Assembly: GCA_021803035.1 (NCBI GenBank)
Contig: JAJZME010000071.1
Location: 1 to 64,000 of the forward strand
Reading direction: 5' to 3'
Length of the DNA: 64,000 nt
Origin: Acidobacteriota bacterium
GTDB taxonomy: Bacteria; Acidobacteriota; Terriglobia; Terriglobales; Acidobacteriaceae
Positions within the stretch are counted from its first letter, which is position 1; the number at the start of each line of letters is the position of its first letter. Shown here piece by piece: positions 1 to 64,000 of this stretch. Both the position numbers and the translations under genes were made by a program. The notes beneath the pieces were generated by a model. It was given only the letters and a program-made list of their open reading frames with translations. It searched no databases and had not been told where the DNA came from.

Positions 1-42
1 TTGGGAAAGGGCGAGAGGGTTCAAATCCCTCCGCCCCGACCA
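1..42 (+). tRNA. 3' end of a tRNA gene (partial, cut by window edge)
   Basis: The T arm is complete: a 5-bp stem at 15-19 and 27-31 around the loop TTCAAAT, then the acceptor 3' strand CGCCCCG (32-38), discriminator A39 and an encoded CCA (40-42). The 5' half lies outside the window. The acceptor implies a 5' end CGGGGCG, and C at position 1 is typical of tRNA-Pro; the leading TTGGG would then hold anticodon TGG, but the variable loop would be only 3 nt, so the identity is uncertain. Integrase remnants follow directly, so it may be an attachment site or a duplicated 3' end left by integration. Confidence 0.8.
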
Positions 43-182
43 TGGAAGATAAAAGACTTACATTCGATTTCATCTTTCACGGGCGCAGGATCGATCCCGT
101 GCGCGCCGAGGTAGAAGGCGGTGGCTTCGATCGAACGGGGTTTCCCCGCGATCTGCGTCATGGTGTGTCGTTCGGTAGACAT
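21..182 (-). CDS. Small protein of unknown function (53 aa) at tRNA boundary
   Basis: A short frame begins MSTERHTMTQIAG and is preceded by a strong ribosome-binding site (AAGGAGA, 7 nt before the ATG). It reads into the 3' end of the neighbouring tRNA and stops at 21-23, so its last codons overlap the T arm. I do not recognise the family. The strong RBS and the position next to a second small gene with an equally strong RBS suggest two cargo genes of an old integrated element, with the 3' end of this one possibly altered by the integration junction. Confidence 0.45.
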   Translation of the reverse strand: MSTERHTMTQIAGKPRSIEATAFYLGAHGIDPAPVKDEIECKSFIFHGRGGGI

Positions 183-234
183 GGCATTTCTCCTTGTATG
201 AAAAGGGAGCTGCCGATGGACAACTCCCTGGTGG

Positions 235-431
235 TTACTTCGCTTCAAGCACCTTGCGCGCCTCTTGCAGCTTTTCGAGTTCGCGCTTCTCGTGGGCAAG
301 GCCTCGCGCATTTCGGCCACGCGTTCTTCCTGCTTCACGATCTGCTCGAGGAATATTTCGACGGGCGTTTTCTTCACCCACGGCTTGCGGCCCGAGGGTT
401 CCGGTGCTGGTGCTGATTTCTGCGGGGCCAT
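235..431 (-). pseudogene. Small coiled-coil protein, frameshifted
   Basis: Starts at the ATG at 431 behind AAGGAGG and encodes MAPQKSAPAPEPSGRKPWV, then a charged helix (VEIFLEQIVKQEERVAEMREA). After MREA the frame shifts at about residue 43. Read in the next frame, the helix continues as LAHEKRELEKLQEARK and ends in LEAK and a TAA at 235-237. The continuation keeps the heptad-like Lys/Glu/Leu pattern, so one small indel broke an intact gene of about 64 codons. Function unknown; probably mobile-element cargo. A sequencing error could give the same picture. Confidence 0.5.
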
Positions 432-453
432 AGCGCCTCCTTGTGCGGTATGG

Positions 454-753
454 GTTTCCGCCGACATCCAGGCGGTCGTCGCTGCCGACTACATCCGCAA
501 CCTTCGGGAGGAGACCAAGAAAGGCCTGTACGGAAGGCTGAAACAGGGCTTCTATCCCCTACGAGCCCCCATCGGCTATAGAGACAACGGCGCCGCGAAG
601 CCGAAAACCATCGACCCCGCGAAAGGACCGCTTGTGCGGAAAGCATTCCATCTCTATACCACCGGCCAGTGGAGCATCCCGACGCTCGTCGAAGAGATGT
701 ATCGGAGGGGACTCAGGAACCATGCGGGCGGCAAGGTCACCCGAAACGGGATG
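454..753 (+). pseudogene. Serine recombinase fragment (recombinase domain only)
   Basis: The frame VSADIQAVVAADYIRNLREE, then KKGLYGRLKQGFYPLRAPIGY, is characteristic of the recombinase domain that follows the catalytic resolvase domain in large serine recombinases. The catalytic N-terminus with its Ser nucleophile is absent, and similarity breaks off after VTRNG, before the zinc-ribbon region. It cannot encode an active enzyme. It lies between a tRNA end and other broken mobile genes, so it is best read as debris of an integrated element. The upstream part of the open frame (from 265) is antisense to the small coiled-coil gene and is not included. Confidence 0.75.
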
Positions 754-819
754 CACAGCCAACCGCAAATCCTGGCGATATCGTTGTTGCCATCATTGAT
801 GGCGAGGCAACTGTGAAAT

Positions 820-1131
820 GGCTTGGTTATTAACATCCTATGGCCCAAAACCGATAACGATTCATATAAAGGCGAGCTAAGTGCGGCGGTGGAAGGCGAG
901 AGCCCGAACAACCTGTCACCTATCATTAAGTACAGTTTTAATGATGGGGCAACCGTACTTTGGATGGGCGATCTGGAATCTGACTTTATGGAAGAAATCG
1001 AAGACGAAGTTGTATGGCCGCGCATTGACATCCTTTTTGCGCCGCATCACGGAAGAGATAGCGGCAAGATCCCTGAGAGTATTTTGAACAAGCTTGAGCC
1101 TCTTGCAAAATTCCTACGGTCATTTGATTGA
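820..1131 (+). pseudogene. Metallo-beta-lactamase-fold hydrolase, C-terminal fragment
   Basis: The frame contains LWMGDLESDF and IDILFAPHHGRDSGKIP, which resemble the last metal-binding strands of ComEC/Rec2-type metallo-beta-lactamase domains (a GD then an H-H-G motif). The N-terminal HxHxDH motif is missing because an in-frame stop lies at 814-816. After KLEP the sequence stops resembling the family and ends at a TGA. The region is visibly less GC-rich than its surroundings, consistent with recent acquisition. Such proteins occur in defence or mobile contexts, but the fragment is too short to assign a role. Confidence 0.55.
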
Positions 1132-1182
1132 GCTGATAGGGGCGGGATCGTCTGCTTTAGAATCGGTTTTCCAGCACCTATT

Positions 1183-1869
1183 CTTTGGCGGAGCGATCCC
1201 ACCCTATGCAGTTCAGCGTTTGTTTTGGACGCTGCAACCGGAATTCGGTACAGCGAGATTGCTGGGCTCCAGTGGAGAGATGTGGATTGGAAAAACGAGT
1301 GTATCCGCATCGAACGGCGTTGGATTCGAGGTGACGTGCATAAGCCCAAGACAGACGCATCCAAAGCTCCGGTCGCAATGTCTCCGGTGCTCGCTGCTTA
1401 TCTGTTGGCTTGGCGTAAGGAGACAATGTACGGCAAGGACACGGACTGGATATTCGCCAGTAGCCGCACCAAGGGGACGACGCCGCGGGTCGGAAACATG
1501 CTGGTCCGGAGCTTTCTGTATCCGGCCGCCGTTAAAGCGGGCGTTCTCACAACCACCAACGTCAAAGTGATGAGGACGAAGAAGAAGAAAGGAAAAAAGG
1601 TTGCGGTTGAAGTTGAAGTACCCATCTACTTCGACAGGAAGGGCAACCGGGTGAAACGATTCGGATTTCACCAGTTCCGCCACAGCTTGTCGAGCTTCTT
1701 GACGACGAAGAAAAAGGTCGACCCCAAAACGGCGCAGACCGCGCTCCGCCAAAGCAACGCAGCGTTCACCTTGGACAAGTACACGCAAACCGACAACGAG
1801 GAGCTTCTGGCGGCGCAGAACCTGATGCTGGATGCAATCTTTAAGACTGTGCCCCAAGCGGTCCAGTAG
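1183..1869 (+). pseudogene. Tyrosine recombinase/integrase, catalytic domain, 5'-truncated
   Basis: The frame holds the integrase catalytic domain: the first Arg in AATGIRYSEIAGL, a central basic segment KTDASKAPV, the HxxR motif in FHQFRHSLSSF and the C-terminal Tyr in TLDKYTQ. The N-terminal core-binding and arm-binding domains are missing; similarity starts at about SDPTLC with no start codon or RBS. About 229 codons remain of a usual 350-400. The 3' end lies 62 bp from the 3' end of tRNA-Val, the normal arrangement for an integrase that used a tRNA gene as its target. Probably inactive. Confidence 0.75.
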
Positions 1870-1871
1870 CT

Positions 1872-1893
1872 TTGGGTGAAACCTTGGGTGAAA
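1872..1893 (+). repeat. Tandem TTGGGTGAAA pair after the integrase
   Basis: TTGGGTGAAA occurs at 1872-1881 and again at 1884-1893, a 12-nt period, just after the integrase stop. A near copy of the pair lies at 5457-5480. Short tandem repeats in this position can be arm-type integrase sites; that is inference. Confidence 0.4.
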
Positions 1894-1931
1894 TCGGATG
1901 GATGCGGAAGCCGTAAGTTATTGAAAAATAA

Positions 1932-2008
1932 TGGTAGGCACGATTGGATTCGAACCAACGACCTCTTCCGTGTCAAGGAAGCGCTCTAACCAACTGAGCT
2001 ACGCGCCT
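1932..2008 (-). tRNA. tRNA-Val (anticodon GAC)
   Basis: Read on the minus strand the gene starts AGGCGCG, has the D-arm GCTCAGTTGGTTAGAGC, an anticodon loop TTGACAC with anticodon GAC (complement at 1972-1974), a T-arm with loop TTCGAAT, and an encoded CCA at the 3' end (1932-1934). The acceptor stem pairs over 7 bp with one G-T wobble. The structure looks fully intact. Its 3' end faces the integrase remnant, so it is the likely insertion target of the upstream element. Confidence 0.95.
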
Positions 2009-2103
2009 GCTAGGCAGCCTCAGCTAGTTTAACAGGACGGGCGAGGCAGGAAAAGGACAAGCGGCATGGACGGGTGGTGCGGTACCATTCTCTTGAATCA
2101 GCC

Positions 2104-2700
2104 ATGCACCAGGATTCGACCACGTCACTAAGGCTGTTCCGCACAGCGCCCAACCTCCTGACGCTCTTGCGCATCTGTATGGCGCCGTTTCTTGTTGTCG
2201 CCATCCTGCAAAGCGACTTCGTGCTGGCCTTCGGGTTGTTTGTAGCCGCAGGGCTGACCGATGCTCTGGACGGCGCCTTGGCGCGCATCCTGAAGCAGCG
2301 GTCCAGGCTGGGCCAGTACCTGGATCCGGTGGCCGACAAGCTGCTGTTGAGCACCCTGTTTCTGGTGCTCATGAACAAGGGCTTGATTCCGGCGACCGTC
2401 ACCGTGCTGGTTTTCGGCAGGGACGTGGGAATCCTGCTCGTTGCGGCCATTTTGTATGCGGCAGTGGGCCGGCGTGAGTTCAACCCGAGCCTCTTTGGCA
2501 AGGCCAATACGCTGGTTCAAATCAGCGCCGTGGCCGCGGTGTTGCTGAATCAGGTGGTCGCGGTTCGTTGGGTCGCGATCCTGCGCACAGGCGCGCTTGA
2601 CGCCACCATCGTGCTGACCGTGGCCTCCGGTTTGCACTATGCATGGACGGCGTCGCACCGGGTTGGCAGTGCGACCTCCGGGAATCAAGCCGCGAAGTAA
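2104..2700 (+). CDS. pgsA: CDP-alcohol phosphatidyltransferase (phosphatidylglycerophosphate synthase type)
   Basis: An integral membrane enzyme of 198 aa that would transfer a phosphatidyl group from CDP-diacylglycerol to an alcohol, most likely glycerol 3-phosphate, for phosphatidylglycerol and cardiolipin synthesis. The full CDP-alcohol phosphotransferase signature is present: D53, D56-G57, A60-R61, G70, D74 and D78, with the eight-residue spacer between AR and G. About five hydrophobic segments follow the usual pattern. The ATG at 2104 puts the N-terminus 13 residues before the first helix; a GTG at 2074 would add ten residues. No clear RBS precedes either. The acceptor alcohol is inferred from family frequency, not seen. 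Confidence 0.8.
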   Translation: MHQDSTTSLRLFRTAPNLLTLLRICMAPFLVVAILQSDFVLAFGLFVAAGLTDALDGALARILKQRSRLGQYLDPVADKLLLSTLFLVLMNKGLIPATVTVLVFGRDVGILLVAAILYAAVGRREFNPSLFGKANTLVQISAVAAVLLNQVVAVRWVAILRTGALDATIVLTVASGLHYAWTASHRVGSATSGNQAAK

Positions 2701-2732
2701 TCTAACGGTCCAGCGCTTCCCAAAGCGATCGA

Positions 2733-2897
2733 TCAGGCGTCGTCCGAAGTTATCTCTGTCTCGGCGGTGTCTTCGATTTCCATGTCGCGGAATTCCTCGG
2801 AATCAAAAACTTCGCCACACTCCAGGCACTCAACGTACTCGGTGTCGTCGTGCCGGGAGACGATTCGAACTCGGGGGTGTCTGCAGGCGTTTGCCAT
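2733..2897 (-). CDS. Small zinc-ribbon-like acidic protein (54 aa)
   Basis: The 54-aa frame starts MANACRHPRVRIVSRHDD and carries a CLEC knuckle followed by GEVFDSEEFRD, then an acidic tail. The early Cys-x-His and the CxxC could bind one zinc ion, as in zinc-ribbon-like adaptors. There is a second ATG directly upstream (2898-2900), and no good RBS. It points away from pgsA and lies convergent to it with a 32-bp gap. I do not know its function. Codon use and the conserved look of the metal knuckle argue that it is a real gene rather than a chance frame. Confidence 0.6.
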   Translation of the reverse strand: MANACRHPRVRIVSRHDDTEYVECLECGEVFDSEEFRDMEIEDTAETEITSDDA

Positions 2898-2900
2898 CAT

Positions 2901-3082
2901 GCGCCGTATTCACTTGGAGCAGTTGCTCTTTTGGCCAGATTGTAGCTTTCTTTTCGGCAATTTGAAACGTGTATTTTTTTAATTCTTCCGCCAGATCAAA
3001 TGGCTTACAAAATCAGAATGGAATTGTCTCCGGCGCATCCTGCCCGGAGTCCAACCCGAGTTGTGGAAAAAGCCCTCGCCGC
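2901..3082. other. Intergenic stretch, no gene seen
   Basis: Between the small zinc-ribbon-like gene and the hairpin upstream of the transporter. It is locally A/T-rich (a T run at 2974-2980) and would contain the promoter of the minus-strand gene, but I see no convincing coding frame or RNA structure. Confidence 0.4.
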
Positions 3083-3113
3083 AAGATGCCTCTCCCAAGG
3101 GCAGAGGCATCTT
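3083..3113. other. Strong hairpin, 11-bp stem
   Basis: AAGATGCCTCT (3083-3093) pairs perfectly with AGAGGCATCTT (3103-3113); the loop CCCAAGGGC can add three more pairs. No T run follows on either strand, so a simple intrinsic terminator is not supported. It lies about 145 bp before the transporter gene and could be a leader structure, or a transcription block between two divergent genes. Confidence 0.55.
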
Positions 3114-3120
3114 CAATGTC

Positions 3121-3133
3121 CATAATCATTATT
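3121..3133. promoter_or_regulatory. Fur-like box upstream of Nramp-type transporter
   Basis: CATAATCATTATT matches the GATAAT-C-ATTATC core of the Fur consensus at 11 central positions, inside a clearly AT-rich 50-bp stretch that also contains ATTAATCAT. It lies 126 bp upstream of a metal-transporter start codon. A Fur-family repressor is a reasonable reader; which member (Fur, Mur, Zur) cannot be told. Confidence 0.4.
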
Positions 3134-3258
3134 AACAATAGTGTATTAATCATGGTTTACAAAATTTTGTGAGTTCAGGTACACTCATTGCAAGGCGCTT
3201 CCCCGCGACGATCGTGGAGTGGGAGTGTTTGTTCAGCGTACGGCTGGCGGCCAACCCA

Positions 3259-4644
3259 ATGAGCATCAGTACACAATCCGAGCGGCCAGGGAGTGCTGTT
3301 GTTACAGATCAAGCCGTAATTACACACGAAGATCTGGACCGCGCAAGAGACCGTGCACGGGTTCGCGCCGCCCGAATGAAGCGTGGATTCGGCTCGCGGA
3401 TCTGGCTGATCTGGCTCCTGATCGGTCCGGGAATTCTGGTCATGCTGGGTGAAAATGATGGCCCCAGCATGTTGTCCTATGCAGCGACTGGGGCCAAGTT
3501 TGGCCTCGGCTTCTTCCTGCCCTTCGTGGTGCTTACGTTTGCGATGGCGTTCGTGGTGCAGGAAATGACCGTGCGCCTGGGCGCGGCTACCCATCGCGGC
3601 CATGCCTCGCTGATCTTCGAACGCTTCGGGCCGTTCTGGGGCTGGTTTGCCATGATCGACCTGGGCATCGGCAACTTTCTTACGCTCATCACCGAGCTGA
3701 TTGCGGTGCGCGCCGGGATGAGCTTTTTCGGCATTCCGCCCTGGATCTCCGTTTTGACGGCACTTGCGGTACTTGGCGCGGTCTTGCTCAGCCACCGCTA
3801 CTGGACATGGGAACGGACCACGCTGCTGGCGGCCGCCTTCAATCTGGTCTTTGTTCCCGTGGCGCTGATGGCGCATCCCGACTGGAGCGCCTTTGGACAT
3901 GCATTTGCCACGTGGCAGCCGGTGCCTTCGCTGGACAAGGATACGGTGCTGATTCTGCTCTCCGACATCGGCGCGACGGTGACGCCGTGGATGTTGTTCT
4001 TCCAGCAGAGCGCCACGGTAGACAAGGGTCTGACTGCGAAAGATATCCATTTTGGCCGCATCGATACGCTGCTGGGCGCGGGCCTGGCAGCGGCGGCCGC
4101 ACTGGGAACTATCGTGGCAACGGCGCCGCTGGCGCATCACATCAGCGCGAGCAGTTTTCAGGCCGCGCAGTTTGCTCAGGCGCTGCAGCCCATCATTGGG
4201 CACTTCGGCGCGGCGCTGTTCGCGTTGGGCATGGTGGAGGCAGGAATTGTTGCGTGCATCACCATCTCCACCTCGTCCGCATATGCCTTCGGCGAAGTGG
4301 CGCGCAAGCCCCACAGCCTGAATCTGCCGGCTAAAGAAGGCAAGTCCTTCTACGCCGTGCTTTACACATGCGCGGCTGCGGCGGGAGCCATCGTGTTGAT
4401 TCCGGGATTGCCGCTGGTCTTCGTGGTGCTGGTGGTGAATGTGATTGCAGTGCTGGCCATGCCGCCGGCGCTGGTCTTCCTGTATCTGCTGGTGAACGAC
4501 AAGGACATCATGGGCGATGTCAAGAGCCCGCGCTGGGCAAATTTGCTGGCCGGCGCGGTTGTGGTGCTTTTGACAGCCGCGGGCGTGCTATACGGTGTCA
4601 GCGTTGTTGCCCCCGGCGCCTTTGCGTGGCTAGGCGGCCACTAA
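3259..4644 (+). CDS. Nramp-family divalent metal transporter, atypical binding site
   Basis: A 461-aa inner-membrane protein with about 11 hydrophobic segments, homologous to Nramp proteins that import Mn2+ or Fe2+ with protons. The two metal-site motifs are not canonical: in helix 1 the usual Asp-Pro-Gly-Asn is Asp67-Gly-Pro-Ser70, and in helix 6 the usual Ala-Met-Pro-His is replaced by the segment DIGATVTPWMLFFQQS (236-251), with no Met-Pro-His. Such changes are known in Nramp-related magnesium transporters, so the ion may be Mg2+ or another hard metal; this is inference. I chose the ATG at 3259; the frame stays open further upstream. A small membrane protein follows in the same transcription unit, and a Fur-like box lies upstream. 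Confidence 0.8.
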   Translation: MSISTQSERPGSAVVTDQAVITHEDLDRARDRARVRAARMKRGFGSRIWLIWLLIGPGILVMLGENDGPSMLSYAATGAKFGLGFFLPFVVLTFAMAFVVQEMTVRLGAATHRGHASLIFERFGPFWGWFAMIDLGIGNFLTLITELIAVRAGMSFFGIPPWISVLTALAVLGAVLLSHRYWTWERTTLLAAAFNLVFVPVALMAHPDWSAFGHAFATWQPVPSLDKDTVLILLSDIGATVTPWMLFFQQSATVDKGLTAKDIHFGRIDTLLGAGLAAAAALGTIVATAPLAHHISASSFQAAQFAQALQPIIGHFGAALFALGMVEAGIVACITISTSSAYAFGEVARKPHSLNLPAKEGKSFYAVLYTCAAAAGAIVLIPGLPLVFVVLVVNVIAVLAMPPALVFLYLLVNDKDIMGDVKSPRWANLLAGAVVVLLTAAGVLYGVSVVAPGAFAWLGGH

Positions 4645-4667
4645 ATTCAAAGGAAAGGTGCGGAGCG

Positions 4668-4874
4668 GTGAGCGAAAAATACGAGCACGTGGGCGAAGCC
4701 GAAGAAGGGTTTGTGCTGTCGGCGCTGGAACCAGATCAACTGGTGCGCGCCGCCAACAAAGCAATGCCGCGCCGGCAACTGCGTGGAGGCGAACTCGCAC
4801 TTTTGTGGGCGCTACGCGTATACGTGGTTTTTATGCTGATGGTGGTCTTTTGGCAGGCATGGACAACACGATAG
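4668..4874 (+). CDS. Small single-pass membrane protein (68 aa) downstream of Nramp
   Basis: GTG-initiated frame, 23 bp after the transporter stop, with AGGAAAGG about 10 nt upstream. The first 43 residues are polar and acidic (VSEKYEHVGEAEEG); the end is one hydrophobic helix, LWALRVYVVFMLMVVFWQAW, closing with TTR. The spacing implies co-transcription with the transporter, so it may be an accessory subunit or regulator of it. I do not recognise a named family. Confidence 0.55.
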   Translation: MSEKYEHVGEAEEGFVLSALEPDQLVRAANKAMPRRQLRGGELALLWALRVYVVFMLMVVFWQAWTTR

Positions 4875-5080
4875 CCTGCAATGGACGGCTTCCCGAACTC
4901 GAATAAGACTACCTGACGTGGTCCGCTGCACATTTGCGCGTAAACCAGCTCTCAGCTTTTGCTATCCGTTTGCATGGCGGGCGAACAGGCCTCTGGTTGA
5001 TTCCCGGAGGTTCCGGAGCGCGAGGCTTTGGAAAGCGAATCATCGATCCCCAGGACAGCAAATCGCTCCGGAGTCCATGT
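4875..5080. other. Intergenic stretch, no gene seen
   Basis: About 200 bp between the small membrane gene and family-1 repeat copy A. No convincing coding frame, RNA or terminator is visible. Confidence 0.4.
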
Positions 5081-5450
5081 GTCGCAATATGGGATGCGTG
5101 GAGATGTGGATCGGCAATTTTCGGCGGCAATAAATTGCCTGCAAGAAATCTGTGGAAAAGAAAAATATTTAGAGGGGGGGTGGTATGCAGTCACTCGGGG
5201 TTGGGGCCTGCGGAGCGCACTCTCCACTCTCTCAGCGCCGGCCAGGTTCCAGGTGGTGACAGGATGCCCGGCGGGGATGGGCGCGCGTGATGGGTCTTCG
5301 GAAGCGGAAGGGATTGACTCAGCCATGATTGTGTTCTCCTTGGGCAGGCGCGTGGAAGCGGCCATGTTTTTATTGTGGGCGAAGACACGGAAATTAACTG
5401 CAAATGTAAGTTGATGAATTCGCAGAGGGTTGTCGCGTACGGGGCTTGAC
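5081..5450 (-). repeat. Dispersed repeat family 1, copy A
   Basis: Read on the minus strand the copy starts GTCAAGCCCCG (5440-5450), passes a TTTGCAGTTAATTTCCG block, then AAGGAGAACACAATCATG opening a short frame at 5326, and ends after a CCCCC-TCTAAATATTTTTC tract with TTGCAGGCAATTT. The same order occurs in copies at 18922-19280 and 27990-28268. The frame in this copy begins MAESIPSASEDPSRAPIP and continues HPVTTWNLAGAERVESALRR; unlike copy B it lacks an early stop and runs on to 4952. No transposase or long terminal inverted repeat is visible. Confidence 0.75.
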
Positions 5451-5823
5451 ATTGCATTGGGGTGAACGCCTTGGGTGAAAGGAATTGTACCCCTCGCTAC
5501 AGTATGCGCAAGGCGGACAGTCAATGACGATGGTGGTGGAATCAGGAGGGAAGAACATGGTGGGGTACGCCGACTGTTGGTCAAGCCATCCATGCCGCCC
5601 GCCAGCGGTCAGCCCTCCTACCCTTCACTAGAAAGAAGCGGGGGGCATTCACGATGGCGTGAGAATAAAGTGAAGTAAGGCTGCGCCAGCCGCCATCCGT
5701 TGTGGTGGTGGAGCGGACAGGGGAAAAACCTGGGTCGGCCCCCGGATTCAAACACAGACTTCCAGCCCTGGAAGTTCAGGCTCCTATTGCATCATCCCTG
5801 CTTATGTCCCTCTATTCGGTAAC
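5451..5823. other. Intergenic stretch before the isc promoter
   Basis: Contains the second TTGGGTGAAA-like pair (5457-5466 and 5471-5480) and a degenerate tRNA-like patch at 5741-5810 that does not fold properly. No gene is supported. It may be scar tissue from the same kind of integration seen at 1-1931. Confidence 0.4.
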
Positions 5824-5849
5824 TCAGCCAGCCAGGCAGTCAGTCAGTC
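5824..5849 (+). repeat. Tandem 4-nt repeat (CAGN)6 next to the isc promoter
   Basis: Six tandem tetramers, CAGC twice, CAGG once and CAGT three times, end one base before the -35 element of the isc promoter. Short tandem repeats beside a promoter can vary in copy number and alter transcription, or bind a factor; neither is shown. Confidence 0.6.
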
Positions 5850-5905
5850 TTGAATAGCGGACGGAATTGGTCGTATACTAAACGCGGACCTAACCAGTCG
5901 GATAT
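5850..5905 (+). promoter_or_regulatory. isc operon promoter with IscR-like box
   Basis: TTGAAT (5850-5855) and TATACT (5874-5879) are spaced by 18 bp, a good sigma-70-type promoter. Transcription would start near 5886, giving a leader of only about 23 nt with no RBS before the iscR ATG. The 25-bp stretch 5881-5905 resembles the E. coli type-1 IscR site: its right half AGTCGGATAT fits AGTCRRSTAT at nine of ten positions, and the left half keeps the GAC core. A box over the start site fits autorepression by holo-IscR. Confidence 0.6.
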
Positions 5906-5908
5906 TCA

Positions 5909-6367
5909 ATGCTTAAGCTCACCAAGAAAGCAGATTACGGGCTAATGGCGCTCAAATTCCTCGCCGAACACCCGGAGACTCCCGCGTTCAGCGCCAAGGA
6001 TTTAGCGGATGCTTACGGGATTCCGGCGCAATTGCTGGCCAAGATTCTCCAACGGCTGACAAAAACCGGCCTGCTGCGTTCCCATGCCGGCATGAATGGC
6101 GGCTATGCGCTGGCGCGGGAAGCCCGCACTATCTCGGCCTACGAAGTAATTCACTCCATCGACGGACCTTTTTTTATTACCTCGTGCACCAAGGGGGCAA
6201 AATCGTGCGAACTGACCCCGAATTGCACCATCAAAGAACCTTTGGCAAGGGTGAACGAAACCATTGCCGGGGTTCTGAAGAGCATCAGCATTCAAGATCT
6301 GGCCGAGCATGAGCCTGCGGCGGCAAAGCCCGCAGAGGCGCACAAACTGGTGGCATTGACGCCGTAG
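5909..6367 (+). CDS. iscR: IscR-type Rrf2-family Fe-S regulator
   Basis: A 152-aa transcription factor that senses iron-sulfur status and controls the operon it heads. The N-terminal winged helix starts MLKLTKKADYGLMAL and includes GIPAQLLAKILQRLTKTGLL and the wing GGYALAR. Three cysteines, C93, C100 and C106, match the cluster-ligating C-x5-C-x5-C of E. coli IscR with one extra residue in the first gap. It is first in an eight-gene isc operon and 58 bp before iscS. The likely IscR box directly upstream supports autoregulation. NsrR, the nitric-oxide sensor of the same family, is the alternative, but the operon context favours IscR. Confidence 0.85.
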   Translation: MLKLTKKADYGLMALKFLAEHPETPAFSAKDLADAYGIPAQLLAKILQRLTKTGLLRSHAGMNGGYALAREARTISAYEVIHSIDGPFFITSCTKGAKSCELTPNCTIKEPLARVNETIAGVLKSISIQDLAEHEPAAAKPAEAHKLVALTP

Positions 6368-6425
6368 TGTATTCCCCTCCGCATGAATGCGGAACTGCAA
6401 AAAAACAGAGGACGGAGACCCAAGG

Positions 6426-7679
6426 ATGAGCACCATTGCAAGCCAAGTAGAGGCGCCCGAAGGCGTCAGCTTGCCGATATACATGGACAACCAAGCCACC
6501 AGCCCTCTCGATCCACGAGTGCTGGAGGCGATGATGCCTTACCTCACTACCCAGTTCGGCAATGCCGCCAGCCGCAATCACTCCTTTGGCTGGGAGGCGG
6601 AAAGAGCCGTCGACACGGCGCGCGAACAGATTGCCAGGCTCATCGGCGCCAGCGCCAAGGAGATCATTTTTACCTCCGGGGCCACCGAAAGCGACAACCT
6701 GGCTATCAAGGGCATCGCGGAGATGTATCGCGAGCGCGGCAACCACATCATTACCCAGGTGACCGAGCACAAGGCCGTGCTGGACACCTGCAAGCGGCTA
6801 GAGAAATACGGCTATCGCGTCACCTATCTGCCGGTAAAGGCTGACGGCTTGATCGATCTTGAAGACCTGAAGCGGGCCATGGATGAGAAGACGATCCTGG
6901 TCACCATCATGGCGGCCAACAACGAGATCGGCGTGCTGCAGCCGATTCGCGAAATCGGCAAGCTGTGTCACGAAAAGGGCGTGATCTTCCACACCGACGC
7001 GGTGCAGGCCGTGGGCAAAGTCCCCTTCAACGTAATCACGGACAACGTGGATGTGGCTTCGTTGAGCGGGCACAAAATTTATGGCCCCAAGGGCGTTGGC
7101 GCTCTGTATGTGCGCCGGCGCAATCCGCGCGTGCAGATCGCCGCGCAGATCGATGGCGGCGGCCATGAACGCGGCATGAGGTCTGGCACGCTGAACGTGC
7201 CCGGCATCGTGGGCATGGGCAAGGCCTGCGAAATTGCAATGGAAGAGATAGAGAGCGAAGCGGCCTATCTGCGCGGCCTGCGCGACCGGCTGAAAGAGAA
7301 GCTTGAGTCGGCGCTTGACTACATCCACGTGAACGGATCGATGGAGCACAGGCTGCCCGGCAACCTGAACGTGAGCTTCGTTTACGTCGAAGGCGAGTCA
7401 CTGCTGATGGGCATCAACGATGTGGCTGTTTCAAGCGGTTCGGCCTGCACATCGGCCACGCTGGAACCATCCTACGTGCTTAAGGCTCTGGGGTTGGGCG
7501 ACGATGTCGCACACAGCTCCATTCGCTTCGGGCTGGGCCGCTTCAACACGCAGGCCGAGGTCGATTATGTGGCTGCGAAGGTCATTGACGTGGTGAAGAA
7601 ACTGCGCGAGCTTTCGCCACTTTACGAGATGGTGAAGGACGGCATCGACCTGACCAAGATCGAATGGCAGGCGCACTGA
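6426..7679 (+). CDS. iscS: Cysteine desulfurase IscS
   Basis: PLP enzyme of 417 aa that converts cysteine to alanine and passes the sulfur to IscU for cluster assembly. The PLP lysine is K217 in [10 protein letters not shown], and the persulfide-forming Cys is C341 in [21 protein letters not shown], the group-I loop found in IscS. The length is close to E. coli IscS (404 aa), with about 15 extra N-terminal residues. The ATG at 6426 has only a weak GGAG about 12 nt upstream. It is followed by a 142-bp intergenic region with a repeat-rich hairpin before iscU. Confidence 0.92.
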
Positions 7680-7689
7680 AGGCAATTGC

Positions 7690-7783
7690 TAGCTTCGAGC
7701 TTCCAGCCTTCAGCTTGATCGTAATCGAACAGGCGGCGGGGCGAAGAGACAACCGGGAGCTAGAAGCCAGGAGCTAAAAGCTG
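7690..7783. repeat. Heptamer-periodic facing arms between iscS and iscU
   Basis: Left arm 7690-7717 has four 7-nt units: TAGCTTC, GAGCTTC, CAGCCTT and CAGCTTG. Right arm 7756-7783 has GGAGCTA, GAAGCCA, GGAGCTA and AAAGCTG, approximately the reverse complement. The arms can pair into an imperfect stem in the iscS-iscU leader, leaving the iscU RBS free downstream. Similar arrays occur at 47607-47690 and at the window end. Confidence 0.6.
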
Positions 7784-7821
7784 AATTACGCGGCTTCCCC
7801 GCGGGAGGAGAAGAGGAACGA

Positions 7822-8241
7822 ATGGCATACAGTGACAAGGTAGTAGACCACTACAACAATCCGCGCAACGTGGGCACGCTCGACAAGAGCTCGGACGAAG
7901 TGGGCACGGGCCTAGTGGGCGCCCCGGAGTGCGGCGACGTGATGCGGCTGCAGATTCGCGTTAATCCTGAGACGCAGGTGATCGAAGAGGCCAAGTTCAA
8001 GACCTTTGGCTGCGGCTCGGCCATTGCCAGTTCGTCGCTGGCCACTGAGTGGATCAAGGGCCGCACCGTTGAAGACGCGCTGGCCATCAAGAACACCGAC
8101 ATTGTGAAGGAGCTGTCGCTGCCGCCGGTGAAGATTCACTGTTCGGTCCTGGCCGAAGACGCGATTCGCGCGGCCATCGGGGACTGGAAGAAGAAGAATG
8201 GCGTAGCCGAAACCGCTGCAACTGCGGAGACGGCCAAGTAA
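7822..8241 (+). CDS. iscU: Fe-S cluster scaffold IscU
   Basis: A 139-aa scaffold on which IscS-derived sulfur and iron form a [2Fe-2S] cluster, later released by HscA/HscB. The ligands are in place: C37 and D39 in GAPECGD, C64 in TFGCGSAI, and H106-C107 in LPPVKIHCS, the last motif also being the HscA recognition site (LPPVK). The C-terminus has a short Ala/Thr tail not needed for function. A strong GGAGGAGAAGAGG lies before the ATG. It is co-directional with iscS and iscA (20-bp gap). Confidence 0.93.
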   Translation: MAYSDKVVDHYNNPRNVGTLDKSSDEVGTGLVGAPECGDVMRLQIRVNPETQVIEEAKFKTFGCGSAIASSSLATEWIKGRTVEDALAIKNTDIVKELSLPPVKIHCSVLAEDAIRAAIGDWKKKNGVAETAATAETAK

Positions 8242-8261
8242 ACAAGCAGGATCTGGAAACA

Positions 8262-8666
8262 ATGGCAAATATGGTAACAATCGAATCGAAGCCCGCACTG
8301 GGCGCCGTTGCGGAGCCGCCGGTGGCGTCCGTGCAGGGCTTGCAGGTCACCGGCCGCGCCGTCGAGCGCATCCGCGCGGTCATGGCGCAGGAAGGCATTT
8401 CGGCGGTGGAAGGCGGCCTGCGCCTGGGCGTGATGGGCGGCGGGTGTTCGGGGCTTTCTTATTCCATCAAGTTCGACACGCGCCCCCGCGAGCGCGATCG
8501 CATCTTCGACTTCGATGGGGTACGTGTCTTTGTCGATCCCAAGTCGTTTATCTATCTGCACGGCATGACGCTCGACTACGAAGAGACACTCATGCGGCAG
8601 GGATTCAATTTCATCAATCCGAACTCATCGCGCTCCTGCGGTTGCGGTTCGTCATTTTCAGTCTAG
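8262..8666 (+). CDS. iscA: A-type Fe-S carrier IscA
   Basis: A 134-aa A-type carrier that receives clusters from the scaffold and delivers them to target enzymes. The three invariant cysteines are C62 (GGGCSGLSY) and the C-terminal pair C126 and C128 (SRSCGCGSSF). About 25 residues precede the conserved fold, making it longer than E. coli IscA (107 aa). ErpA or SufA share this fold; the position between iscU and hscB supports IscA. Confidence 0.9.
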   Translation: MANMVTIESKPALGAVAEPPVASVQGLQVTGRAVERIRAVMAQEGISAVEGGLRLGVMGGGCSGLSYSIKFDTRPRERDRIFDFDGVRVFVDPKSFIYLHGMTLDYEETLMRQGFNFINPNSSRSCGCGSSFSV

Positions 8667-8690
8667 GACGCACTGCGGCCAAAGGGGGTC

Positions 8691-9392
8691 ATGATGAAGG
8701 TTGTCGAATCCGCTGTTCCCGTCGCGTGCTGGTCCTGCTCGGTGGCGCACAATGAGTCCACTCTCTTCTGTCCTCATTGCAGCAAGATTCAACCACCACC
8801 CGATGGCGATTACTATTCGGTGTTTGGACTGACCCCGAAGTTGGAAATCGACCTGGCTGTGCTGGAGCACGAGTTCTATCGTCTGAGCCGCAAGCTGCAC
8901 CCGGACCGTTTTGCCCGCGCGCAGGAAAGGGAGAAAGAATGGAGCCTGGCCGATACGGCTTTGCTCAACGATGCTTATCGCACCCTCAAAGATCCGCTTC
9001 GCCGTACCGAGTACCTGCTCAAGCTGCACGGCGCTTGCATCGGCGAGGAGTTTGCCGGTGCGGACGGCAATGGCCGCCGCGATCCATCGCGTGTTCCCGC
9101 CGACTTGCTTGAAGAGGTTTTCGATCTGAACATGCAGATCGAAGAGATGCGTGCGGCCCGCAAAACCGGTGCGATCGACCGGGAGTTGGAAAGCAACCTG
9201 ACGGAAGCCAAAGAGAAATTTCAATCACTGCTCGATGCGGTAGACGCGGACCTGCGCACTCAATGGCGCGCATGGGATGCAGGCAATGGCGCCGCACGCG
9301 GAACTGCGCAAAAGGCGATGGTGGCGCTGCTTGACCGGCGGCGCTATCTCAGCAATCTCCTCCGCGATGTAACCGAGACTCTGGGAGCTTAA
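8691..9392 (+). CDS. hscB: Co-chaperone HscB with N-terminal zinc finger
   Basis: A 233-aa J-protein that brings IscU to HscA and stimulates its ATPase. The J domain (about 41-115) has the HPD motif at 70-72 (LHPDRF), and a C-terminal helical domain with the phrase DAYRTLKDPLRRTEYLL is typical of HscB. Unlike the E. coli protein it starts with a four-Cys zinc-ribbon (C13, C16, C27, C30 in VACWSCS and FCPHCSK), an arrangement known from eukaryotic HSC20. Two adjacent ATGs make the start 8691 or 8694. It is 8 bp upstream of hscA. Confidence 0.9.
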   Translation: MMKVVESAVPVACWSCSVAHNESTLFCPHCSKIQPPPDGDYYSVFGLTPKLEIDLAVLEHEFYRLSRKLHPDRFARAQEREKEWSLADTALLNDAYRTLKDPLRRTEYLLKLHGACIGEEFAGADGNGRRDPSRVPADLLEEVFDLNMQIEEMRAARKTGAIDRELESNLTEAKEKFQSLLDAVDADLRTQWRAWDAGNGAARGTAQKAMVALLDRRRYLSNLLRDVTETLGA

Positions 9393-9400
9393 AGGAGAAT

Positions 9401-11344
<1,944 letters not shown>

Positions 11345-11432
11345 AAACATTATTGGCGAGGCAGGCCGAGTTAGAGGAGTCAGTAAGTCGACTACTTGAA
11401 CTTAGCTGGCCTGCGTCGGGAAAGTTAAAGTC

Positions 11433-11849
11433 ATGAATGAACCTGTCACGAAAGAGATTGCCGCGGAGAAACTGGTAAGCGTGACTTTTCTCCCAGAGGG
11501 ACGTACGGTCGAATTCGAATTCGGCACGATGCCTTACGACCACCATGGCAAGCCGATGTCGTTTCTGGATGTAGCGGAAAACCATGGCATCTTTCTTGAT
11601 CACGCATGCGGTGGTGCGTGCGCCTGCACCACTTGCCACATCTGGATCAAGGAAGGCGAGGCGGGCATAAGCGAGGCCGACGACGATGAGCTGGACCGGC
11701 TCGATATGGCGGCCGACCAGCAGTTGAACTCGCGCCTTGGCTGCCAAGCCGTCATTACGCGTCCCGGCTGTTACGTGGTCGAAATTCCCAGTTGGAATCG
11801 CAACTATGTCTCCGAGGGCAAGCCGCTGGCCCTGGCGGAAAAGAAGTGA
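11433..11849 (+). CDS. fdx: Adrenodoxin-type [2Fe-2S] ferredoxin of the isc operon
   Basis: A 138-aa soluble electron carrier thought to supply electrons for cluster assembly. The cluster ligands are C59, C65, C68 and C104 (HACGGACACTTCHIW and RLGCQAVI); C63 corresponds to the extra non-ligand Cys seen in E. coli Fdx. The N-terminus is about 15 residues longer than in E. coli. It lies 88 bp after hscA and 9 bp before iscX. Confidence 0.92.
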   Translation: MNEPVTKEIAAEKLVSVTFLPEGRTVEFEFGTMPYDHHGKPMSFLDVAENHGIFLDHACGGACACTTCHIWIKEGEAGISEADDDELDRLDMAADQQLNSRLGCQAVITRPGCYVVEIPSWNRNYVSEGKPLALAEKK

Positions 11850-11858
11850 GGAACGACG

Positions 11859-12077
11859 ATGCCGCGCGAAATTCATTGGACCGACGCCGAAGAGATCGGC
11901 ATCCAGCTGACTGAAAAGTTTCCGGACATCGATCCGCTGACCGTCCGCTTCACCGACCTGCACCGCTACGTGACCGAACTGGAAGGCTTCGCGGACGATC
12001 CGCAAAAATCGAATGAGGCACGGCTGGAGGCCATTCAGATGGCCTGGCATGAGGAGTTCGAGGACGCGCGCGGATAA
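11859..12077 (+). CDS. iscX: IscX (Fe-S assembly adaptor)
   Basis: A 72-aa acidic protein that binds IscS and may donate iron or tune its activity. The recognisable phrases are IHWTDAEEIGIQLTEKFPDIDP and VRFTDLHRYVTEL, and the protein is close to the usual 66-residue length. It ends the isc operon and is convergent with yraN, whose stop lies 10 bp away. Confidence 0.9.
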   Translation: MPREIHWTDAEEIGIQLTEKFPDIDPLTVRFTDLHRYVTELEGFADDPQKSNEARLEAIQMAWHEEFEDARG

Positions 12078-12087
12078 ACAGGCTGGC

Positions 12088-12576
12088 TTATTCCCAATCC
12101 TGCCGGCCCTCACTCCACCCAAAGGCATTCTCGAAGTGCACAAACTCCTTCTTTTGCCCGGGCACAAGATACACGCTGATTACGTCAAACCGCACTTGCG
12201 GAGCCGTCTTCTGCGGTAGCCGCCGAACGTATTGGCGAGCCAGCCGGCGCAGAGTCTTGCGCTTGTGCGAATCGACCGCAACCTCGGCGGGCGTCATGTC
12301 ATGGGCGGTGCGGGTCTTCACCTCTACAATGCAGAGCAGCGATCCTTGCCATGCGATCAAGTCGATGTCGCCGGGCAAACCGGTTGACGACCAGCGCCGC
12401 GCTACGACCACGTAGCCTTTGCGCCGCAGATAGAAGTACGCGGCGTCCTCGCCTTCGATGCCAGTGAGCAGGTGAGCAGGAAGCGGGGGTTGGCGCCTGC
12501 CCCGCCGCGTCATCCAATCCAAACCGGCTAGCGACCGCTCCAGACAACTGATTCGCATTTGAGTCAGCCATGCCAT
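12088..12576 (-). CDS. YraN family protein (UPF0102), predicted nuclease fold
   Basis: A 162-aa protein of the UPF0102/YraN family, which has a restriction-endonuclease-like fold but no established role. The core is visible: GIEGEDAAYFYLRRKGYVVVARRW, then GDIDLIAW and IVEVKTR, giving the E...D...ExK pattern expected for metal-dependent nuclease folds. The first 35 residues are less conserved, and a later start is possible. It is convergent with the isc operon and shows no operon partners here. Confidence 0.85.
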   Translation of the reverse strand: MAWLTQMRISCLERSLAGLDWMTRRGRRQPPLPAHLLTGIEGEDAAYFYLRRKGYVVVARRWSSTGLPGDIDLIAWQGSLLCIVEVKTRTAHDMTPAEVAVDSHKRKTLRRLARQYVRRLPQKTAPQVRFDVISVYLVPGQKKEFVHFENAFGWSEGRQDWE

Positions 12577-12779
12577 CGCAGTCCATTCTCAGGCCCGCGA
12601 GCGAAACGCGCAAATGGCAGCATGCCCGGTCTGCATCGCCGCCGGTCATCTCATCCTGTTCCGCAGCATTTTACAAGCCGCCAGAGAAGCGTGGCGTATC
12701 GCTGAACGGAGGCAAAACTCCACCCCGGGCGGCGAGCTGCCTCTGCATTTCGCCGCCGTTCAACAATATCTCTTGGGAC
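12577..12779. other. Intergenic stretch, no gene seen
   Basis: Between yraN and the peroxiredoxin gene. An open frame on the plus strand covers part of it, but it has no RBS and its composition is not protein-like, so I do not call it. Confidence 0.4.
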
Positions 12780-13460
12780 CTATTTCCCAAGCTTCTTGAA
12801 ACATAGGAACCAGTCAACGCAGCGAACGGAAGGATCCTTGGATTCCACACGTTCTTTAGCTGCTCCGCATGAGCCTGGCGGAGGAACGATTACTTCCTCG
12901 CCGGGTTGCCAGTCTGCCGGAGTAGCCACGCCGTACTTGTCCGTGGTTTGCATTGCAACCAGCAGCCGCTTGATTTCCTGGAGGTTGCGGCCATTGCTCA
13001 ATGGGTAATAGATGATTGCCCGTATCTTGCTCTCCGGATCGATCACAAAAACGGCGCGCACCGCCTGCGTTGTGCTGGCGGCGGGCTGAAGCATCCCGTA
13101 GGCGCGAGCGACATCCATTGTCAGGTCAGAGATAACGGGGAACGTGACCTCGACGTCGCGAAAGTTGCGAAACTCAACTTTCTCGCGGATGGTGCGCAGC
13201 CAGGCGATGTGGCTGAATGTGCTGTCGATGGAGAGGCCGAGAAGCTCGCAGTTCAGCTTGCGAAACTCCTCCTGCATTGATGCGAAGGTCATGAACTCGG
13301 TGGTGCAGACGGGCGTGAAATCGGCCGGATGGCTGAAAAAGATGACCCATTTGCCTTTAAAGTCGGCAGGGAATTTGATTTTTCCCTGCGTGGTATCTGC
13401 TTCAAACGACGGCGCCTCTTCGCCGATCAGCGGAAGATGATTTCCTGCTTCAGTCATCAT
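12780..13460 (-). CDS. Peroxiredoxin of the 1-Cys/Prx6 type with C-terminal cysteines
   Basis: A 226-aa thiol peroxidase reducing H2O2 and organic peroxides in the cytoplasm. The peroxidatic Cys is in HPADFTPVCTTEF, and the Prx6-type C-terminal domain includes DWQPGEEVIVPPP. Unlike plain 1-Cys enzymes it has three further cysteines near the end (SCGAAKER and VRCVDWFLCFKKL), as in archaeal thioredoxin peroxidases that form an extra disulfide. An AAGGAG site lies before two consecutive ATGs. It is transcribed alone on the minus strand. Confidence 0.88.
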   Translation of the reverse strand: MMTEAGNHLPLIGEEAPSFEADTTQGKIKFPADFKGKWVIFFSHPADFTPVCTTEFMTFASMQEEFRKLNCELLGLSIDSTFSHIAWLRTIREKVEFRNFRDVEVTFPVISDLTMDVARAYGMLQPAASTTQAVRAVFVIDPESKIRAIIYYPLSNGRNLQEIKRLLVAMQTTDKYGVATPADWQPGEEVIVPPPGSCGAAKERVESKDPSVRCVDWFLCFKKLGK

Positions 13461-13922
13461 TTGGTTCTCCTTTTCACTGCGAAAGTGTTCTTATGCGGCG
13501 CCGGGCCGCTATCTCCCCGAGGCTGAGAGCCAGTTGGTTTGCGCCTCATTGCCCGTCTTCCGTTTTGCCATCTGGACCGGGCCCGGAAAAGAAGCGCTGG
13601 CGGACTCTTCGTCATTGCCGGCGCTGCGTGGAAGAACGGCTTGGGGCAGGCCCGGACGTTCCAACCATGAAACCCTTTATCTTTGTTTCACTTGAGATTC
13701 GCCTGCGGTGATCGCGGTCACAGGGTTCAGTCAACAGACCTGTCGGTGGTCGTGTTCAGAAGGCCCATGCTTCGCGCGAGCGCAATTGCAGGCGATCGAA
13801 AAGGCTGCCAAATGCCGGCCACAAAATTTTTGTAACGATTTTCCTCTGCCCGGTCTTTTACCCAATGAAATTACCCGTATGAACGCAGCAGCGAATTTAG
13901 CGGCCGCAAGGGAGGCAGAAAG
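13461..13922. other. Intergenic region upstream of a secreted protein
   Basis: About 460 bp with no supported gene. It contains one palindrome at 13708-13721 similar to the sites upstream of the Fe-S stress genes, and probably the promoters of both divergent neighbours. Confidence 0.4.
13708..13721. promoter_or_regulatory. Possible Crp/Fnr-type site
   Basis: GTGATCGCGGTCAC fits GTGAC-N4-GTCAC at nine of ten half-site positions. It lies about 200 bp before the secreted-protein gene and 250 bp before the peroxiredoxin start, farther than the other three sites, so it may be chance. Confidence 0.25.
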
Positions 13923-14987
13923 ATGGCGCTTTTTGCGTCGAAACGAAATCTGTGTCCGATTGGCGTCGGAATGTCTCTTTGGGCCTTTATTGCAATGATG
14001 GGGTGGACTCTATCCGCATCGGCGCAGCAGGTTACCGTACCGGCGAGTTGGGTCAGCGCCCCTGGGCTGCCGACCGGGAGCATTAGCGGCACAGCAACGG
14101 ATGCGGAGCACGACATCATTCCCGGCGCAACCGTCATGCTCGACGGGCCCGGCGGCGGCAGCCCGCGCACCGTCGTTACTGACCAAAATGGAGCCTTCAA
14201 TTTCACCAATCTCAACCCCGGAGGCCCCTATTACGTCACCATTAAAGCGCACGGATTTGTCCCCTGGACCTCGCCCGCGGTCGACCTGAAGCCAAGCCAG
14301 ATGGTCTTTCTCTCGGGTGTCAACGTTCAGCTATCCGGAGGCGCAACGTCGATCACGGTGTCGGCTTCGCCTGCGAAGGTCGCGGTTGAGCAGGTGCACC
14401 TCGAAGAAAAACAGCGCGTCCTTGGCATCGTTCCCAACTTCTATGTTGTGTATGATCACGACGCCGCGCCGCTTACGACCAGGTTGAAATTCGCGCTTGC
14501 CTTACGAACCGAGGTGGATCCTGTGATTGTTCTGGGAGCCGCTTTTCTTTCAGGAATGGATCAGGCGGGAGGTACTCCCGACTACGACGAGGGAGTAGAG
14601 GGCTACGCAAAGCGCCTGGGTGCGAATTACACAACCGGATTCGTCGATATCATGACGGGCGGCGCGATTTTGCCCTCGCTGCTGCACCAGGATCCGCGGT
14701 ACTTCTACCAGGGTACGGGCACAACCAGATCGCGCATCTTCCATGCGATCTCCAGTCCGTTCATCTGCAAGGGGGACAACGGGCGATGGCAGCCGAATAT
14801 CTCCAGTGTAGGCGGGGACCTGACCGCCGGCGCAGTTTCCGAGGCGTATTATCCGTCAACAAATCGCGGAGCCGCCCTGGTGTTTGAGAATGCTCTTATC
14901 ACGACCGCGGGCCGCATGGTCAATGGGGTGGTTCAGGAATTCGTTCTGCGCAGATTCACTACAGGCTCCGCAGCCGCAAATCAATAA
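13923..14987 (+). CDS. Secreted protein with carboxypeptidase-regulatory-like domain
   Basis: A 354-aa exported protein. A long signal peptide ends at about residue 34 (ASAQQ). Residues about 50-130 form a carboxypeptidase-regulatory-like beta sandwich, with GSISGTATDAEHDIIPGATV and TDQNGAFNFTNLNPG. The remaining 200 residues, including LLHQDPRYFYQGTG, are a conserved but unnamed domain; the pattern of alternating hydrophobic residues suggests an outer-membrane or periplasmic location. AAGGGAGG precedes the ATG. The function is unknown; proteins built this way are very frequent in Acidobacteriota. Confidence 0.7.
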   Translation: MALFASKRNLCPIGVGMSLWAFIAMMGWTLSASAQQVTVPASWVSAPGLPTGSISGTATDAEHDIIPGATVMLDGPGGGSPRTVVTDQNGAFNFTNLNPGGPYYVTIKAHGFVPWTSPAVDLKPSQMVFLSGVNVQLSGGATSITVSASPAKVAVEQVHLEEKQRVLGIVPNFYVVYDHDAAPLTTRLKFALALRTEVDPVIVLGAAFLSGMDQAGGTPDYDEGVEGYAKRLGANYTTGFVDIMTGGAILPSLLHQDPRYFYQGTGTTRSRIFHAISSPFICKGDNGRWQPNISSVGGDLTAGAVSEAYYPSTNRGAALVFENALITTAGRMVNGVVQEFVLRRFTTGSAAANQ

Positions 14988-15000
14988 TGTGGCCGCGTTC

Positions 15001-15729
15001 TTAGGCACTGCAAATCAATTGCGATTCCAATTCAATCGCGCGGGGAAACAGGAGGTCGTTCTCCAGGCGTACGTGCTGCCTTAAATCGTCTGCAAACTCG
15101 CGCATGCCGGCATAGAGGGCAACGTGCGTAGGGCACGCCCACGCCGGAGCGTCGAACCCGCGCGTGAGATCGCGTATTTCAGCAACCAGGTTTTCTGCCA
15201 ATGCGTGCTCCCGGATCATCATGGCGACGGGATGCGCGACGGTGCGGAAGCAGGCGCGCGGCGGTGAGCAAGAGGCGCCGGCATCCTGATCCATTGCAGC
15301 GATAAATGGAAACAGGACCTGCTCCTCCTTTTCGAGGTGGGCCAACATATCGGCGCGCAACGCATCGATGAGTTTCTCAATCTCTTTCAGTTGGGGCGCG
15401 CGGCTGCTCTGCTTGCCCGCGACCTGCCGCGCCATTTCATGCATGCGCGGTAACTCGCGGCGCACAGTCTGGTGATGGGTGCGGACGATGTGTTGAATCA
15501 GGCGGCTGAGCGTGTAATTGGCAAGATCGGCGGGAGCCGCTCCTTGTTCCTGCGCGGCGTCGGTGAGCTTTTCCAGTACCTGTTCGGCTGAGAGTTGAAG
15601 TTCGGCGCAGGCTTGCGTGAGCGACTCGTCGGCGCGCGCACAAAGGTCAATATCGAACCGTTGCAGAACAGCGGCTGCGGACGGCTGCGCCGCTACGATC
15701 TCGCGGATGGATTGTGTCAAGGCAGGCAT
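15001..15729 (-). CDS. ric: Iron-sulfur cluster repair di-iron protein (RIC/ScdA/YtfE family)
   Basis: A 242-aa hemerythrin-like di-iron protein that repairs Fe-S clusters damaged by nitric oxide or oxidants. The N-terminal ScdA_N domain has the motif VLQRFDIDLCARADESL; the hemerythrin domain supplies His ligands in QHIVRTHH, MLAHLEKEEQVLFPF, REHALAENL and RQHVRLENDLLFP. It is divergent in role from, but co-directional with, the Crp/Fnr gene upstream (73-bp gap), and a palindromic operator-like site is centred 53 bp before its ATG. Confidence 0.88.
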   Translation of the reverse strand: MPALTQSIREIVAAQPSAAAVLQRFDIDLCARADESLTQACAELQLSAEQVLEKLTDAAQEQGAAPADLANYTLSRLIQHIVRTHHQTVRRELPRMHEMARQVAGKQSSRAPQLKEIEKLIDALRADMLAHLEKEEQVLFPFIAAMDQDAGASCSPPRACFRTVAHPVAMMIREHALAENLVAEIRDLTRGFDAPAWACPTHVALYAGMREFADDLRQHVRLENDLLFPRAIELESQLICSA

Positions 15730-15775
15730 AAATATTCTCTACCTGCAAGGGTAGGGAATGGCGAACTGACGCACA

Positions 15776-15789
15776 GTAACTTTTGTCAC
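15776..15789. promoter_or_regulatory. Palindromic operator-like site upstream of ric
   Basis: GTAACTTTTGTCAC, a near-perfect GTGAC-N4-GTCAC palindrome, is centred about 53 bp before the ric ATG. Related sites occur at 16526-16539 and 20827-20840. The half-sites resemble those bound by Crp/Fnr-family proteins, and a gene for one lies next door. Confidence 0.5.
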
Positions 15790-15802
15790 TCGGAGAAGCG
15801 CG

Positions 15803-16507
15803 CTATGAAGCAGATTCCAGCAGTGCGCTCAGGCCTTTGATGTCCTTCACTACAATGTGCCGCCCGTCCACCTCGATCAGGCCCTCTGCCTGCAGCCGCA
15901 TCAGGTTGCGCGAAATCAGTTCACGCACGGTTCCAAGCTGGTTTGCCAGTTCCTGATGCGTGGAGGGCAATTGAAATTCGATTCCGCGTTCCATCATGGT
16001 TCCCCTGGTTTGCGCCAGCTTCACCAGGACGGCGATGAGCCGCTGGCGGACCGTGGTGAACGAAAGTTCTTCGATAATTCCCACCAACTGCCGCAGCCGG
16101 GCACCTACCACTGAAAGCATCTTGAGCGGGACCGCCGGATGCTCGATGCAAAAGGCGTTGAAGTCACGCCGCGAAATGAAGGCAATCTCCGTATCTTCGA
16201 TGGCGACGGCGGAAGCCGGATAAGGCCCGCCATCGAAGACCGGCAGTTCGGCAACGGATTCGCCAGGGACGTTGACCGCCAGCACCTGTTCCCGGCCGCT
16301 TGCGGAGGTCTTGAAGATCCGCACTTTGCCGCGGGCTATGATGTGCAGCCCGCTGCATGGCTCGCCTTCGGAAAACAGCAACTCGCCCGCGCTGAACAGC
16401 TTGCGCACGGTACGAGAGGCAAGCATCTGCAGTTCGGGTTGCGAAAGGCTCGACAGCAGCGCGGTCTTTTCCAGCACAGAAGCGAGATTGGCGCGCAGGG
16501 TGGTCAT
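15803..16507 (-). CDS. Crp/Fnr-family transcriptional regulator
   Basis: A 234-aa regulator with an N-terminal cyclic-nucleotide-binding-like domain (about 15-125; SEGEPCSGLHIIARGKVRIF, GESVAELPVFDGGPYPASA) and a C-terminal winged helix with the recognition helix GTVRELISRNLMRLQAEGLI. It lacks the N-terminal Cys cluster of FNR, so it does not carry that oxygen-sensing Fe-S site; haem or another ligand, as in the DNR or CooA branches, is possible. It is flanked by ric and a divergent radical SAM gene, and matching palindromes lie upstream of these and of the membrane ferredoxin gene, making it the likely local regulator. Confidence 0.85.
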   Translation of the reverse strand: MTTLRANLASVLEKTALLSSLSQPELQMLASRTVRKLFSAGELLFSEGEPCSGLHIIARGKVRIFKTSASGREQVLAVNVPGESVAELPVFDGGPYPASAVAIEDTEIAFISRRDFNAFCIEHPAVPLKMLSVVGARLRQLVGIIEELSFTTVRQRLIAVLVKLAQTRGTMMERGIEFQLPSTHQELANQLGTVRELISRNLMRLQAEGLIEVDGRHIVVKDIKGLSALLESAS

Positions 16508-16525
16508 CCCGGAATTCTAGCAGTT

Positions 16526-16539
16526 GAGACTTTGGTCAC
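16526..16539. promoter_or_regulatory. Palindromic operator-like site between crp-type and radical SAM genes
   Basis: GAGACTTTGGTCAC lies in the 75-bp divergent intergenic region, placed to control both the regulator gene and the radical SAM gene. It shares ACTTTGGTCAC with the site at 20827-20840. Confidence 0.5.
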
Positions 16540-16582
16540 TGCCAATTGATGACAGAAAGCGGTCACATAGTTTCATCGGCAT

Positions 16583-17728
16583 ATGAATCCGCGAATCAAC
16601 ACCGTCGACTTCAACGAGCGCCCGTTCATCGCCATTTGGGAGGTTACTCAGGCCTGCGATCTGGCCTGCGTGCATTGCCGCGCATCGGCTCAGCCTGATC
16701 GCCATCCGCTGGAACTCACCACGGCGGAGGGCAAGGACCTGATCGGCCAGATAGCGCAAATGCAGGCGCCCGTCTTCGTGCTCACGGGCGGCGATCCCAT
16801 CAAGCGGCCTGACCTGTTCGAGCTGATCGCGCATGCGCGTTCGCTTGGGGTTCGGGTCTCCCTGACGCCCAGCGCCACACCGTTGCTCACGCGCGAGATC
16901 GTTGTTTGCCTCAAGGAAGCCGGGCTGGCGAGGCTGGCGGTGAGCCTGGATGGAGCGTGCGCCGCAACACACGATGCGTTCCGGGGCATGAGCGGATCGT
17001 TCACCCGCACCATGGACGCTGTGCGCTGGGCCAATGAAACCGGCTTGCCGGTGCAGATCAATACGACGTTCAGCCGCCGAAACATCGGCGAAATTAAGGC
17101 TATCGTTGCGCTTATGGAGAGCCTGAAGATCACGCTCTGGAGCGTCTTCTTCCTTGTGCCCACGGGCCGCGGCAAGCTTGACGATCTTCTCAACGCCGAC
17201 GATTTCGAGGAGGTGTTCTCCAGGCTTTACAGTCTGTCAAAGTCGGCGAGTTTCGACATCAAAACGACAGAGGCCCAGCACTACCGGCGGTTTCTGCTGC
17301 AGCAGAGAATAGCCGAACGAAAGCAGGGCAAGGAAGAAGTCGCAGCCGGCAAGGTTGCCGATGTCATCGGCCGGGCGCCACGCGGGCTGAACGATGGAAA
17401 AGGATTTGTCTTCATCTCTCACACCGGCGAGGTATTTCCCAGCGGATTTCTGCCGCTCACTGCGGGCAACATTCGCCAGCAGTCTCTCGCCGCCATCTAT
17501 CGCGAGTCCGAGCTTTTCCGGAAGCTGAGAGACACATCGAAGCTGGAAGGGAAGTGCGGCGCCTGCGAGTTTAAGGAGATTTGCGGCGGTTCGCGCTCCC
17601 GCGCCTATGCACTCACGGGCAATCCCTACGGGGAAGAGCCTTGCTGCGCTTATATCCCCAAGCGGTATACTCCGCCGGCGCCCGCCGTCAGGAAGGCATC
17701 CTCGCTCCATGTACTGCAAGTCGCCTGA
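16583..17728 (+). CDS. Radical SAM/SPASM protein (AhbD-like)
   Basis: A 381-aa enzyme with the radical SAM CxxxCxxC at C25, C29, C32 (TQACDLACVHCRAS) and the GGDP motif, and a C-terminal SPASM region with auxiliary-cluster cysteines (GKCGACEFKEICGGSR and EEPCCAY). This architecture is shared by haem-synthesis proteins such as AhbD, and by peptide-modifying enzymes; the sequence style (FIAIWEVTQACDLACVHCRA) is closer to the first group. No precursor peptide is visible nearby. The start ATG lacks an RBS. It is divergent from the Crp/Fnr gene and probably controlled by it. Confidence 0.8.
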   Translation: MNPRINTVDFNERPFIAIWEVTQACDLACVHCRASAQPDRHPLELTTAEGKDLIGQIAQMQAPVFVLTGGDPIKRPDLFELIAHARSLGVRVSLTPSATPLLTREIVVCLKEAGLARLAVSLDGACAATHDAFRGMSGSFTRTMDAVRWANETGLPVQINTTFSRRNIGEIKAIVALMESLKITLWSVFFLVPTGRGKLDDLLNADDFEEVFSRLYSLSKSASFDIKTTEAQHYRRFLLQQRIAERKQGKEEVAAGKVADVIGRAPRGLNDGKGFVFISHTGEVFPSGFLPLTAGNIRQQSLAAIYRESELFRKLRDTSKLEGKCGACEFKEICGGSRSRAYALTGNPYGEEPCCAYIPKRYTPPAPAVRKASSLHVLQVA

Positions 17729-17768
17729 GACAGCGCTCCGGCCAGCCTTGCGCTGCGGATCTTAGCAG

Positions 17769-17840
17769 TCTGGGTCGAAAGTCACGGCACCGAGGTGACT
17801 AGAATCAACTTTCGCGGGCCTCCGGACCTTTTGACTGTGG
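17769..17840 (+). repeat. Left arm of a 72-bp inverted repeat around the hemerythrin gene
   Basis: This segment, from CTGGGTCGAAAGTCACGGC to GACTGTGG, matches the reverse complement of 18731-18804 at roughly 80-85% by eye. It runs directly into the left end of repeat family 2, copy 1. Confidence 0.75.
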
Positions 17841-17953
17841 TGAAAGTCGAAATCTGGGAAAAAACATCCCTCAGGGGCTGAAGCCCGATAGATTTTGTGG
17901 CACTTACGGCACGACTAAAGTCGTGCCCTTTCAAAACAGGGCTTTTACCACGG
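17833..17953 (+). repeat. Dispersed repeat family 2, copy 1
   Basis: About 120 bp starting GACTGTGGTGAAAGTCG and ending TTTTACCACGG, so its termini are inverted. Inside are two hairpins: GGGCTGAAGCCC and GGCACGACTAAAGTCGTGCC. Copies 2 and 3 are at 18616-18738 and 25891-26010, in the same orientation. There is no coding content; it looks like a non-autonomous palindromic element. Confidence 0.8.
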
Positions 17954-18009
17954 GCGGCTAGCCGCTGTACAGGCATCAATTCGCATAGAAAGATGCAAGA
18001 GGACCGGAA

Positions 18010-18543
18010 ATGGGAATACAAATTGGAGCCAAACCGGACAGCGGATTCGACGATCCGCTCGGTATGCTTAAAGACTGCCACCGCAGAATCGAACGCTTCC
18101 TTCACATTCTCTGTTTTGTAGCGGGCCGCGCTCGCGGCAGAGGCTTGACCGGCGAAGAGACGGAAGCGATCGAGGCCGCGCTTCACTATTTTTCCGCGGG
18201 CGGACGGCGGCACACCGCGGATGAAGAGGAATCGCTGTTTCCGCGCCTGCGCGGCCAATCCATGCGCGAAGAATTCGCGCAACTCGACGGTCTTGAGCGC
18301 GACCATCAGCGGGCCGAAGAGCTGCACGCTGTGATCGAAACTCTCTACCGGAAGTGGATTGCCACGGGAAGCCTGCGCGCCGAAGACCAGGAGCAAATTC
18401 TGTCCGCAACCGAAGATCTCAGGCGGCTTTACGAACAACATATCCGGCTTGAAGAGCAGGTTGTGTTTCCCCGCGCCGCCGCGGTGCTGGATCGTCAGGC
18501 AATTGCTGCCATGGGGCAAGAACTTCGCGCACGCAGGGAATAA
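18010..18543 (+). CDS. Hemerythrin-like (HHE domain) protein
   Basis: A 177-aa cytoplasmic four-helix protein with the His/Glu pattern of hemerythrins: DCHRRIERFLH, GGRRHTADEEESLFP, ERDHQRAEELH and YEQHIRLEEQVVFPRA. Such proteins bind a di-iron centre and sense or store O2 or NO, or help repair Fe-S proteins. It is related to the di-iron domain of ric two kilobases away. The gene is monocistronic and unusually bracketed on both sides by repeat family 2 and by 72-bp inverted arms. No clear RBS precedes the ATG. Confidence 0.85.
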   Translation: MGIQIGAKPDSGFDDPLGMLKDCHRRIERFLHILCFVAGRARGRGLTGEETEAIEAALHYFSAGGRRHTADEEESLFPRLRGQSMREEFAQLDGLERDHQRAEELHAVIETLYRKWIATGSLRAEDQEQILSATEDLRRLYEQHIRLEEQVVFPRAAAVLDRQAIAAMGQELRARRE

Positions 18544-18615
18544 CTCCCCGGCGTCTTTTCCGCCTGCTCTCGTCCTGCACCTCGCGCAGTCCAGCGCAAA
18601 TCTGCGACCTTAGCA

Positions 18616-18738
18616 GACTGTGGTGAAAGTCGAAATCTGGAGAAACCCATCCCACAGGGGCTGAAGCCCGATTGATTTTGCGGCACTTACGGCATGACTG
18701 AAGTTGTGCCCTTTCAAAAAGGGATTTTTACCACAGTC
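18616..18738 (+). repeat. Dispersed repeat family 2, copy 2
   Basis: Best-preserved copy: GACTGTGGTGAAAG at the left and TTTTTACCACAGTC at the right form a perfect 9-bp terminal inverted repeat (GACTGTGGT/ACCACAGTC). The central hairpins are slightly decayed compared with copy 1 (GGCATGACTGAAGTTGTGCC). Confidence 0.8.
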
Positions 18739-18804
18739 AAGAAGGGCTGGAGGCCCGCGAAAGTTCATTCAAGTTGCCTCGGGGCCGTGACTTTCGATCC
18801 AGGC
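18731..18804 (-). repeat. Right arm of the inverted repeat around the hemerythrin gene
   Basis: The reverse complement of this segment aligns along its length with 17769-17840; the best-kept blocks are TCGAAAGTCACGG and AACTTTCGCGGGCCTCC. It begins inside the right terminus of family 2 copy 2. Confidence 0.75.
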
Positions 18805-18921
18805 TGTCAGGCCGATGCGAAAGTCAGTTTTCAGCTCTCCGCTCTGGGTTGCTGGCTGCCAACTGTTGCTGGAGATGCATGCGAAGGTTGATGCGCAGCT
18901 GAAGTCGGCGAGGAAGACCTG

Positions 18922-19280
18922 CATGCCACAATATGGTAAGTGCAGGTGTCCAGATCTGCGCTTTTCGCTGGAAACGAAATTACCTGCAAAAAATCTGTGG
19001 AAAAGAAAAATATTTTGAGGGGGGGGGCGTTCAATCCGTTGGCCTGGGCTGGCGGAGTGCTCGCTGTGCTGCCTGAGCGGCGGCCAGGTTTCCGGTGGTC
19101 ACACGTTCGACAGAGGCAAGCGAGACGGTTGGGTTTTCAGATGAAGCAAATGGGATTGGCTCGGTCATGCTCGTGCTCTCCAAGGGGAAACGCTTATGTT
19201 TTGATTGTATGCGGGGGGACGGAAATTACCTGCAAACCTAAGCTGAAGGATTCACAGGGGTTGGGCGTAAGGTGCTTGAC
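18922..19280 (-). repeat. Dispersed repeat family 1, copy B
   Basis: Minus-strand order as in copy A: GTCAAGCACCTTACG, TTTGCAGGTAATTTCCG, TTGGAGAG before an ATG at 19168, a short frame ending in TGA, then CCCCCCCTCAAAATATTTTTC and TTGCAGGTAATTTCG. This is the copy with a complete short frame. Confidence 0.8.
19031..19168 (-). CDS. Mini-protein encoded in repeat family 1 (45 aa)
   Basis: The frame begins MTEPIPFASSENPTVSLASV and ends NLAAAQAAQRALRQPRPTD. It shares M-x-E-x-I-P-x-A-S, VTT-x-NLA-x-A and ALR-x-P-x-P with the frame in copy A at 5326, although the two DNA copies have diverged. TTGGAGAG lies about 9 nt before the ATG. Whether it is translated is not known; the similarity could also reflect simple DNA descent. 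Confidence 0.35.
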   Translation of the reverse strand: MTEPIPFASSENPTVSLASVERVTTGNLAAAQAAQRALRQPRPTD

Positions 19281-19675
19281 CGCTTAGGCCCGCGGCCCGC
19301 CGTCTTGTCTTATCTTGTTGCCGGGCGGCAGGGCTGAGGCCACACCCCCTCAAGTCACAAGAGGCGAGATTTGCGGCGACCTGCGCCAGATGCGTTGCCC
19401 AATTCTGCGGACGCAATTACGCAATGATGAAGACGGGGGCGAGGACACGGTACCCGGACCTGGTAGCAGGGCAATCGCACGAACGGGCAGTTTCGCCCGC
19501 ACTTGGCTTGTTGCGCCGCCCGCTACGGTGCTCCGAGGTATTTTTTCGGCGCTTTCCCAGCGTTGAAACACTGGCCTAACGAACATTGCAGCTACGGCGC
19601 GAGCAAATCGGAAGCACTGAAGTTAACAAATGGCCTTCATGCGATTGCCCTGAGCCAGGTCAATGTTAGGAGGGC
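19281..19675. other. Intergenic stretch with a family-3 fragment
   Basis: No gene is supported. At about 19545-19603 a stretch containing CCTAACGAACATTGCAGC and TACGGCGCGAG resembles the part of family 3 around GGGGCTAATGAACAC, so it is probably a remnant copy. Confidence 0.4.
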
Positions 19676-20773
19676 CTAGATACCGGGGTGCGTTACATCT
19701 CTTGCTTGCGTCACGAGGCGCATATAGACATCGCGTGGAAGATTGGTTTGCCAATGGTTAGTCGCCTTGGCGAAGAGGACCAATCCGAAGAATATGCAAG
19801 CCAGCACACCGGCGACGGCAGCCGGTCCAAGGGAGCGCCGGAACCACCGGTCCGCGGACGAGGCGGCGCGCCTTGGCGGAAGCGCAAATTGCAGCGCATT
19901 TTCGGCCGGGCAGACGGCGACACACTCCATGCACGCCATGCACTCCGCTGAGCGGATTTGCACCAACCGGTCCACGGGTAAACTGGCCGGGCAGGCACGC
20001 GCGCACTTTGCGCAATCGATGCAGGAGCCGGCATCGCGGCGAATCTTCACCGGGCTGATCAGTGAAACCAGGCCCATTAATGCGCCATAAGGGCACAGAA
20101 AGCGGCACCAGAAATTCCGCACCAGCAAGGAGCCGAACACCAGCAGGATGAGGACAATGGCCGCTGATACGCTCATATAGCGGAAGAAATTCAGCATCTT
20201 CACGCCGGCGATGATTCCGAAAGACGTATAGGCGAATGCCCGCAGGGTCTCAGCGGACATGGCGAGGATCGCAGATACGAAGAACGCCAATAGCAGATAC
20301 TTCAGTCCGCGGAGCGAGATGTCGAGCCATTGCGGCAGGCGCAGATTGCGTCCGAAGAGTCTCTTGCCCAGCTTCCACAGATATTCCGAGAGTGTTCCCA
20401 CCGGACACAACCAGCCACAGAATGCCTTCTTCAGCAGTATGCTCATCAACACAAATGCGAGGAACAGAAACATCGCCGCTGGATGAATTTGCAGGATGTG
20501 ACCGGTGTCGAAGAAATACTTCGAATTCATGAGTCCGGCGATCGGCATCCAGCCATCAACCGCAGCCGGTCGCGAGACATACAGCCCAGTGCCGCCGCGC
20601 TCGAAATAGCGGACCCACAGATAGAACTGCACTCCTATCCAGCAGTTCAGCGCCGCAAACAGTCCCTGCACAACACGTCTGACAAGCTGTGAGCGATCAG
20701 GTGTCGATCTGCGAACCAGTTTCTTTTTCTCTTTAAGTACGCGGCTTTCTTCTGTGGTAATCGGCGTAGCCAT
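19676..20773 (-). CDS. NapH/YccM-type membrane-bound 4Fe-4S ferredoxin
   Basis: A 365-aa inner-membrane protein with about six hydrophobic segments. Two CxxxCP membrane motifs, FCGWLCPVGTLSEY and FWCRFLCPYGALMGL, and a soluble pair of [4Fe-4S] motifs, CIDCAKCARACPASLPV and CMACMECVAVCPAENAL, place it in the NapH/NosR/CcoG-like group. These pass electrons from quinol to periplasmic or accessory partners; none is encoded next to it, so the partner is unknown. A palindromic site is centred 60 bp before the ATG, linking it to the Crp/Fnr gene region. Confidence 0.82.
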   Translation of the reverse strand: MATPITTEESRVLKEKKKLVRRSTPDRSQLVRRVVQGLFAALNCWIGVQFYLWVRYFERGGTGLYVSRPAAVDGWMPIAGLMNSKYFFDTGHILQIHPAAMFLFLAFVLMSILLKKAFCGWLCPVGTLSEYLWKLGKRLFGRNLRLPQWLDISLRGLKYLLLAFFVSAILAMSAETLRAFAYTSFGIIAGVKMLNFFRYMSVSAAIVLILLVFGSLLVRNFWCRFLCPYGALMGLVSLISPVKIRRDAGSCIDCAKCARACPASLPVDRLVQIRSAECMACMECVAVCPAENALQFALPPRRAASSADRWFRRSLGPAAVAGVLACIFFGLVLFAKATNHWQTNLPRDVYMRLVTQARDVTHPGI

Positions 20774-20826
20774 CTTTCCCCGTCCTTATATAGATAGAAA
20801 AATAGTGTTGGAACGTCAGGCAGGCA

Positions 20827-20840
20827 GCGACTTTGGTCAC
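20827..20840. promoter_or_regulatory. Palindromic operator-like site upstream of membrane ferredoxin gene
   Basis: GCGACTTTGGTCAC is centred about 60 bp before the start codon and shares an 11-bp core with the site in the crp-type/radical SAM intergenic region. Confidence 0.5.
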
Positions 20841-20969
20841 AGGCGGGCGGGGCGTTCCGTTTATCCAGGCTGGCCGGGGCGGGCGGGATCAGTTTCCGGA
20901 GCGCGCAGGTCCCGGACATGCTTACAGCCTACTAAAGAACGCATCGCGCGCAATAAAAATCGGCAGATT

Positions 20970-22442
20970 TTAATCTTCTGACGCTGCCCGCCGGGGCTTC
21001 ACTTTGAACCAGATCGGCGTGCCTTTGAAGCCGAACTCCGCGCGGATGCGATTTTCCAGGAAGCGCTCGAAGGCGAAGTGCAACTTGACGTCGCGGTCGG
21101 TGAACAGGACAAACGTGGGCGGGGCCACGGCGGCCTGGGTCATGTAAAAGATGCGGATGCGTTTGGCCATGGGTACGGGCGCGCGCTGGAAGTCGATATG
21201 TTCGAGGAAGCGGTTCATCTGGCCGGTAGTGACGCGCTTGCGGCGCTCTTCGGCCACGGCCATCACCTCGCGCAGCAGCCGCTGCATTCCCTTGTGTCCA
21301 GGGCCGGCCCCTTCCAGCGCGGAGACGAACAGCACCGGGGCGTAGTCCAGATATTTGAGCGCCCGCCGCAACTGCTCTTCGAAGAGCTTGCGGTCCGCCG
21401 CCGGCCGGCCGTCGGTGCGTCCCGTAGTGACCGCGTCCCACTTGTTTACAACCACGATCACGCTGCGCCCGCTTTCGTGCGCGTAGCCGCCGATGGTGGC
21501 ATCGCTGGCCGCCACGCCTTCGGTGGCGTCAATCACCAGCAGGGCGACATCGGCTGCTTCGAGGTGGCGCCGCGCCATCACCACGCTGAGTTTTTCCGCC
21601 ATCAGCCGGGTTTTGCCCTTGCGGCGGATGCCGGCGGTGTCGACAAAGCGGAGCCTCTGCCCGCCGAACTCCACCACCTCGTCCACCGCGTCGCGGGTGG
21701 TGCCGGCGATGGGCGAGACGATGGCCCGCGAGGTTCCCGTGAGCGCATTGAGCAGCGTGGATTTGCCCACGTTGGGGCGGCCGATGATCGCGATGGAGAT
21801 CTCGAACTGCTCGAACTCGCCGTGAGTGCGATGCAGCGCCGCGTCCGGCACTGTATCCTTGGCGTGCTCTTCAGGCATTTCGGCGGATGCAGTCTGCTGC
21901 GCGGGGATCGCCGCCGCAATTGCTTCGAGCAGGTCGCCAATTCCCAGGCCATGCTCGGAGCTGATGGGAAACACATCGCGGATGCCCAGCCGGCGGAAGT
22001 TTTCGGCGTCCAGTGCCATGGCCTCGCCTTCCACCTTGTTTACAGCCAGAAAGACGGGCCTGTCGCTGCGCGCCAACATGCGCGCCAGGTCGTAATCGGG
22101 GCTGGCCAGTTCGGTGCGCACATCCATCACCAGGATGACCGCGGTGGCCTCATCGAGCGCTGTGCGCGCCTGGTTGAAGATCTCCACCGGAATCAGCTCC
22201 GGATCGTCGGGCACAATGCCGCCGGTATCGACGAGGCGAAAGTGGCGACCCGCCCATTCGAACTCGCCGTAGATGCGGTCGCGGGTGATGCCGGGCTCGT
22301 CGCCCACAATCGAGCGCCGCTTGCCGACGAGCCGGTTAAACAGCGTGGATTTGCCCACGTTGGGCCGGCCGACGATGGCGATGAGCGGAAGCGCCGCCGC
22401 GCCGGGGCCGGTGGAAAGGATCGATCTGCGATAAGTGGGCAA
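20970..22442 (-). CDS. der: Ribosome-assembly GTPase Der (EngA)
   Basis: A 490-aa double GTPase needed for 50S subunit maturation. Two G domains are complete: G1 motifs GRPNVGKSTLFN (about 26-37) and GRPNVGKSTLLN (about 222-233), with DTGGI/DTAGI, NKVE and NKWD motifs. A KH-like C-terminal domain follows (TPIWFKVKPRR). The linker between the G domains is rather long. The first 18 residues (MPTYRRS) are poorly conserved and the true start may be slightly downstream. Confidence 0.93.
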   Translation of the reverse strand: MPTYRRSILSTGPGAAALPLIAIVGRPNVGKSTLFNRLVGKRRSIVGDEPGITRDRIYGEFEWAGRHFRLVDTGGIVPDDPELIPVEIFNQARTALDEATAVILVMDVRTELASPDYDLARMLARSDRPVFLAVNKVEGEAMALDAENFRRLGIRDVFPISSEHGLGIGDLLEAIAAAIPAQQTASAEMPEEHAKDTVPDAALHRTHGEFEQFEISIAIIGRPNVGKSTLLNALTGTSRAIVSPIAGTTRDAVDEVVEFGGQRLRFVDTAGIRRKGKTRLMAEKLSVVMARRHLEAADVALLVIDATEGVAASDATIGGYAHESGRSVIVVVNKWDAVTTGRTDGRPAADRKLFEEQLRRALKYLDYAPVLFVSALEGAGPGHKGMQRLLREVMAVAEERRKRVTTGQMNRFLEHIDFQRAPVPMAKRIRIFYMTQAAVAPPTFVLFTDRDVKLHFAFERFLENRIRAEFGFKGTPIWFKVKPRRAASED

Positions 22443-22557
22443 AGCTGGTCTCCGGGAAGGCTGAATGCGCCGGGAAGAATCGTTCGTCCGCAGACATTAG
22501 CCTCGGCTGCCGTGTGCTGCCTGTTTAACCAGTTTACTGTCCGGTATGAGTACTGGG
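22443..22557. other. der upstream region
   Basis: About 115 bp expected to hold the der promoter; no distinct motif recognised. Confidence 0.3.
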
Positions 22558-22860
22558 CTATAAGCTTATGGGAGGACTCAGGGGCTTCACCGGGGAGGCC
22601 GCAGAGGTTTAACCTTTGCGGGAGTCGTTCCGAGAGCCATTGTTGCAGGGCCTTTGCGGGAACGCCGCGGGTCCAGGCAACGTCCCGACGGGACTCCGCG
22701 CATCAATACGGCACTTCATCCCCGCTGAAGCGCGGGGCTAATGAACACTGCGCCTCCGGCGCGGGGTCAGGGCAGGTGCACAAATGCCAGTCCAGTTACT
22801 TCAGGCCCCTTTGCGAGGCCGCAAACCATAAAGCCGCAGGTTTTAGCGGAGGAGACTTAC
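22558..22860 (+). repeat. Dispersed repeat family 3, copy 1
   Basis: About 300 bp that matches 29136-29441 along its length, including GGGGAGGCCGCAGAGGTTT, TTGCAGGGCCTTTGCGGGAA and TGCACAAATGCCAGT blocks and an end AAACCATAAAGCC. It contains several GC hairpins (for example CCCCGCTGAAGCGCGGGG) but no coding frame with an RBS. It lies between the 5' end of der and the 3' end of the next minus-strand gene. Confidence 0.8.
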
Positions 22861-22959
22861 TTTCGGCCGGTTCCGCGTTGATTCATCCGTTCCGCGCCCC
22901 GTTTTTCTGGTGCGTGGGCCGACCGCGCTGCGATTGTGAACTGTCTTAAGACATCCGCA

Positions 22960-23757
22960 TCAGATGCGTCCGCTGAAAGCCTGAATCAGGAGCAACGCTC
23001 CGGTTGCTGCCAGGCCGGCATAAACGAACCGGATGAAGACCGCTTCCGGGAGGCGATGATGAATGAAGCGGCCCAGGAACACCGCGGGCACGACAACCGG
23101 CAGGCAGATCAGATAGTAGTGGGATACGGTGGGAACCCACAGCCCAGTCAACCAGTATCCGGTCATGCCCAGGATGCTGGCGGGCAGAAAGTAGGCTTGT
23201 AGCGTGGCGCGAAACTGCTGCGCCGGCCACCGCCGCAACGATCCATAGATGACCAGCGGCGGCCCATTCATGCCATACGCGCCGCCCAGGACGCCGGCGC
23301 AGAATCCGCAGGCCAGAAGCCAGCGCCGGCTGTCGCGCTTCAATTCGAAAGGCGCGCGGCCAACCAGGAGGTAGGCCGCGAACGCCATGATGACAAGGGC
23401 CAGTCCTGCCTTGGCCAGCCTTTGATGCCCGCTTGCCAGAAGCAATAACCCCAGCGGGATCCCCGCCAGCGTGGGGAGCACAAGCCAGACTGCACTGCGC
23501 AGATGGATCTTTCTCCAGTCCTGGGCCAGCACCAGGGCGGCGATGGTGATGGAGACCAGCACGGCGAGCGGCGCCGCTATCCGCAGGGGTATGCAAAGCG
23601 CCAGCAGCGGGACCGCTACCAGCGCCTCGCCGAATCCGAAGGTCGAGCGGATCAGTGTTGCAACGGACACAACCAACAAGACATATAGAGCCGTGATGTT
23701 GATGATGTTCTCCGGATACGGGAAGTCGCGGCCGAGAGTGCGGACAGAAGTTATCAT
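22960..23757 (-). CDS. TauE/SafE-family membrane transporter
   Basis: A 265-aa integral membrane protein with about eight hydrophobic helices and the repeated family motif (FGFGEALVAVPLLAL near residue 40 and GGAYGMNGPPLVIY in the second half). Members export sulfite, sulfoacetate or other organosulfur anions; the substrate is unknown here. I chose the ATG at 23757 (MITSVRTLG); an upstream extension of 40 residues is not hydrophobic or conserved in style. It is divergent from the helicase gene with a 98-bp gap. Confidence 0.8.
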   Translation of the reverse strand: MITSVRTLGRDFPYPENIINITALYVLLVVSVATLIRSTFGFGEALVAVPLLALCIPLRIAAPLAVLVSITIAALVLAQDWRKIHLRSAVWLVLPTLAGIPLGLLLLASGHQRLAKAGLALVIMAFAAYLLVGRAPFELKRDSRRWLLACGFCAGVLGGAYGMNGPPLVIYGSLRRWPAQQFRATLQAYFLPASILGMTGYWLTGLWVPTVSHYYLICLPVVVPAVFLGRFIHHRLPEAVFIRFVYAGLAATGALLLIQAFSGRI

Positions 23758-23855
23758 CTCACGTCTGCAATCGGAGGTCTTGCGCAGCGCCGTGCCTGGC
23801 ACGCGGCTGGAATCAATATGATGGAGGAAGCACCCGGCAGAGAAGGCCGGCAGGC

Positions 23856-25889
23856 ATGGCCTCGTCTGACACCACAACCCGCACTTATCCCACGCTGCAC
23901 GAGTTCTTCTCGCCCGGGGGGCTGCTGGCTCGTTCGCCGCTGCCTTACGAGTACCGTCCGGGACAGCTCGAGATGGCCAAAGCCGTGGAGCGCGCGATGG
24001 CGGAGCGGCGCCACCTGATTGTGGAAGCCGGCACGGGCACCGGCAAAACGCTGGCCTATCTGCTGCCCGCCTTGCGCACGGGGCGGCGCGTCATTGTCTC
24101 GACGGGCACCAAGGCCCTGCAGGACCAGCTCTACTTCCGCGACGTGCCGTTTCTGGAAGCATTGCTGGGCGAGCTGCGGGTTTGCTATATGAAAGGCCGC
24201 GCCAACTACCTTTGCCGGCACAAGCTGGCCGCGCTGCGCAGCCAGCCGATCTTGACCGGCCTGGAAGAGATCGACCAGTACCAGCAGATTGCCGAATGGG
24301 AGAGCGCGACCGAAACCGGCGACCGCGCCGAGCTTTCCGGCATTCCCGAATCGAGTGCGCTGTGGCAAAAGCTCGATGCGCGCTCCGACGCCTGCCTGGG
24401 CTCGACGTGTCCCGATTATCAGCGCTGCTTCATCACCGAAATGCGGCGCAAGGCGTTCGAATCGGACATCGTGATCGTGAACCACCACCTGTTCTTCGCC
24501 GATCTGGCCGTCAAGCAGGAAGCCGCGGGCGCGCCGGACGCCGGCATTTTGCCCGAGGCTGCGGCGGTAGTCTTTGACGAAGCGCACGAACTTGAAGAGG
24601 TGGCCTCGAATTACTTCGGGCTTGCCGTCAGCAACACCCGCTTTGAAGAGCTGGCGCGCGACACCGATACGCTGCTGCGCGGCAAAGAGGGCGCGGCCAA
24701 TCTGCTCGGCGCCACGCAGCAGCTACGCGACCGGGCGCGCATGTTTTTTGCCGCGCTGCCGCTTGCCGGCGACGGCCGTCAGCCCTTTGCCGAGCGCGAG
24801 GCATTTCTGGAATCCTCGGGCGATCTTTATCTGGGCGTGCGCTCCACGCTCAAGCTGCTGGAAGCGGAGCTGGAGCAGCTCACGGAGGCCGACGAGGCCC
24901 CCGGGCTGAGAAAGCGCGTGGCGCGGCTCCGCGGCGAGCTGGAGTTTCTGCTGGAGTCGAACGCCAGCAACATGGTCTATTGGCTCGATCGGCGGGCGGT
25001 TCCGGGCGCATTGCCCGCAGGAATCACGGTGGCGCAAAGATCCTCCGCGCGCAGCCCGTCGCGGGCCACGTTTCTGCAGGCCACGCCCATCGATGTCTCC
25101 GAGCTGCTTCACGAGATGCTCTTCGAGCAGATTCCCACGGTCGTGCTGACCTCGGCCACGCTCACCGTGCAGGGCGGCTTTGAGCATATGCGGCGGCGGC
25201 TGGGCCTGAGCGAAGCGCGCGAGCTGGTGGTGCCGTCGCACTTCCGCTATGGCGAGCAGGCCGTGCTCTATCTGCCGCCCGCAATGCCCGACCCGCGCGA
25301 GGCGGAGTTTCCCGAGGCCGCGGCCCACTGCATCCAGCAGGTGCTGGCCATTACGCGCGGACGCGCCTTCTGCCTCTTCACCAGCTACAGCCAGATGCGC
25401 GATCTTTACGAGCGCCTGCTGCCGGTGCTGGATTTTCCCATCCTGCTGCACGGCACGGCTCCGCGCAAGGCCCTGCTTGAGGAGTTCCGCTCCACGCCGA
25501 ATGCCGTGCTATTCGGCACCGCCAGCTTCTGGCAGGGCGTGGACGTGCAGGGCGAGGCGCTGAGCTGCGTCATCATCGACCGCCTGCCCTTTGCCGTGCC
25601 CAGCGATCCGGTGGTGCAGGCGCGCATGAAAGCCATTGAAGAGGCCGGCGGGCGGCCGTTCTTCGACTATCAGGTGCCCGAGGCGGTGCTCACGCTCAAG
25701 CAGGGCTTCGGCCGCCTCATTCGCTCGCTTGAAGACCGCGGCGTGCTGGTCCTGCTCGATCCCCGCATCCGCCGCCAGCGTTATGGGCAAACCTTTCTGG
25801 CCAGTCTGCCGCCGTATCGCGTGACGACAGATATTGCGGATGTGGAGAAGTTTTTCGGCAGGGAAGGCGGCGAACAGAGCGGCTTATAA
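23856..25889 (+). CDS. DinG/YoaA-type ATP-dependent helicase (XPD-like)
   Basis: A 677-aa superfamily-2 5'-3' helicase. Walker A is VEAGTGTGKTLAYL (about 54-67), the DEAH box is VVFDEAHELEE, and motif VI is in QGFGRLIRS. The four cysteines of the XPD-type Fe-S domain are present (CYMKGRANYLC, then CLGSTCPDYQRC with the last two Cys as ligand candidates). Such enzymes process damaged or stalled DNA. The ATG is preceded by GGCAGGC. It needs Fe-S clusters, so it is a plausible client of the isc system. Confidence 0.88.
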   Translation: MASSDTTTRTYPTLHEFFSPGGLLARSPLPYEYRPGQLEMAKAVERAMAERRHLIVEAGTGTGKTLAYLLPALRTGRRVIVSTGTKALQDQLYFRDVPFLEALLGELRVCYMKGRANYLCRHKLAALRSQPILTGLEEIDQYQQIAEWESATETGDRAELSGIPESSALWQKLDARSDACLGSTCPDYQRCFITEMRRKAFESDIVIVNHHLFFADLAVKQEAAGAPDAGILPEAAAVVFDEAHELEEVASNYFGLAVSNTRFEELARDTDTLLRGKEGAANLLGATQQLRDRARMFFAALPLAGDGRQPFAEREAFLESSGDLYLGVRSTLKLLEAELEQLTEADEAPGLRKRVARLRGELEFLLESNASNMVYWLDRRAVPGALPAGITVAQRSSARSPSRATFLQATPIDVSELLHEMLFEQIPTVVLTSATLTVQGGFEHMRRRLGLSEARELVVPSHFRYGEQAVLYLPPAMPDPREAEFPEAAAHCIQQVLAITRGRAFCLFTSYSQMRDLYERLLPVLDFPILLHGTAPRKALLEEFRSTPNAVLFGTASFWQGVDVQGEALSCVIIDRLPFAVPSDPVVQARMKAIEEAGGRPFFDYQVPEAVLTLKQGFGRLIRSLEDRGVLVLLDPRIRRQRYGQTFLASLPPYRVTTDIADVEKFFGREGGEQSGL

Positions 25890-25890
25890 A

Positions 25891-26010
25891 CCTGAGGTGA
25901 AAGTCGAAATCTGGTGAAGCCCATCCCTCAGGGGCTGAAGCCCGATTGATTTTGCGGCACGTACGGCACGACTAAAGTCGAGCCCGTTCCAAACAGGACC
26001 TTTACCGCAG
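25891..26010 (+). repeat. Dispersed repeat family 2, copy 3
   Basis: Starts CCTGAGGTGAAAGTCG one base after the helicase stop and ends CTTTACCGCAGG, five bases before the next gene's stop codon. It fills the whole space between these convergent genes, and its hairpins GGGCTGAAGCCC and GGCACGACTAAAGTCGAGCC could act as a bidirectional terminator. Confidence 0.8.
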
Positions 26011-26014
26011 GCTG

Positions 26015-26713
26015 TTATAACCCGGCCGCCACCCGCGCGCGCCGGAAGACGGCCAGCAGCATCTCCGGCGTGAGCCTGCCGGTGTTGGTGTTTTGCAGTG
26101 AAGGATGAAAGCTGGTGATCGCCGTCAGGCCGTTCGGCAGCGCGAATTCCGCCCCGTGCGCAAAGGCGAAGGCTGAGCGCGGCGGCAGCCCGTCTACCTC
26201 CGCGCGCCGCAGATACGCGAGCAATCCGTCAAAGGCGATGCGCCCCAGACAGACCACGACGCGCAGGTTCGTGAGCAGCGCCATTTCATCGTCGAGCCAT
26301 GGTGCGCAGTTGCGCAGCTCCTGGGGCGTGGGTTTGTTTGCCGGCGGGGCGCAGCGCGCCACGGAGGTGATCCACAAGCCGCGCAGCTTCATTCCGTCCT
26401 GGCGCGAGACAGCCTCGGGCTGCGAGGCGAATCCGGCCGTGTGCAGCACGGGAAACAGGAAGTCGCCCGAGCCGTCTCCGGTGAAGGGCCGCCCGGTGCG
26501 GTTGGAGCCGTGCGCGCCCGGAGCCAGTCCCAACGCCAGCACCCGCGCCCGCGGGTCGCCAAACGACGGCACGGGCTTGCCCCAGTACTCCCAATCGGCG
26601 TAAGCGCGGCGGCGCACGCGGGCAACCTCCTGACAGTGCGCGCGCAGCCGCGGGCACAGATTGCAGGCCACAATGCGGGCGTTGAGGGCCTGGAGCGATG
26701 TAGCGGCGGGCAT
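26015..26713 (-). CDS. udgB: Family 5 uracil-DNA glycosylase (UdgB type)
   Basis: A 232-aa DNA-repair enzyme removing uracil and possibly hypoxanthine or other deaminated bases. Motif A is GLAPGAHGSNRTGRPFTGDG and motif B is HPSLQNTNTGRLT, both diagnostic of family 5. Four Cys (CNLCPRLRAHC and a central Cys in VARCAPP) would bind the 4Fe-4S cluster normal for this family. Motif A has Ala-His in place of the usual Asp/Asn catalytic residue, as expected for UDGb. Confidence 0.85.
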   Translation of the reverse strand: MPAATSLQALNARIVACNLCPRLRAHCQEVARVRRRAYADWEYWGKPVPSFGDPRARVLALGLAPGAHGSNRTGRPFTGDGSGDFLFPVLHTAGFASQPEAVSRQDGMKLRGLWITSVARCAPPANKPTPQELRNCAPWLDDEMALLTNLRVVVCLGRIAFDGLLAYLRRAEVDGLPPRSAFAFAHGAEFALPNGLTAITSFHPSLQNTNTGRLTPEMLLAVFRRARVAAGL

Positions 26714-26898
26714 GAGAGAATTCTACGTCGCGCCGGCCAATTCTTGTGCGGCAAACCTGGCGGCGGAGGAATGCCAGCCATGAAAGCGGCAAAGCTGTTG
26801 CTGCCGGGCTGGGCGCGCCGAAAATCTGCTGCCGTACACTGGAGGCACGCAGACGGCGCGGCGGGAGCGCCTTTCTGCACTCCGGAGGTGATTGCGGC
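26714..26898. other. Divergent intergenic region
   Basis: About 185 bp between udgB and the ATP-grasp gene; only the GGAGGTG RBS of the latter is distinct. Confidence 0.3.
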
Positions 26899-27933
26899 AT
26901 GAAGGTTATCGGCGTTCTGTTCGGCACGGAGAACAGCTTTCCCGGCGCGCTTGTGGAGCAAATCAATGCGCGCAATGTCGACGGCATCCGCGCGGAGTTT
27001 GTGGAGACCGGCGCCGTCGGTCTCGACAAAGCCCCGGGCTACGCGGTCATCATCGATCGCATCTCGCACAATGTCCCGTTCTATCGTGCCTATCTCAAGC
27101 ACGCCGCGCTTAACGGAACGGTGGTTGTGAACAATCCCTTCTGGTGGTCGGCCGACGACAAGTTCTTCAACTACACGCTTGCCGGCCGGCTCGGCGTGGC
27201 CGTGCCTGCCACGGTGATTTTGCCGCACAAGAACCTGCCGCCCAATACGAGCGACAAGTCGATGCGCAATCTTGAATATCCGCTTGACTGGGATGCTGTC
27301 TTTGCCTACGCCGGCGAAGATGGCTATCTGAAGCCGGTCGACGGCGGCGGCTGGCGCGACGTTCATCATGTGCGCAGCCGCGACGAATTCTTCGCGGCCT
27401 ACGATCAGTCGCGCGACTTGTGCATGATGTATCAAAAGGCCGTCAACTTCACCGAGTACTTCCGCTGCTTTGTTGTCGGGCAAAAGAAAGTCCGCATCCT
27501 GCCCTACGATCCGCGGCGGCCTTACGCCGAGCGCTACGTGCGTGACGGGTTCGTGAGCAATACGTATCGCGCCAGGAGGTTGCTGAAGCGCATCGAGCAC
27601 GACGCGCTGACGCTTTGCCGCGCGCTGGGCTACGACCTGAACACGGTGGAGTTCGCCGTCGAACGAGGCGTCCCGTACGCCATCGACTTCATGAACCCCG
27701 CGCCCGAAGCCGAGTTGCAGTCCCTGGGCGAGGCCAACTTCGACTGGCTCGTGGAACAGACAGCCGATTTGGCAATTGCCAAGGCGCGCCGGCCGCCGCG
27801 GCGTCCCGAGCCGCGCTGGTCGGCGGTGCTGGGCGCTGGCGAGGCCGCGCAGAAAACAAAGGCGACGAAGACACGGACTGAAGCGCGCGCGCCCAAAGCG
27901 GGCGAGCCGGTGGCGGAACCGGATGCCGTGTAG
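26899..27933 (+). CDS. ATP-grasp-like protein of unknown function
   Basis: A 344-aa protein starting MKVIGVLFGTENSFP behind GGAGGTG (9 nt before the ATG). The order (N-terminal alpha/beta domain, a Lys-containing stretch DGYLKPVDGGGWRDVH, a C-terminal DLNTVEFAVERGVPYAIDFMNPAPE with acidic metal ligands) resembles RimK/ATP-grasp ligases, which join a carboxylate to an amine or thiol using ATP. The last 45 residues are basic and Ala/Pro-rich and look disordered. No substrate gene lies nearby. Family membership is inferred from motif order. Confidence 0.6.
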   Translation: MKVIGVLFGTENSFPGALVEQINARNVDGIRAEFVETGAVGLDKAPGYAVIIDRISHNVPFYRAYLKHAALNGTVVVNNPFWWSADDKFFNYTLAGRLGVAVPATVILPHKNLPPNTSDKSMRNLEYPLDWDAVFAYAGEDGYLKPVDGGGWRDVHHVRSRDEFFAAYDQSRDLCMMYQKAVNFTEYFRCFVVGQKKVRILPYDPRRPYAERYVRDGFVSNTYRARRLLKRIEHDALTLCRALGYDLNTVEFAVERGVPYAIDFMNPAPEAELQSLGEANFDWLVEQTADLAIAKARRPPRRPEPRWSAVLGAGEAAQKTKATKTRTEARAPKAGEPVAEPDAV

Positions 27934-27989
27934 CAGCGGAGCTGGAGGTGTTAGCGGAGCCAGTGCGCTGACCGAATGATTCTGAGCCT
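27934..27989. other. Short spacer before repeat family 1 copy C
   Basis: No feature seen. Confidence 0.3.
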
Positions 27990-28268
27990 GGCGACTGCCA
28001 ATCCCTGGCCCCAGCGCAAGGTGGCCGTTGCCTCTGCATTTTGGGTTGGCAAGAAAATTAACTGCAAGAAATCGGCGGAAAAGAAAAATATTTTGAGGGG
28101 GTGGGGCATGTGCGCTGCTGAAGCAGGAGGGATCGGGCCGGTCATGCCCGGGTTCTCCATGGTGAAGTATCTGGACGCACACATGATTCGATTGTGCACC
28201 AGGGGCCGGAAATTATCTGCAAACGCAAGGTGTTGAATTCACGCAGGTTGGGACGGACGGGGCTTGAC
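27990..28268 (-). repeat. Dispersed repeat family 1, copy C (internally deleted)
   Basis: Minus-strand order is kept: GTCAAGCCCCGTCCG, TTTGCAGATAATTTCCG, an ATG at 28145 after a weaker ATGGAGAA, then CCCCCTCAAAATATTTTTC and TTGCAGTTAATTTTC. The part between the frame start and the pyrimidine tract is about 90 bp shorter than in copies A and B. The frame reads MTGPIPPASAAHMPHPLK, so the conserved IP-x-AS start survives but the middle is lost. Confidence 0.78.
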
Positions 28269-28340
28269 GGGTGGAATCATGGCGCGGATTTGCGGCGAAC
28301 TACGCCAGCTTTCCGGGCGCCTGCCATCGCGAAGCGCGTT

Positions 28341-29075
28341 CTACTCCGCGCGCACCAGGATGCAGGTGATGTTGTCGTGGCCGCCGGCTTGATTGGCCGC
28401 GGTCAGCAGGCGATTGCACTTTTCGTCGAGCGGAAGATCGAGGCCGAGGAGAGATGCGATCTCGCGATCGTCGATTTCGCGGGTCAGTCCGTCCGAGCAG
28501 AGCAGAAACAGGTCGCCGGGTTCGGTTTCGATCGCGAAGACATCGGGCGTAACCGTGCCGTGGGTTCCGAGCGCGCGCGTAATCACGTTGCGCAGCGGCG
28601 AGCGCAGCGCCTCCTCGGGGCTCATGCGGCCCTCCCGAACCTGCTCCTCGACCAGGGAGTGGTCCAGCGTAATCTGCCGCAGATGGCCGCCGCGCAGCAG
28701 GTAACAGCGGCTGTCGCCAATATTCAGCACCCAGGCGCGGTGTTCGTTCACGACCACCAACACCATGGTAGTGCCCATGCCCCTGAGCTTGCGTTCGTGC
28801 TGCGCGCGCTTGTGAACTGCCTCATTGGCGCTGTAGATGGCCTCTTCGGCGGCCGCGAGCAGGGGCGCATCGGCGGCGCGCTGGGAGAGCCGCCGCAGGA
28901 TTTCGTTTACCGCAACCGAACTGGCCACTTCTCCTGCCGCGGCACCGCCCATCCCGTCGCAGAGCACGAATACGCCGTGCTCCACGGAAAAGCCGAAAGC
29001 GTCTTCATTGGAGGGACGCTTGCGGCCTTTATCGCTTGCCGCCGCAGCTGTGTAATGGACCAAAGCCGTCCCCAC
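28341..29075 (-). CDS. PP2C-family Ser/Thr protein phosphatase (Stp1 type)
   Basis: A 244-aa metal-dependent phosphatase that would reverse Hanks-type kinase phosphorylation. All core motifs are present: KGRKRPSNEDAF, VLCDGMGGAAAGE, GMGTTMV, LNIGDSRCYLL, LCSDGLTREID and GGHDNITCIL, with the Asp metal ligands. No kinase gene is adjacent. The gene stands between repeat family 1 copy C and family 3 copy 2. Confidence 0.9.
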   Translation of the reverse strand: MGTALVHYTAAAASDKGRKRPSNEDAFGFSVEHGVFVLCDGMGGAAAGEVASSVAVNEILRRLSQRAADAPLLAAAEEAIYSANEAVHKRAQHERKLRGMGTTMVLVVVNEHRAWVLNIGDSRCYLLRGGHLRQITLDHSLVEEQVREGRMSPEEALRSPLRNVITRALGTHGTVTPDVFAIETEPGDLFLLCSDGLTREIDDREIASLLGLDLPLDEKCNRLLTAANQAGGHDNITCILVRAE

Positions 29076-29135
29076 CAGAATCCCCCATCGCTCAGTTTAC
29101 ACAGGTTGGCGCAGGAAGGCCGCAGTGTGGTGGTG

Positions 29136-29441
29136 TCTATTCGCTCATGGGAGAAGCCCCGGCTTTGCCGGGGAGGCCGCAGAGGTTTGACCCTTGCGGG
29201 AGTCGCGCCGCGAGCCATTATTGCAGGGCCTTTGCGGGAACGCCGCGGGGCCAGGCAACGTCCCCACGCGACTCGGTGCATCAATACTGCGCTTCATCGC
29301 CACGCTAAGGCACGGGGCTAATGAACACCGCGCCTCCGGCGCGGGATCCGGGCAGGTTGCACAAATGCCAGTACAGCCACTTCAGGTCCCATTGAGGGGC
29401 CACAAACCATAAAGCCTCCGGTTTGACCGGAGGATACTCAC
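29136..29441 (+). repeat. Dispersed repeat family 3, copy 2
   Basis: Matches 22558-22860 almost end to end. Its last bases, around AGGATACTCAC, include the stop codon of the minus-strand beta-propeller gene (29438-29440). Hairpins such as GGCGCGGGATCC and CCTCCGGTTTGACCGGAGG are visible. Confidence 0.8.
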
Positions 29442-30769
29442 TGCGCGCTGGCAGTGCCTGGCGGTTTAGGCAAGGGCGGCGCCGGGGGCAGATCGTAGAC
29501 ATCAATCGCCCCATGCGTCAGGATGGCCACGCGCCGGCCCGAGGGCGAAATAGCCACATTGCCGCCCCCGTCCAGCACGGGATCAACCGTTGTTTCGAAG
29601 ACGACATCGCCAGTTGCGGCGTTGAAGACGCGCACCCGCTGCGCCTCGACATCCCGCGCTTCCAGCGCCCAGAAGGCGCCAATCGGGTGGGTGACCGCCA
29701 GGGTTTCGCGCACCAGGCGCAACCCGTTTGCCGACCGCCGCACCAGCGGCCAAACCGAATAGCCCGAGGTTGTGTCCGACCAGAGCAACTGTCCGGCCGT
29801 GGTCATTCCGATCAGGCGGAAGCCGCCGTCCTGCTTGCAGGTGGTCGCGAGCATTTCATTTTCGGAGATGAAGTTGTAGGTGGGCAAACAGGCGGATTTT
29901 ATGGTTGCCAGATTCGCGCTCCCGCCATTGAAGTAGTTCATCCGCACCGTCCAGAGCGGGCCGTTAAGCTGTGCGCTCTGGAGGTAGCCTGTGCTGTTGA
30001 TGGGCAGGTGAATCACGGACTGCTCCCGGCTCACCATGACAACGTCGCCGGTGCTGCGGCGCAGAAGGCGCAGCACAAATTCGGGCTCTGCGCCGGAAGC
30101 CTGTCGGTACCCGCCGCTCCCGGCCGCGGGGCTGCCGGTCGCGGTTCTACCCGGCGGCACTGCCGGTTCGCGGCTGTTGGTCAGCAGATATTCTTGGTTC
30201 GGGTCCATCCCGATCGTCAGCAGAGGGCCGGGAAAGTGCAGAATCGGCTTCAATTGCAGTTTTTTGTTGCCCTCGAAGAGCGTGGCGCGGACCCGCAACA
30301 GAAAATGCCCATCGTTGAGCGGCCACACGTAGCGCTGCTGATCGTACAGCTTCCACCGGGCATTTGCCTGGATCTTGCCTGAAGGCAGGGCAAGCACCAC
30401 GGCGCGCATCTGGCGCTCGTGGTTGTCCTGATACCCGCCCGGCCCGCGCCGGATCAGGCCCGGCACGCGGAAGGTGAACAGGAGCTGGTTTTCGCCCAGG
30501 AAGTCCAGCGAAGCCATGCTGTAGCGATAGCCCACGAAGATGGGATTGGGCGGCGCAAAATCCAGTTGAGTCACCGGAATCTTCGCCAGGGGCGGGATTT
30601 TGGGCTTGCCGGGCAGCAGATCCGGCAGGAAATGGTCTTTCAGCTTGGGCGCTATCAAGGCCGGGGGGTCCTTGGGAAGCGAACTCCACTTTTGCGCATG
30701 AACCGGCACGGAGCACGCCAGAGCCAGGGCAAGCGCCGGCAACAGGCAGGCTCGCAACCTTGACCGCAT
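29438..30769 (-). CDS. Secreted protein with WD40/beta-propeller-like repeats
   Basis: A 443-aa exported protein: signal peptide MRSRLRACLLPALALALACS cut near VHAQK. The body has recurring strand patterns such as NVAISPSGRRVAIL and MASLDFLGENQLLFTF that suggest a seven- or eight-bladed propeller. A Pro/Gly/Ser-rich loop lies near the middle (VPPGRTATGSPAAGSGG). The function is unknown. An upstream ATG (30805) would add 12 residues. It has a C-terminal Pro-rich tail whose stop codon lies at the edge of repeat family 3. Confidence 0.6.
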   Translation of the reverse strand: MRSRLRACLLPALALALACSVPVHAQKWSSLPKDPPALIAPKLKDHFLPDLLPGKPKIPPLAKIPVTQLDFAPPNPIFVGYRYSMASLDFLGENQLLFTFRVPGLIRRGPGGYQDNHERQMRAVVLALPSGKIQANARWKLYDQQRYVWPLNDGHFLLRVRATLFEGNKKLQLKPILHFPGPLLTIGMDPNQEYLLTNSREPAVPPGRTATGSPAAGSGGYRQASGAEPEFVLRLLRRSTGDVVMVSREQSVIHLPINSTGYLQSAQLNGPLWTVRMNYFNGGSANLATIKSACLPTYNFISENEMLATTCKQDGGFRLIGMTTAGQLLWSDTTSGYSVWPLVRRSANGLRLVRETLAVTHPIGAFWALEARDVEAQRVRVFNAATGDVVFETTVDPVLDGGGNVAISPSGRRVAILTHGAIDVYDLPPAPPLPKPPGTASAQ

Positions 30770-30984
30770 TTGATGAAGGCGCAGCAGGAAACCGCAGTTT
30801 GCCATCAGAGAATATTTTCGCCGATATGCTGTGATTTGTGTATTTGCGCCGGCGGCGTTTGCTGGGCGGACTCCGCGGATGTTCTGCCTCCCCGCTGCGC
30901 AGTGTGCGCGGGTCCGAAGACATCTCTCCCCGGAGCTACAATATTGGCGGCGTTGACGTTTTTCCGGGCACGGAGGTGAAACGC

Positions 30985-31347
30985 ATGAGCCGCAAAACCG
31001 GGCCGCTGCTTTTTTGGCCGCCGCGAATTCTCACCATTGCTTTTGCCATCTTTCTGGGCGTCTTTGCGCTGGATGTATTCAATGAGCCGCACGGTTTCTG
31101 GCGCACGGCGCTTGCCTTTGGCATCCATCTGATTCCAGCCGCCATGGTTGTGGCAATCCTTGCGGCCGCGTGGCGATGGGAGTGGCCGGGGGTTCTGTTT
31201 TTCACGCTGGCCGCGGCGCTCTACGCCTGGCACGTTTTGCCCGTGCATCCCGGGTGGGCGGCTGCCATCGCAATTCCGATGCTGGTCATCGCCGGACTGT
31301 TTTTCGCCGATTGGCTTGCGCAACCGCGCCCGCGGATGACCCATTGA
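30985..31347 (+). CDS. Four-helix small membrane protein of unknown function
   Basis: A 120-aa protein of four hydrophobic helices with the repeated phrase RILTIAFAIFLGVFALDVF and a typical HLIPAAMVV helix. GGAGGTG lies 6 nt before the chosen ATG; a longer frame from 30838 lacks an RBS. I know similar uncharacterised membrane proteins in many bacteria, but no function. It is followed at 59 bp by a drug/metabolite-type exporter gene and may be co-transcribed. Confidence 0.65.
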   Translation: MSRKTGPLLFWPPRILTIAFAIFLGVFALDVFNEPHGFWRTALAFGIHLIPAAMVVAILAAAWRWEWPGVLFFTLAAALYAWHVLPVHPGWAAAIAIPMLVIAGLFFADWLAQPRPRMTH

Positions 31348-31406
31348 GGCCCGCGACCGAGCCGCGGTCCGCTCACAAGGGCCGCATGTGCGAGAGTGAA
31401 AGCAGG

Positions 31407-32369
31407 ATGAAACCGGACGCCAAGACTGGCCGCCGCATTGCGCTGCTGGGGTACGGCGCATGCGCCCTGGCCGGCACTTTCTGGGGCACGGGCTTCTACT
31501 TCGGCCGGATCGCCCTTGACGAGATGAGCGTAGGGCACATGGTGCTCTACCGTTTTTTGTTTGCCTCGGCGGGCATGCTGCCGGTGGCGCTGCGCAACCG
31601 CGTGCGGCTCAACTGGGCTGAAACGCGCATGCTTCTTCTTTGCGCGGCGCTTGGCGTCCCGCTTCAGTTTCTGCTCCAGTATCAGGGGCTGGCGCGCACC
31701 ACGGTCAGTCATGCTTCGCTCATGGTTGGCGCCATGCCGGTGCTGCTGGCCGTGGGCGCCGCGCTGTTTGCCGGCGAGTCGCTGGACTGGTTCGGCTGGC
31801 TGGCGCTATGCGTCTCCACGGCCGGCGCGGTGCTGGTGGCGCTGGGCGGCGGCAGCGGCAGAGGCGCCTATGAACAGCCGTCGCTGGCCGGCGACATGCT
31901 GGTCTTCGCGTCGCTCGTTATCGCCCTGGTCTGGATTTTGCTCAGCAAGAAGCTGATGGAAAGCCACAGCCCCACGGTGGTGACGGCTTACACCATCCTG
32001 GCCGGCACGGGCATGCTGGTTTTGTGGGTTCTGGGTCCGTGGGCGCTTTCGCCGTTCACGCATCGCAAGGTGGCGCCGCTGCCGTTTGCGCACATCAGCG
32101 CCGCCGTGTGGGCGGCGCTGATTATCAGCGGCCTGCTGTGTACGTCCGCCTCCACGCTGCTGTGGAACTGGGGCATTCACCATGTGCCTGCCTCGCGCGC
32201 CGGCGTCTTCCTGAACATCGAGCCAGCGCTCGGTGCGCTGCTTGGCGTGGAACTGCTGGGCGAGCGCCTTGGCCCCTATGCCTGGCTGGGCGGCGCGCTG
32301 ATTATCGGCGCCGCGGTGGCCCTGACCGTTCGCGGTCATGAGCCGGAGCCGGCCGTCATCCTGGAATAG
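31407..32369 (+). CDS. EamA-type DMT superfamily transporter
   Basis: A 320-aa inner-membrane protein with ten helices made of two EamA repeats; typical phrases are GTFWGTGFYFGRIAL, YRFLFASAGMLPVAL, LVWILLSKKLM and PALGALLGVELLGERL. Such proteins export amino acids or other metabolites; the substrate cannot be read. Another ATG at 31386 (MCESESR) would add seven residues. It is co-directional with its neighbours. Confidence 0.82.
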   Translation: MKPDAKTGRRIALLGYGACALAGTFWGTGFYFGRIALDEMSVGHMVLYRFLFASAGMLPVALRNRVRLNWAETRMLLLCAALGVPLQFLLQYQGLARTTVSHASLMVGAMPVLLAVGAALFAGESLDWFGWLALCVSTAGAVLVALGGGSGRGAYEQPSLAGDMLVFASLVIALVWILLSKKLMESHSPTVVTAYTILAGTGMLVLWVLGPWALSPFTHRKVAPLPFAHISAAVWAALIISGLLCTSASTLLWNWGIHHVPASRAGVFLNIEPALGALLGVELLGERLGPYAWLGGALIIGAAVALTVRGHEPEPAVILE

Positions 32370-32398
32370 TCCGGGCGGGTTGGATTAGCATCAATGGC

Positions 32399-33118
32399 AT
32401 GGCGGATGATGCTGCGATTGCTTCAGGTGAGTACGATGCCACGCGCAGCAGGCGCCGCGCCTTTGTCGAGATCGCCATCGCCTATGGCCTGATTCTGCTT
32501 GTGATCTGGACGCCCCGTCCGGTGCAAAGCAAGCTCTGGTGGGTGGCTGCCGCCTCCGTTGTCGTCATCTCCGCCATCTCCTGGGACGGACTGGACGCCA
32601 TGGGCCTACGCCGGAAGAATTTTTTCCGCTCGCTGTGGATCAGCGGCGCCGCCCTGGCCGTGGCCGTGGTTGCCTGTGTGGTCGCCGCGCGGCTGCACAC
32701 GTTGCGCCTTTTCGGCGGGCCGATCTGGCTGATTAAGAACTACTGGCTCTACGCAGTGTGGTCGGGCGTCCAGCAGTATCTGCTGCAGTGCTTTTTTCTG
32801 CTGCGCATCCTGCGGTTCGTGCCCAACAAGCGCCTGGCCGCGTTTGCGGCCGCGGGCATTTTTGCCCTTGCCCACCTTCCCAATCCCATTCTCGTCTCGG
32901 CCACCATCGTGTGGGGTTTTGTAGCCTGCCTGGTTTTTCTCCGCTACCGGAATCTTTATCCGCTGGCGATTGCGCACGCCATTCTGGGCATCACGATTGC
33001 CGTCACCATTCCGGGCACCGTGGATCACAACATGCGCGTCGGCTTTGGCTATCTCACCTACAACCCGCATCGGCTCTACAGCCACACGCACTGGCCGCAC
33101 CGCTCATCGCAGCCATAG
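32399..33118 (+). CDS. CPBP-family membrane protein with Glu-to-Gln change at active site
   Basis: A 239-aa membrane protein with the CPBP (CAAX protease/bacteriocin-processing) layout: the first motif helix WSGVQQYLLQCFFLLRIL, then FALAHLPN (H159) and AIAHAILG (H193). In active members the first motif is EExxxR; here it is Gln125-Gln126, so the catalytic Glu pair is missing while both His remain. It is either a pseudoprotease or a different enzyme. Its 3' end overlaps by 15 bp with a convergent paralogue that has the full motif. Confidence 0.65.
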   Translation: MADDAAIASGEYDATRSRRRAFVEIAIAYGLILLVIWTPRPVQSKLWWVAAASVVVISAISWDGLDAMGLRRKNFFRSLWISGAALAVAVVACVVAARLHTLRLFGGPIWLIKNYWLYAVWSGVQQYLLQCFFLLRILRFVPNKRLAAFAAAGIFALAHLPNPILVSATIVWGFVACLVFLRYRNLYPLAIAHAILGITIAVTIPGTVDHNMRVGFGYLTYNPHRLYSHTHWPHRSSQP

Positions 33119-34006
33119 CGTCCAGATGGAATCCACGGTGGCGTGGGTTACCACCGAGGCGCCTACGCGCCGCCGCGCCCGCCATGCGCGCCCGTAAAAG
33201 ACGCCGGCCATGGCGGCCATCAGCACATAGCGCCAGTTGAAGTGGACCGCGCGCTTGTTGAAGTGCGCCAGCCCGAAGAGCGCCGCGGTGAGAAACAGCG
33301 CCGGGTAGCGACCCATGCGCCGTTCCAGCAGGTTTTGCAGCCAGCCGCGAAAGAACAGTTCCTCCGGCACGGCGATGAAGAAGAACGTGAAGAGCCAATC
33401 AAAGGCAATCGCCCCAAACCCCGGCCAGACGGCATGCGTGTGCAGAAAGCCCAGACCCAGGCCGACCGCCAGCGCGATGGGGGTATACCAGAGGACCTCG
33501 CGCAAGCCAATGCCGACATCGCGCAGCCGCAGGCGCAGATCGAATCCGACGCCGTCCAGTTCCCGCAGTGCCAGAAAGCCGTAGATGCCCGCATCGAGCA
33601 GGAGAATCTTGCTGAAGATGGCCAGATACGGCGGCCAGGCGCCCTGGAACCATCGCAAATCCACGGACAGCCCCAGCACGCCGAGGACGAGAAAGTCGCG
33701 CCAGTTGCCGCGCATTGCCGTATCCGCGCGCCGGGCTTGCCAGAGCAGAAGCGCAATCGCATCCGGCAGCAGCGTATAAAGCGCAAACCAGCCCCAGCGG
33801 AAGTCGCCCGCCGCGCCGGTCACCAGCAGGTAGGGAATGCACAAGACCGCCGGGCAGCCAAGCTGCGCCCATAGAGGCAGCTTGCGCACCAGCGGGTAGG
33901 TTTTTCCGGGGAAAAACGCCGCCGCCAGGAGCGGGGCAAGCGTGAGCACGGCGGCGATCAGATTCGGCGCGGTAATCAGCGAGGCAGGCATCAGTCTCAG
34001 TTTCAT
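33104..34006 (-). CDS. CPBP-family intramembrane metalloprotease
   Basis: A 300-aa membrane protein with about eight helices and a complete motif set: VPEELFFRGWLQ (E215, E216, R220), FGLAHFNK (H248) and THATVD (H288). In this family these residues bind a metal or activate water for cleaving substrates inside the membrane. The substrate is unknown. It is convergent with the degenerate paralogue, 15-bp overlap. The start ATG at 34006 has no RBS. Confidence 0.78.
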   Translation of the reverse strand: MKLRLMPASLITAPNLIAAVLTLAPLLAAAFFPGKTYPLVRKLPLWAQLGCPAVLCIPYLLVTGAAGDFRWGWFALYTLLPDAIALLLWQARRADTAMRGNWRDFLVLGVLGLSVDLRWFQGAWPPYLAIFSKILLLDAGIYGFLALRELDGVGFDLRLRLRDVGIGLREVLWYTPIALAVGLGLGFLHTHAVWPGFGAIAFDWLFTFFFIAVPEELFFRGWLQNLLERRMGRYPALFLTAALFGLAHFNKRAVHFNWRYVLMAAMAGVFYGRAWRARRRVGASVVTHATVDSIWTLWLR

Positions 34007-34125
34007 TCCGCGCCCGCGCCGCGCGCAATGCCTGCCCCGTATTTCCTTCGAGTTGCAGCCTTGCCGGGTTGAAGGGCCCGTGATCGGGCTGTTTGCGCAG
34101 TTCGTCTCTTCTTAACGAAGGCTCT

Positions 34126-34920
34126 CTAATAGCTCTTGTAGACGGGGTTAAACTTGGGCCTGGGCTTGGTGTGAATATAGGCTGCCACGTCGTAAGCCTG
34201 CTGCGGCGAGAGCAAGCCGGGATGAGTCTGCGGCATGTTGTGAACCACGAAGCGGGCCATCTTGGATGGATTATTCATGCCCGCGCCGGTGTTATAGGAG
34301 TTGTTTCCCCAAAGCGCCGGAAACACATGCGGAACGCCGGCGCCATTTACGCCGTGGCACATGGCGCACTGCGCGCCGTAGATGGCTTTGCCGGCCACCG
34401 GATCGCCGGTCAGCGCCGGCAGGGGAACCAACCCGCGGCCCTGGTAGGGCTTGCCCTTCACGCCGCTTCTTGAGAGCCAGTCGATATAGGCAACCAGGGC
34501 GCGCATGGTCTTGCTGTTAGCGGGCGGCGGCGTTCCCGCCTCGCTGCGCACAAAGCACTCCTGGATGCGGTTTGTCAGCGTGATGACGTGGCCGGCCCTT
34601 TTGCTGTACATGGGAAAGAGCCCGGCGAGGTCGATCATCGGCGCCGAGAAGGCCTGGGTGCCGCTTTCAAGATGGCAGTCGTTGCAGGTGAGTGTGTTGC
34701 CGACATATTTCTTGGCGTATTTTGGAGTGTGATCGAAGATGAGCTGACCTTGCTGCGCCAACGCGGGCGGTGTGGCTTCCGCGATGGCCTGGTTCGTGCT
34801 TGCATTTGTGGCAGCAGAGGCAGCGGCGGCTTCGTGCCCGCACCACCCGGCGAAGGCCACGCAAAAGAGCGCGGCCGCCGCGATGAGCGGGAGACCGCTT
34901 TTTGAGTGCAGACCGTGCAT
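34126..34920 (-). CDS. TsdA-like dihaem cytochrome c
   Basis: A 264-aa periplasmic protein with a signal peptide (MHGLHSKSGLPLIAAAALF). Two haem motifs are C79-NDC-H83 and C185-AMC-H189. The first domain has TPKYAKKYVGNTLTCNDCHL, APMIDLAGLFP and RIQECFVRS, matching thiosulfate dehydrogenase TsdA; C122 is probably the thiolate axial ligand conserved there. The second domain is an ordinary class-I cytochrome c. TsdA oxidises thiosulfate to tetrathionate or runs in reverse. AGGAGGA lies before the ATG, 11 bp after the preceding gene. Confidence 0.75.
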   Translation of the reverse strand: MHGLHSKSGLPLIAAAALFCVAFAGWCGHEAAAASAATNASTNQAIAEATPPALAQQGQLIFDHTPKYAKKYVGNTLTCNDCHLESGTQAFSAPMIDLAGLFPMYSKRAGHVITLTNRIQECFVRSEAGTPPPANSKTMRALVAYIDWLSRSGVKGKPYQGRGLVPLPALTGDPVAGKAIYGAQCAMCHGVNGAGVPHVFPALWGNNSYNTGAGMNNPSKMARFVVHNMPQTHPGLLSPQQAYDVAAYIHTKPRPKFNPVYKSY

Positions 34921-34931
34921 GGATTTTCCTC

Positions 34932-35879
34932 CTACTCGGGGTGTTGCGCAACGGGCTTGAACCCAAACTGGCGATAGATCGCCTGGGCTTGAGCCGTTTT
35001 TAAAAAGTTCAGCCACGCAGCCGCCGCCGCCGGATGCGGAGCGTCTTGCATCACACCTCCAGCATAGATGGCCGTTGTATTCTGCGCGGCGGGAATGGCC
35101 ACGCCCGCGATGGGATTGCCGAGGCTCTCCTGAAAACGCACCTCCGAGGCCCAGGTCACCCCGGCATCGGCTCTGCCTTCCATGATGCGCATGGGCGTTT
35201 GCCGGTGATGAATCTCGGTGAGCAGCGTTGTGCCGGCCTTGACTTTGTCTTCGTAAACAGCCTTTTCAAGCGTATCGCCGCCGGCCTTGCGCAGCGAAGC
35301 CTGAATCTGCTTGGCCACACCTTCCCATTCCGGATTAGGCATGGACAGGCGCACGCCGGCCCGCCCCAGATCGTTGAGAGACCGGATGTGTTTGGGATTG
35401 CCGGCGTGGATCATGATGGCGAGATCGTTGGTGGTGTATGCAACGACGTGGGTGAGCTGGCCGTCTTTGCGCATTGCGCTGACGGCACGCAAGCCCGCCT
35501 CAAACACGTCGGGTTTGACCTGGATCGTCAGGTTGCCGAGGGTGAGCGTGTCATTGGCCGCGATTTGCCGGCGCAGAATTCCGGGCGGAAGCGTTTCGTA
35601 GTAGATGTGATTCTTCAGCTCGGGATGCTGACGTTCGAATGCGGCAACCAGTTGCGGCAGCACGAAGAACTGATTGCCCCCGATGAAGAGCACCAGCTTC
35701 GCGTTGGCGGGATTGCCGTGCAGATCGGGGACGTTGTCGATGTCCGGGACGCGGAAGACGTACCCCTGCACGGCGGGGTCGTTCGCGCCTTTGCTCCACG
35801 GCGGCGTGGCCTGGGCCCGCGCCAGCAGCGCGGACCCGCAGAGTAGAGATACAGCGGTAAATTGGCGTATGAAGCGCAC
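34932..35879 (-). CDS. Periplasmic solute-binding protein (ModA-like fold)
   Basis: A 315-aa exported protein (signal peptide to about RAQATPP) of the type-2 periplasmic-binding fold: KLVLFIGGNQFFVLPQLVAAFE near the N-terminus, IMIHAGNPKHIRSLNDL in the middle, WLNFLKTAQAQAIYRQFGF at the end. This resembles molybdate/tungstate-binding proteins, but no ABC permease or ATPase gene is nearby and the ligand is unknown. The start is a GTG behind AGGAGGG. It lies 18 bp after the DsrE-like gene, in one operon with TsdA-like. Confidence 0.65.
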   Translation of the reverse strand: MRFIRQFTAVSLLCGSALLARAQATPPWSKGANDPAVQGYVFRVPDIDNVPDLHGNPANAKLVLFIGGNQFFVLPQLVAAFERQHPELKNHIYYETLPPGILRRQIAANDTLTLGNLTIQVKPDVFEAGLRAVSAMRKDGQLTHVVAYTTNDLAIMIHAGNPKHIRSLNDLGRAGVRLSMPNPEWEGVAKQIQASLRKAGGDTLEKAVYEDKVKAGTTLLTEIHHRQTPMRIMEGRADAGVTWASEVRFQESLGNPIAGVAIPAAQNTTAIYAGGVMQDAPHPAAAAAWLNFLKTAQAQAIYRQFGFKPVAQHPE

Positions 35880-35897
35880 GGCTTGCGGCCCTCCTGA

Positions 35898-36614
35898 TCA
35901 AGCGGTGATGTAGGTGTAGTGGCCTTCCGACTGCAGCAGCGCGATGGCGGCAACCATGGCCGCAACAACCAGAACTCCCGGCTGCAAGTTGGCCAGAAAA
36001 TCGTTGACGATCTCATCGGGAGACTGCTTGAGATGGAAGTGCTTGATGAGCTTGCGCGACTGCTCTTCAAGAGCCGTGTGGCAGCTCAGGAACTTGACGC
36101 CGCGGGCCTGAAGCGCCTGTACGCTTGTGTCCTGATAGATGGAATCAAGATCATCCGGACTCTTCGCGTACGCTGCCGCGTTAATCGGATGCTTGGCTGG
36201 ATAGAAAAAATTGCGAACAGCCGGCTTGCCGGTAGCCGGATCGATGATGTTGAGCCATTCGCCGACGCGATATTTGGCCCAGACGGCATCGCGATAGTTC
36301 AGCATGTTGGCCGCGCCGTGCAGCGCCGCCACAACCTTCAACTCGGATTGGGGAACGTCAAAGCCGTAGTGGAGACCGTTCAGGGAGTTCTTGATGTTGT
36401 TGAGAAACACGCCGCCGCCGATCTGCGAGACGTCGTAGAGCTGCTTGACGCTGGCGGGGTTGTTGGCGAGTTTGTTGAACTCCGCAAGCTTCCATTCCGA
36501 GCCTTTCCAAACCAACTGCGCATGGGCGGGACGGGCAGAGTCGGCAACGATGCCCAGTGCGGCAATGCCGGCAACGGCGCGCGAAACAAACGATCTACGG
36601 GAGAGTGGATTCAT
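35898..36614 (-). CDS. Tat-exported DsrE-like protein
   Basis: A 238-aa protein with a twin-arginine signal (LSRRSFVSRAVAGIAALG) ending near HAQ. The body resembles DsrE/DsrF-like sulfur-relay proteins: LKVVAALHGAANMLNY, GVKFLSCHTALEEQ with a single conserved Cys (C178) placed like the sulfur-accepting Cys of that family. It is the first full gene of an operon with a solute-binding protein and a TsdA-like cytochrome, suggesting that it carries or senses a sulfur compound in the periplasm. Typical DsrE proteins are cytoplasmic, so the Tat export is notable. GGAGGACACA precedes the ATG. Confidence 0.65.
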   Translation of the reverse strand: MNPLSRRSFVSRAVAGIAALGIVADSARPAHAQLVWKGSEWKLAEFNKLANNPASVKQLYDVSQIGGGVFLNNIKNSLNGLHYGFDVPQSELKVVAALHGAANMLNYRDAVWAKYRVGEWLNIIDPATGKPAVRNFFYPAKHPINAAAYAKSPDDLDSIYQDTSVQALQARGVKFLSCHTALEEQSRKLIKHFHLKQSPDEIVNDFLANLQPGVLVVAAMVAAIALLQSEGHYTYITA

Positions 36615-36825
36615 TGTGTCCTCCTGGGAAAATAGGATGGGTGGGCTTGCGTGGGGATGCGTTTCCCAGGCTCCGGAGAAAGAGCGGCTGGGGGACGGAC
36701 GGTGGCGGCATGGGTTTGCACGGTTGCTTCCGGTCCGCGCACTCAAGGCTCCACGCGCCGGCAAGCGCGGCAAAGATCAGTGGACGCAATAACTGGAATT
36801 GTGGTGCAGCGTGCAATTGCGACAT
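36595..36825 (-). CDS. Possible small exported peptide overlapping the DsrE-like gene start
   Basis: A 76-aa frame with RBS AAGAGGAAG 6 nt before the ATG, a short hydrophobic stretch (LLRPLIFAALAGAW) and a Cys, followed by a Pro-rich tail. It overlaps the start of the DsrE-like gene by 20 bp, which could couple translation. The tail has low complexity and I do not recognise it. Confidence 0.3.
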   Translation of the reverse strand: MSQLHAAPQFQLLRPLIFAALAGAWSLECADRKQPCKPMPPPSVPQPLFLRSLGNASPRKPTHPIFPGGHNESTLP

Positions 36826-37427
36826 GATCGTCTTCCTCTTGCGAATTTCCGCGAATGCGGCCTCCGCTTCAGCGCAGAGCCGCTGACTCAAGCATCGCTT
36901 CCCGCGCGAAACGAGGTCCAAGCAGAAGTTCTTATGTCCAATAAGTGAAGTGAATGAGGGAGAATTGCCGGCGGGAGCGCAGCGTGGGAAGGTTGCGCCG
37001 GCCCGGAATCACCGGGGAGTGCCGCGGCGCTGGATGGAACCGGCGCGCGCGGAATGGGCGCTGCTTTCAGCGCGCGCAACTGGCTTAGGGATGGGGGCCC
37101 GGAAGACTGCCAGGATGACACCTTGACCTCCCTCCGACGAGTGGGAATGGGCCCAGGGTATCGATGCGCTTCCTCTGTGAGATGAATTGCGATCGGGGCG
37201 CAGAGGTAGTTTGCCCCGGTGAATGGGGTGCAAGGCGGATGCGCACCGAGGGTGGCATCGGCATGAGAAATGCGGCGTGGGGCAGGGCATTTCCAGTCTT
37301 GCAAGAGCGAACCACGGAGCAGGTTCGCAGGCCCGTTTGAGACGTCCGCTTGCGGTGGTTGCGGTGCGGTTTGCGCGGCGGGCTGCAACTGGCGTCCGGC
37401 AGCGGGCCGCGCAAGCCAATATTCGCT
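36826..37427. other. Intergenic region, no gene seen
   Basis: About 600 bp between the sulfur-type operon and cpoB. Several long frames are open on both strands but none has an RBS or protein-like composition; the region should hold the promoter of the sulfur-type operon. Confidence 0.4.
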
Positions 37428-38450
37428 TCAGCGCGGTACGATTCTTACGCCCATGCCGTCGAGCTTCTGGCGGGCTTGCGCCGCCGCCGGAGTTTGCGGA
37501 TAGCGCCGGATCAGCAGGCGCAGCTCGTTGATGCCTGCCTGCTGCTTCTTCAAATTCAACAGGGCATAGGCCTTGTGCAGTTCCGCCGTCGCAGCCAGCG
37601 AAGACCCGGGAAAGACTTCCAGCATGGTGGTGTATGCTTTTACCGCGTCGGAATACCTGTGCTGCCGGTAGGCAATTTCGCCGATATAGAACTGCGCGTT
37701 GCCAGCGAGGCCGTCGTAGGGATAGTACCGAATAATCGAATGAAATTCGCTGCCGGCGAGCTTGTATCGTCCGGCGTTAAAATCCCCGAGCGCGCGCTCG
37801 TAAGTTTGCTTGAGCGGTGGCGCCTGTGCCGCCGTGGGAATGCTTGATGGCGCTGCGCCGGTTGGCTCCTGCAGGGCTTGCGGACCGGTTGGCGGCGCGC
37901 CGGTGGGCATCTGCTCCGCGGCCCCTGTGCTGCCCGGCTGTCCGGCAGGTGTTCCAGCGCCAGAGCTGCCCGGTTGTCCGGCAGGCATTGCAGATGCGGA
38001 GCCGCCCGGCGTTTCTCCGGGCATGCCGGTCAGCGGCGGCGCCTGCATATTCTGGATCTGGCTCTGCAGCTTCTGAACGGTGTTCTGCAGCTTCTCGACG
38101 CGCGTCCGCAACTCGTCCACGGAGTCGTTCATGGACTGAATCTGCCCCGAGATCGTGTTGACCTGGCTGCTGGCCGCCTGATCCTGCGCATTGATCTTCT
38201 GCTGCAAGGAGGTGACCGTGGCGTTCATCTGGTTGACCTGGGTGGCAGTCTGCTGCACCACGTTCTGCAGCACGCTGAAGCGCGAGTCCAGGGTGGATTG
38301 TATCTGCTGCACGCTGTTGAGGAGTTGCTGAACCTCTACCTGTAACTGAATGATCTCCTTAGAGACCGCGTGTGCCGGCGTGGGCACGCAGACAAGGGCA
38401 GCGGCCAGGATTGCCGCCAGAGCGAAATGTTTGCGCATTGAACGGGACAT
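37428..38450 (-). CDS. cpoB: Cell-division coordinator CpoB (YbgF), Tol-Pal associated
   Basis: A 340-aa periplasmic protein with a signal peptide ending at AHAVS. Residues about 30-140 are a long trimerising coiled coil (Gln/Val/Leu-rich), followed by a Pro/Gly/Ser/Ala linker of about 70 residues and three TPR repeats (LAGSEFHSIIRYYPYDGLAGNAQFY and following). CpoB ties peptidoglycan synthesis to outer-membrane constriction. GGTGAGG precedes the chosen ATG; two other in-frame ATGs lie within 20 nt. It is last of the Tol-Pal set. Confidence 0.85.
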   Translation of the reverse strand: MSRSMRKHFALAAILAAALVCVPTPAHAVSKEIIQLQVEVQQLLNSVQQIQSTLDSRFSVLQNVVQQTATQVNQMNATVTSLQQKINAQDQAASSQVNTISGQIQSMNDSVDELRTRVEKLQNTVQKLQSQIQNMQAPPLTGMPGETPGGSASAMPAGQPGSSGAGTPAGQPGSTGAAEQMPTGAPPTGPQALQEPTGAAPSSIPTAAQAPPLKQTYERALGDFNAGRYKLAGSEFHSIIRYYPYDGLAGNAQFYIGEIAYRQHRYSDAVKAYTTMLEVFPGSSLAATAELHKAYALLNLKKQQAGINELRLLIRRYPQTPAAAQARQKLDGMGVRIVPR

Positions 38451-38632
38451 CTGCATCCTCACCCATGATAACAAGCAGATGCGTTAGGTTGGGCCGACGA
38501 CTCAACCTGACGCGAGTGATTCACTTTAACTCTCTGCCGCGGAACGATTTGCAGTGCCGCGAGCCAGCGCCGCGCGAAGGCGGGAAAAGGCCGCAGGCCA
38601 GCTTTGCGCCGGCCTGCCTTCTTCCCATTATG
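38451..38632. other. Spacer between pal and cpoB
   Basis: Nothing recognised apart from the cpoB RBS. Confidence 0.3.
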
Positions 38633-39394
38633 TTACTGAGCGAGCTTGAAACCGTCACGCCGGTTCAACTGCCAGCATTGTTCGGTGGACTGGGTGCAGA
38701 ACAACCGTTCCTTGCCATAGCTGATTGTCTGCATCCGACTTGCGGCTACGCCCATGGTTATCAGTGCATTTTTCGCCGCCTGGGCACGCCGCTGGCCCAG
38801 CGCCAGGTTGTATTCTTCAGACCCGCGCTGATCGCAGTAGCCGCCGATCACGATGTTGATGTTGGGATGGGCGATCAGGTAGTCGGCATTCTTTTGCAGC
38901 GTGGCCTGCGCGTCAGGACGGATCGCCGCCGTATCGTAGTCGAAGAAGATGGGCTGGACGTTGGCCTTGAACTCCTCTTCGGCGGTCATGTTGCTGGAGG
39001 GTACGGACACGGCCGGCGGGCCGTTGACGGTAACGCTCGCCGTTGCGTTGGCGGTTCCGCCGGGGCCGGTGGCCACCAGGTGGTACGTGGTGGTGGTGCC
39101 CGGGGTCACGGTTCTTACGCCGGCGGTGGGCACCGAGCCGATGCCCTCAATGGTAACCGTGGTGGCGTTGGAGGTGCGCCAGCTCAATGTGGTCTGGTCA
39201 CCGGCGGAGATGACCGAGGGAGATGCGGACAACTCCGCGGTGGGTGCTGGCGCTGTTACAGCCGGTGCGGTGGCAGCGGGCGGCGGGGGCTGCTTTTTCT
39301 TGCAGCCTGCCAACGTAAGCAGGGCAACAGCTAACATGACGGGGAACAGAATGCGACTACGCCGACTCAATGAAGTACTCCTTCCGGGGATCAC
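38633..39394 (-). CDS. pal: Peptidoglycan-associated lipoprotein Pal with Ig-like insert
   Basis: A 253-aa outer-membrane lipoprotein. The lipobox is LTLAGC (Cys31). The C-terminal OmpA domain (about 140-253) binds peptidoglycan: FFDYDTAAIRPDAQ and YCDQRGSEEYNLALGQRRAQ are standard Pal. Between them lies a Thr/Val-rich domain (about 52-125: SPSVISAGDQTTLSWRTSN, then TTTTYHLVATGPGGTANATAS) with the look of an Ig-like beta sandwich, which ordinary Pal proteins lack. It is encoded between tolB and cpoB. Confidence 0.88.
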   Translation of the reverse strand: MIPGRSTSLSRRSRILFPVMLAVALLTLAGCKKKQPPPPAATAPAVTAPAPTAELSASPSVISAGDQTTLSWRTSNATTVTIEGIGSVPTAGVRTVTPGTTTTYHLVATGPGGTANATASVTVNGPPAVSVPSSNMTAEEEFKANVQPIFFDYDTAAIRPDAQATLQKNADYLIAHPNINIVIGGYCDQRGSEEYNLALGQRRAQAAKNALITMGVAASRMQTISYGKERLFCTQSTEQCWQLNRRDGFKLAQ

Positions 39395-39742
39395 CGGGAT
39401 TCAATGAACGGTCTTCCGAGCGATCGGGCCAGGAGGGTTGCACTATTACAGCTCCCAGAAGCCTCTGTTGCCGGGCGGCTCTTTCGCGCGGGAAAGGCCG
39501 CTTGCACGCCATCGGGAAAGGACGCTTACGTGGTTCCGGTCCGAATTGCATTCTGAAGACGTTGTTGTTGATACCGGCTGCGTATCCGGTGATTTCCCCG
39601 GAAATCCGGCCGGCCTGCCGATATGCCTCTACTCCATGTTACAAATCAGCATGCCGTAGAGGCAGCGATGAAACTGCATTCTTTCTTACCAAAAGCCTGC
39701 GTGAAAACGGTCACGCGTTTTTTGCCCGCGTCGCCCAGGAGC
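39395..39742. other. Intergenic region between tolB and pal
   Basis: About 350 bp without a supported gene. The gap suggests a separate promoter for pal-cpoB. Confidence 0.4.
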
Positions 39743-41092
39743 TCACTTCCAGCTCCAGTCGGGCTCGAAGTTATCGCCCGTGTGCGTCAGTTGCTGCTGG
39801 TGCGTACCATCCGCCCACATGGTCCAGATGTCGGTGCGGTGGTTGATTGTTCTCTGGAACACGATATGGCGTCCGTCCGGCGACCAGCTTGGGTAGTCGT
39901 TATTGCCTTCGCCGTGGGTGAGTTGCACCCAGCGCATGGTGGCGATTTGAAAGATGTAAATATCCTGCCCGCCGGGAGCGCCTGGACCGTAATTGCGGTT
40001 CCAACTGAAGGTCAGGAGCTGGCCGTTCGGCGACCATGAGGGCGATACCGCATAGCCGCCATCGGTCATGCGCTGCAGCAGGGAACCATCCGAATTCATG
40101 ATGTAAATCTGGGGCAGGCCGGTGCGGCCGCCTACAAAGGCAATCTGCGAGTCGGTCTTCGGATTCCAGCAGGGCTGCACATTGGCGCCGGGCAGGGAAG
40201 TGATCTGATGTGCGTTGCCGCCGTCGTTGCTCGCGATCCAGATCTCAGGGTTGCCCGACCGCGCGGAAGAGAAAGCTACCTGATTGCCGTTGGCGCTCCA
40301 GGCGGGATCGAAGTTGCTGCCTCCGACTGTTCCGGTGGGGAAACTGACCAATCGATTCAGTTCCAGGGAGAACATCCGTATCGACCAGCCGTCGGGGCCA
40401 AGAGACTCGAAGGCAACACGTGAATTATTCGGTGAGACACGGGGAGCCATCGAAATGCTGCCTATGTGCGTGACGGGGTGCTGATTTTCTCCGTCGTAGT
40501 CCATCTCCCAGATCTCTTTTGATCCGGTGCGGCTGCTGACGAAGTAGATCTTGGTCTGGGCGATTCCCGGAATTCCGCCCAACTGCTGAATGATGGCGTC
40601 GGCAAACTCGTGGGCAATGGTGCGGGCTTCCTGCTGATTGGCGGCTTCATTGTATTGCCGGGCGAGAAGTTGCGCGCTGGCGCCCGCGCCGGCGGTCGAG
40701 TAGAGCCAGCCGTAGACGATCACCCGGCCGCTGCTCACCGTGAGCGCGCCGAAGGCGACCGCCGAGGCGTTGGCCGGCGCCGCCGCCCACTGCGCCAGAT
40801 TGATTTCCTGCGGCGAGCCTGGCATGGCCTGAGGCGCCAGGCTCTTCGACACCATTTCGAAAATGCCAGCGTTCTGGAGATCGTTGTACAGGGTGGCGTC
40901 GAAGACTGCCTGCAGCACCGGCGTTTGCGGATCGTTGCCCACGGGCTTGAAATCCGCCGCAGCCAGGCGAATATTCTGCTGGCCCAGGTTGGTTCCCGTG
41001 TAGACCCAGCCTTTCTGTGCATGGAGTTTTACGGTTGAAACCGAGATCAGGACGATGACAAAAAGAGGCAAAATCCGGAAAAACGCCTTCAT
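39743..41092 (-). CDS. tolB: Tol-Pal protein TolB
   Basis: A 449-aa periplasmic protein: signal peptide to about HAQKG, an N-terminal alpha/beta domain, and a six-bladed beta-propeller with TolB repeats (KEIWEMDYDGENQHPVTH, PEIWIASNDGGNAHQITS, PSWSPDGRHIVFQRT). It links Pal to TolA/TolQ/TolR at the division septum. The start MKAFFRILPLF gives a good signal peptide; an upstream ATG at 41125 is the alternative. Confidence 0.9.
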   Translation of the reverse strand: MKAFFRILPLFVIVLISVSTVKLHAQKGWVYTGTNLGQQNIRLAAADFKPVGNDPQTPVLQAVFDATLYNDLQNAGIFEMVSKSLAPQAMPGSPQEINLAQWAAAPANASAVAFGALTVSSGRVIVYGWLYSTAGAGASAQLLARQYNEAANQQEARTIAHEFADAIIQQLGGIPGIAQTKIYFVSSRTGSKEIWEMDYDGENQHPVTHIGSISMAPRVSPNNSRVAFESLGPDGWSIRMFSLELNRLVSFPTGTVGGSNFDPAWSANGNQVAFSSARSGNPEIWIASNDGGNAHQITSLPGANVQPCWNPKTDSQIAFVGGRTGLPQIYIMNSDGSLLQRMTDGGYAVSPSWSPNGQLLTFSWNRNYGPGAPGGQDIYIFQIATMRWVQLTHGEGNNDYPSWSPDGRHIVFQRTINHRTDIWTMWADGTHQQQLTHTGDNFEPDWSWK

Positions 41093-41372
41093 GCGAGGTG
41101 TAATCCTTCCTGGTGACGAACGCATGGCCGAGCGCGCTCTTGTACTTGACCATTCTTCATGACGTTCGACACCATCAAACGCTCATGAGTCGTTAGGCGA
41201 AATGTTGCTTGAGTAGATACGGCCTTACGGGCTGTGGACAAACTCCCAATCAGATAGGCCCCGAAACAGGGCGCGGGCTCATTAAGGCGCGTCTGTTCCG
41301 GGTAGGCAGCATCTTGCTCGCCCGCGTCCGAGGGGGCGCCGCTGCGGCCTTGCGAAATATGTCTCAGGCTCA
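41093..41372. other. Intergenic region upstream of tolB
   Basis: About 280 bp without a supported gene. Probably contains a tolB promoter. Confidence 0.35.
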
Positions 41373-42155
41373 TCAATACTCGCAATGGTAAGTGACACCC
41401 AACTGACGGTATCCCCCGGGCAGCGGTGGAAATGACTGCACCCGCTCGGCCGCCTGCAGGCATGAATCGTCCAGCGTGGGGCTTCCGCTCGACTGGGCGA
41501 GCCGCGGACTGCTCGCGGTTCCGTTTTCATTGATCGTGAAGGTGATGTAAGCCCGCGCGCCGTGTGGGGTAGCTGGGTTCACCTGCGCCCTGTCCCAGTT
41601 TGCCGACATCCGGTTATTGATCTGCTGTACATACCAAGGGTACATCTTGCCGAAGTCGCCATTTTGGATGGCCGTTGGACCGTTGAAACCCTGCTCCGGC
41701 ATGGAACGCTGCATCCAGGAGCCGGAGCGCTCGCCATAGCGCGCCACGTTTTTGCGCTTGGGCGGCGGCTGAACAATCTTCGAACTGCGGGATTTTTCTT
41801 TCGGCTTTACCTTTCTGCCCGGAATCGGTATCGCCTTGAGATTCTGCATCTGCTCCGTTTTGTGGCTGGACAGCAGCGGCGCTTTGCTGGGCGTCAAGGT
41901 CGACAGTACATTCTGGTTGGGCTGCTCGTGGGTGGGCAAGGGCAGAGGGCTATTGACCAGTTGCGCCTGCATGATGCCGCCTGCTCCCGGACTGCCCCAG
42001 ATGGTCGGGCGAAAGAGCCCCTCAATGGCGATATAAAGCGCGAATGCCGCCAGCATTCCGCCATGCAGCAGCACCGAACCCAGGGCGGGCGCGAATGTCT
42101 TCTCCGGCGCCAGTTCCCGGTCCAGTTGCTCGTCGCCTTCCAGAAGCTTCTCCAT
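41373..42155 (-). CDS. TonB/TolA-type energy-transducing protein
   Basis: A 260-aa protein with an N-terminal membrane anchor (SVLLHGGMLAAFALYIAI), a Pro/Lys-rich periplasmic stretch and a TonB/TolA C-terminal domain (GARAYITFTINENGTASSP, LDDSCLQAAERVQSFPPLPGGY). Its place between exbD/tolR and tolB makes it the TolA equivalent, although the anchor lacks a clear SHLS motif and the C-terminal domain looks TonB-like. It would use the proton-driven TolQ/R motor to act on TolB-Pal. Confidence 0.78.
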   Translation of the reverse strand: MEKLLEGDEQLDRELAPEKTFAPALGSVLLHGGMLAAFALYIAIEGLFRPTIWGSPGAGGIMQAQLVNSPLPLPTHEQPNQNVLSTLTPSKAPLLSSHKTEQMQNLKAIPIPGRKVKPKEKSRSSKIVQPPPKRKNVARYGERSGSWMQRSMPEQGFNGPTAIQNGDFGKMYPWYVQQINNRMSANWDRAQVNPATPHGARAYITFTINENGTASSPRLAQSSGSPTLDDSCLQAAERVQSFPPLPGGYRQLGVTYHCEY

Positions 42156-42197
42156 GTGTGTGTCCGCGCGTCGTGGCTCCCAATCGGCCCAATGATC

Positions 42198-42632
42198 CTA
42201 CTTGCCGCCGCTTGAGCCCGGTATATTCATCGGCCGCGTAACGATTGATACATTGGTAATTCCCGCCTGCTCTACCGCGTCCATCACGGTGCAGAAAACA
42301 CCGTACGGAATGGTCCGGTCGGCGGCGAGATAGATCGTCTGGTGCGCCATCTGCTTGTTTTTGGCGCGCAGCGTCGCGGTCAAAGCGTGAATATTGATGG
42401 GCTTGTCGTTCAGGAAGATATTTTGCTGCGCGTCGATGGTGACCACGGTGCGCTCCTGGGTGATCTGGCGCACGGTGCGGGTCTGGGGCACATTCACCTC
42501 GATGCCCGACTGCAACACCGGCTCGGTGATCATGAAGATGATCAGCAACACCAGCACCACGTCGACCAGGGGCGTAACGTTGATCTCCGCGAGCGAAGTT
42601 TGCGTACCGCCGTTGTTATTTGTAAACGCCAC
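42198..42632 (-). CDS. tolR: ExbD/TolR-family motor protein
   Basis: A 144-aa protein with a single helix LVDVVLVLLIIFMITEPVL containing the essential membrane Asp (VDVV), and a periplasmic domain. It couples proton flow with TolQ. The start is a GTG within the end of the tolQ gene (17-nt overlap) behind GGGAGGTGGAG, which indicates translational coupling. ExbD is the alternative name; gene order favours TolR. Confidence 0.85.
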   Translation of the reverse strand: MAFTNNNGGTQTSLAEINVTPLVDVVLVLLIIFMITEPVLQSGIEVNVPQTRTVRQITQERTVVTIDAQQNIFLNDKPINIHALTATLRAKNKQMAHQTIYLAADRTIPYGVFCTVMDAVEQAGITNVSIVTRPMNIPGSSGGK

Positions 42633-43395
42633 GCTCCACCTCCCGCGGAATCTCGGTTCCGGGGCTGCGCTGCGCCTGCGCGGCGCGCGTGGGAATTTCA
42701 TCGAGCGAGTTCAACAGCTCACGGCAAAAGTCGTCGGTAGCTGAAGCGAACACTTTGATGCGCGCCGTGAACTGGTTATAAGCCACCAGAGCCGGTACGG
42801 CCACAAACAAACCCGCCGCCGTGGTGATCAGCGCCTCGCTGACGCCTGGACCGACCGCCCGGAGCGTAGCGGTTCCTGCCATGGTCAGTTCCTGAAAGGC
42901 GTCGACGATGCCCATCACCGTCCCAAACAGCCCCACGAACGGGCTCGCCGAAGCGATCGTGGCCAGCCACGTCATCCGGCGCTCCATCTGCGACACCGCT
43001 TCGCTCGCCGAAGTGCGCGCCGTCCGGTCCAGCGCCGCCAGATTGACCGGTGGTCCCGATCCTCCCGTCTGCCGCCGGTAGGTCTCGTAGATGTCCTCAA
43101 AGACCTGCGCCAGCGGGCTGTTGCTGTAATCTCCCGTGTGCGCGGCGACCTCCTTGAGGCTCGTCGACTTGCGGAACATGCGCACGAATTGCCGGCTCTC
43201 TCTGGTTGCCCGCCGGAACTCGCCGATCTTTCCGAGGATCACGGTCCACGAATAGAGGCTGGCGCACAACAACACCACCAGAACCGCGATGGCGATCGGT
43301 CCGATGTGGCCGAACAACTCCCCTAACGCCTTGAAGCTCTGCGTGCCGCCGGAGGCGCCGGGAATGGGCGGAGCCGCGCCGCTGCCGGTCTGCAA
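42616..43395 (-). CDS. tolQ: ExbB/TolQ-family motor protein
   Basis: A 259-aa three-helix membrane protein of the MotA/TolQ/ExbB family. The long cytoplasmic loop and the conserved last two helices (ATIASASPFVGLFGTVMGIVD and EALITTAAGLFVAVPALVAYN) are clear. It heads the Tol-Pal cluster: tolQ, tolR, tolA-like, tolB, pal, cpoB. No convincing RBS was seen before the ATG; an upstream start is possible. Confidence 0.87.
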   Translation of the reverse strand: MQTGSGAAPPIPGASGGTQSFKALGELFGHIGPIAIAVLVVLLCASLYSWTVILGKIGEFRRATRESRQFVRMFRKSTSLKEVAAHTGDYSNSPLAQVFEDIYETYRRQTGGSGPPVNLAALDRTARTSASEAVSQMERRMTWLATIASASPFVGLFGTVMGIVDAFQELTMAGTATLRAVGPGVSEALITTAAGLFVAVPALVAYNQFTARIKVFASATDDFCRELLNSLDEIPTRAAQAQRSPGTEIPREVERGVYK

Positions 43396-43593
43396 AATGG
43401 TAAAAATCGCTAAGGTAAAAATCGCATTTCACCTCATAATCACGGTATCAGACGTTCTCTGGTAACTCCAAGTGATCGATCCGGCACCTGCGCAGGCGTA
43501 GCCAACTTGTCAATCCGCCAGGCCGCAAGCGCCCCGTTCATGCTATGCTGCGCTCGGACTTAACTGCTGCCAATGCCAAGCAATAAGTGAATC

Positions 43594-45273
43594 ATGCTTA
43601 TCGAGTTGCGCGCTGAAAATTACGCGGTCATCGATCACGCCATCGCCGTCTTCGGTCCCGGCCTGAACCTGCTGACGGGTGAAACCGGGGCGGGGAAATC
43701 CATTCTTGTGGATGCACTTGCGCTCCTGATGGGCGGCAAAGCATCGGCCGATCTGGTCCGCCATGGCGCGGACAAGGCCGTGGTGGCCTGTGTCTTCGAG
43801 TCTACGCCCGCCGCCGAGGCTATTCTTGAGGAAAACGGCATCGACTGTGAGGGCGCGGAGATTATTTTGCGCCGCGAAATCTCCTCCAACGGTAAAGGCC
43901 GCGTTTTCATCAACAATCAGCCCGCCACGGTTGCTGTTCTGCGCCAGCTTGCGCCGGAACTGGCGCTGGTTCACGCCCAGAGCGAAACCCTGTCCAGCTT
44001 TGACCAGGCGCAGCAGCGCATTCTGCTGGACCGCTTTGGCGGCGTCTCCACCGAGGCGACGGCGGCCGCACATGCTCGCTGGGCGGGGGCGCGGAACAAG
44101 CTCGACGAATTGCTCCAGGGCGAGCAGGACCGGCTGCGCATGGTCGATCTGTGGAGCTACCAGCGCAACGAGATTGAAGCGGCGCGGCTCGAACCGGGCG
44201 AAGACGAGGCCCTGGAAACCGAGAAGCGCGTGCTGGCCAACGCCGAAAAGCTCTACGCCGCCGCCATGGGCGCCTTCGAGCAGCTCTACGAAGGCGGCGC
44301 CAGCGCCGAAGCCGCCCTGCGCAATGCTGTTCGCAACGTCGACGAACTGTCCCGCTATGACAGCCGCTTTGCCGAGCCTGCGCAGCAGTTGGCGGGCGCC
44401 CGCGCTACCATCTCCGATATCGCTTCAACGCTGCGCGACTATGCCGAAGGCATCAACGCCAGCCCCGAGCGCCTGGCGGAGATCGAAGACCGCCTGGCGC
44501 TGCTCGACCGGCTGAAGCGCAAATACGGCAAGACCGTTGTGGAGGTCATTGCTTTTGGCGAGGACGTGGCGCGCAAGCTGGCCGAGGTGGAAGATCGCGA
44601 CGAAATTCTAAAGACGTTGCGCGCCGAGTTGGATGAAGCCGCGGCGGTCTATCGCAAGGCCGCCGCCGCGCTGACTGCCGAACGCCGTGCCGCCGCAGCC
44701 AGGCTGGCCCGCCAGGCTGAAGCGCAGATCAATTCGCTGGCCATGAAGGCGCACTTCGAGGCCGCCGTCCGCTGCGACGAAGACGAAACAGGCTGGGCCG
44801 CGGCCGGCTGGGACGAGATCGAATTTCTTATCGCCACCAACGCCGGCGAGCCGCTCAAGCCACTCGTCGAGATCGCCTCCGGCGGCGAGCTGTCGCGCGT
44901 GATGCTGGCGCTCAAGGTGGCGGTTGAAGAGCACTCCGCCAAAAGCAGCAGGAAGCCCACGCCGCGCACCCTGGTCTTCGACGAGATCGACATCGGCATC
45001 GGCGGCCGCGCGGCGGAGGCGGTCGGGCAGAAGCTCAAAGCGCTGGGGCGCGGCCAGCAGGTTCTGTGCGTCACCCACCTGCCGCAAATCGCCGCCTTCG
45101 CCGATCAGCATCTGGCGGTGGAAAAGCGCGAAGACCATGGCCGCACCAGGACGCGGATCCGCACCCTGGACGACGGCGCCCGCACGCAGGAAGTGGCGCG
45201 CATGTTATCCGGCGCCAAAGTGACCGATACCAGCCTGCAGCATGCATCGCAGATGATTGCGGCAAGCCGGTAG
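43594..45273 (+). CDS. recN: DNA repair protein RecN
   Basis: A 559-aa SMC-like ATPase acting in double-strand-break repair. Walker A is LTGETGAGKSILVDAL (about 27-42), the signature is ASGGELSRVMLALK and Walker B is TLVFDEIDIGIGG. Between lie two coiled-coil stretches, as normal for RecN. The ATG follows a short 200-bp gap after the divergently placed tolQ start; no clear RBS or LexA box is seen. Confidence 0.93.
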   Translation: MLIELRAENYAVIDHAIAVFGPGLNLLTGETGAGKSILVDALALLMGGKASADLVRHGADKAVVACVFESTPAAEAILEENGIDCEGAEIILRREISSNGKGRVFINNQPATVAVLRQLAPELALVHAQSETLSSFDQAQQRILLDRFGGVSTEATAAAHARWAGARNKLDELLQGEQDRLRMVDLWSYQRNEIEAARLEPGEDEALETEKRVLANAEKLYAAAMGAFEQLYEGGASAEAALRNAVRNVDELSRYDSRFAEPAQQLAGARATISDIASTLRDYAEGINASPERLAEIEDRLALLDRLKRKYGKTVVEVIAFGEDVARKLAEVEDRDEILKTLRAELDEAAAVYRKAAAALTAERRAAAARLARQAEAQINSLAMKAHFEAAVRCDEDETGWAAAGWDEIEFLIATNAGEPLKPLVEIASGGELSRVMLALKVAVEEHSAKSSRKPTPRTLVFDEIDIGIGGRAAEAVGQKLKALGRGQQVLCVTHLPQIAAFADQHLAVEKREDHGRTRTRIRTLDDGARTQEVARMLSGAKVTDTSLQHASQMIAASR

Positions 45274-45400
45274 CGGCAGATGAAGCGGCCATCGTCCGCG
45301 GCTTTTGGAGCGACGGGGAAAAAGGACAGGTTATTCAGCCAGTTTGCACCAGGCTGAAGCCGGTCCCATTGTTTCCTGAGCGGCCAATCCTGAGCCCGAA

Positions 45401-46003
45401 TTAGTGGCCGCGCCCGTGTCCATGCCCGTTGCCGTGGTCATGTCCGTTGCCGCGCCCGCGCCCGTTGCCGCGTCCCCTGCCACGGCCGTAGCCGTGTCCA
45501 TTGCCATGCGGGTTTCCGCGCCCGTAGGCGCGTGGGTTACCGTGGTTCTGGTATTGGCCGTAGTGATGGCCGTTGTCACGGTGGTTGCGGTACTGGCCAT
45601 AGTGGTTGCCATTGTCATGCCGGTACTCGACCGCGCGGTAATCGCCGTGGAAGCGGCGTTCCCAGCCGCGATGTTCGGCCCAGTCAGGCCGCTCACCGCG
45701 GTAGGGCAGCACTCCGCGGTAGCCGAACCGCGGATCGTAATAGCGATCTACGTAGCCGCGAAAGCCGTTGGGGCCGCCAAACCACGGACCGGCGCCGATG
45801 AAGACGCCGCTCTGAAACCACTGCGGGCCGTAATAGCCCAAGGGAGCGCAGTTATACGGCGCGTAGCCGAAGTAGCCGTAGGGGCAAACGGGCGGGGTGC
45901 CGATTTGAACGTTGATGCTGACCTGAGCCTGTGCGCCGGGTGCGCCCGCAGCCACAAATATGGCGGCGATCGCCGCCAGAATAGCAACCCTGAGCCTTTT
46001 CAT
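45401..46003 (-). CDS. Secreted Gly/His/Tyr-rich protein
   Basis: A 200-aa exported protein: signal peptide to about AQAQV, an aromatic-rich region (YGYFGYAPYNCAPLGYYGP), then two imperfect units around NGNHYGQYRNHRDNGHHYG and a Gly/Arg/His tail (GNGHDHGNGHGHGRGH). It has a good AAGGAGGTACG RBS. The low-complexity tail could bind metals or polyanions; the body resembles short exported YXWGXW-type proteins. Function unknown. Confidence 0.6.
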   Translation of the reverse strand: MKRLRVAILAAIAAIFVAAGAPGAQAQVSINVQIGTPPVCPYGYFGYAPYNCAPLGYYGPQWFQSGVFIGAGPWFGGPNGFRGYVDRYYDPRFGYRGVLPYRGERPDWAEHRGWERRFHGDYRAVEYRHDNGNHYGQYRNHRDNGHHYGQYQNHGNPRAYGRGNPHGNGHGYGRGRGRGNGRGRGNGHDHGNGHGHGRGH

Positions 46004-46260
46004 CGTACCTCCTTGTTCTTTCAAGCGGGGCAGCCACCTATCTGTGCCACGAGCAATTCTCGCACGGCAAAACAGGGCGGCAGCGCCGTTCCTGCCAGGG
46101 ACCAAGGGCAATGCATCGTGCAACTTAAAGGGCGGGCTCTTTCGATATGGACCCGTTTCAATCCTGTTCCCTCTCAGATGAGGGACGATCTGCAAAGGAT
46201 GTAGAAAATCGTACAGGGCGGCGCCGTATGCCGCAAGGGAGAAGACGCGTCTTCCGGGCC

Positions 46261-46302
46261 AAAAACAAGCCGCATGCGGTTCGCGTACACCGGATGCGGC
46301 TT
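46261..46302 (-). terminator. Intrinsic terminator of gap-pgk
   Basis: On the minus strand AAGCCGCAT and ATGCGGCTT (46294-46302 and 46267-46275) form a 9-bp stem, extendable through CCGGT/ACCGC-like pairs, followed at once by GTTTTTGG. It starts 45 bp after the pgk stop codon. Confidence 0.7.
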
Positions 46303-46346
46303 CAGTCTGATCCCTGATTTCAGATTTCTGCTCTTAGCGCGCTGCC

Positions 46347-47561
46347 TTACTTGTCGTTCAGCGCCTCAACGCCGGGCAGCTTCTTGCCTTCCAGAAACTC
46401 CAGGCTGGCGCCGCCGCCGGTAGAGATGTGCGTGATCTGGTCTGCTACGCCGGCCTGGTTGATGGCGCTGACCGAGTCGCCGCCGCCGATGATGGAGGTG
46501 GCTGACTTGTTGGCCGCCACCGCTTTGGCAATTGCGTTGGTGCCCACGGCGAAGCGCGGAAACTCGAAGACGCCGGCCGGGCCGTTCCACACGATGGTGC
46601 GCGCGCCCGCGACCACCTTTTCGATAGCCGCGACGGTTTTGGGACCGATGTCCAGGCCCTGCCAGTCGGCCGGGAAATCCTTCGAGCAATCCCATGGCTG
46701 CGTCCTGGCGTCGGGCGCAAAGTTGTCGGCCAGGATGTTATCCACAGGCAGCAGCAGTTCGACGCCTTTGGCTTTGGCCTTGGCCAGAGCCTCTCTGGCA
46801 ACTTCGATCTTGTCTTCCTCGACCAGGGACTTGCCGGTGGCCACGCCGAGAGCGCGCTGGAAGGTATAAGCCATGCCGCCGACGATGACCAGCGTGTCCA
46901 CCTTGTCCAGCAGGTTGTTGATCACGTCGATCTTGCCTGAGATCTTGGAGCCGCCGATGATCGCGACGAAAGGCTTTTCCGGCGATTCAAGCGCCTTGCC
47001 GAGGTAGGTGATCTCCTTTTCCATCAGCAGGCCGGCAGCGGCGGGCTTGAGGAAGTGCGTAATGCCCTCGGTTGAAGCGTGGGCGCGATGGGCGCTGCCG
47101 AAGGCGTCATTGACGTAGACCTCGGCTAGGGAAGCCAGCGCCTTGGAAAAGCCGGGGCCGTTGGCCTCTTCTTCGGCGTGGTAGCGCAGGTTTTCGAGCA
47201 GCAGCACCTGGCCCGATTCGAGCTGATGGGCCATCTCGCTGGCAATCTCGCCCACGCAGTCGGGTGAAAAGGCCACGTTCACGCTTCCGCTGAGCTGCTT
47301 GTCCAGCAGTTCGCGCAGCCGCGTGGCCACGGGACGCAGCGAGTACTTGGGATTGGGCTTGCCCTTGGGCCGGCCCAGGTGCGAAGCGAGGATGACTTTC
47401 GCCTTGCGCTGCAGGGCGTAGACGATGGTGGGCAGCGTGGCCACAATACGCGTGTCGTCGGTGATGGTCGAGCCGTCCTCGGTGAGCGGGACGTTGAAAT
47501 CGACGCGGATGAAGACCCGCTTGTTGGCCAGATCGATGTCGCGAATGGTGAGCTTGGGCAT
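46347..47561 (-). CDS. pgk: Phosphoglycerate kinase
   Basis: A 404-aa glycolytic enzyme that transfers phosphate from 1,3-bisphosphoglycerate to ADP. Key stretches are FIRVDFNVPLTEDG, ASHLGRPKGKPN, the hinge region VAIIGGSKISGKIDV, TIVWNGPAGVFEF and GGGDSVSAINQ, with GGGASLEFLEGKKLPG near the end. AAGGAAGG precedes the ATG. It follows gap in the same operon after a 130-bp spacer with a heptamer repeat structure and is followed by an intrinsic terminator. Confidence 0.96.
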   Translation of the reverse strand: MPKLTIRDIDLANKRVFIRVDFNVPLTEDGSTITDDTRIVATLPTIVYALQRKAKVILASHLGRPKGKPNPKYSLRPVATRLRELLDKQLSGSVNVAFSPDCVGEIASEMAHQLESGQVLLLENLRYHAEEEANGPGFSKALASLAEVYVNDAFGSAHRAHASTEGITHFLKPAAAGLLMEKEITYLGKALESPEKPFVAIIGGSKISGKIDVINNLLDKVDTLVIVGGMAYTFQRALGVATGKSLVEEDKIEVAREALAKAKAKGVELLLPVDNILADNFAPDARTQPWDCSKDFPADWQGLDIGPKTVAAIEKVVAGARTIVWNGPAGVFEFPRFAVGTNAIAKAVAANKSATSIIGGGDSVSAINQAGVADQITHISTGGGASLEFLEGKKLPGVEALNDK

Positions 47562-47606
47562 GGTGCCTGTGCCTTCCTTGAAGTCGGTGGTCAGGGATCA
47601 ATGATT

Positions 47607-47690
47607 CAGTTCACAGTTCGCAGTTCACGGTGACCGGCCATGCTGGCATCCGGAGACTGCAAACTGCGAACCGGCAACGGTGAACTGCTT
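47607..47690. repeat. Heptamer-periodic facing arms between gap and pgk
   Basis: The left arm (47607-47641) has 7-nt units beginning CAGTTCA and CAGTTCG, and the right arm (47656-47690) has units such as ACTGCAA, ACTGCGA and ACGGTGA in the opposite sense, so the two can pair imperfectly. It would lie in the gap-pgk mRNA. Related arrays are at 7690-7783 and 63976-64000. Confidence 0.6.
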
Positions 47691-47691
47691 T

Positions 47692-48696
<1,005 letters not shown>

Positions 48697-48966
48697 GTGT
48701 GGTTTCTCCTTCAAAAATCGATGAAGCTGAGCATAAGAATGAGTCGTTCGGAGGTCCTGATCACGTGCGGAGGGCAATTCCACCAAACCTTTCATCGTAA
48801 CATTGGCAGCCGTGGTGGTTCAGCACTGCCCGGCTCCGGCGCACACAACCGTCTCCCGTCAGGATGCAGGCCGGAGCGCGCGACTGTATGTGACGAAGTG
48901 CACACGATTTGCAGCACTGCGCGGAATTGTGTTATTCGGGTATCACACGAAGGTGTAGAAAGCGGC
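48697..48966. other. Divergent intergenic region upstream of gap
   Basis: About 270 bp expected to hold the gap promoter and that of the kinase-like gene. No coding frame with RBS is seen, and no distinct motif was recognised. Confidence 0.35.
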
Positions 48967-49722
48967 ATGAGAAGACGCTCAAAACGCGCACCCAATCTTT
49001 CGGAATCCACGGGCAAGATCGGCCAGCAACTCCCATCGAATCAACCGGCTCCACTGATGCCGTCGTACGTGGACGAGACGTCACCGGAGCGGCCTGCCGC
49101 GCATCGTCCGCAGGAAAGCCGGCCGTCGGCGCGCCCCTCCCAACATCCGCCCCAACCGCAGTGGAACGTGCCCGCCGGCGAAGGCCGCCTGGAGGTTGAA
49201 ACGCAGCCGGAGACACCGACTGTTCCGGCTGCAGCCGCCGAGGGCGCGGAGCGCTCGCCGCAGGCTCCCAAAGGCTATGTGGTGCTGGCCATCGGGCTGC
49301 CGGGCTCGGGCAAGACCACCTGGTTCGGCCGCCGCGGAGTCTCGCCGCTCTCCAGCGACATGCTGCGCGGCATTCTCTTTGACGATGTCGAGGAGCAGCG
49401 CTATCAGGGGCTGGTCTTTTCCACGCTGCGCTCCATGCTGCGGGCGCGGCTCATCGCGCACATGCCCTGGAATTACGTGGACGCGACCAATCTTTCCGTC
49501 CACGAGCGCCGCCAGTGGATCAAGATGGCCAAGAGCTTTGGCTATGAAGTTCACGCCGTCTTTTTCGACGTGCCGCTGCAGGTCTGCCTGGAGCGCAACC
49601 GCCAGCGCGACCGCTCGGTGAGCGAAGAGGTGATGCGCAAGATGGCTGAAAAGCTCAAGCCGCCAGTCTTTGAAGAGGGTTTTGCGAAGATCACGGTGGT
49701 GCGCGTGAAGGGCTCGAGTTAA
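48967..49722 (+). CDS. P-loop kinase-like protein with long disordered N-terminus
   Basis: A 251-aa protein. The first 100 residues are Pro/Ser/Gln/Glu-rich and probably disordered. The second half is a small P-loop kinase: Walker A AIGLPGSGKTTWFGR, then DMLRGILFDD, YVDATNLSVHERRQW and VCLERNRQRDRSV, the layout of polynucleotide-kinase-like or zeta-toxin-related enzymes. The substrate is unknown; RNA/DNA 5'-hydroxyl ends are typical for the family. The ATG at 48967 has no RBS, and a later start is possible. Confidence 0.65.
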   Translation: MRRRSKRAPNLSESTGKIGQQLPSNQPAPLMPSYVDETSPERPAAHRPQESRPSARPSQHPPQPQWNVPAGEGRLEVETQPETPTVPAAAAEGAERSPQAPKGYVVLAIGLPGSGKTTWFGRRGVSPLSSDMLRGILFDDVEEQRYQGLVFSTLRSMLRARLIAHMPWNYVDATNLSVHERRQWIKMAKSFGYEVHAVFFDVPLQVCLERNRQRDRSVSEEVMRKMAEKLKPPVFEEGFAKITVVRVKGSS

Positions 49723-49801
49723 ATCGCCGAATTGCGATCATTACATTGCGGCTGTTGCCGCTGCGCCGATTTCTGGAATTCATTTTATAGGTGATCTGAT
49801 T

Positions 49802-50329
49802 ATGAGCACTGCCCCTGCCGGTCAACCGTCCGTTGAACCCTGGATGCGCGGAACCCACGCCGACGTTCCCGCCGCCGGCCGCGCCGTGCTGCACGCCCTG
49901 GACCTAGCCCTGGAAGACCTGACCAAATGGACCCAGGGCATCACCGATGCTGAAATTCACTGCCAGCCGTTCGGATTGACTTCGGTGGCTCGCCATCTGC
50001 GGCACATCGCCCGTTCCACCGACCGCCTGCTGAGCTACGCGGAAGGCAAGCAGCTCAGCGAAGAGCAGCTCAAAGCCCTGCGCGCCGAGGAGAACGCCGG
50101 CGAGGAAACGCTGGCCGGGTTGCTGACCGAGGTCGAGGTCTCTTTTCGCAATGCCGTCGAGCGCGTGCGCGCGCTGGCCGCGGAGGATCTGGAAACCCCT
50201 CGCACCGTCGGGCGCAGGCAGTTGCCAACCACTATCGGCGGTGCGCTCATCCATGTGGCCGATCACATCCAGCGTCACGTCGGGCAGGTGGTGACCACGG
50301 CCAAGGTGCTTAAGGCCGTTCGCGGCTGA
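49802..50329 (+). CDS. DinB-family protein
   Basis: A 175-aa four-helix-bundle protein of the DinB/YfiT superfamily. Metal-binding His candidates are in VARHLRHIARSTDRLL and ALIHVADHIQRHVGQ. Members act as thiol S-transferases (for bacillithiol or mycothiol) or have unknown roles; nothing here specifies the substrate. It lies between a P-loop protein and an MFS exporter, on the same strand. Confidence 0.75.
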   Translation: MSTAPAGQPSVEPWMRGTHADVPAAGRAVLHALDLALEDLTKWTQGITDAEIHCQPFGLTSVARHLRHIARSTDRLLSYAEGKQLSEEQLKALRAEENAGEETLAGLLTEVEVSFRNAVERVRALAAEDLETPRTVGRRQLPTTIGGALIHVADHIQRHVGQVVTTAKVLKAVRG

Positions 50330-50472
50330 CGGCTCTGTCTGCTCCGCCCGCGTTCGTGCAAGTTGATGAGCGTGGCTGAGCTGGAGCCGTTGCGCGCGCC
50401 GGTGCATCTCTGTTGTATGGCCTCTCAAAGTTGCGCCAGATACGGGGTAAGAAACGGAGTCCACCAGCGACC

Positions 50473-51816
50473 TTGAGCACGACCGACAAGACAAAGCCCG
50501 CCACAACACCCCAGGTTCGCGCAACACCCGATTCCGGCGGCCGCGGCGGCGTGTCGCATACCTGGCGCGCCCTGCGCCATCGCAACTTCAGGCTCTTCTT
50601 CGGCGGGCAAAGCATCTCGCTCATCGGCACGTGGATGACGCGCATCGCCATGGCGTGGCTGGTCTATCGCCTCACCCACTCGGCGCTGCTGCTGGGCATG
50701 GTCAGCTTCATGGGGCAGTTTCCCACCTTTCTGCTGGCGCCGTTTGCCGGCGTGTGGGTGGACCGGCTGAACCGCAGAAAGGTCCTGGTCTGCACGCAGA
50801 CGCTCTCCATGATGCAGTCGCTGGCGCTGGCCGGGCTCACATTCTCCGGTCTCATCACCATCCCCTGGATTCTGGCGCTGGCCGCGGCGCAGGGCTTGAT
50901 CAACGCCTTCGACATGCCGGGCCGCCAAGCCTTCATGGTGCAGATGGTGGAAGACCGCGGCGATCTGGGCAACGCCATCGCCATCAACTCGTCGATGGTG
51001 AACATGGCGCGCCTGGTCGGGCCTTCGCTGGCCGGCCTGGTTATCGCGGCCACCAGCGAAGGCTGGTGCTTTCTCATTGACGGCATCAGCTATCTGGCCG
51101 TTATAGCTTCTCTGCTGATGATGCGCATCCATGTCCGCACCCCCAAGCGCAAGGTCACGTCCACCTTCACGGAACTGAAGGAAGGCTGGACCTATGTTTC
51201 CAGCTTTCTGCCCATCCGCACCATCCTGATCCTGTTTGCCGTGGTCAGCCTGATGGGCATGCCGTTTGTGGTGCTGATGCCCATCTTTGCGGCCAAGGTG
51301 CTGGGCGGCGGGCCGCACACGCTCGGATTTCTGATGGGCGCCGTGGGCGTGGGCGCGCTGATCTCGGCCATCTCGCTGGCGGCGCGCAAGAACGTGCGCG
51401 GCCTCATCCGCATCATTCCCATTGCCGCGGCGGTGTTTGGCGCTGGCCTGATCGGATTCGGACTCTCGCACGCCTTCTGGCTCTCGATGGTGATGGCGTT
51501 TGTCGCCGGCATGGGCATGATGCAGGGCATGGCGGCCAGCAACACCATCATTCAAACGCTGGTGACCGAAGACAAGCGCGGGCGCGTCATGAGCTACTAC
51601 ACCATGGCGTTTGTGGGCATGGCGCCGTTTGGCAGCCTGCTGGCCGGGGCCATGGCCAGCGCCATCGGCGCGCAGGTAACGGTGATCGTGAACGGATCGG
51701 TTGTGGTGCTGGGCGCGATCTGGTTCGCAACGCGGCTGCCGGCGGTGCGGCGCGTAGTCCGGCCCATCTACCGCGAGATGGGAATCCTGATGGCCGCCGA
51801 GGAGATCCAGTCCTGA
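50473..51816 (+). CDS. MFS transporter (EntS/MFS_3 type)
   Basis: A 447-aa membrane exporter with about 11-12 helices. The first half has SISLIGTWMTRIAMAWLVYRL and the MFS loop APFAGVWVDRLNRRKVL; the style (NAFDMPGRQAFMVQMV) matches the enterobactin-exporter group. The substrate is unknown. The start is uncertain: TTG at 50473 (LSTTDKTK) or 50413; neither has a strong RBS. Its stop codon is inside a 19-bp hairpin shared with the convergent neighbour. Confidence 0.82.
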   Translation: MSTTDKTKPATTPQVRATPDSGGRGGVSHTWRALRHRNFRLFFGGQSISLIGTWMTRIAMAWLVYRLTHSALLLGMVSFMGQFPTFLLAPFAGVWVDRLNRRKVLVCTQTLSMMQSLALAGLTFSGLITIPWILALAAAQGLINAFDMPGRQAFMVQMVEDRGDLGNAIAINSSMVNMARLVGPSLAGLVIAATSEGWCFLIDGISYLAVIASLLMMRIHVRTPKRKVTSTFTELKEGWTYVSSFLPIRTILILFAVVSLMGMPFVVLMPIFAAKVLGGGPHTLGFLMGAVGVGALISAISLAARKNVRGLIRIIPIAAAVFGAGLIGFGLSHAFWLSMVMAFVAGMGMMQGMAASNTIIQTLVTEDKRGRVMSYYTMAFVGMAPFGSLLAGAMASAIGAQVTVIVNGSVVVLGAIWFATRLPAVRRVVRPIYREMGILMAAEEIQS

Positions 51817-51855
51817 ACCAGCAGGCGCAGAGGTCCGCGCCTGCTGGTTCAGGAC
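51810..51855. terminator. Perfect 19-bp hairpin between convergent genes
   Basis: GTCCTGAACCAGCAGGCGC (51810-51828) is perfectly complementary to 51837-51855 around an 8-nt loop. The left arm contains the MFS stop codon, and the minus-strand neighbour ends 10 bp beyond the right arm. No T run follows on either strand, so it is a strong barrier rather than a classical terminator, or an mRNA 3'-end protector. Confidence 0.65.
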
Positions 51856-51864
51856 AACATGGGA

Positions 51865-53550
51865 CTATCGGCTTCGTGCCACTTCCGCCGCGGCCGGCTG
51901 AATGCTGCCCGCGCCCTGGGTCACGCCGCAGAGGTGAACGTGGACGCCCAGCTCCGCGAACATGGCCGCTTTGGTGGCCAGCGCCTTGTCGGCCATCTCC
52001 GCGCTGGGCGCGTAGGCCACATTCACGTGGTTGGCGCGATGCCGGGCCATCATCTGGTTCTGGCTTACGCCGTGCAGTACGGCATGAACGATGGGCCACT
52101 GCACCGTGGTTTCACGCCAGCGGCGCTCTGTTTCCGCGGCTGGCAGCGAGACCACCGAGCCGCGCCCCATGTCGACGTGCAGCGCGCCGCCCTCCACAAA
52201 GACGCGGCTCCAGACGATCTCGCCCGGCTTGCCTACGCCCTTCAGCGATCCGCCGCCCAGCGGGAAGTACATGGCCGGCTGCCGTTCGCTGCGCGCGCCG
52301 GCGTAGCCGTTGACAAAGTGATTGGCCGGCGCCGCGCCTGAAATCTGCAGCAGCCAGACAAAGCCGTCCACGCCGTCGCCCTTGTAATGCTCGCCCCAGC
52401 GCACGTCGTGCAGCGTGGTGGAGGGATCGAGCCCCAGCGCATTCCAGCAGCGGTTGGTCACCAGCACATCCACGCCCGCGCACTCGTCCACTTCGTTGAA
52501 GTGCGGCAGCGGCGCGCCGGGATAAAGCTCCTGGTTGGTGCCTTCGGCACACACCGCAGGCCGGTCGGAGTTGTTCAGCATGCCCTCGGCCAGATCGGAG
52601 GCCGGCACCATGTCCTTGAGCCCCTGCTGATATTGAATGCCGATGGTGTCGCAGCCAAACTCGGCGGCAATGCGCACGGCGGCGATGTACATCTTGCACT
52701 GGCCGAGGACCTGATCGAGGGTGAGCTCGGTAGCCGGATCCTTGCCGAAATCGAACTGCACGCCCCTGGCCACCAGCCAGTCATAAACAGCCTTGGCTTC
52801 CGCGTCGGCTACGGTGCGCATTTTGGCTACCAGCGCCGACTGGCTGAGCCGCTCCTTGAAGATGCCCGCGGGGTTCAGCAACTCGTCGTCGATGATGGCG
52901 TTGTACATGCCCATGCAGCCCTCGTCGAAGATGCCGACGATGGCCTTGCGGTGCTTAAGCTCGCTCGCCAGCCTGGCGCCCAGCGCCGCGCTTCCGGTCG
53001 GCAGCTTGCTCTTGTCGAGCGCGCGCACGTGGGAGAGGTCGTGCGTGATTTTTCCGTCGCGCAGCCATTCGTCCAGCCCGCGCAGAAAATACTCGTCGGT
53101 AAAGTCCTTGCTCCAGATGGAGGAAAATTCCTTGCCGGCCTTGATCAGCGAGCCGTTCAGGTTGAGCAGGCCGACCAGCCCGGGCCATTGGCCGGACCAG
53201 TTGGCCGCGGTCAGGATCGGTCCCCGATGGCTGCGCAGGCCGGGCAGCACGTGGTGGCTGTACTGCCATGCCGCCGTCGCAAACACCAGCCGGGCTTCGG
53301 GATGAATATGCATGAAGACGTCCATGCCTTGGCGCTGCGACGAAATAAAGCCGTGCTTCAATTTCTCGTCATACGGATGGGCGCGGACCAGTTTGTAGCC
53401 CTTGCGGGCAAAGGCCGCGGTCAATTTTTCTTCCATGTCGCGCTGGGCCGGCCAGCACACCTGGTTGGCCGAAAGGCGCAAATCCCCGCTGGTGACGAGC
53501 AGGACTTCGTTGTCCGCCGGCTTGCCCGCCCGATCGTGTTGCTCTGCCAT
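51865..53550 (-). CDS. L-fucose/L-arabinose isomerase-family protein
   Basis: A 561-aa cytoplasmic protein resembling the FucI/AraA isomerase fold. Recognisable phrases are IVGIFDEGCMGMYNAIIDDELL, AAEFGCDTIGIQYQQGLKDM and NRCWNALGLDPSTTLHDVRWGEH. Metal-ligand Glu/Asp candidates are present, but substrate specificity cannot be read; other proteins of this fold have unrelated or unknown substrates. No other sugar gene is nearby: it follows glutamate dehydrogenase, so the role may differ from fucose use. The ATG at 53550 is chosen over one 13 codons upstream. Confidence 0.65.
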   Translation of the reverse strand: MAEQHDRAGKPADNEVLLVTSGDLRLSANQVCWPAQRDMEEKLTAAFARKGYKLVRAHPYDEKLKHGFISSQRQGMDVFMHIHPEARLVFATAAWQYSHHVLPGLRSHRGPILTAANWSGQWPGLVGLLNLNGSLIKAGKEFSSIWSKDFTDEYFLRGLDEWLRDGKITHDLSHVRALDKSKLPTGSAALGARLASELKHRKAIVGIFDEGCMGMYNAIIDDELLNPAGIFKERLSQSALVAKMRTVADAEAKAVYDWLVARGVQFDFGKDPATELTLDQVLGQCKMYIAAVRIAAEFGCDTIGIQYQQGLKDMVPASDLAEGMLNNSDRPAVCAEGTNQELYPGAPLPHFNEVDECAGVDVLVTNRCWNALGLDPSTTLHDVRWGEHYKGDGVDGFVWLLQISGAAPANHFVNGYAGARSERQPAMYFPLGGGSLKGVGKPGEIVWSRVFVEGGALHVDMGRGSVVSLPAAETERRWRETTVQWPIVHAVLHGVSQNQMMARHRANHVNVAYAPSAEMADKALATKAAMFAELGVHVHLCGVTQGAGSIQPAAAEVARSR

Positions 53551-53674
53551 ATTCAATGAACTCCGCGTAAACGTATTCGCTTCCGTCAAAGGAAAATACT
53601 ACACCTTTAGCGCTTTCGCTGCCGGGGCTGAGCGGCTGCGCGATGCGCAACTTCCGGTGCGATTCTTCCGGGTT

Positions 53675-54934
53675 CTACGGATAAACGCCGCGCAGCTTCA
53701 CGGCCTCGGCCACGCGGCCGATTCCCAGCATATTGGCGGCCAGGCGCATGGGCACTTTCCGGTCCAGGTGAATCTTCAGCACATCGCGGAATGCTGTCTG
53801 CATCACCCGCTCCAGGCGGTTGTAAACGTCCTGCGCCTCCCAGAACAGATGCTGTTCGTCCTGCACCCACTCGAAGTAGGAGACCGTTACGCCGCCGGCG
53901 TTGCACAGGATATCGGGTATGACAAAAGTCTCGTTGCCGTTCAGGATGCGGTCTGCCGCCGGTGTCAGCGGCCCATTTGCCGCCTCGGCGATGATGCGCG
54001 CATGCACGCCCGGCGCGTTCGCGCTATCGATGGCACTTTCAAGCGCCGCGGGCACCAGAATGTCGCACTTGAGCGTCAGCAGCTCGGCCGGATCCATCGC
54101 TTCCGCTTCGGGGAAGCCCGCCACGCGGCCAGTGAGCGTCTTCAAATGGATCAGCTCGGGAATGTTCAGGCCCTTGCTGTTGTATACGCACCCCGTTGAG
54201 TCGCTCACCGCGACCACCCTGGCTCCGGCTTCATGCAGCAACTGCGCCGCCACCGAACCGGCGTTCCCAAATCCCTGCACCGCGACCGCCGCGCCTGGCA
54301 GTTGCATTTTGAGGTGCTCGCAGGCGCATGTGATGGTGTAGAAGACGCCGCGTCCCGTGGCTTCGCTGCGTCCCAGCGAGCCGCCCAGGCTGAGGGGCTT
54401 GCCGGTTACCACGCCGGGAATTGGATAGCCCTTGGTCATGCTGTAGGTGTCCATGATCCACGCCATGGTCTGGGCGTTGGTGTAGACGTCGGGCGCGGGA
54501 ATGTCCTGTTCCGGCCCGATGATGGGCAGAATGGCGCTGGTGTAGCGGCGCGTCATCCGCTCCAGTTCGCCCGCCGACATGTGCTTGGGGTCGCAGGTCA
54601 CTCCGCCCTTGGCGCCGCCGAAGGGAATGTTCACGACCGCGCACTTCCAGGTCATCCACGTGGCCAGGGCCTTGACTTCGTCCAGCGTCACCTGCGGGTG
54701 ATAGCGTATGCCGCCCTTGGCCGGCCCGCGCACCGAGCTGTGCTGCACGCGGTAGCCTTCAAAGCGGTGAAGCCGGCCGTCGTCCATGCGCACCGGCACG
54801 GTTACCGTCAACATGCGCTCGGGATACTTGATCATCTCCCGTGTGTCTGAGTCCAGATCCAGCGCGTCGGCCGCTCGGTCGAAGTTTTCGAGGGCCACGT
54901 CATACACATTCTGCGTTGTTGCCGCTGTGAGCAT
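53675..54934 (-). CDS. gdhA: Glu/Leu/Phe/Val dehydrogenase
   Basis: A 419-aa amino-acid dehydrogenase: glutamate plus NAD(P)+ to 2-oxoglutarate and ammonia. The glutamate-binding and catalytic stretch is VVNIPFGGAKGGVTCDP (Lys in FGGAKGG), the nucleotide fold starts AVAVQGFGNAGSVAAQLL, and the length fits hexameric enzymes. GAGGAGGAGA precedes the ATG at 54934. Next to a branched-chain aminotransferase it can regenerate 2-oxoglutarate for transamination. Leucine dehydrogenase activity is the less likely alternative. Confidence 0.9.
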   Translation of the reverse strand: MLTAATTQNVYDVALENFDRAADALDLDSDTREMIKYPERMLTVTVPVRMDDGRLHRFEGYRVQHSSVRGPAKGGIRYHPQVTLDEVKALATWMTWKCAVVNIPFGGAKGGVTCDPKHMSAGELERMTRRYTSAILPIIGPEQDIPAPDVYTNAQTMAWIMDTYSMTKGYPIPGVVTGKPLSLGGSLGRSEATGRGVFYTITCACEHLKMQLPGAAVAVQGFGNAGSVAAQLLHEAGARVVAVSDSTGCVYNSKGLNIPELIHLKTLTGRVAGFPEAEAMDPAELLTLKCDILVPAALESAIDSANAPGVHARIIAEAANGPLTPAADRILNGNETFVIPDILCNAGGVTVSYFEWVQDEQHLFWEAQDVYNRLERVMQTAFRDVLKIHLDRKVPMRLAANMLGIGRVAEAVKLRGVYP

Positions 54935-54983
54935 TCTGTCTCCTCCTCGAGTTGAACCAATCTGCCGCCCGCTTGCTTTCAGC

Positions 54984-55970
54984 CTAGGCGGCGTGCACGT
55001 GTTCGGGCCGGTTGGCGCTCCATCCCGATTCGCTTCCCGGGCGATAAACCGGAACCAGCCACTTCCCGTAATCGCGCAAGCGCCCATGCACCGCCTCGAT
55101 ATACAAATGCCGAAGCTGGCTCGTGACCGGACCGACGGTGGCGTCCTTCACGGGCCTGTGATCCACGCGCACCACCGGCGCGATGCCCACCGCGGTTCCG
55201 GTCAAGAACAGCTCGTCCGCCACATACAGCTCGCTGCGGTCGATGGGCCGCTCAAACGGCGTCAAGCCGATCTCCCGTTCCGCCAGCTCCATCACCGAGT
55301 TGCGCGTGATGCCTTCCAGCAGGTTCTCCGTCACCGGCGGCGTAATCAGCCGCCCCCGCCGCACCATGAAGATGTTCGACGTGGAGCCTTCGGCAACCTG
55401 GCCGCTCTCGTTGAGCAGGATGGCTTCGTCAAAGCCGGCGCGGCGCGCATCGTCGCTGGCCAATGCGCTGTTCACATAGGCGCCGCAGATCTTTCCACGC
55501 GCCGGAATGGCGTTGTCTTCAATGCGCCGCCACGAGCTTACCGTCGCATGCAGGCCCATATCGCTGTGCAGATACTCGCCAAAGGGCAGCGCAACCATCG
55601 CAAAGGCATCGCGATCGTCCGGGCTCACGCCCACGCGCTCCGCGCTCTTGTAGGCCAGCGGCCGGATGTAGACATCGGTGCGCAGCCTGTTGCGCCGCAG
55701 CAACTGAACGGCGATGGCGCAAAGCTGTTCCGTGGTTGCCGGCACCTCGATGCGCAGTATGCCGCAGTTCCGTTTCCAGCGCTCGAAGTGCTCAAGCGGC
55801 CGCATCAGGAACAGATCCTGCCCGGCCTCGTCCCAATGCGCCCGAATTCCCTCGAAGACGCCGGTTCCGTAGTGCAGCGCGTGGGTCAGAATGCCGACGC
55901 GCGCCTCGTGCAGCGGCATATACTGCCCGCCAAAGTACACAGTCAGGTTTGGATCGGGCTCAACATTCAT
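54984..55970 (-). CDS. ilvE: Branched-chain amino acid aminotransferase
   Basis: A 328-aa class-IV PLP aminotransferase exchanging the amino group between Leu/Ile/Val and 2-oxoglutarate. Typical stretches are HALHYGTGVFEGIRAH, DVYIRPLAYKS with the PLP-binding Lys region, NESGQVAEGSTSNIFMV and ELFLTGTAVGIAPVV. Its ATG overlaps the stop of the preceding oxidoreductase gene (ATGA), so the two are translationally coupled. D-amino acid or aminodeoxychorismate relatives exist, but the partner gene makes BCAA the best fit. Confidence 0.88.
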   Translation of the reverse strand: MNVEPDPNLTVYFGGQYMPLHEARVGILTHALHYGTGVFEGIRAHWDEAGQDLFLMRPLEHFERWKRNCGILRIEVPATTEQLCAIAVQLLRRNRLRTDVYIRPLAYKSAERVGVSPDDRDAFAMVALPFGEYLHSDMGLHATVSSWRRIEDNAIPARGKICGAYVNSALASDDARRAGFDEAILLNESGQVAEGSTSNIFMVRRGRLITPPVTENLLEGITRNSVMELAEREIGLTPFERPIDRSELYVADELFLTGTAVGIAPVVRVDHRPVKDATVGPVTSQLRHLYIEAVHGRLRDYGKWLVPVYRPGSESGWSANRPEHVHAA

Positions 55971-57433
55971 CGTGTCACCTCTTCGACCATCGATTCCCTG
56001 CAAACCGCGCGACCGCGCTCGAGCGCCCGCTCATCCAGTTCCACCCAGCGCGGATTCCTGACCAGGCGGTGCAGAGCGGCGTCAATGCTGGCCTGGGGCA
56101 CGGCTCCGGCAATTTCAAGCAGCGCGCCCAGCATCGTCATGTTGCAGGCGCGCGCATCGCCCAGCTCATCGGCCAGATGCGTGAAGGGATGGGCCAGAAC
56201 ATGAACGTCCTTGCGCATGCACTCGGGCGGAAACTCGTCGCCGTTGTAAATGATCCAGCCGCCCGGCCGCACGCTGGCGTCGAATTTCCTGAGCGACGGC
56301 TCATTCATCGCGATCAGCATATTGGGCGCGCTCACCAGCGGCGAATCGATGGGCGCGCTCGACAAACGCACGTGGCAGTTTGATGTGCCGGAGCGCATCT
56401 CCGGCCCATAAGACGGCAGCCACGACACTTCCAGGCCCGCATCAAGTCCGGCTTCGGCCAGCACTTCGCCCAGCAGCAGCACGCCCTGCCCGCCAAAGCC
56501 CGCGATGCGTACTTCGAGATCTACTTCAGCCGTTCGTGCCTGCGTCGCTGAAAATTCAGGCTCAGCGGCGCCAACAACGCCCAGAATCTCGGGAATCCGT
56601 TCGAGCGGCGGCGCGGCGGCGGGCGCTGTTTGCGCTTGCGCTTCCCGGGTCCGGTCGCAAAAGACGCCCAGCGGAAAAGTCTTTTCCATCACGTCGCGCA
56701 CCCAGTGCTGCGACTCCACCGGGGTCATCTTCCAGATGGTGGGGCAGGGCGACAAAATCTCAACCAGCGAAAATCCCAGGCCGCGCACCTGATTTTCCAC
56801 GGCGCGGCGCACGGCGCGGGCCGCCTGAGCCACCTGCTTGTTGTCGCCCAGGCCCACGCGCTCGATATAAACCGGCGCTTGCAGCGTGGCCAGCAACTCG
56901 CTGATGTGCAGCGGATAGCCTTCCGCCTTTGCGCTGCGGCCCAGCGGCGTGGTGGTGCTCTTCTGGCCCAGCAGCGTGGTCGGCGCAAACTGGCCGCCGG
57001 TCATGCTGTAGATGGCGTTGTTCACAAAGATCACGCTGATGTGCTCGCCGCGGTTGGCGGCGTGCAGAATCTCCGCCGAGCCGATGGCCGACAGATCGCC
57101 GTCGCCCTGGTAGCTGATCACGATGCTCTCCGGGCGGCTGCGCTTCATGGCCGTGGCCACTGCGGGCGCGCGGCCGTGCGCCGCCTGCACGTTGCCCACA
57201 TCGAAGTAGTAATAGGTAAAAACGCCGCAGCCCACGGGGCCGATCATGATCGTGCGGTCCTGAATGCCCAGCTCGTCGATGGCCTGGGCCAGCATCTTGT
57301 GAACCGTGCCGTGGCCGCAGCCCGGGCAAAAGTGCGTCTGGTGCTGCAGTTCGCTCTTGCGCTCAAAGCGCTCATAGAACGCCTTCGACCGCCCATGCGA
57401 AACGACGTAACCGGCTTCCGCTTGGTTAGACAT
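55967..57433 (-). CDS. 2-oxoacid:ferredoxin oxidoreductase, fused beta-gamma subunit
   Basis: A 488-aa fusion. The first 290 residues are the TPP-binding beta subunit ([36 protein letters not shown] with the TPP motif GDG...N). After an Ala/Pro linker, residues about 310-488 are the gamma subunit ([36 protein letters not shown]). Most bacteria encode these separately. With the alpha and delta subunits upstream it oxidises 2-oxoacids, probably branched ones, to acyl-CoA and reduced ferredoxin. It overlaps the alpha gene by 8 nt. Confidence 0.85.
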
Positions 57434-58520
57434 GAGCCATTTGCTCCTTTCCCGAGGCCTGGGCCCGCTTCATGCGCCGCGCCTGCTCGCGCACCAGCGC
57501 CAGCACTTCCTGGTGCGATGGAACATTGCCGCCCACGCGGCTGAAAAACTCGACCGGCCGCGCGCCGTTCAGCGCCAGGCGCACATCTTCGATCAGTTGG
57601 CCGTTGCTCATTTCCACCACGATGAAAACGCGCGCCCGCCGGGCCAGCCGCTGGAAATGCGCCCGGGGGAATGGATAGAGCGTGATGGGGCGCAGCAGCC
57701 CGACCTTGAGCCCGTCGGCGCGTGCCTCGGAGGTGACGGCCTTCAGAATGCGCCCCACGATTCCATAGCCGGTCAGCACGATTTCGGCGTCCTCGGTAGA
57801 CCACTCTTCGGCGCGGGTTTCGCGCTGCTCGGCCAGGCGATACTTGGCCTCCAGGCCGCGCTGATGCGCTTCCAGCTCGTCGGGGTCGAGGTAAAGCGAG
57901 GTGATGAGGTTGGCGCGTGTCTCGGCCGTGCCGGTTACGGCCCACGTGGGCTGGCGCGGCGCGGCGGCCGCCTGCGGAAACTCGACCGGCTCCATCATCT
58001 GGCCGACAAATCCATCGGCCAGCACCACGGCGGGATTGCGATAGCGGTCGGCCAGTTCGAAGGCCAGCGCCGTAAGGTCCGCCATCTCCTGCACCGAGTC
58101 CGGCGCCAGCACCAGCGTGCGGTAGTTGCCGTGGCCGCCGCCTTTCACCACCTGGTGATAGTCGCCCTGCTCGGCGGCGATATTGCCCAGTCCCGGCCCG
58201 CCGCGCGTGATGTCGGCAATCACGCAGGGCAGTTCCGCGCCCGCCATGTAACTGATGCCTTCCTGCATGAGGCTGATGCCCGGTCCGCTGGACGCCGTCA
58301 TGCATCGCACGCCCGCCGATGCCGCGCCGTAGAGCATGTTGATGGCCGCCACTTCGCTTTCGGCTTGCACGAATACGCCGCCGGCCTGCGGCATGTACTC
58401 CGCCGCCGCCTCGGCGATCTCGCTGGCTGGCGTAATGGGATAGCCATAGAACGCGCGGCATCCCGCCAGGATGGCGCTTTTGACGATTGCTTCGTTGCCC
58501 TTCATCAGTTGCTTGCGCAT
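57426..58520 (-). CDS. vorB: 2-oxoacid:ferredoxin oxidoreductase alpha subunit (VorB type)
   Basis: A 364-aa subunit: pyrimidine-binding and CoA-side domains of the ferredoxin-dependent 2-oxoacid oxidoreductase. Characteristic are [67 protein letters not shown] and [16 protein letters not shown]. The style fits 3-methyl-2-oxobutanoate (ketoisovalerate) oxidoreductases; 2-oxoglutarate oxidoreductase is close. It overlaps the delta gene by 16 nt and the beta-gamma gene by 8 nt. Confidence 0.85.
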
Positions 58521-58810
58521 GGGCTTGCTCCTTCGGCGTCGTGGTGTGGGAGGCCGGACGTCTGGCGGCTTGGCGGAAGCACGGCGCGCAGCACCGTAAT
58601 CGCGCCCGGTTCAGGGCACACCATGAAGCAGATTCCGCATCCCGTACAGCCGTGGCCGGCGTAGACCGCGGTGCGATAGCCGTAGTGATTCAGCCGCTCG
58701 CTCAGGCCGATCACCTTGGGCGGGCAGGCTTCGATGCAAAGCCCACATCCCTTGCACTCGTCCGTATCGATCCGCAGCAGGCCCCGGTCTTTCTTCTCTG
58801 TATTTGTCAT
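58505..58810 (-). CDS. Ferredoxin-type delta subunit (two 4Fe-4S clusters)
   Basis: A 101-aa electron-transfer subunit with two 4Fe-4S motifs: [18 protein letters not shown] and [17 protein letters not shown]. It is the first subunit gene of the oxidoreductase, 22 bp after a CoA-transferase gene, with GGAAGGAACAAGG before the ATG. The last 25 residues are low complexity and overlap the start of the alpha gene. Confidence 0.85.
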
Positions 58811-58832
58811 TCCTTGTTCCTTCCCCGCGCAC

Positions 58833-60158
58833 TCAGAAAGGTGCGGCGGTTGTCCTTTCGCGCTCCAGGTAATGCGCGCGCAATGCAAAGTCTTCCAGCT
58901 CCTGTCTGAAGCGCGGATCGGCAATTGCGATCAGCGCCTCGGCGCGTTCGCGCAGCGTCTTTCCGTGCAGATAGGCGATGCCGTACTCGGTCACCACGTA
59001 GTGCACATCCGCGCGCGACGTCACCACGCCGGCGCCCGGTTCCAGCACCGGCACAAGGCGCGATACCTTTCCATCCAGCGCCGTTGCGGGCAGCGCGATA
59101 ATCGGTACGCCGCCTTTGGCGCGCGCCGCGCCGCGAATGAAGTCCAGTTGTCCTCCGAAGCCGCTATACGGCCTGGTGCCGATGGAGTCCGAGCAGACCT
59201 GGCCGGTAAGATCCACCTGGATGGCCGAGTTGATGGCTACCATGCGCTCGTTTTGCGCCACCACAAATGGGTCGTTGGTATAGCTCACGGAGCGGAACTC
59301 GAAGCTTGGGTTGTCGTCGATAAAGTCGAACAGACGCTGTGTCCCCAGCACGAAGGCGGCCACCACCTTGCCCCGGTGCAGCGACTTGCGCTCGCCGTTC
59401 ACCACGCCCGACTCCATGAGCTCGATCAGTCCGTCCGCGCACATTTCGGTGTGAACGCCCAGGTCGCGCTTGTCGTTCAGGCAGGCCAGCACCGCTTCGG
59501 GAATGCCGCCGATGCCGGTTTGCAGCGTGGCGCCGTTGGGAATCAGCGAAGCCACATTGCGCGCCACGCGCAGGTGCATGTCAGTGAAGGGCTCGGCGCG
59601 CAGCTCCAGCAGCGGTCGCGATGTCTCTACGATGGCGGAAAGCCGGCTTACATGCAGAAAGGTGTCGCCGTGCGTGCGCGGCATCTGGTCGTTCACCTCG
59701 GCGATCAGCACCGGCGCCATGCGCGCCGCGGTCAGGGTGCAGTCCACCGTTGTTCCCAGGCTCACGAAGCCATGCGCGTCGGGCGGCGACACCTGCATCA
59801 GGACCACATCCAGCGGAAGCCCGCCATCGCCGAACAGTCCTTCAATCTCGCTCAGGAAGATCGGCGTGTAGTCGGCGCGCCCGGCGGCTACGGCTTCGCG
59901 CACGTTCGATCCCAGAAACAGCCCGCGATGCCGGAAGTGGCCTTCGTACTCCGGGCGCGTATAGTCGGCGCTGCCCAGCGTCATCATGTGGACGATTTCA
60001 ACGTCCTGCACTTCACCTGCGCGCGCCACCAGGGCATCGACCAGCGTGCTCGGCGTGCCGCATCCGGACTGGATCCACACCCGCGCCCCGGATCGTACTG
60101 CTTCGAGGGCCCTAGCTGCGCTCATGCACTTGCGCCCGTAAACTTCGCTCCACGCCAT
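58833..60158 (-). CDS. Acetyl-CoA hydrolase/transferase-family CoA transferase
   Basis: A 441-aa family-I CoA transferase of the 4-hydroxybutyrate/acetyl-CoA type. The catalytic Glu is probably in [15 protein letters not shown]; other marks are [17 protein letters not shown] and [23 protein letters not shown]. It could exchange CoA between the acyl-CoA made by the adjacent oxidoreductase and acetate or another acid, conserving the thioester energy. The ATG at 60158 follows GGAAAGG; an ATG at 60185 would add nine residues. Confidence 0.82.
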
Positions 60159-60666
60159 CTTGGCTTGCCTTTCCGCCAGCCGCATTCGCGGCCGCTTCAG
60201 ACCCTTCGCGTGTGCCGGGCCGGCTTGCTCCGCGCCCACCGCGTCCTTACCGGAAGCAGGACCCAAGGCCCGCATTATGCTACGAACCGCGGAAAAAGAT
60301 AGCAGTGATGAACATCACCCAACGCGCCGTCAAAGTGCACATCGGCGGGAAGTTGGCTTCAAATATGGGGGGCGTTGAATCGGGCTGAAATTGGGACAGA
60401 CCGGGCGGGACATTTCAATTGCCGGAAGGCCGTGGCATTCATGCCGCGCAAAAGAAGGGAGCCGGCGGCGCCGGTTCATGGGAAACGGTCTTACCGCGGG
60501 CACAGGGAAGGGAATGATCGATCTCTGCAAAAGGAATGGAACGCTGTCATCGGGCCGCAGCCCCGCTCCGCAGGGCTGCGGCCCGATGATCGGTTGGGCC
60601 GCGCATCGAATGCCTTCCAATGCCGCGGGCCCTCTCCGGCGCGGCCGAAGATTTTGATCCGATTTC
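60159..60666. other. Intergenic region between CoA-transferase and IclR genes
   Basis: About 500 bp with no supported gene apart from the hairpin at 60547-60589. It should carry the promoter of the catabolic operon. Confidence 0.4.
60547..60589. other. Perfect 17-bp hairpin
   Basis: TCATCGGGCCGCAGCCC (60547-60563) pairs fully with 60573-60589 around a 9-nt loop. It lies 78 bp beyond the end of the iclR gene on its strand, so it may end that transcript, though there is no T run. Confidence 0.6.
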
Positions 60667-61479
60667 TCAGGCCGGCACCGCAATCCGCGCGGCGCGTCCC
60701 ATCGGTATATACCCCATGTCCATCGAAATCCCGCGCACGCATTGCAGCAGATGGTTGGCGATGGCCGGCAGCTTTTGCGCTGTTACCCGGAATGACGGCC
60801 CGGAGACGCTTACGGCCGCCACCGGCTGGCGCTGTGCGTCCAGCACCGGCACGGCGATGCAGCGCAGGCCCTCTTCGAACTCTTCGTCATCTACCGCGTA
60901 TCCGCGCCGGCGCGTCTTTTCCAGCTCAACGCGCAACGCCTCCGGCGTCGTGATGGTGCGGTGCGTGAAGCGTTCGAACCGGGTGCGGCGCAGCACATCC
61001 TCAACGCGATCCTCAGGCAGAAACGCCAGGATGGCCTTGCCCACCGACGTGCAGTGCACCGGGTGGCTGGCCCCGATGCGCGTAATCATGCGCACCGAGC
61101 GCGCCGGCTCAATCTTGTCGATATAAATAACGCGCGCAGCTTCCAGCAGCGCCAGGTGCGCCGTCTCTTCCGTCTCGGATACCAGCCGCCGCAAATACGG
61201 CTGCGCCCGCTCGCGCAGGTCATATTGCTCAATGGCGCGGTTCCCGTAGTCGAACAGGCGCAGGCCAAGGCGGAACTTCCCGTTGCCTGTGCGTTCGACC
61301 ATACGGTGCCGCTCCAGAACCATCAGGAAGCGGTGCGCCGTACTCTTGTGTAATTGCAACGAAGAAGCGACCTGCGCCAGGCCGAGAGGCGTATCGCTCT
61401 CGCCCAGCAAATCCAAAACAGCAAATGCACGATCTAAGGCCTGAACTTTGTATGTGCCCTGCGGGCTTGCGTCTCGCAT
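60667..61479 (-). CDS. IclR-family transcriptional regulator
   Basis: A 270-aa regulator: N-terminal winged helix (LGLAQVASSLQLHKSTAHRFLMVLERH) and C-terminal effector domain (MITRIGASHPVHCTSVGKAILAFLPED; DDEEFEEGLRCIAVPVLD; ISVSG-like end). IclR proteins usually control a neighbouring catabolic operon and bind a small carboxylic metabolite. It is upstream of and co-directional with the CoA-transferase/oxidoreductase operon, so that is the probable target. Confidence 0.87.
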   Translation of the reverse strand: MRDASPQGTYKVQALDRAFAVLDLLGESDTPLGLAQVASSLQLHKSTAHRFLMVLERHRMVERTGNGKFRLGLRLFDYGNRAIEQYDLRERAQPYLRRLVSETEETAHLALLEAARVIYIDKIEPARSVRMITRIGASHPVHCTSVGKAILAFLPEDRVEDVLRRTRFERFTHRTITTPEALRVELEKTRRRGYAVDDEEFEEGLRCIAVPVLDAQRQPVAAVSVSGPSFRVTAQKLPAIANHLLQCVRGISMDMGYIPMGRAARIAVPA

Positions 61480-61662
61480 ATTGGTCCTCTATTCCGCGAT
61501 TTAACTACATTTTTTAGCTTTTCAGAATATGAGATTCGCGTCAAGATGTGAATTACGCCTTTTTGTAAGTCCTTTTGCACCAGCTTCAGAGGGCGCAAAA
61601 ATCGCAGGCGGAGCCGCCTTCCGCACCCATCGCGCAGATGAAATTCCTTTTATTTTCAATAG
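61480..61662. other. Intergenic region upstream of iclR
   Basis: About 180 bp, relatively AT-rich between 61500 and 61570; expected to contain the iclR promoter, with no motif assigned. Confidence 0.3.
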
Positions 61663-63558
61663 TTAGGCGTTGTCTTCCGGCACCAGATCGCCCTCGCCCG
61701 GTGCCAGGAACAGGTTTGCTTCCAGCCCGTGCTGCCGCGTGTAGAGGTCGTAGTAGCGACCGCCCAGCGCGAAGAGCTCGGCGTGGTTGCCCCGTTCCAC
61801 GATGCGCCCGTCCTCGACCACCAGAATCTGGTCGGCGCGGCGGATGGTCGACAGCCGGTGGGCAATCACAAATGTTGTGCGCCCCTGCATCAACTGGCTC
61901 AACCCGGCCTGGATCATCGCTTCCGACTCGGAGTCCAGCGAGCTGGTGGCCTCGTCGAGGATGAGGATGCGCGGCTCGGCCAGGAGCGCCCGCGCAATTG
62001 ACAGCCGCTGCCGCTGCCCGCCGGAAAGCTTCACGCCGCGCTCGCCCACCAGCGTGTCATAGCCCTCTGGAAAGCGCTCGGCAAACTCGTCCACCCGCGC
62101 CGTGCGGCAGGCGAAGAGGAACTGCTCTTCGCTGGCGTCGGGCCGCGAAAACATCACGTTCTCGCGAATGCTCCCGTCGAAGAGGAACGACTCCTGCAGC
62201 ACCACGCCCAACTGTGAGCGGAAGGTGTGCAAGTCCACGTGTGCCAGGTCCACGCCGTCCACCAGCACCCGCCCCTGCGACGGCGTGTGGAAGGCGCACA
62301 GCAGGCTGATGATCGTCGATTTGCCCGAGCCCGATGAGCCCACCAGCGCGGTCACCATGCCCGGCTGCGCCGAGAAGCTGACCCCGTACAGCACCGGCTT
62401 GCCGGGCGTGTAGGCAAACTCCACATCATCAAATCGCACGTTTCCTGCAATGGGCGGCATCTGCACCGTGCGGCCGGGCATCTGGTTTTCCTGCAGCTCG
62501 TTCAGCAGCTCGTTGGTGCGGTCCAGGCCGGCAAAGGCCTCGGTCAGTTGCGTGCCCACGTTCACCATCTGGAAGACCGGCGCGATCATGAAGGCCAGGA
62601 ACATGTTGTATTGGAGGTAATCGCCGGCGTTCCAGGCTCTTTCGAGCACAAGATGCCCGCCCAGCCACATGACCAGCGCCGACACCACGCCCAGCACCGT
62701 TGTGGATGCGGAGCTGAGCATGCTGGTCATGGTCAGCGATTTCATCACGTTCGCCAGCAGCCGGTCCACGCCCGCGGAAAACACCCTGTGTTCGCGCTCT
62801 TCGGCGTGATAGCCCTTGACCACGCGCACGCCGCCCAGCGACTCCGTCAGCCGCCCGGTGACCTCGGCGTTGATCCGGCCTCTTTCGCGGAAGGTGGGAC
62901 GAAGCACCTGGAAGCCGTATCGCAGCACGAACACAAACCCGCCCACCACCGCAAAGACGACGAGCGTCACCTTGGGGCTGCTGTGCAGCAGAAAGAAGAA
63001 GACCAGGACGGCCGTAAAGATCCCGCCCAGGAACTGCACCAGGCCGGTTCCGATCAGGTTGCGCACGCCCTCCACATCGGTCATGATGCGCGCCACCAGA
63101 GTCCCCGTGCGATTTTCGTCGTAGTAAGCCACGGAGAGCAGACCCACATGCCGCTGCACCTCGCGGCGCATATCGGCAATCAGCCGTTGGCCGGCCACTG
63201 AGAGCAGTTGCGTCAACGAGTAGGAGGTGATCGCCTGCACCAGCGTGGCCACCACCACGATGCCCACGATCTGCGGCAGCACGTGCGGGTCGGGATGAAC
63301 GGCAAGCACTGTGTTCAGCAGGGACTTGGAAAGGTAGGGCATAACCAGGCCGGCTACGCGGTTGACCAGCATCAGCACCAGTCCGGCCACAATAAGCCCC
63401 TTGCGCGGTGCCACCAGCCGCCATACCTGCGGAGCGAGTCTTTTCAGATTGGGTTTGGTTTTGGGCAGATCGGCCATGCCGGCGCGCGCGCTTCGGCCGT
63501 GTGGCGAGCGCTCGGCACGCATGCCTATTCCCATCCCGCCGCCGTGCAGGCCACCCAT
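61663..63558 (-). CDS. ABC exporter, fused membrane and ATPase domains
   Basis: A 631-aa half-transporter of the MsbA/MdlB/lipid-or-drug type. The membrane domain has six helices (about 50-340; PYLSKSLLNTVLAV and MTDVEGVRNLIGTGLVQ). The ATPase has Walker A GSSGSGKSTIISLL, signature LSGGQRQRLSIARALL, Walker B ILILDEATSSLDSESE and the H-loop VIAHRLST. The substrate is not visible. It probably acts as a homodimer, and follows a small membrane gene (3-bp gap) that may be co-transcribed. Confidence 0.88.
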   Translation of the reverse strand: MGGLHGGGMGIGMRAERSPHGRSARAGMADLPKTKPNLKRLAPQVWRLVAPRKGLIVAGLVLMLVNRVAGLVMPYLSKSLLNTVLAVHPDPHVLPQIVGIVVVATLVQAITSYSLTQLLSVAGQRLIADMRREVQRHVGLLSVAYYDENRTGTLVARIMTDVEGVRNLIGTGLVQFLGGIFTAVLVFFFLLHSSPKVTLVVFAVVGGFVFVLRYGFQVLRPTFRERGRINAEVTGRLTESLGGVRVVKGYHAEEREHRVFSAGVDRLLANVMKSLTMTSMLSSASTTVLGVVSALVMWLGGHLVLERAWNAGDYLQYNMFLAFMIAPVFQMVNVGTQLTEAFAGLDRTNELLNELQENQMPGRTVQMPPIAGNVRFDDVEFAYTPGKPVLYGVSFSAQPGMVTALVGSSGSGKSTIISLLCAFHTPSQGRVLVDGVDLAHVDLHTFRSQLGVVLQESFLFDGSIRENVMFSRPDASEEQFLFACRTARVDEFAERFPEGYDTLVGERGVKLSGGQRQRLSIARALLAEPRILILDEATSSLDSESEAMIQAGLSQLMQGRTTFVIAHRLSTIRRADQILVVEDGRIVERGNHAELFALGGRYYDLYTRQHGLEANLFLAPGEGDLVPEDNA

Positions 63559-63561
63559 CTT

Positions 63562-63942
63562 TTATATCTTACGCAACCGGCGGGCCACGATGAACGACCG
63601 CACGCACAACAGCACGTAGATCAGAAGCACCGCGGCCATTGCCAACTGCGCGTCAAGCTGGATCATGTCCGGCGCCATGCCGGCCGATTGTGCGCGCAGG
63701 TAGCCCTGGATGGCCGCAACCACCGCGCCGATAAAGCCGACCAGGCCGATGGTCACATTGATGTGCATGAACAGCTTGCGCCGGCCTTCGCTGGGGCTGA
63801 TGGCGAGGACGCCAAAGATGCCCAGCGCCACGCCGAACCATGCCGGAATCAGCGCCGTGGAGAAATGGCTGCCCGTGCCAAAGTAGCCAATCAAGCCAAG
63901 AGCAATTAAAAGAGCGGCAAATATAAGGGTCACCTTTGCCAT
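63562..63942 (-). CDS. Small four-helix membrane protein of unknown function
   Basis: A 126-aa protein of four hydrophobic segments (VTLIFAALLIALGLIGYFG, STALIPAWFGVALGIFGVL, INVTIGLVGFIGAVVA, LDAQLAMAAVLLIYVLL). The good RBS GGAGGTCTCGC precedes the ATG at 63942. It lies immediately before the ABC exporter gene in the same direction, so it may be an accessory protein. No named function is recognised. Confidence 0.7.
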   Translation of the reverse strand: MAKVTLIFAALLIALGLIGYFGTGSHFSTALIPAWFGVALGIFGVLAISPSEGRRKLFMHINVTIGLVGFIGAVVAAIQGYLRAQSAGMAPDMIQLDAQLAMAAVLLIYVLLCVRSFIVARRLRKI

Positions 63943-63975
63943 GCGAGACCTCCATCCCTGTGCATGGCAAGAATA

Positions 63976-64000
63976 GCAGCTTGCAGTTTTCGGTTCACAG
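63976..64000. repeat. Heptamer-periodic array at window end (partial)
   Basis: Units GCAGCTT, GCAGTTT and TCGGTTC follow each other with a 7-nt period and are cut by the window edge. They resemble the arrays at 7690-7783 and 47607-47690. Confidence 0.4.

Follow-up and report, generated by a model that had tools for sequence, protein, structure and literature searches.

SoxAX-SoxYZ places a SoxA-family cytochrome beside a small exported single-cysteine protein. The haem enzyme TsdA is known to oxidise thiosulfate by itself (PMC9774590). Haem-ligand roles have been described for its Cys and Met residues, and C. jejuni TsdA was reported to be adapted to tetrathionate reduction (PMC5146829). The non-haem thiosulfate dehydrogenase (TSD) of A. 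ferrooxidans was reported as a tetrathionate-forming enzyme, with AFE_0042 named as the thiosulfate dehydrogenase (PMC6335251). For A. ferrooxidans and G. oxydans the literature describes a Tat protein and a solute-binding protein (SBP) followed by doxDA (PMC2621215; PMC6335251). Neither ubiquinone nor cytochrome c from horse is reduced by Acidithiobacillus TSD, whose structure and mechanism were listed as still to be clarified in a 2019 review (PMC6335251) and whose electron acceptor is given as '?' in PMC10859504 (legend to Fig. 1).

The window (the whole stretch of acidobacterial DNA that was analysed, 64,000 nucleotides) carries three adjacent genes, all on the minus strand, which we regard with moderate confidence as an operon for extracytoplasmic thiosulfate oxidation, most likely to tetrathionate. 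The genes encode a TSD-like, DsrE-fold, Tat-exported protein of 238 residues with a single cysteine, Cys178 (35898..36614), an orphan, putatively periplasmic SBP of the SBP_bac_11 sulfate/molybdate type, 315 residues with a GTG start (34932..35879), and a TsdA-type dihaem cytochrome c of 264 residues (34126..34920). Intergenic gaps were 18 bp between the TSD-like and binding-protein genes and 11 bp between the binding-protein and cytochrome genes. An AGGAGG ribosome-binding site precedes each gene, at 36620..36625, 35890..35895 and 34928..34933 on the minus strand, the last overlapping the stop codon of the preceding gene; the coordinates, spacing and strong ribosome-binding sites given in a preliminary description of the locus were thus confirmed. 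Relatives of all three genes share this order in other genomes, so the grouping is more than chance. A promoter scan found none, and terminator-like sites were uninformative. FixO, SoxB and DoxD gave 0 matches in the own genome at E 1e-3, a point against thiosulfate oxidation by this operon.

The TSD-like protein was matched to the NCBIfam model NF052225 'thiosulfate dehydrogenase' with E 1.5e-24 and 86.7 bits, against an equivalog cut-off of 300, so that the same function as the members of NF052225 is not given by this match. The protein is a distant relative of that family, and its link to Acidithiobacillus AFE_0042 is a putative one, drawn from synteny. The match strengthens the sulfur-redox part of the earlier proposal that the three proteins jointly carry out redox chemistry on a sulfur compound, a proposal that is partly supported. 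Both the Tat signal (SRRSF motif) and the sole cysteine, C178, were found as first described. A cysteine not conserved among orthologues had been named beforehand as refuting the proposal; C178 was invariant, together with the twin arginines R6 and R7, in 16 distinct and diverse homologue rows, which include three proteins over the NF052225 cut-off (L080, L092 and L094). A larger alignment of 54 rows was redundant: it held the window twice, several genes also as truncated versions, and two loci with frameshifts, L012, gapped at the cysteine position, and L013, where the alignment was doubtful.

A Pfam scan of the TSD-like protein returned 0 families up to E 1, hence no match to DsrE (PF02635), and a profile of alignment A1 gave no match among PDB sequences. 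A confident AlphaFold2 model was obtained, with pLDDT 80.6 overall and at least 90 for 136 of the 238 residues. Foldseek with this model gave no match at E 0.001 or better; the DsrE fold was picked out only on VIA re-alignment of the Foldseek list, with Z 13.2 and an rmsd of 1.4 over 107 residues against 2pd2. The label DsrE-like therefore stands for the fold, from the structure model, and finds no counterpart in Pfam.

The binding protein was assigned to Pfam PF13531 SBP_bac_11 (E 8.2e-47), and its closest solved chain was SubI 6ddn (E 8.7e-11). It had been described as lacking an ABC partner; no ABC-transporter gene was present among seven Pfam-scanned window proteins (31.2-38.5 kb), a set that includes the three operon proteins, and no ABC permease or ATPase was named in the annotated plasmid loci carrying a related SBP. 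A ligand reading from its AlphaFold model was dropped (pLDDT 40.2, 6 sequences). In a tree of 24 SBP rows the G002 copy clustered with proteobacterial copies (100/100), and the own-family copies branched with poor support, a basis too thin for a claim of transfer. Given so poor a model of the binding protein, the substrate might instead be sulfite, an organic thiosulfonate or a persulfide, or the genes might be neighbours without joint function; this is considered quite improbable, the gene order being conserved and thiosulfate-named families lying on both sides of the binding protein.

The cytochrome was matched to A. vinosum TsdA (4wqc) with E 7.3e-43. It comprises a SoxA-TsdA domain (PF21342) and a second cytochrome c domain, and the two CxxCH motifs and the ECFVRS motif confirm the dihaem cytochrome with a TsdA axial-Cys motif previously noted. 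Alignment with A. vinosum TsdA placed Cys122 as the axial ligand of haem 1 and Met229 at haem 2. The axial Cys and distal Met were present in 53 of 53 TsdA-type rows (the window, counted twice, and A. vinosum included); 6 of 59 aligned cytochrome rows lacked both and were oxidase proteins, not of TsdA type.

At haem 2 the window cytochrome, like C. jejuni TsdA, has Asn where A. vinosum TsdA has Lys208, and because this Asn-Met pair resembles the C. jejuni enzyme either reaction direction is possible. The system could thus run in reverse and reduce or detoxify tetrathionate, from which the DsrE-fold protein would accept a thiosulfonate. DsrE3A was reported to react with tetrathionate and not with thiosulfate (PMC4175335), which fits such a direction and counts against thiosulfate oxidation. 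Aerobic oxidase genes adjoin several relatives' copies, and published work takes the tsd-sbp-doxDA context of A. ferrooxidans to be oxidative (PMC6335251); both argue against the reverse direction, which we hold to be very unlikely.

A survey of 396 Acidobacteriota genomes found the binding protein in 7 (E 1e-30), and all 7 copies sit between the other two genes. TSD-type genes were found in 28 genomes, the cytochrome in 37 and both in 25, the TSD-type count having been made with profile A3, most of whose 16 rows are operon members or neighbours of the cytochrome gene, which favours linkage. TSD-type and cytochrome genes lay at most 5 kb apart in 21 genomes from 14 genera, compared with 0.14 expected by random placement if genomes are taken as 4 Mb and independent. 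Gaps of up to 10 kb were allowed in the pair search, and the nearest gaps reached 4.2 kb at most. With the window TSD-like protein alone as query (E 1e-10), a TSD-type gene was found in 16 genomes and beside the cytochrome in 7. Candidates scored per genome were at most 6 in the single-query survey, 7 with the TSD-type profile and 5 for SBP placement. The acidobacterial locus L080 has the exact three-gene order, and its TSD passes the NF052225 cut-off with 380 bits. Lack of conservation of the order had also been named beforehand as refuting; within the phylum the order is conserved.

A TSD-type gene is not always accompanied by TsdA; that statement was dropped, orphan copies being common. Of 45 TSD-type matches, 23 were not paired with the cytochrome, and 12 of the 37 genomes with a TsdA-like gene had no TSD-type match. 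At 8 of 13 TSD-type loci (L003 and L007-L013) neither SBP nor cytochrome lay within the DNA covered, which at L012 stops 0.2 kb past the TSD-type gene. A fixed genomic place for the module was likewise rejected, the surrounding gene lists differing among relatives; around several of the relatives' loci these lists came from a simple in-house gene caller. Occurrence of each family without the other, and the separate naming of both as thiosulfate dehydrogenase (AFE_0042; TsdA), would suit two independent enzymes in one operon, a non-haem TSD and a haem TsdA, redundant or specialised by pH or affinity and not interacting. The linkage in 21 genomes and 14 genera and the confinement of the binding protein to the space between the pair in 396 genomes go beyond what redundancy predicts, and we judge independent enzymes unlikely.

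Outside the Acidobacteriota, plasmids of Alpha- and Betaproteobacteria carry TSD and SBP genes followed by TsdA-like genes, mostly with an extra cytochrome between, or by DoxD. Two Burkholderia loci (L092 and L109) have the order TSD-SBP-dihaem cytochrome-TsdA-like, with NF052225 scores of 397 and 404 bits, and a Gluconobacter locus (L094) has TSD-SBP-DoxD, at 342 bits also over the cut-off. Bacteroidota plasmids hold a form of the module with a shorter DsrE protein. Closely related gene sets are thus present in three bacterial phyla. The order recurs in Proteobacteria as TSD-SBP-TsdA-like, mostly with the additional dihaem cytochrome inserted. Among plasmid records, the loci examined came from 13 of the 22 that carry the SBP and 13 of the 24 that carry a TSD-type gene; many of the others belong to the same species. 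Plasmid-borne copies were annotated as 'transcriptional initiation protein Tat' or 'hypothetical protein', or were unannotated.

Genes for cbb3-type oxidases adjoin some copies in relatives. In Bradyrhizobium a SoxB-like gene (TIGR04486, 326 bits, below the cut-off of 550) lies between the SBP and the cytochromes at the one locus examined. With the small exported protein bearing one invariant cysteine and the SoxA/TsdA domain of its partner cytochrome, this gene would accord with a carrier cycle in which the cytochrome oxidatively conjugates thiosulfate (or sulfite or sulfane) to Cys178 for SoxYZ-like onward carriage, other enzymes, such as the SoxB-like hydrolase in Bradyrhizobium, releasing the product. 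Against such a cycle, the own genome has no SoxB match, SoxB-likeness rests on a single locus and A. ferrooxidans TSD was reported to form tetrathionate (PMC6335251); it appears improbable. A wider proposal, doubtful but tentatively entertained, is an overlooked and widespread Sox-like pathway in Acidobacteriota, Proteobacteria and Bacteroidota (there with the shorter DsrE protein), partly on plasmids, in which the cytochrome would oxidatively load thiosulfate on the single carrier cysteine of the DsrE-fold protein, the orphan SBP would deliver substrate, and a dedicated cbb3-type oxidase, at loci that include one, would receive the electrons directly.

For the preferred reading, thiosulfate oxidation to tetrathionate, a secreted binding protein would capture thiosulfate or a polythionate and present it, feeding no ABC importer. 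The DsrE-fold protein would bind thiosulfate at Cys178 as Cys-S-thiosulfonate, an adduct already described for a DsrE protein reacting with tetrathionate (PMC4175335), and a second thiosulfate would release tetrathionate. The cytochrome, presumably also secreted, may accept the electrons via its Cys-ligated haem 1 and haem 2 and hand them on to the respiratory chain, where the recipient would be a cbb3-type oxidase in relatives encoding one alongside. The two proteins are presumed to be physical partners, and most likely the cytochrome either accepts electrons from the cysteine protein or charges it with thiosulfate. TsdA by itself oxidises thiosulfate, so a second protein beside it need not be required, which counts against this reading.

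The operon, by pairing the TSD family with a TsdA-type cytochrome and sometimes an oxidase, offers a candidate electron acceptor for the non-haem TSD, and it supplies this family with a fold prediction and with a cysteine that may be the reactive one. The TSD-type genes, present in 28 of the 396 genomes sampled, point to thiosulfate use in some Acidobacteriota, seven peatland genomes of which were reported without tsdA (PMC6018796), and the poorly annotated copies point to it in plasmid-bearing soil bacteria.

Compared with TsdA and TsdAB (A. vinosum 4wqc; 5lo9), the window cytochrome has in common the SoxA-TsdA domain, two CxxCH haems, axial Cys and distal Met, and differs in that genes for a DsrE-fold protein and an SBP accompany its own. 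The TSD-like protein shares its fold with the DsrE/DsrF superfamily (2pd2, 1l1s, YchN 1jx7 and 3mc3; VIA Z 13.2 to 8.5), from which it differs in its Tat signal and in having 130 residues more than 2pd2, signal included. SoxAX-SoxYZ likewise combines a SoxA-family cytochrome with an exported single-cysteine protein; the partner in the window is of DsrE fold, and its genome has no SoxB. In the A. ferrooxidans AFE_0042/AFE_0050 cluster (tsd - sbp - doxDA - rhd) the Tat-exported protein directly precedes a periplasmic SBP, as in the window, and the G. oxydans copy has an SBP homologous to the window's, with a TSD that passes the NF052225 cut-off. Third in the A. ferrooxidans cluster comes doxDA; in the window this place is taken by the gene for a TsdA-type dihaem cytochrome, and the TSD has diverged. 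The earlier view that this was not a described pathway thus held in part: the Tat protein-SBP-doxDA arrangement was already in print, whereas a pairing of TSD/SBP with a TsdA-type cytochrome was not found in searches of open-licence papers.

The genes for the Tat-exported, one-cysteine protein TSD (protein 1, 238 aa; 36614-35898), the orphan solute-binding protein SBP (protein 2, 315 aa; 35879-34932) and the TsdA-type dihaem cytochrome (protein 3, 264 aa; 34920-34126) lie on the reverse strand, each with AGGAGG ahead of its start, and are separated by gaps of 18 bp (TSD-SBP) and 11 bp (SBP-cytochrome). They form a real, conserved operon. CpoB-, Pal- and TolB-like genes, named from their sequences, lie upstream on the same strand and two CAAX-protease genes, identified with Pfam, lie downstream. 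The latter are Rce1-like (PF02517) and run tail to tail at 32399-33118 (+) and 33104-34006 (-) with a 15-bp overlap; a CAAX endopeptidase is also the next gene after the TSD-type gene of Novosphingobium (L111). The genome (83 contigs, 3.86 Mb) has a second TSD-type copy at locus L002 on contig C72, with 49% identity to the window TSD and without SBP or cytochrome within the 13 kb read.

396 Acidobacteriota genomes were searched with a TSD profile (E 1e-6) and with protein 3 of the window (E 1e-10). The profile gave 45 matches in 28 genomes, the cytochrome query matched 37 genomes, all of whose regions were scanned, and 25 genomes had both. TSD and cytochrome were ≤5 kb apart in 21 genomes from 14 genera, a count favoured by a profile built largely from loci of the paired kind. 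In 18 of these, both genes shared a strand and TSD was upstream; in 2 they were on opposite strands and in 1 the cytochrome came first. Random placement would yield such pairs in ∼0.14 genomes, treating genomes as independent though relatives are not. With the window TSD alone as query (E 1e-10), TSD-type genes were found in 16 genomes and were near the cytochrome in 7 of these (G000, G388, G273, G345, G130, G321 and G107). The link is weakened by 23 TSD matches (of 45) that formed no cytochrome pair and by 12 cytochrome genomes (of 37) that gave no TSD match; TSD and the cytochrome may be independent enzymes.

SBP was present in 7/396 genomes (E 1e-30) and lay between proteins 1 and 3 in all seven. 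The window's genome and five others of its family (L051-L055) had the TSD-SBP-cytochrome order, as did L004, L005, L006 and L014; in L015 TSD and SBP were followed by the contig end. The distant genome G002 (L080) had the identical order, with a TSD scoring 380 bits, over the NF052225 equivalog cut-off. Downstream of that operon, L080:7542-8831 encodes a UshA-like protein, part of which is a multihaem cytochrome C554. The 13 loci with TSD relatives in named records were all from Acidobacteria MAGs, Candidatus Acidiferrum and Edaphobacter included, and the phylum assignment of the window's genome rests on these records. In eight of the 13 (L003, L007-L013) the sequence read around TSD contained neither SBP nor cytochrome. 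Proteins with a PF04273 beta-lactamase-hydrolase-like phosphatase domain (L082:4140-4697, L086:7773-8297) directly adjoin TSD-type genes.

Protein 1 contains a Tat motif and a single cysteine, C178. It matched no Pfam family up to E 1 and matched NCBIfam NF052225 'thiosulfate dehydrogenase' with E 1.5e-24 and 86.7 bits, below the cut-off of 300. An AlphaFold2 model from 12 sequences had a mean pLDDT of 80.6, with residues 1-40 as the stretch <50. Foldseek alone gave no significant match to the model. VIA-align matched it to 2pd2 (Z 13.2, rmsd 1.4 over 107 residues), 1l1s (13.1), E. coli YchN (10.6), Syntrophomonas DsrE (8.9), 3mc3 (8.8) and 2qs7 (8.5); three of these DsrE-type structures are DsrE by entry title and the remainder we take to have the DsrE fold. 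The designed cage 8uja equalled the top score (Z 13.2), with the following row at only 4.3. Since Z values to DsrE-type structures were 8.5-13.2, the DsrE-like assignment in the preliminary description is correct as to fold, judged from the model.

C178 is placed by the model at the end of a strand leading into a helix. Together with R6, R7, D61, N76, W112 and N135 it was invariant across 16 diverse homologues, and it was present in 53/54 rows of a wider, partly redundant alignment, the remaining row being a gap from a frameshifted locus. Apparent frameshifts split the TSD-type genes at L012:2556-3265 and L013:724-1391, which could be decay or assembly error. Protein 1 may alternatively be a Sox-like carrier. 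DsrE3A, a DsrE protein, is described as forming Cys-S-thiosulfonates with tetrathionate (PMC4175335).

Protein 2 belongs to SBP_bac_11 (Pfam, E 8.2e-47), and its best three solved chains were sulfate-binding proteins (SubI, E 8.7e-11). Its Sec-like N-terminus predicts secretion. Protein 3 is TsdA-like (4wqc, E 7.3e-43; SoxA-TsdA domain), and its two CxxCH motifs, axial C122 (in ECFVRS) and M229 all aligned with A. vinosum TsdA. The residue preceding the Met is Asn, whereas A. vinosum TsdA has Lys208; C. jejuni TsdA has Asn254 at this position. C. jejuni TsdA is reported to be adapted to tetrathionate reduction, with the Lys/Asn position affecting direction (PMC5146829). The residues of protein 3 therefore leave the reaction direction unfixed, and the system may work in reverse.

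The data show operon anatomy and linkage only; joint extracytoplasmic thiosulfate oxidation is the favoured reading. For such oxidation the binding protein would capture substrate, a thiosulfonate would form on C178, and electrons would pass to the Cys-ligated haem and then to an oxidase. A cbb3-type oxidase adjoins the genes in L051, L005, L064 and L085-L089. COX1 and FixO were matched in L051, L064 and L087; the probable cbb3 type in L005, L085, L086, L088 and L089 rests on three-haem profile matches and sequence resemblance. Annotation adds Acetobacter L112 and Methylobacterium L108. The window's genome gave no match to FixO, SoxB or DoxD. A fused cbb3-type oxidase is encoded at L051:3055-5670 (872 aa) and at L087:6802-9339 (846 aa), where one reading frame holds COX1, FixO and two stretches of cytochrome c.

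Plasmids searched by tblastn, and the regions around the matches, hold homologues from both Proteobacteria and Bacteroidota; 13/22 records were read for SBP and 13/24 for TSD. A DsrE-type protein directly preceded SBP in 13/13 SBP loci read, nine TSD-type and four of a shorter kind (Pfam DsrE in L112, L113 and L114; L115 from annotation). The read region contained a TsdA-like cytochrome in 11 of the 13 and DoxD instead in two (Gluconobacter L094, Kozakia L116). An extra dihaem cytochrome separates SBP from the TsdA-like gene in Burkholderia (L092, L109), Paraburkholderia (L106, L107) and Methylobacterium (L108); in Bradyrhizobium L091 they are separated by a dihaem cytochrome together with a SoxB-like gene, which scored 326 bits against a cut-off of 550. 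The TsdA-like gene comes first in Bosea L090, where Blh is nearby. The 13 TSD-type loci read had a TsdA-like gene in 8, DoxD in 2 and neither in 3 (L095, L110, L111). SBP is followed by another, shorter binding protein on Acetobacter and Hymenobacter plasmids (L112, L114, L115), P. fungorum L106 and L107 carry such an additional protein ahead of the TSD-type gene, and Spirosoma SBP (L113:4977-5902) spans two frames and is absent from the record's gene table.

A. ferrooxidans AFE_0050-47 and AFE_0046-42 are described as encoding a protein with a Tat signal, a periplasmic solute-binding protein and doxDA, and G. oxydans as having a similar gene order (PMC2621215). According to PMC6335251, which reports Kikumoto 2013, AFE_0042 is a thiosulfate dehydrogenase that has a pH optimum of 2.5 and fails to reduce ubiquinone or horse cytochrome c; its electron acceptor is marked '?' in PMC10859504. 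Because the G. oxydans TSD (L094) passes the NF052225 cut-off at 342 bits, we infer that NF052225, the TSD-SBP synteny and the Acidithiobacillus enzyme belong together, the link running through L094. The operon joins two families named thiosulfate dehydrogenase and a dedicated binding protein, and such joining is a new variant.
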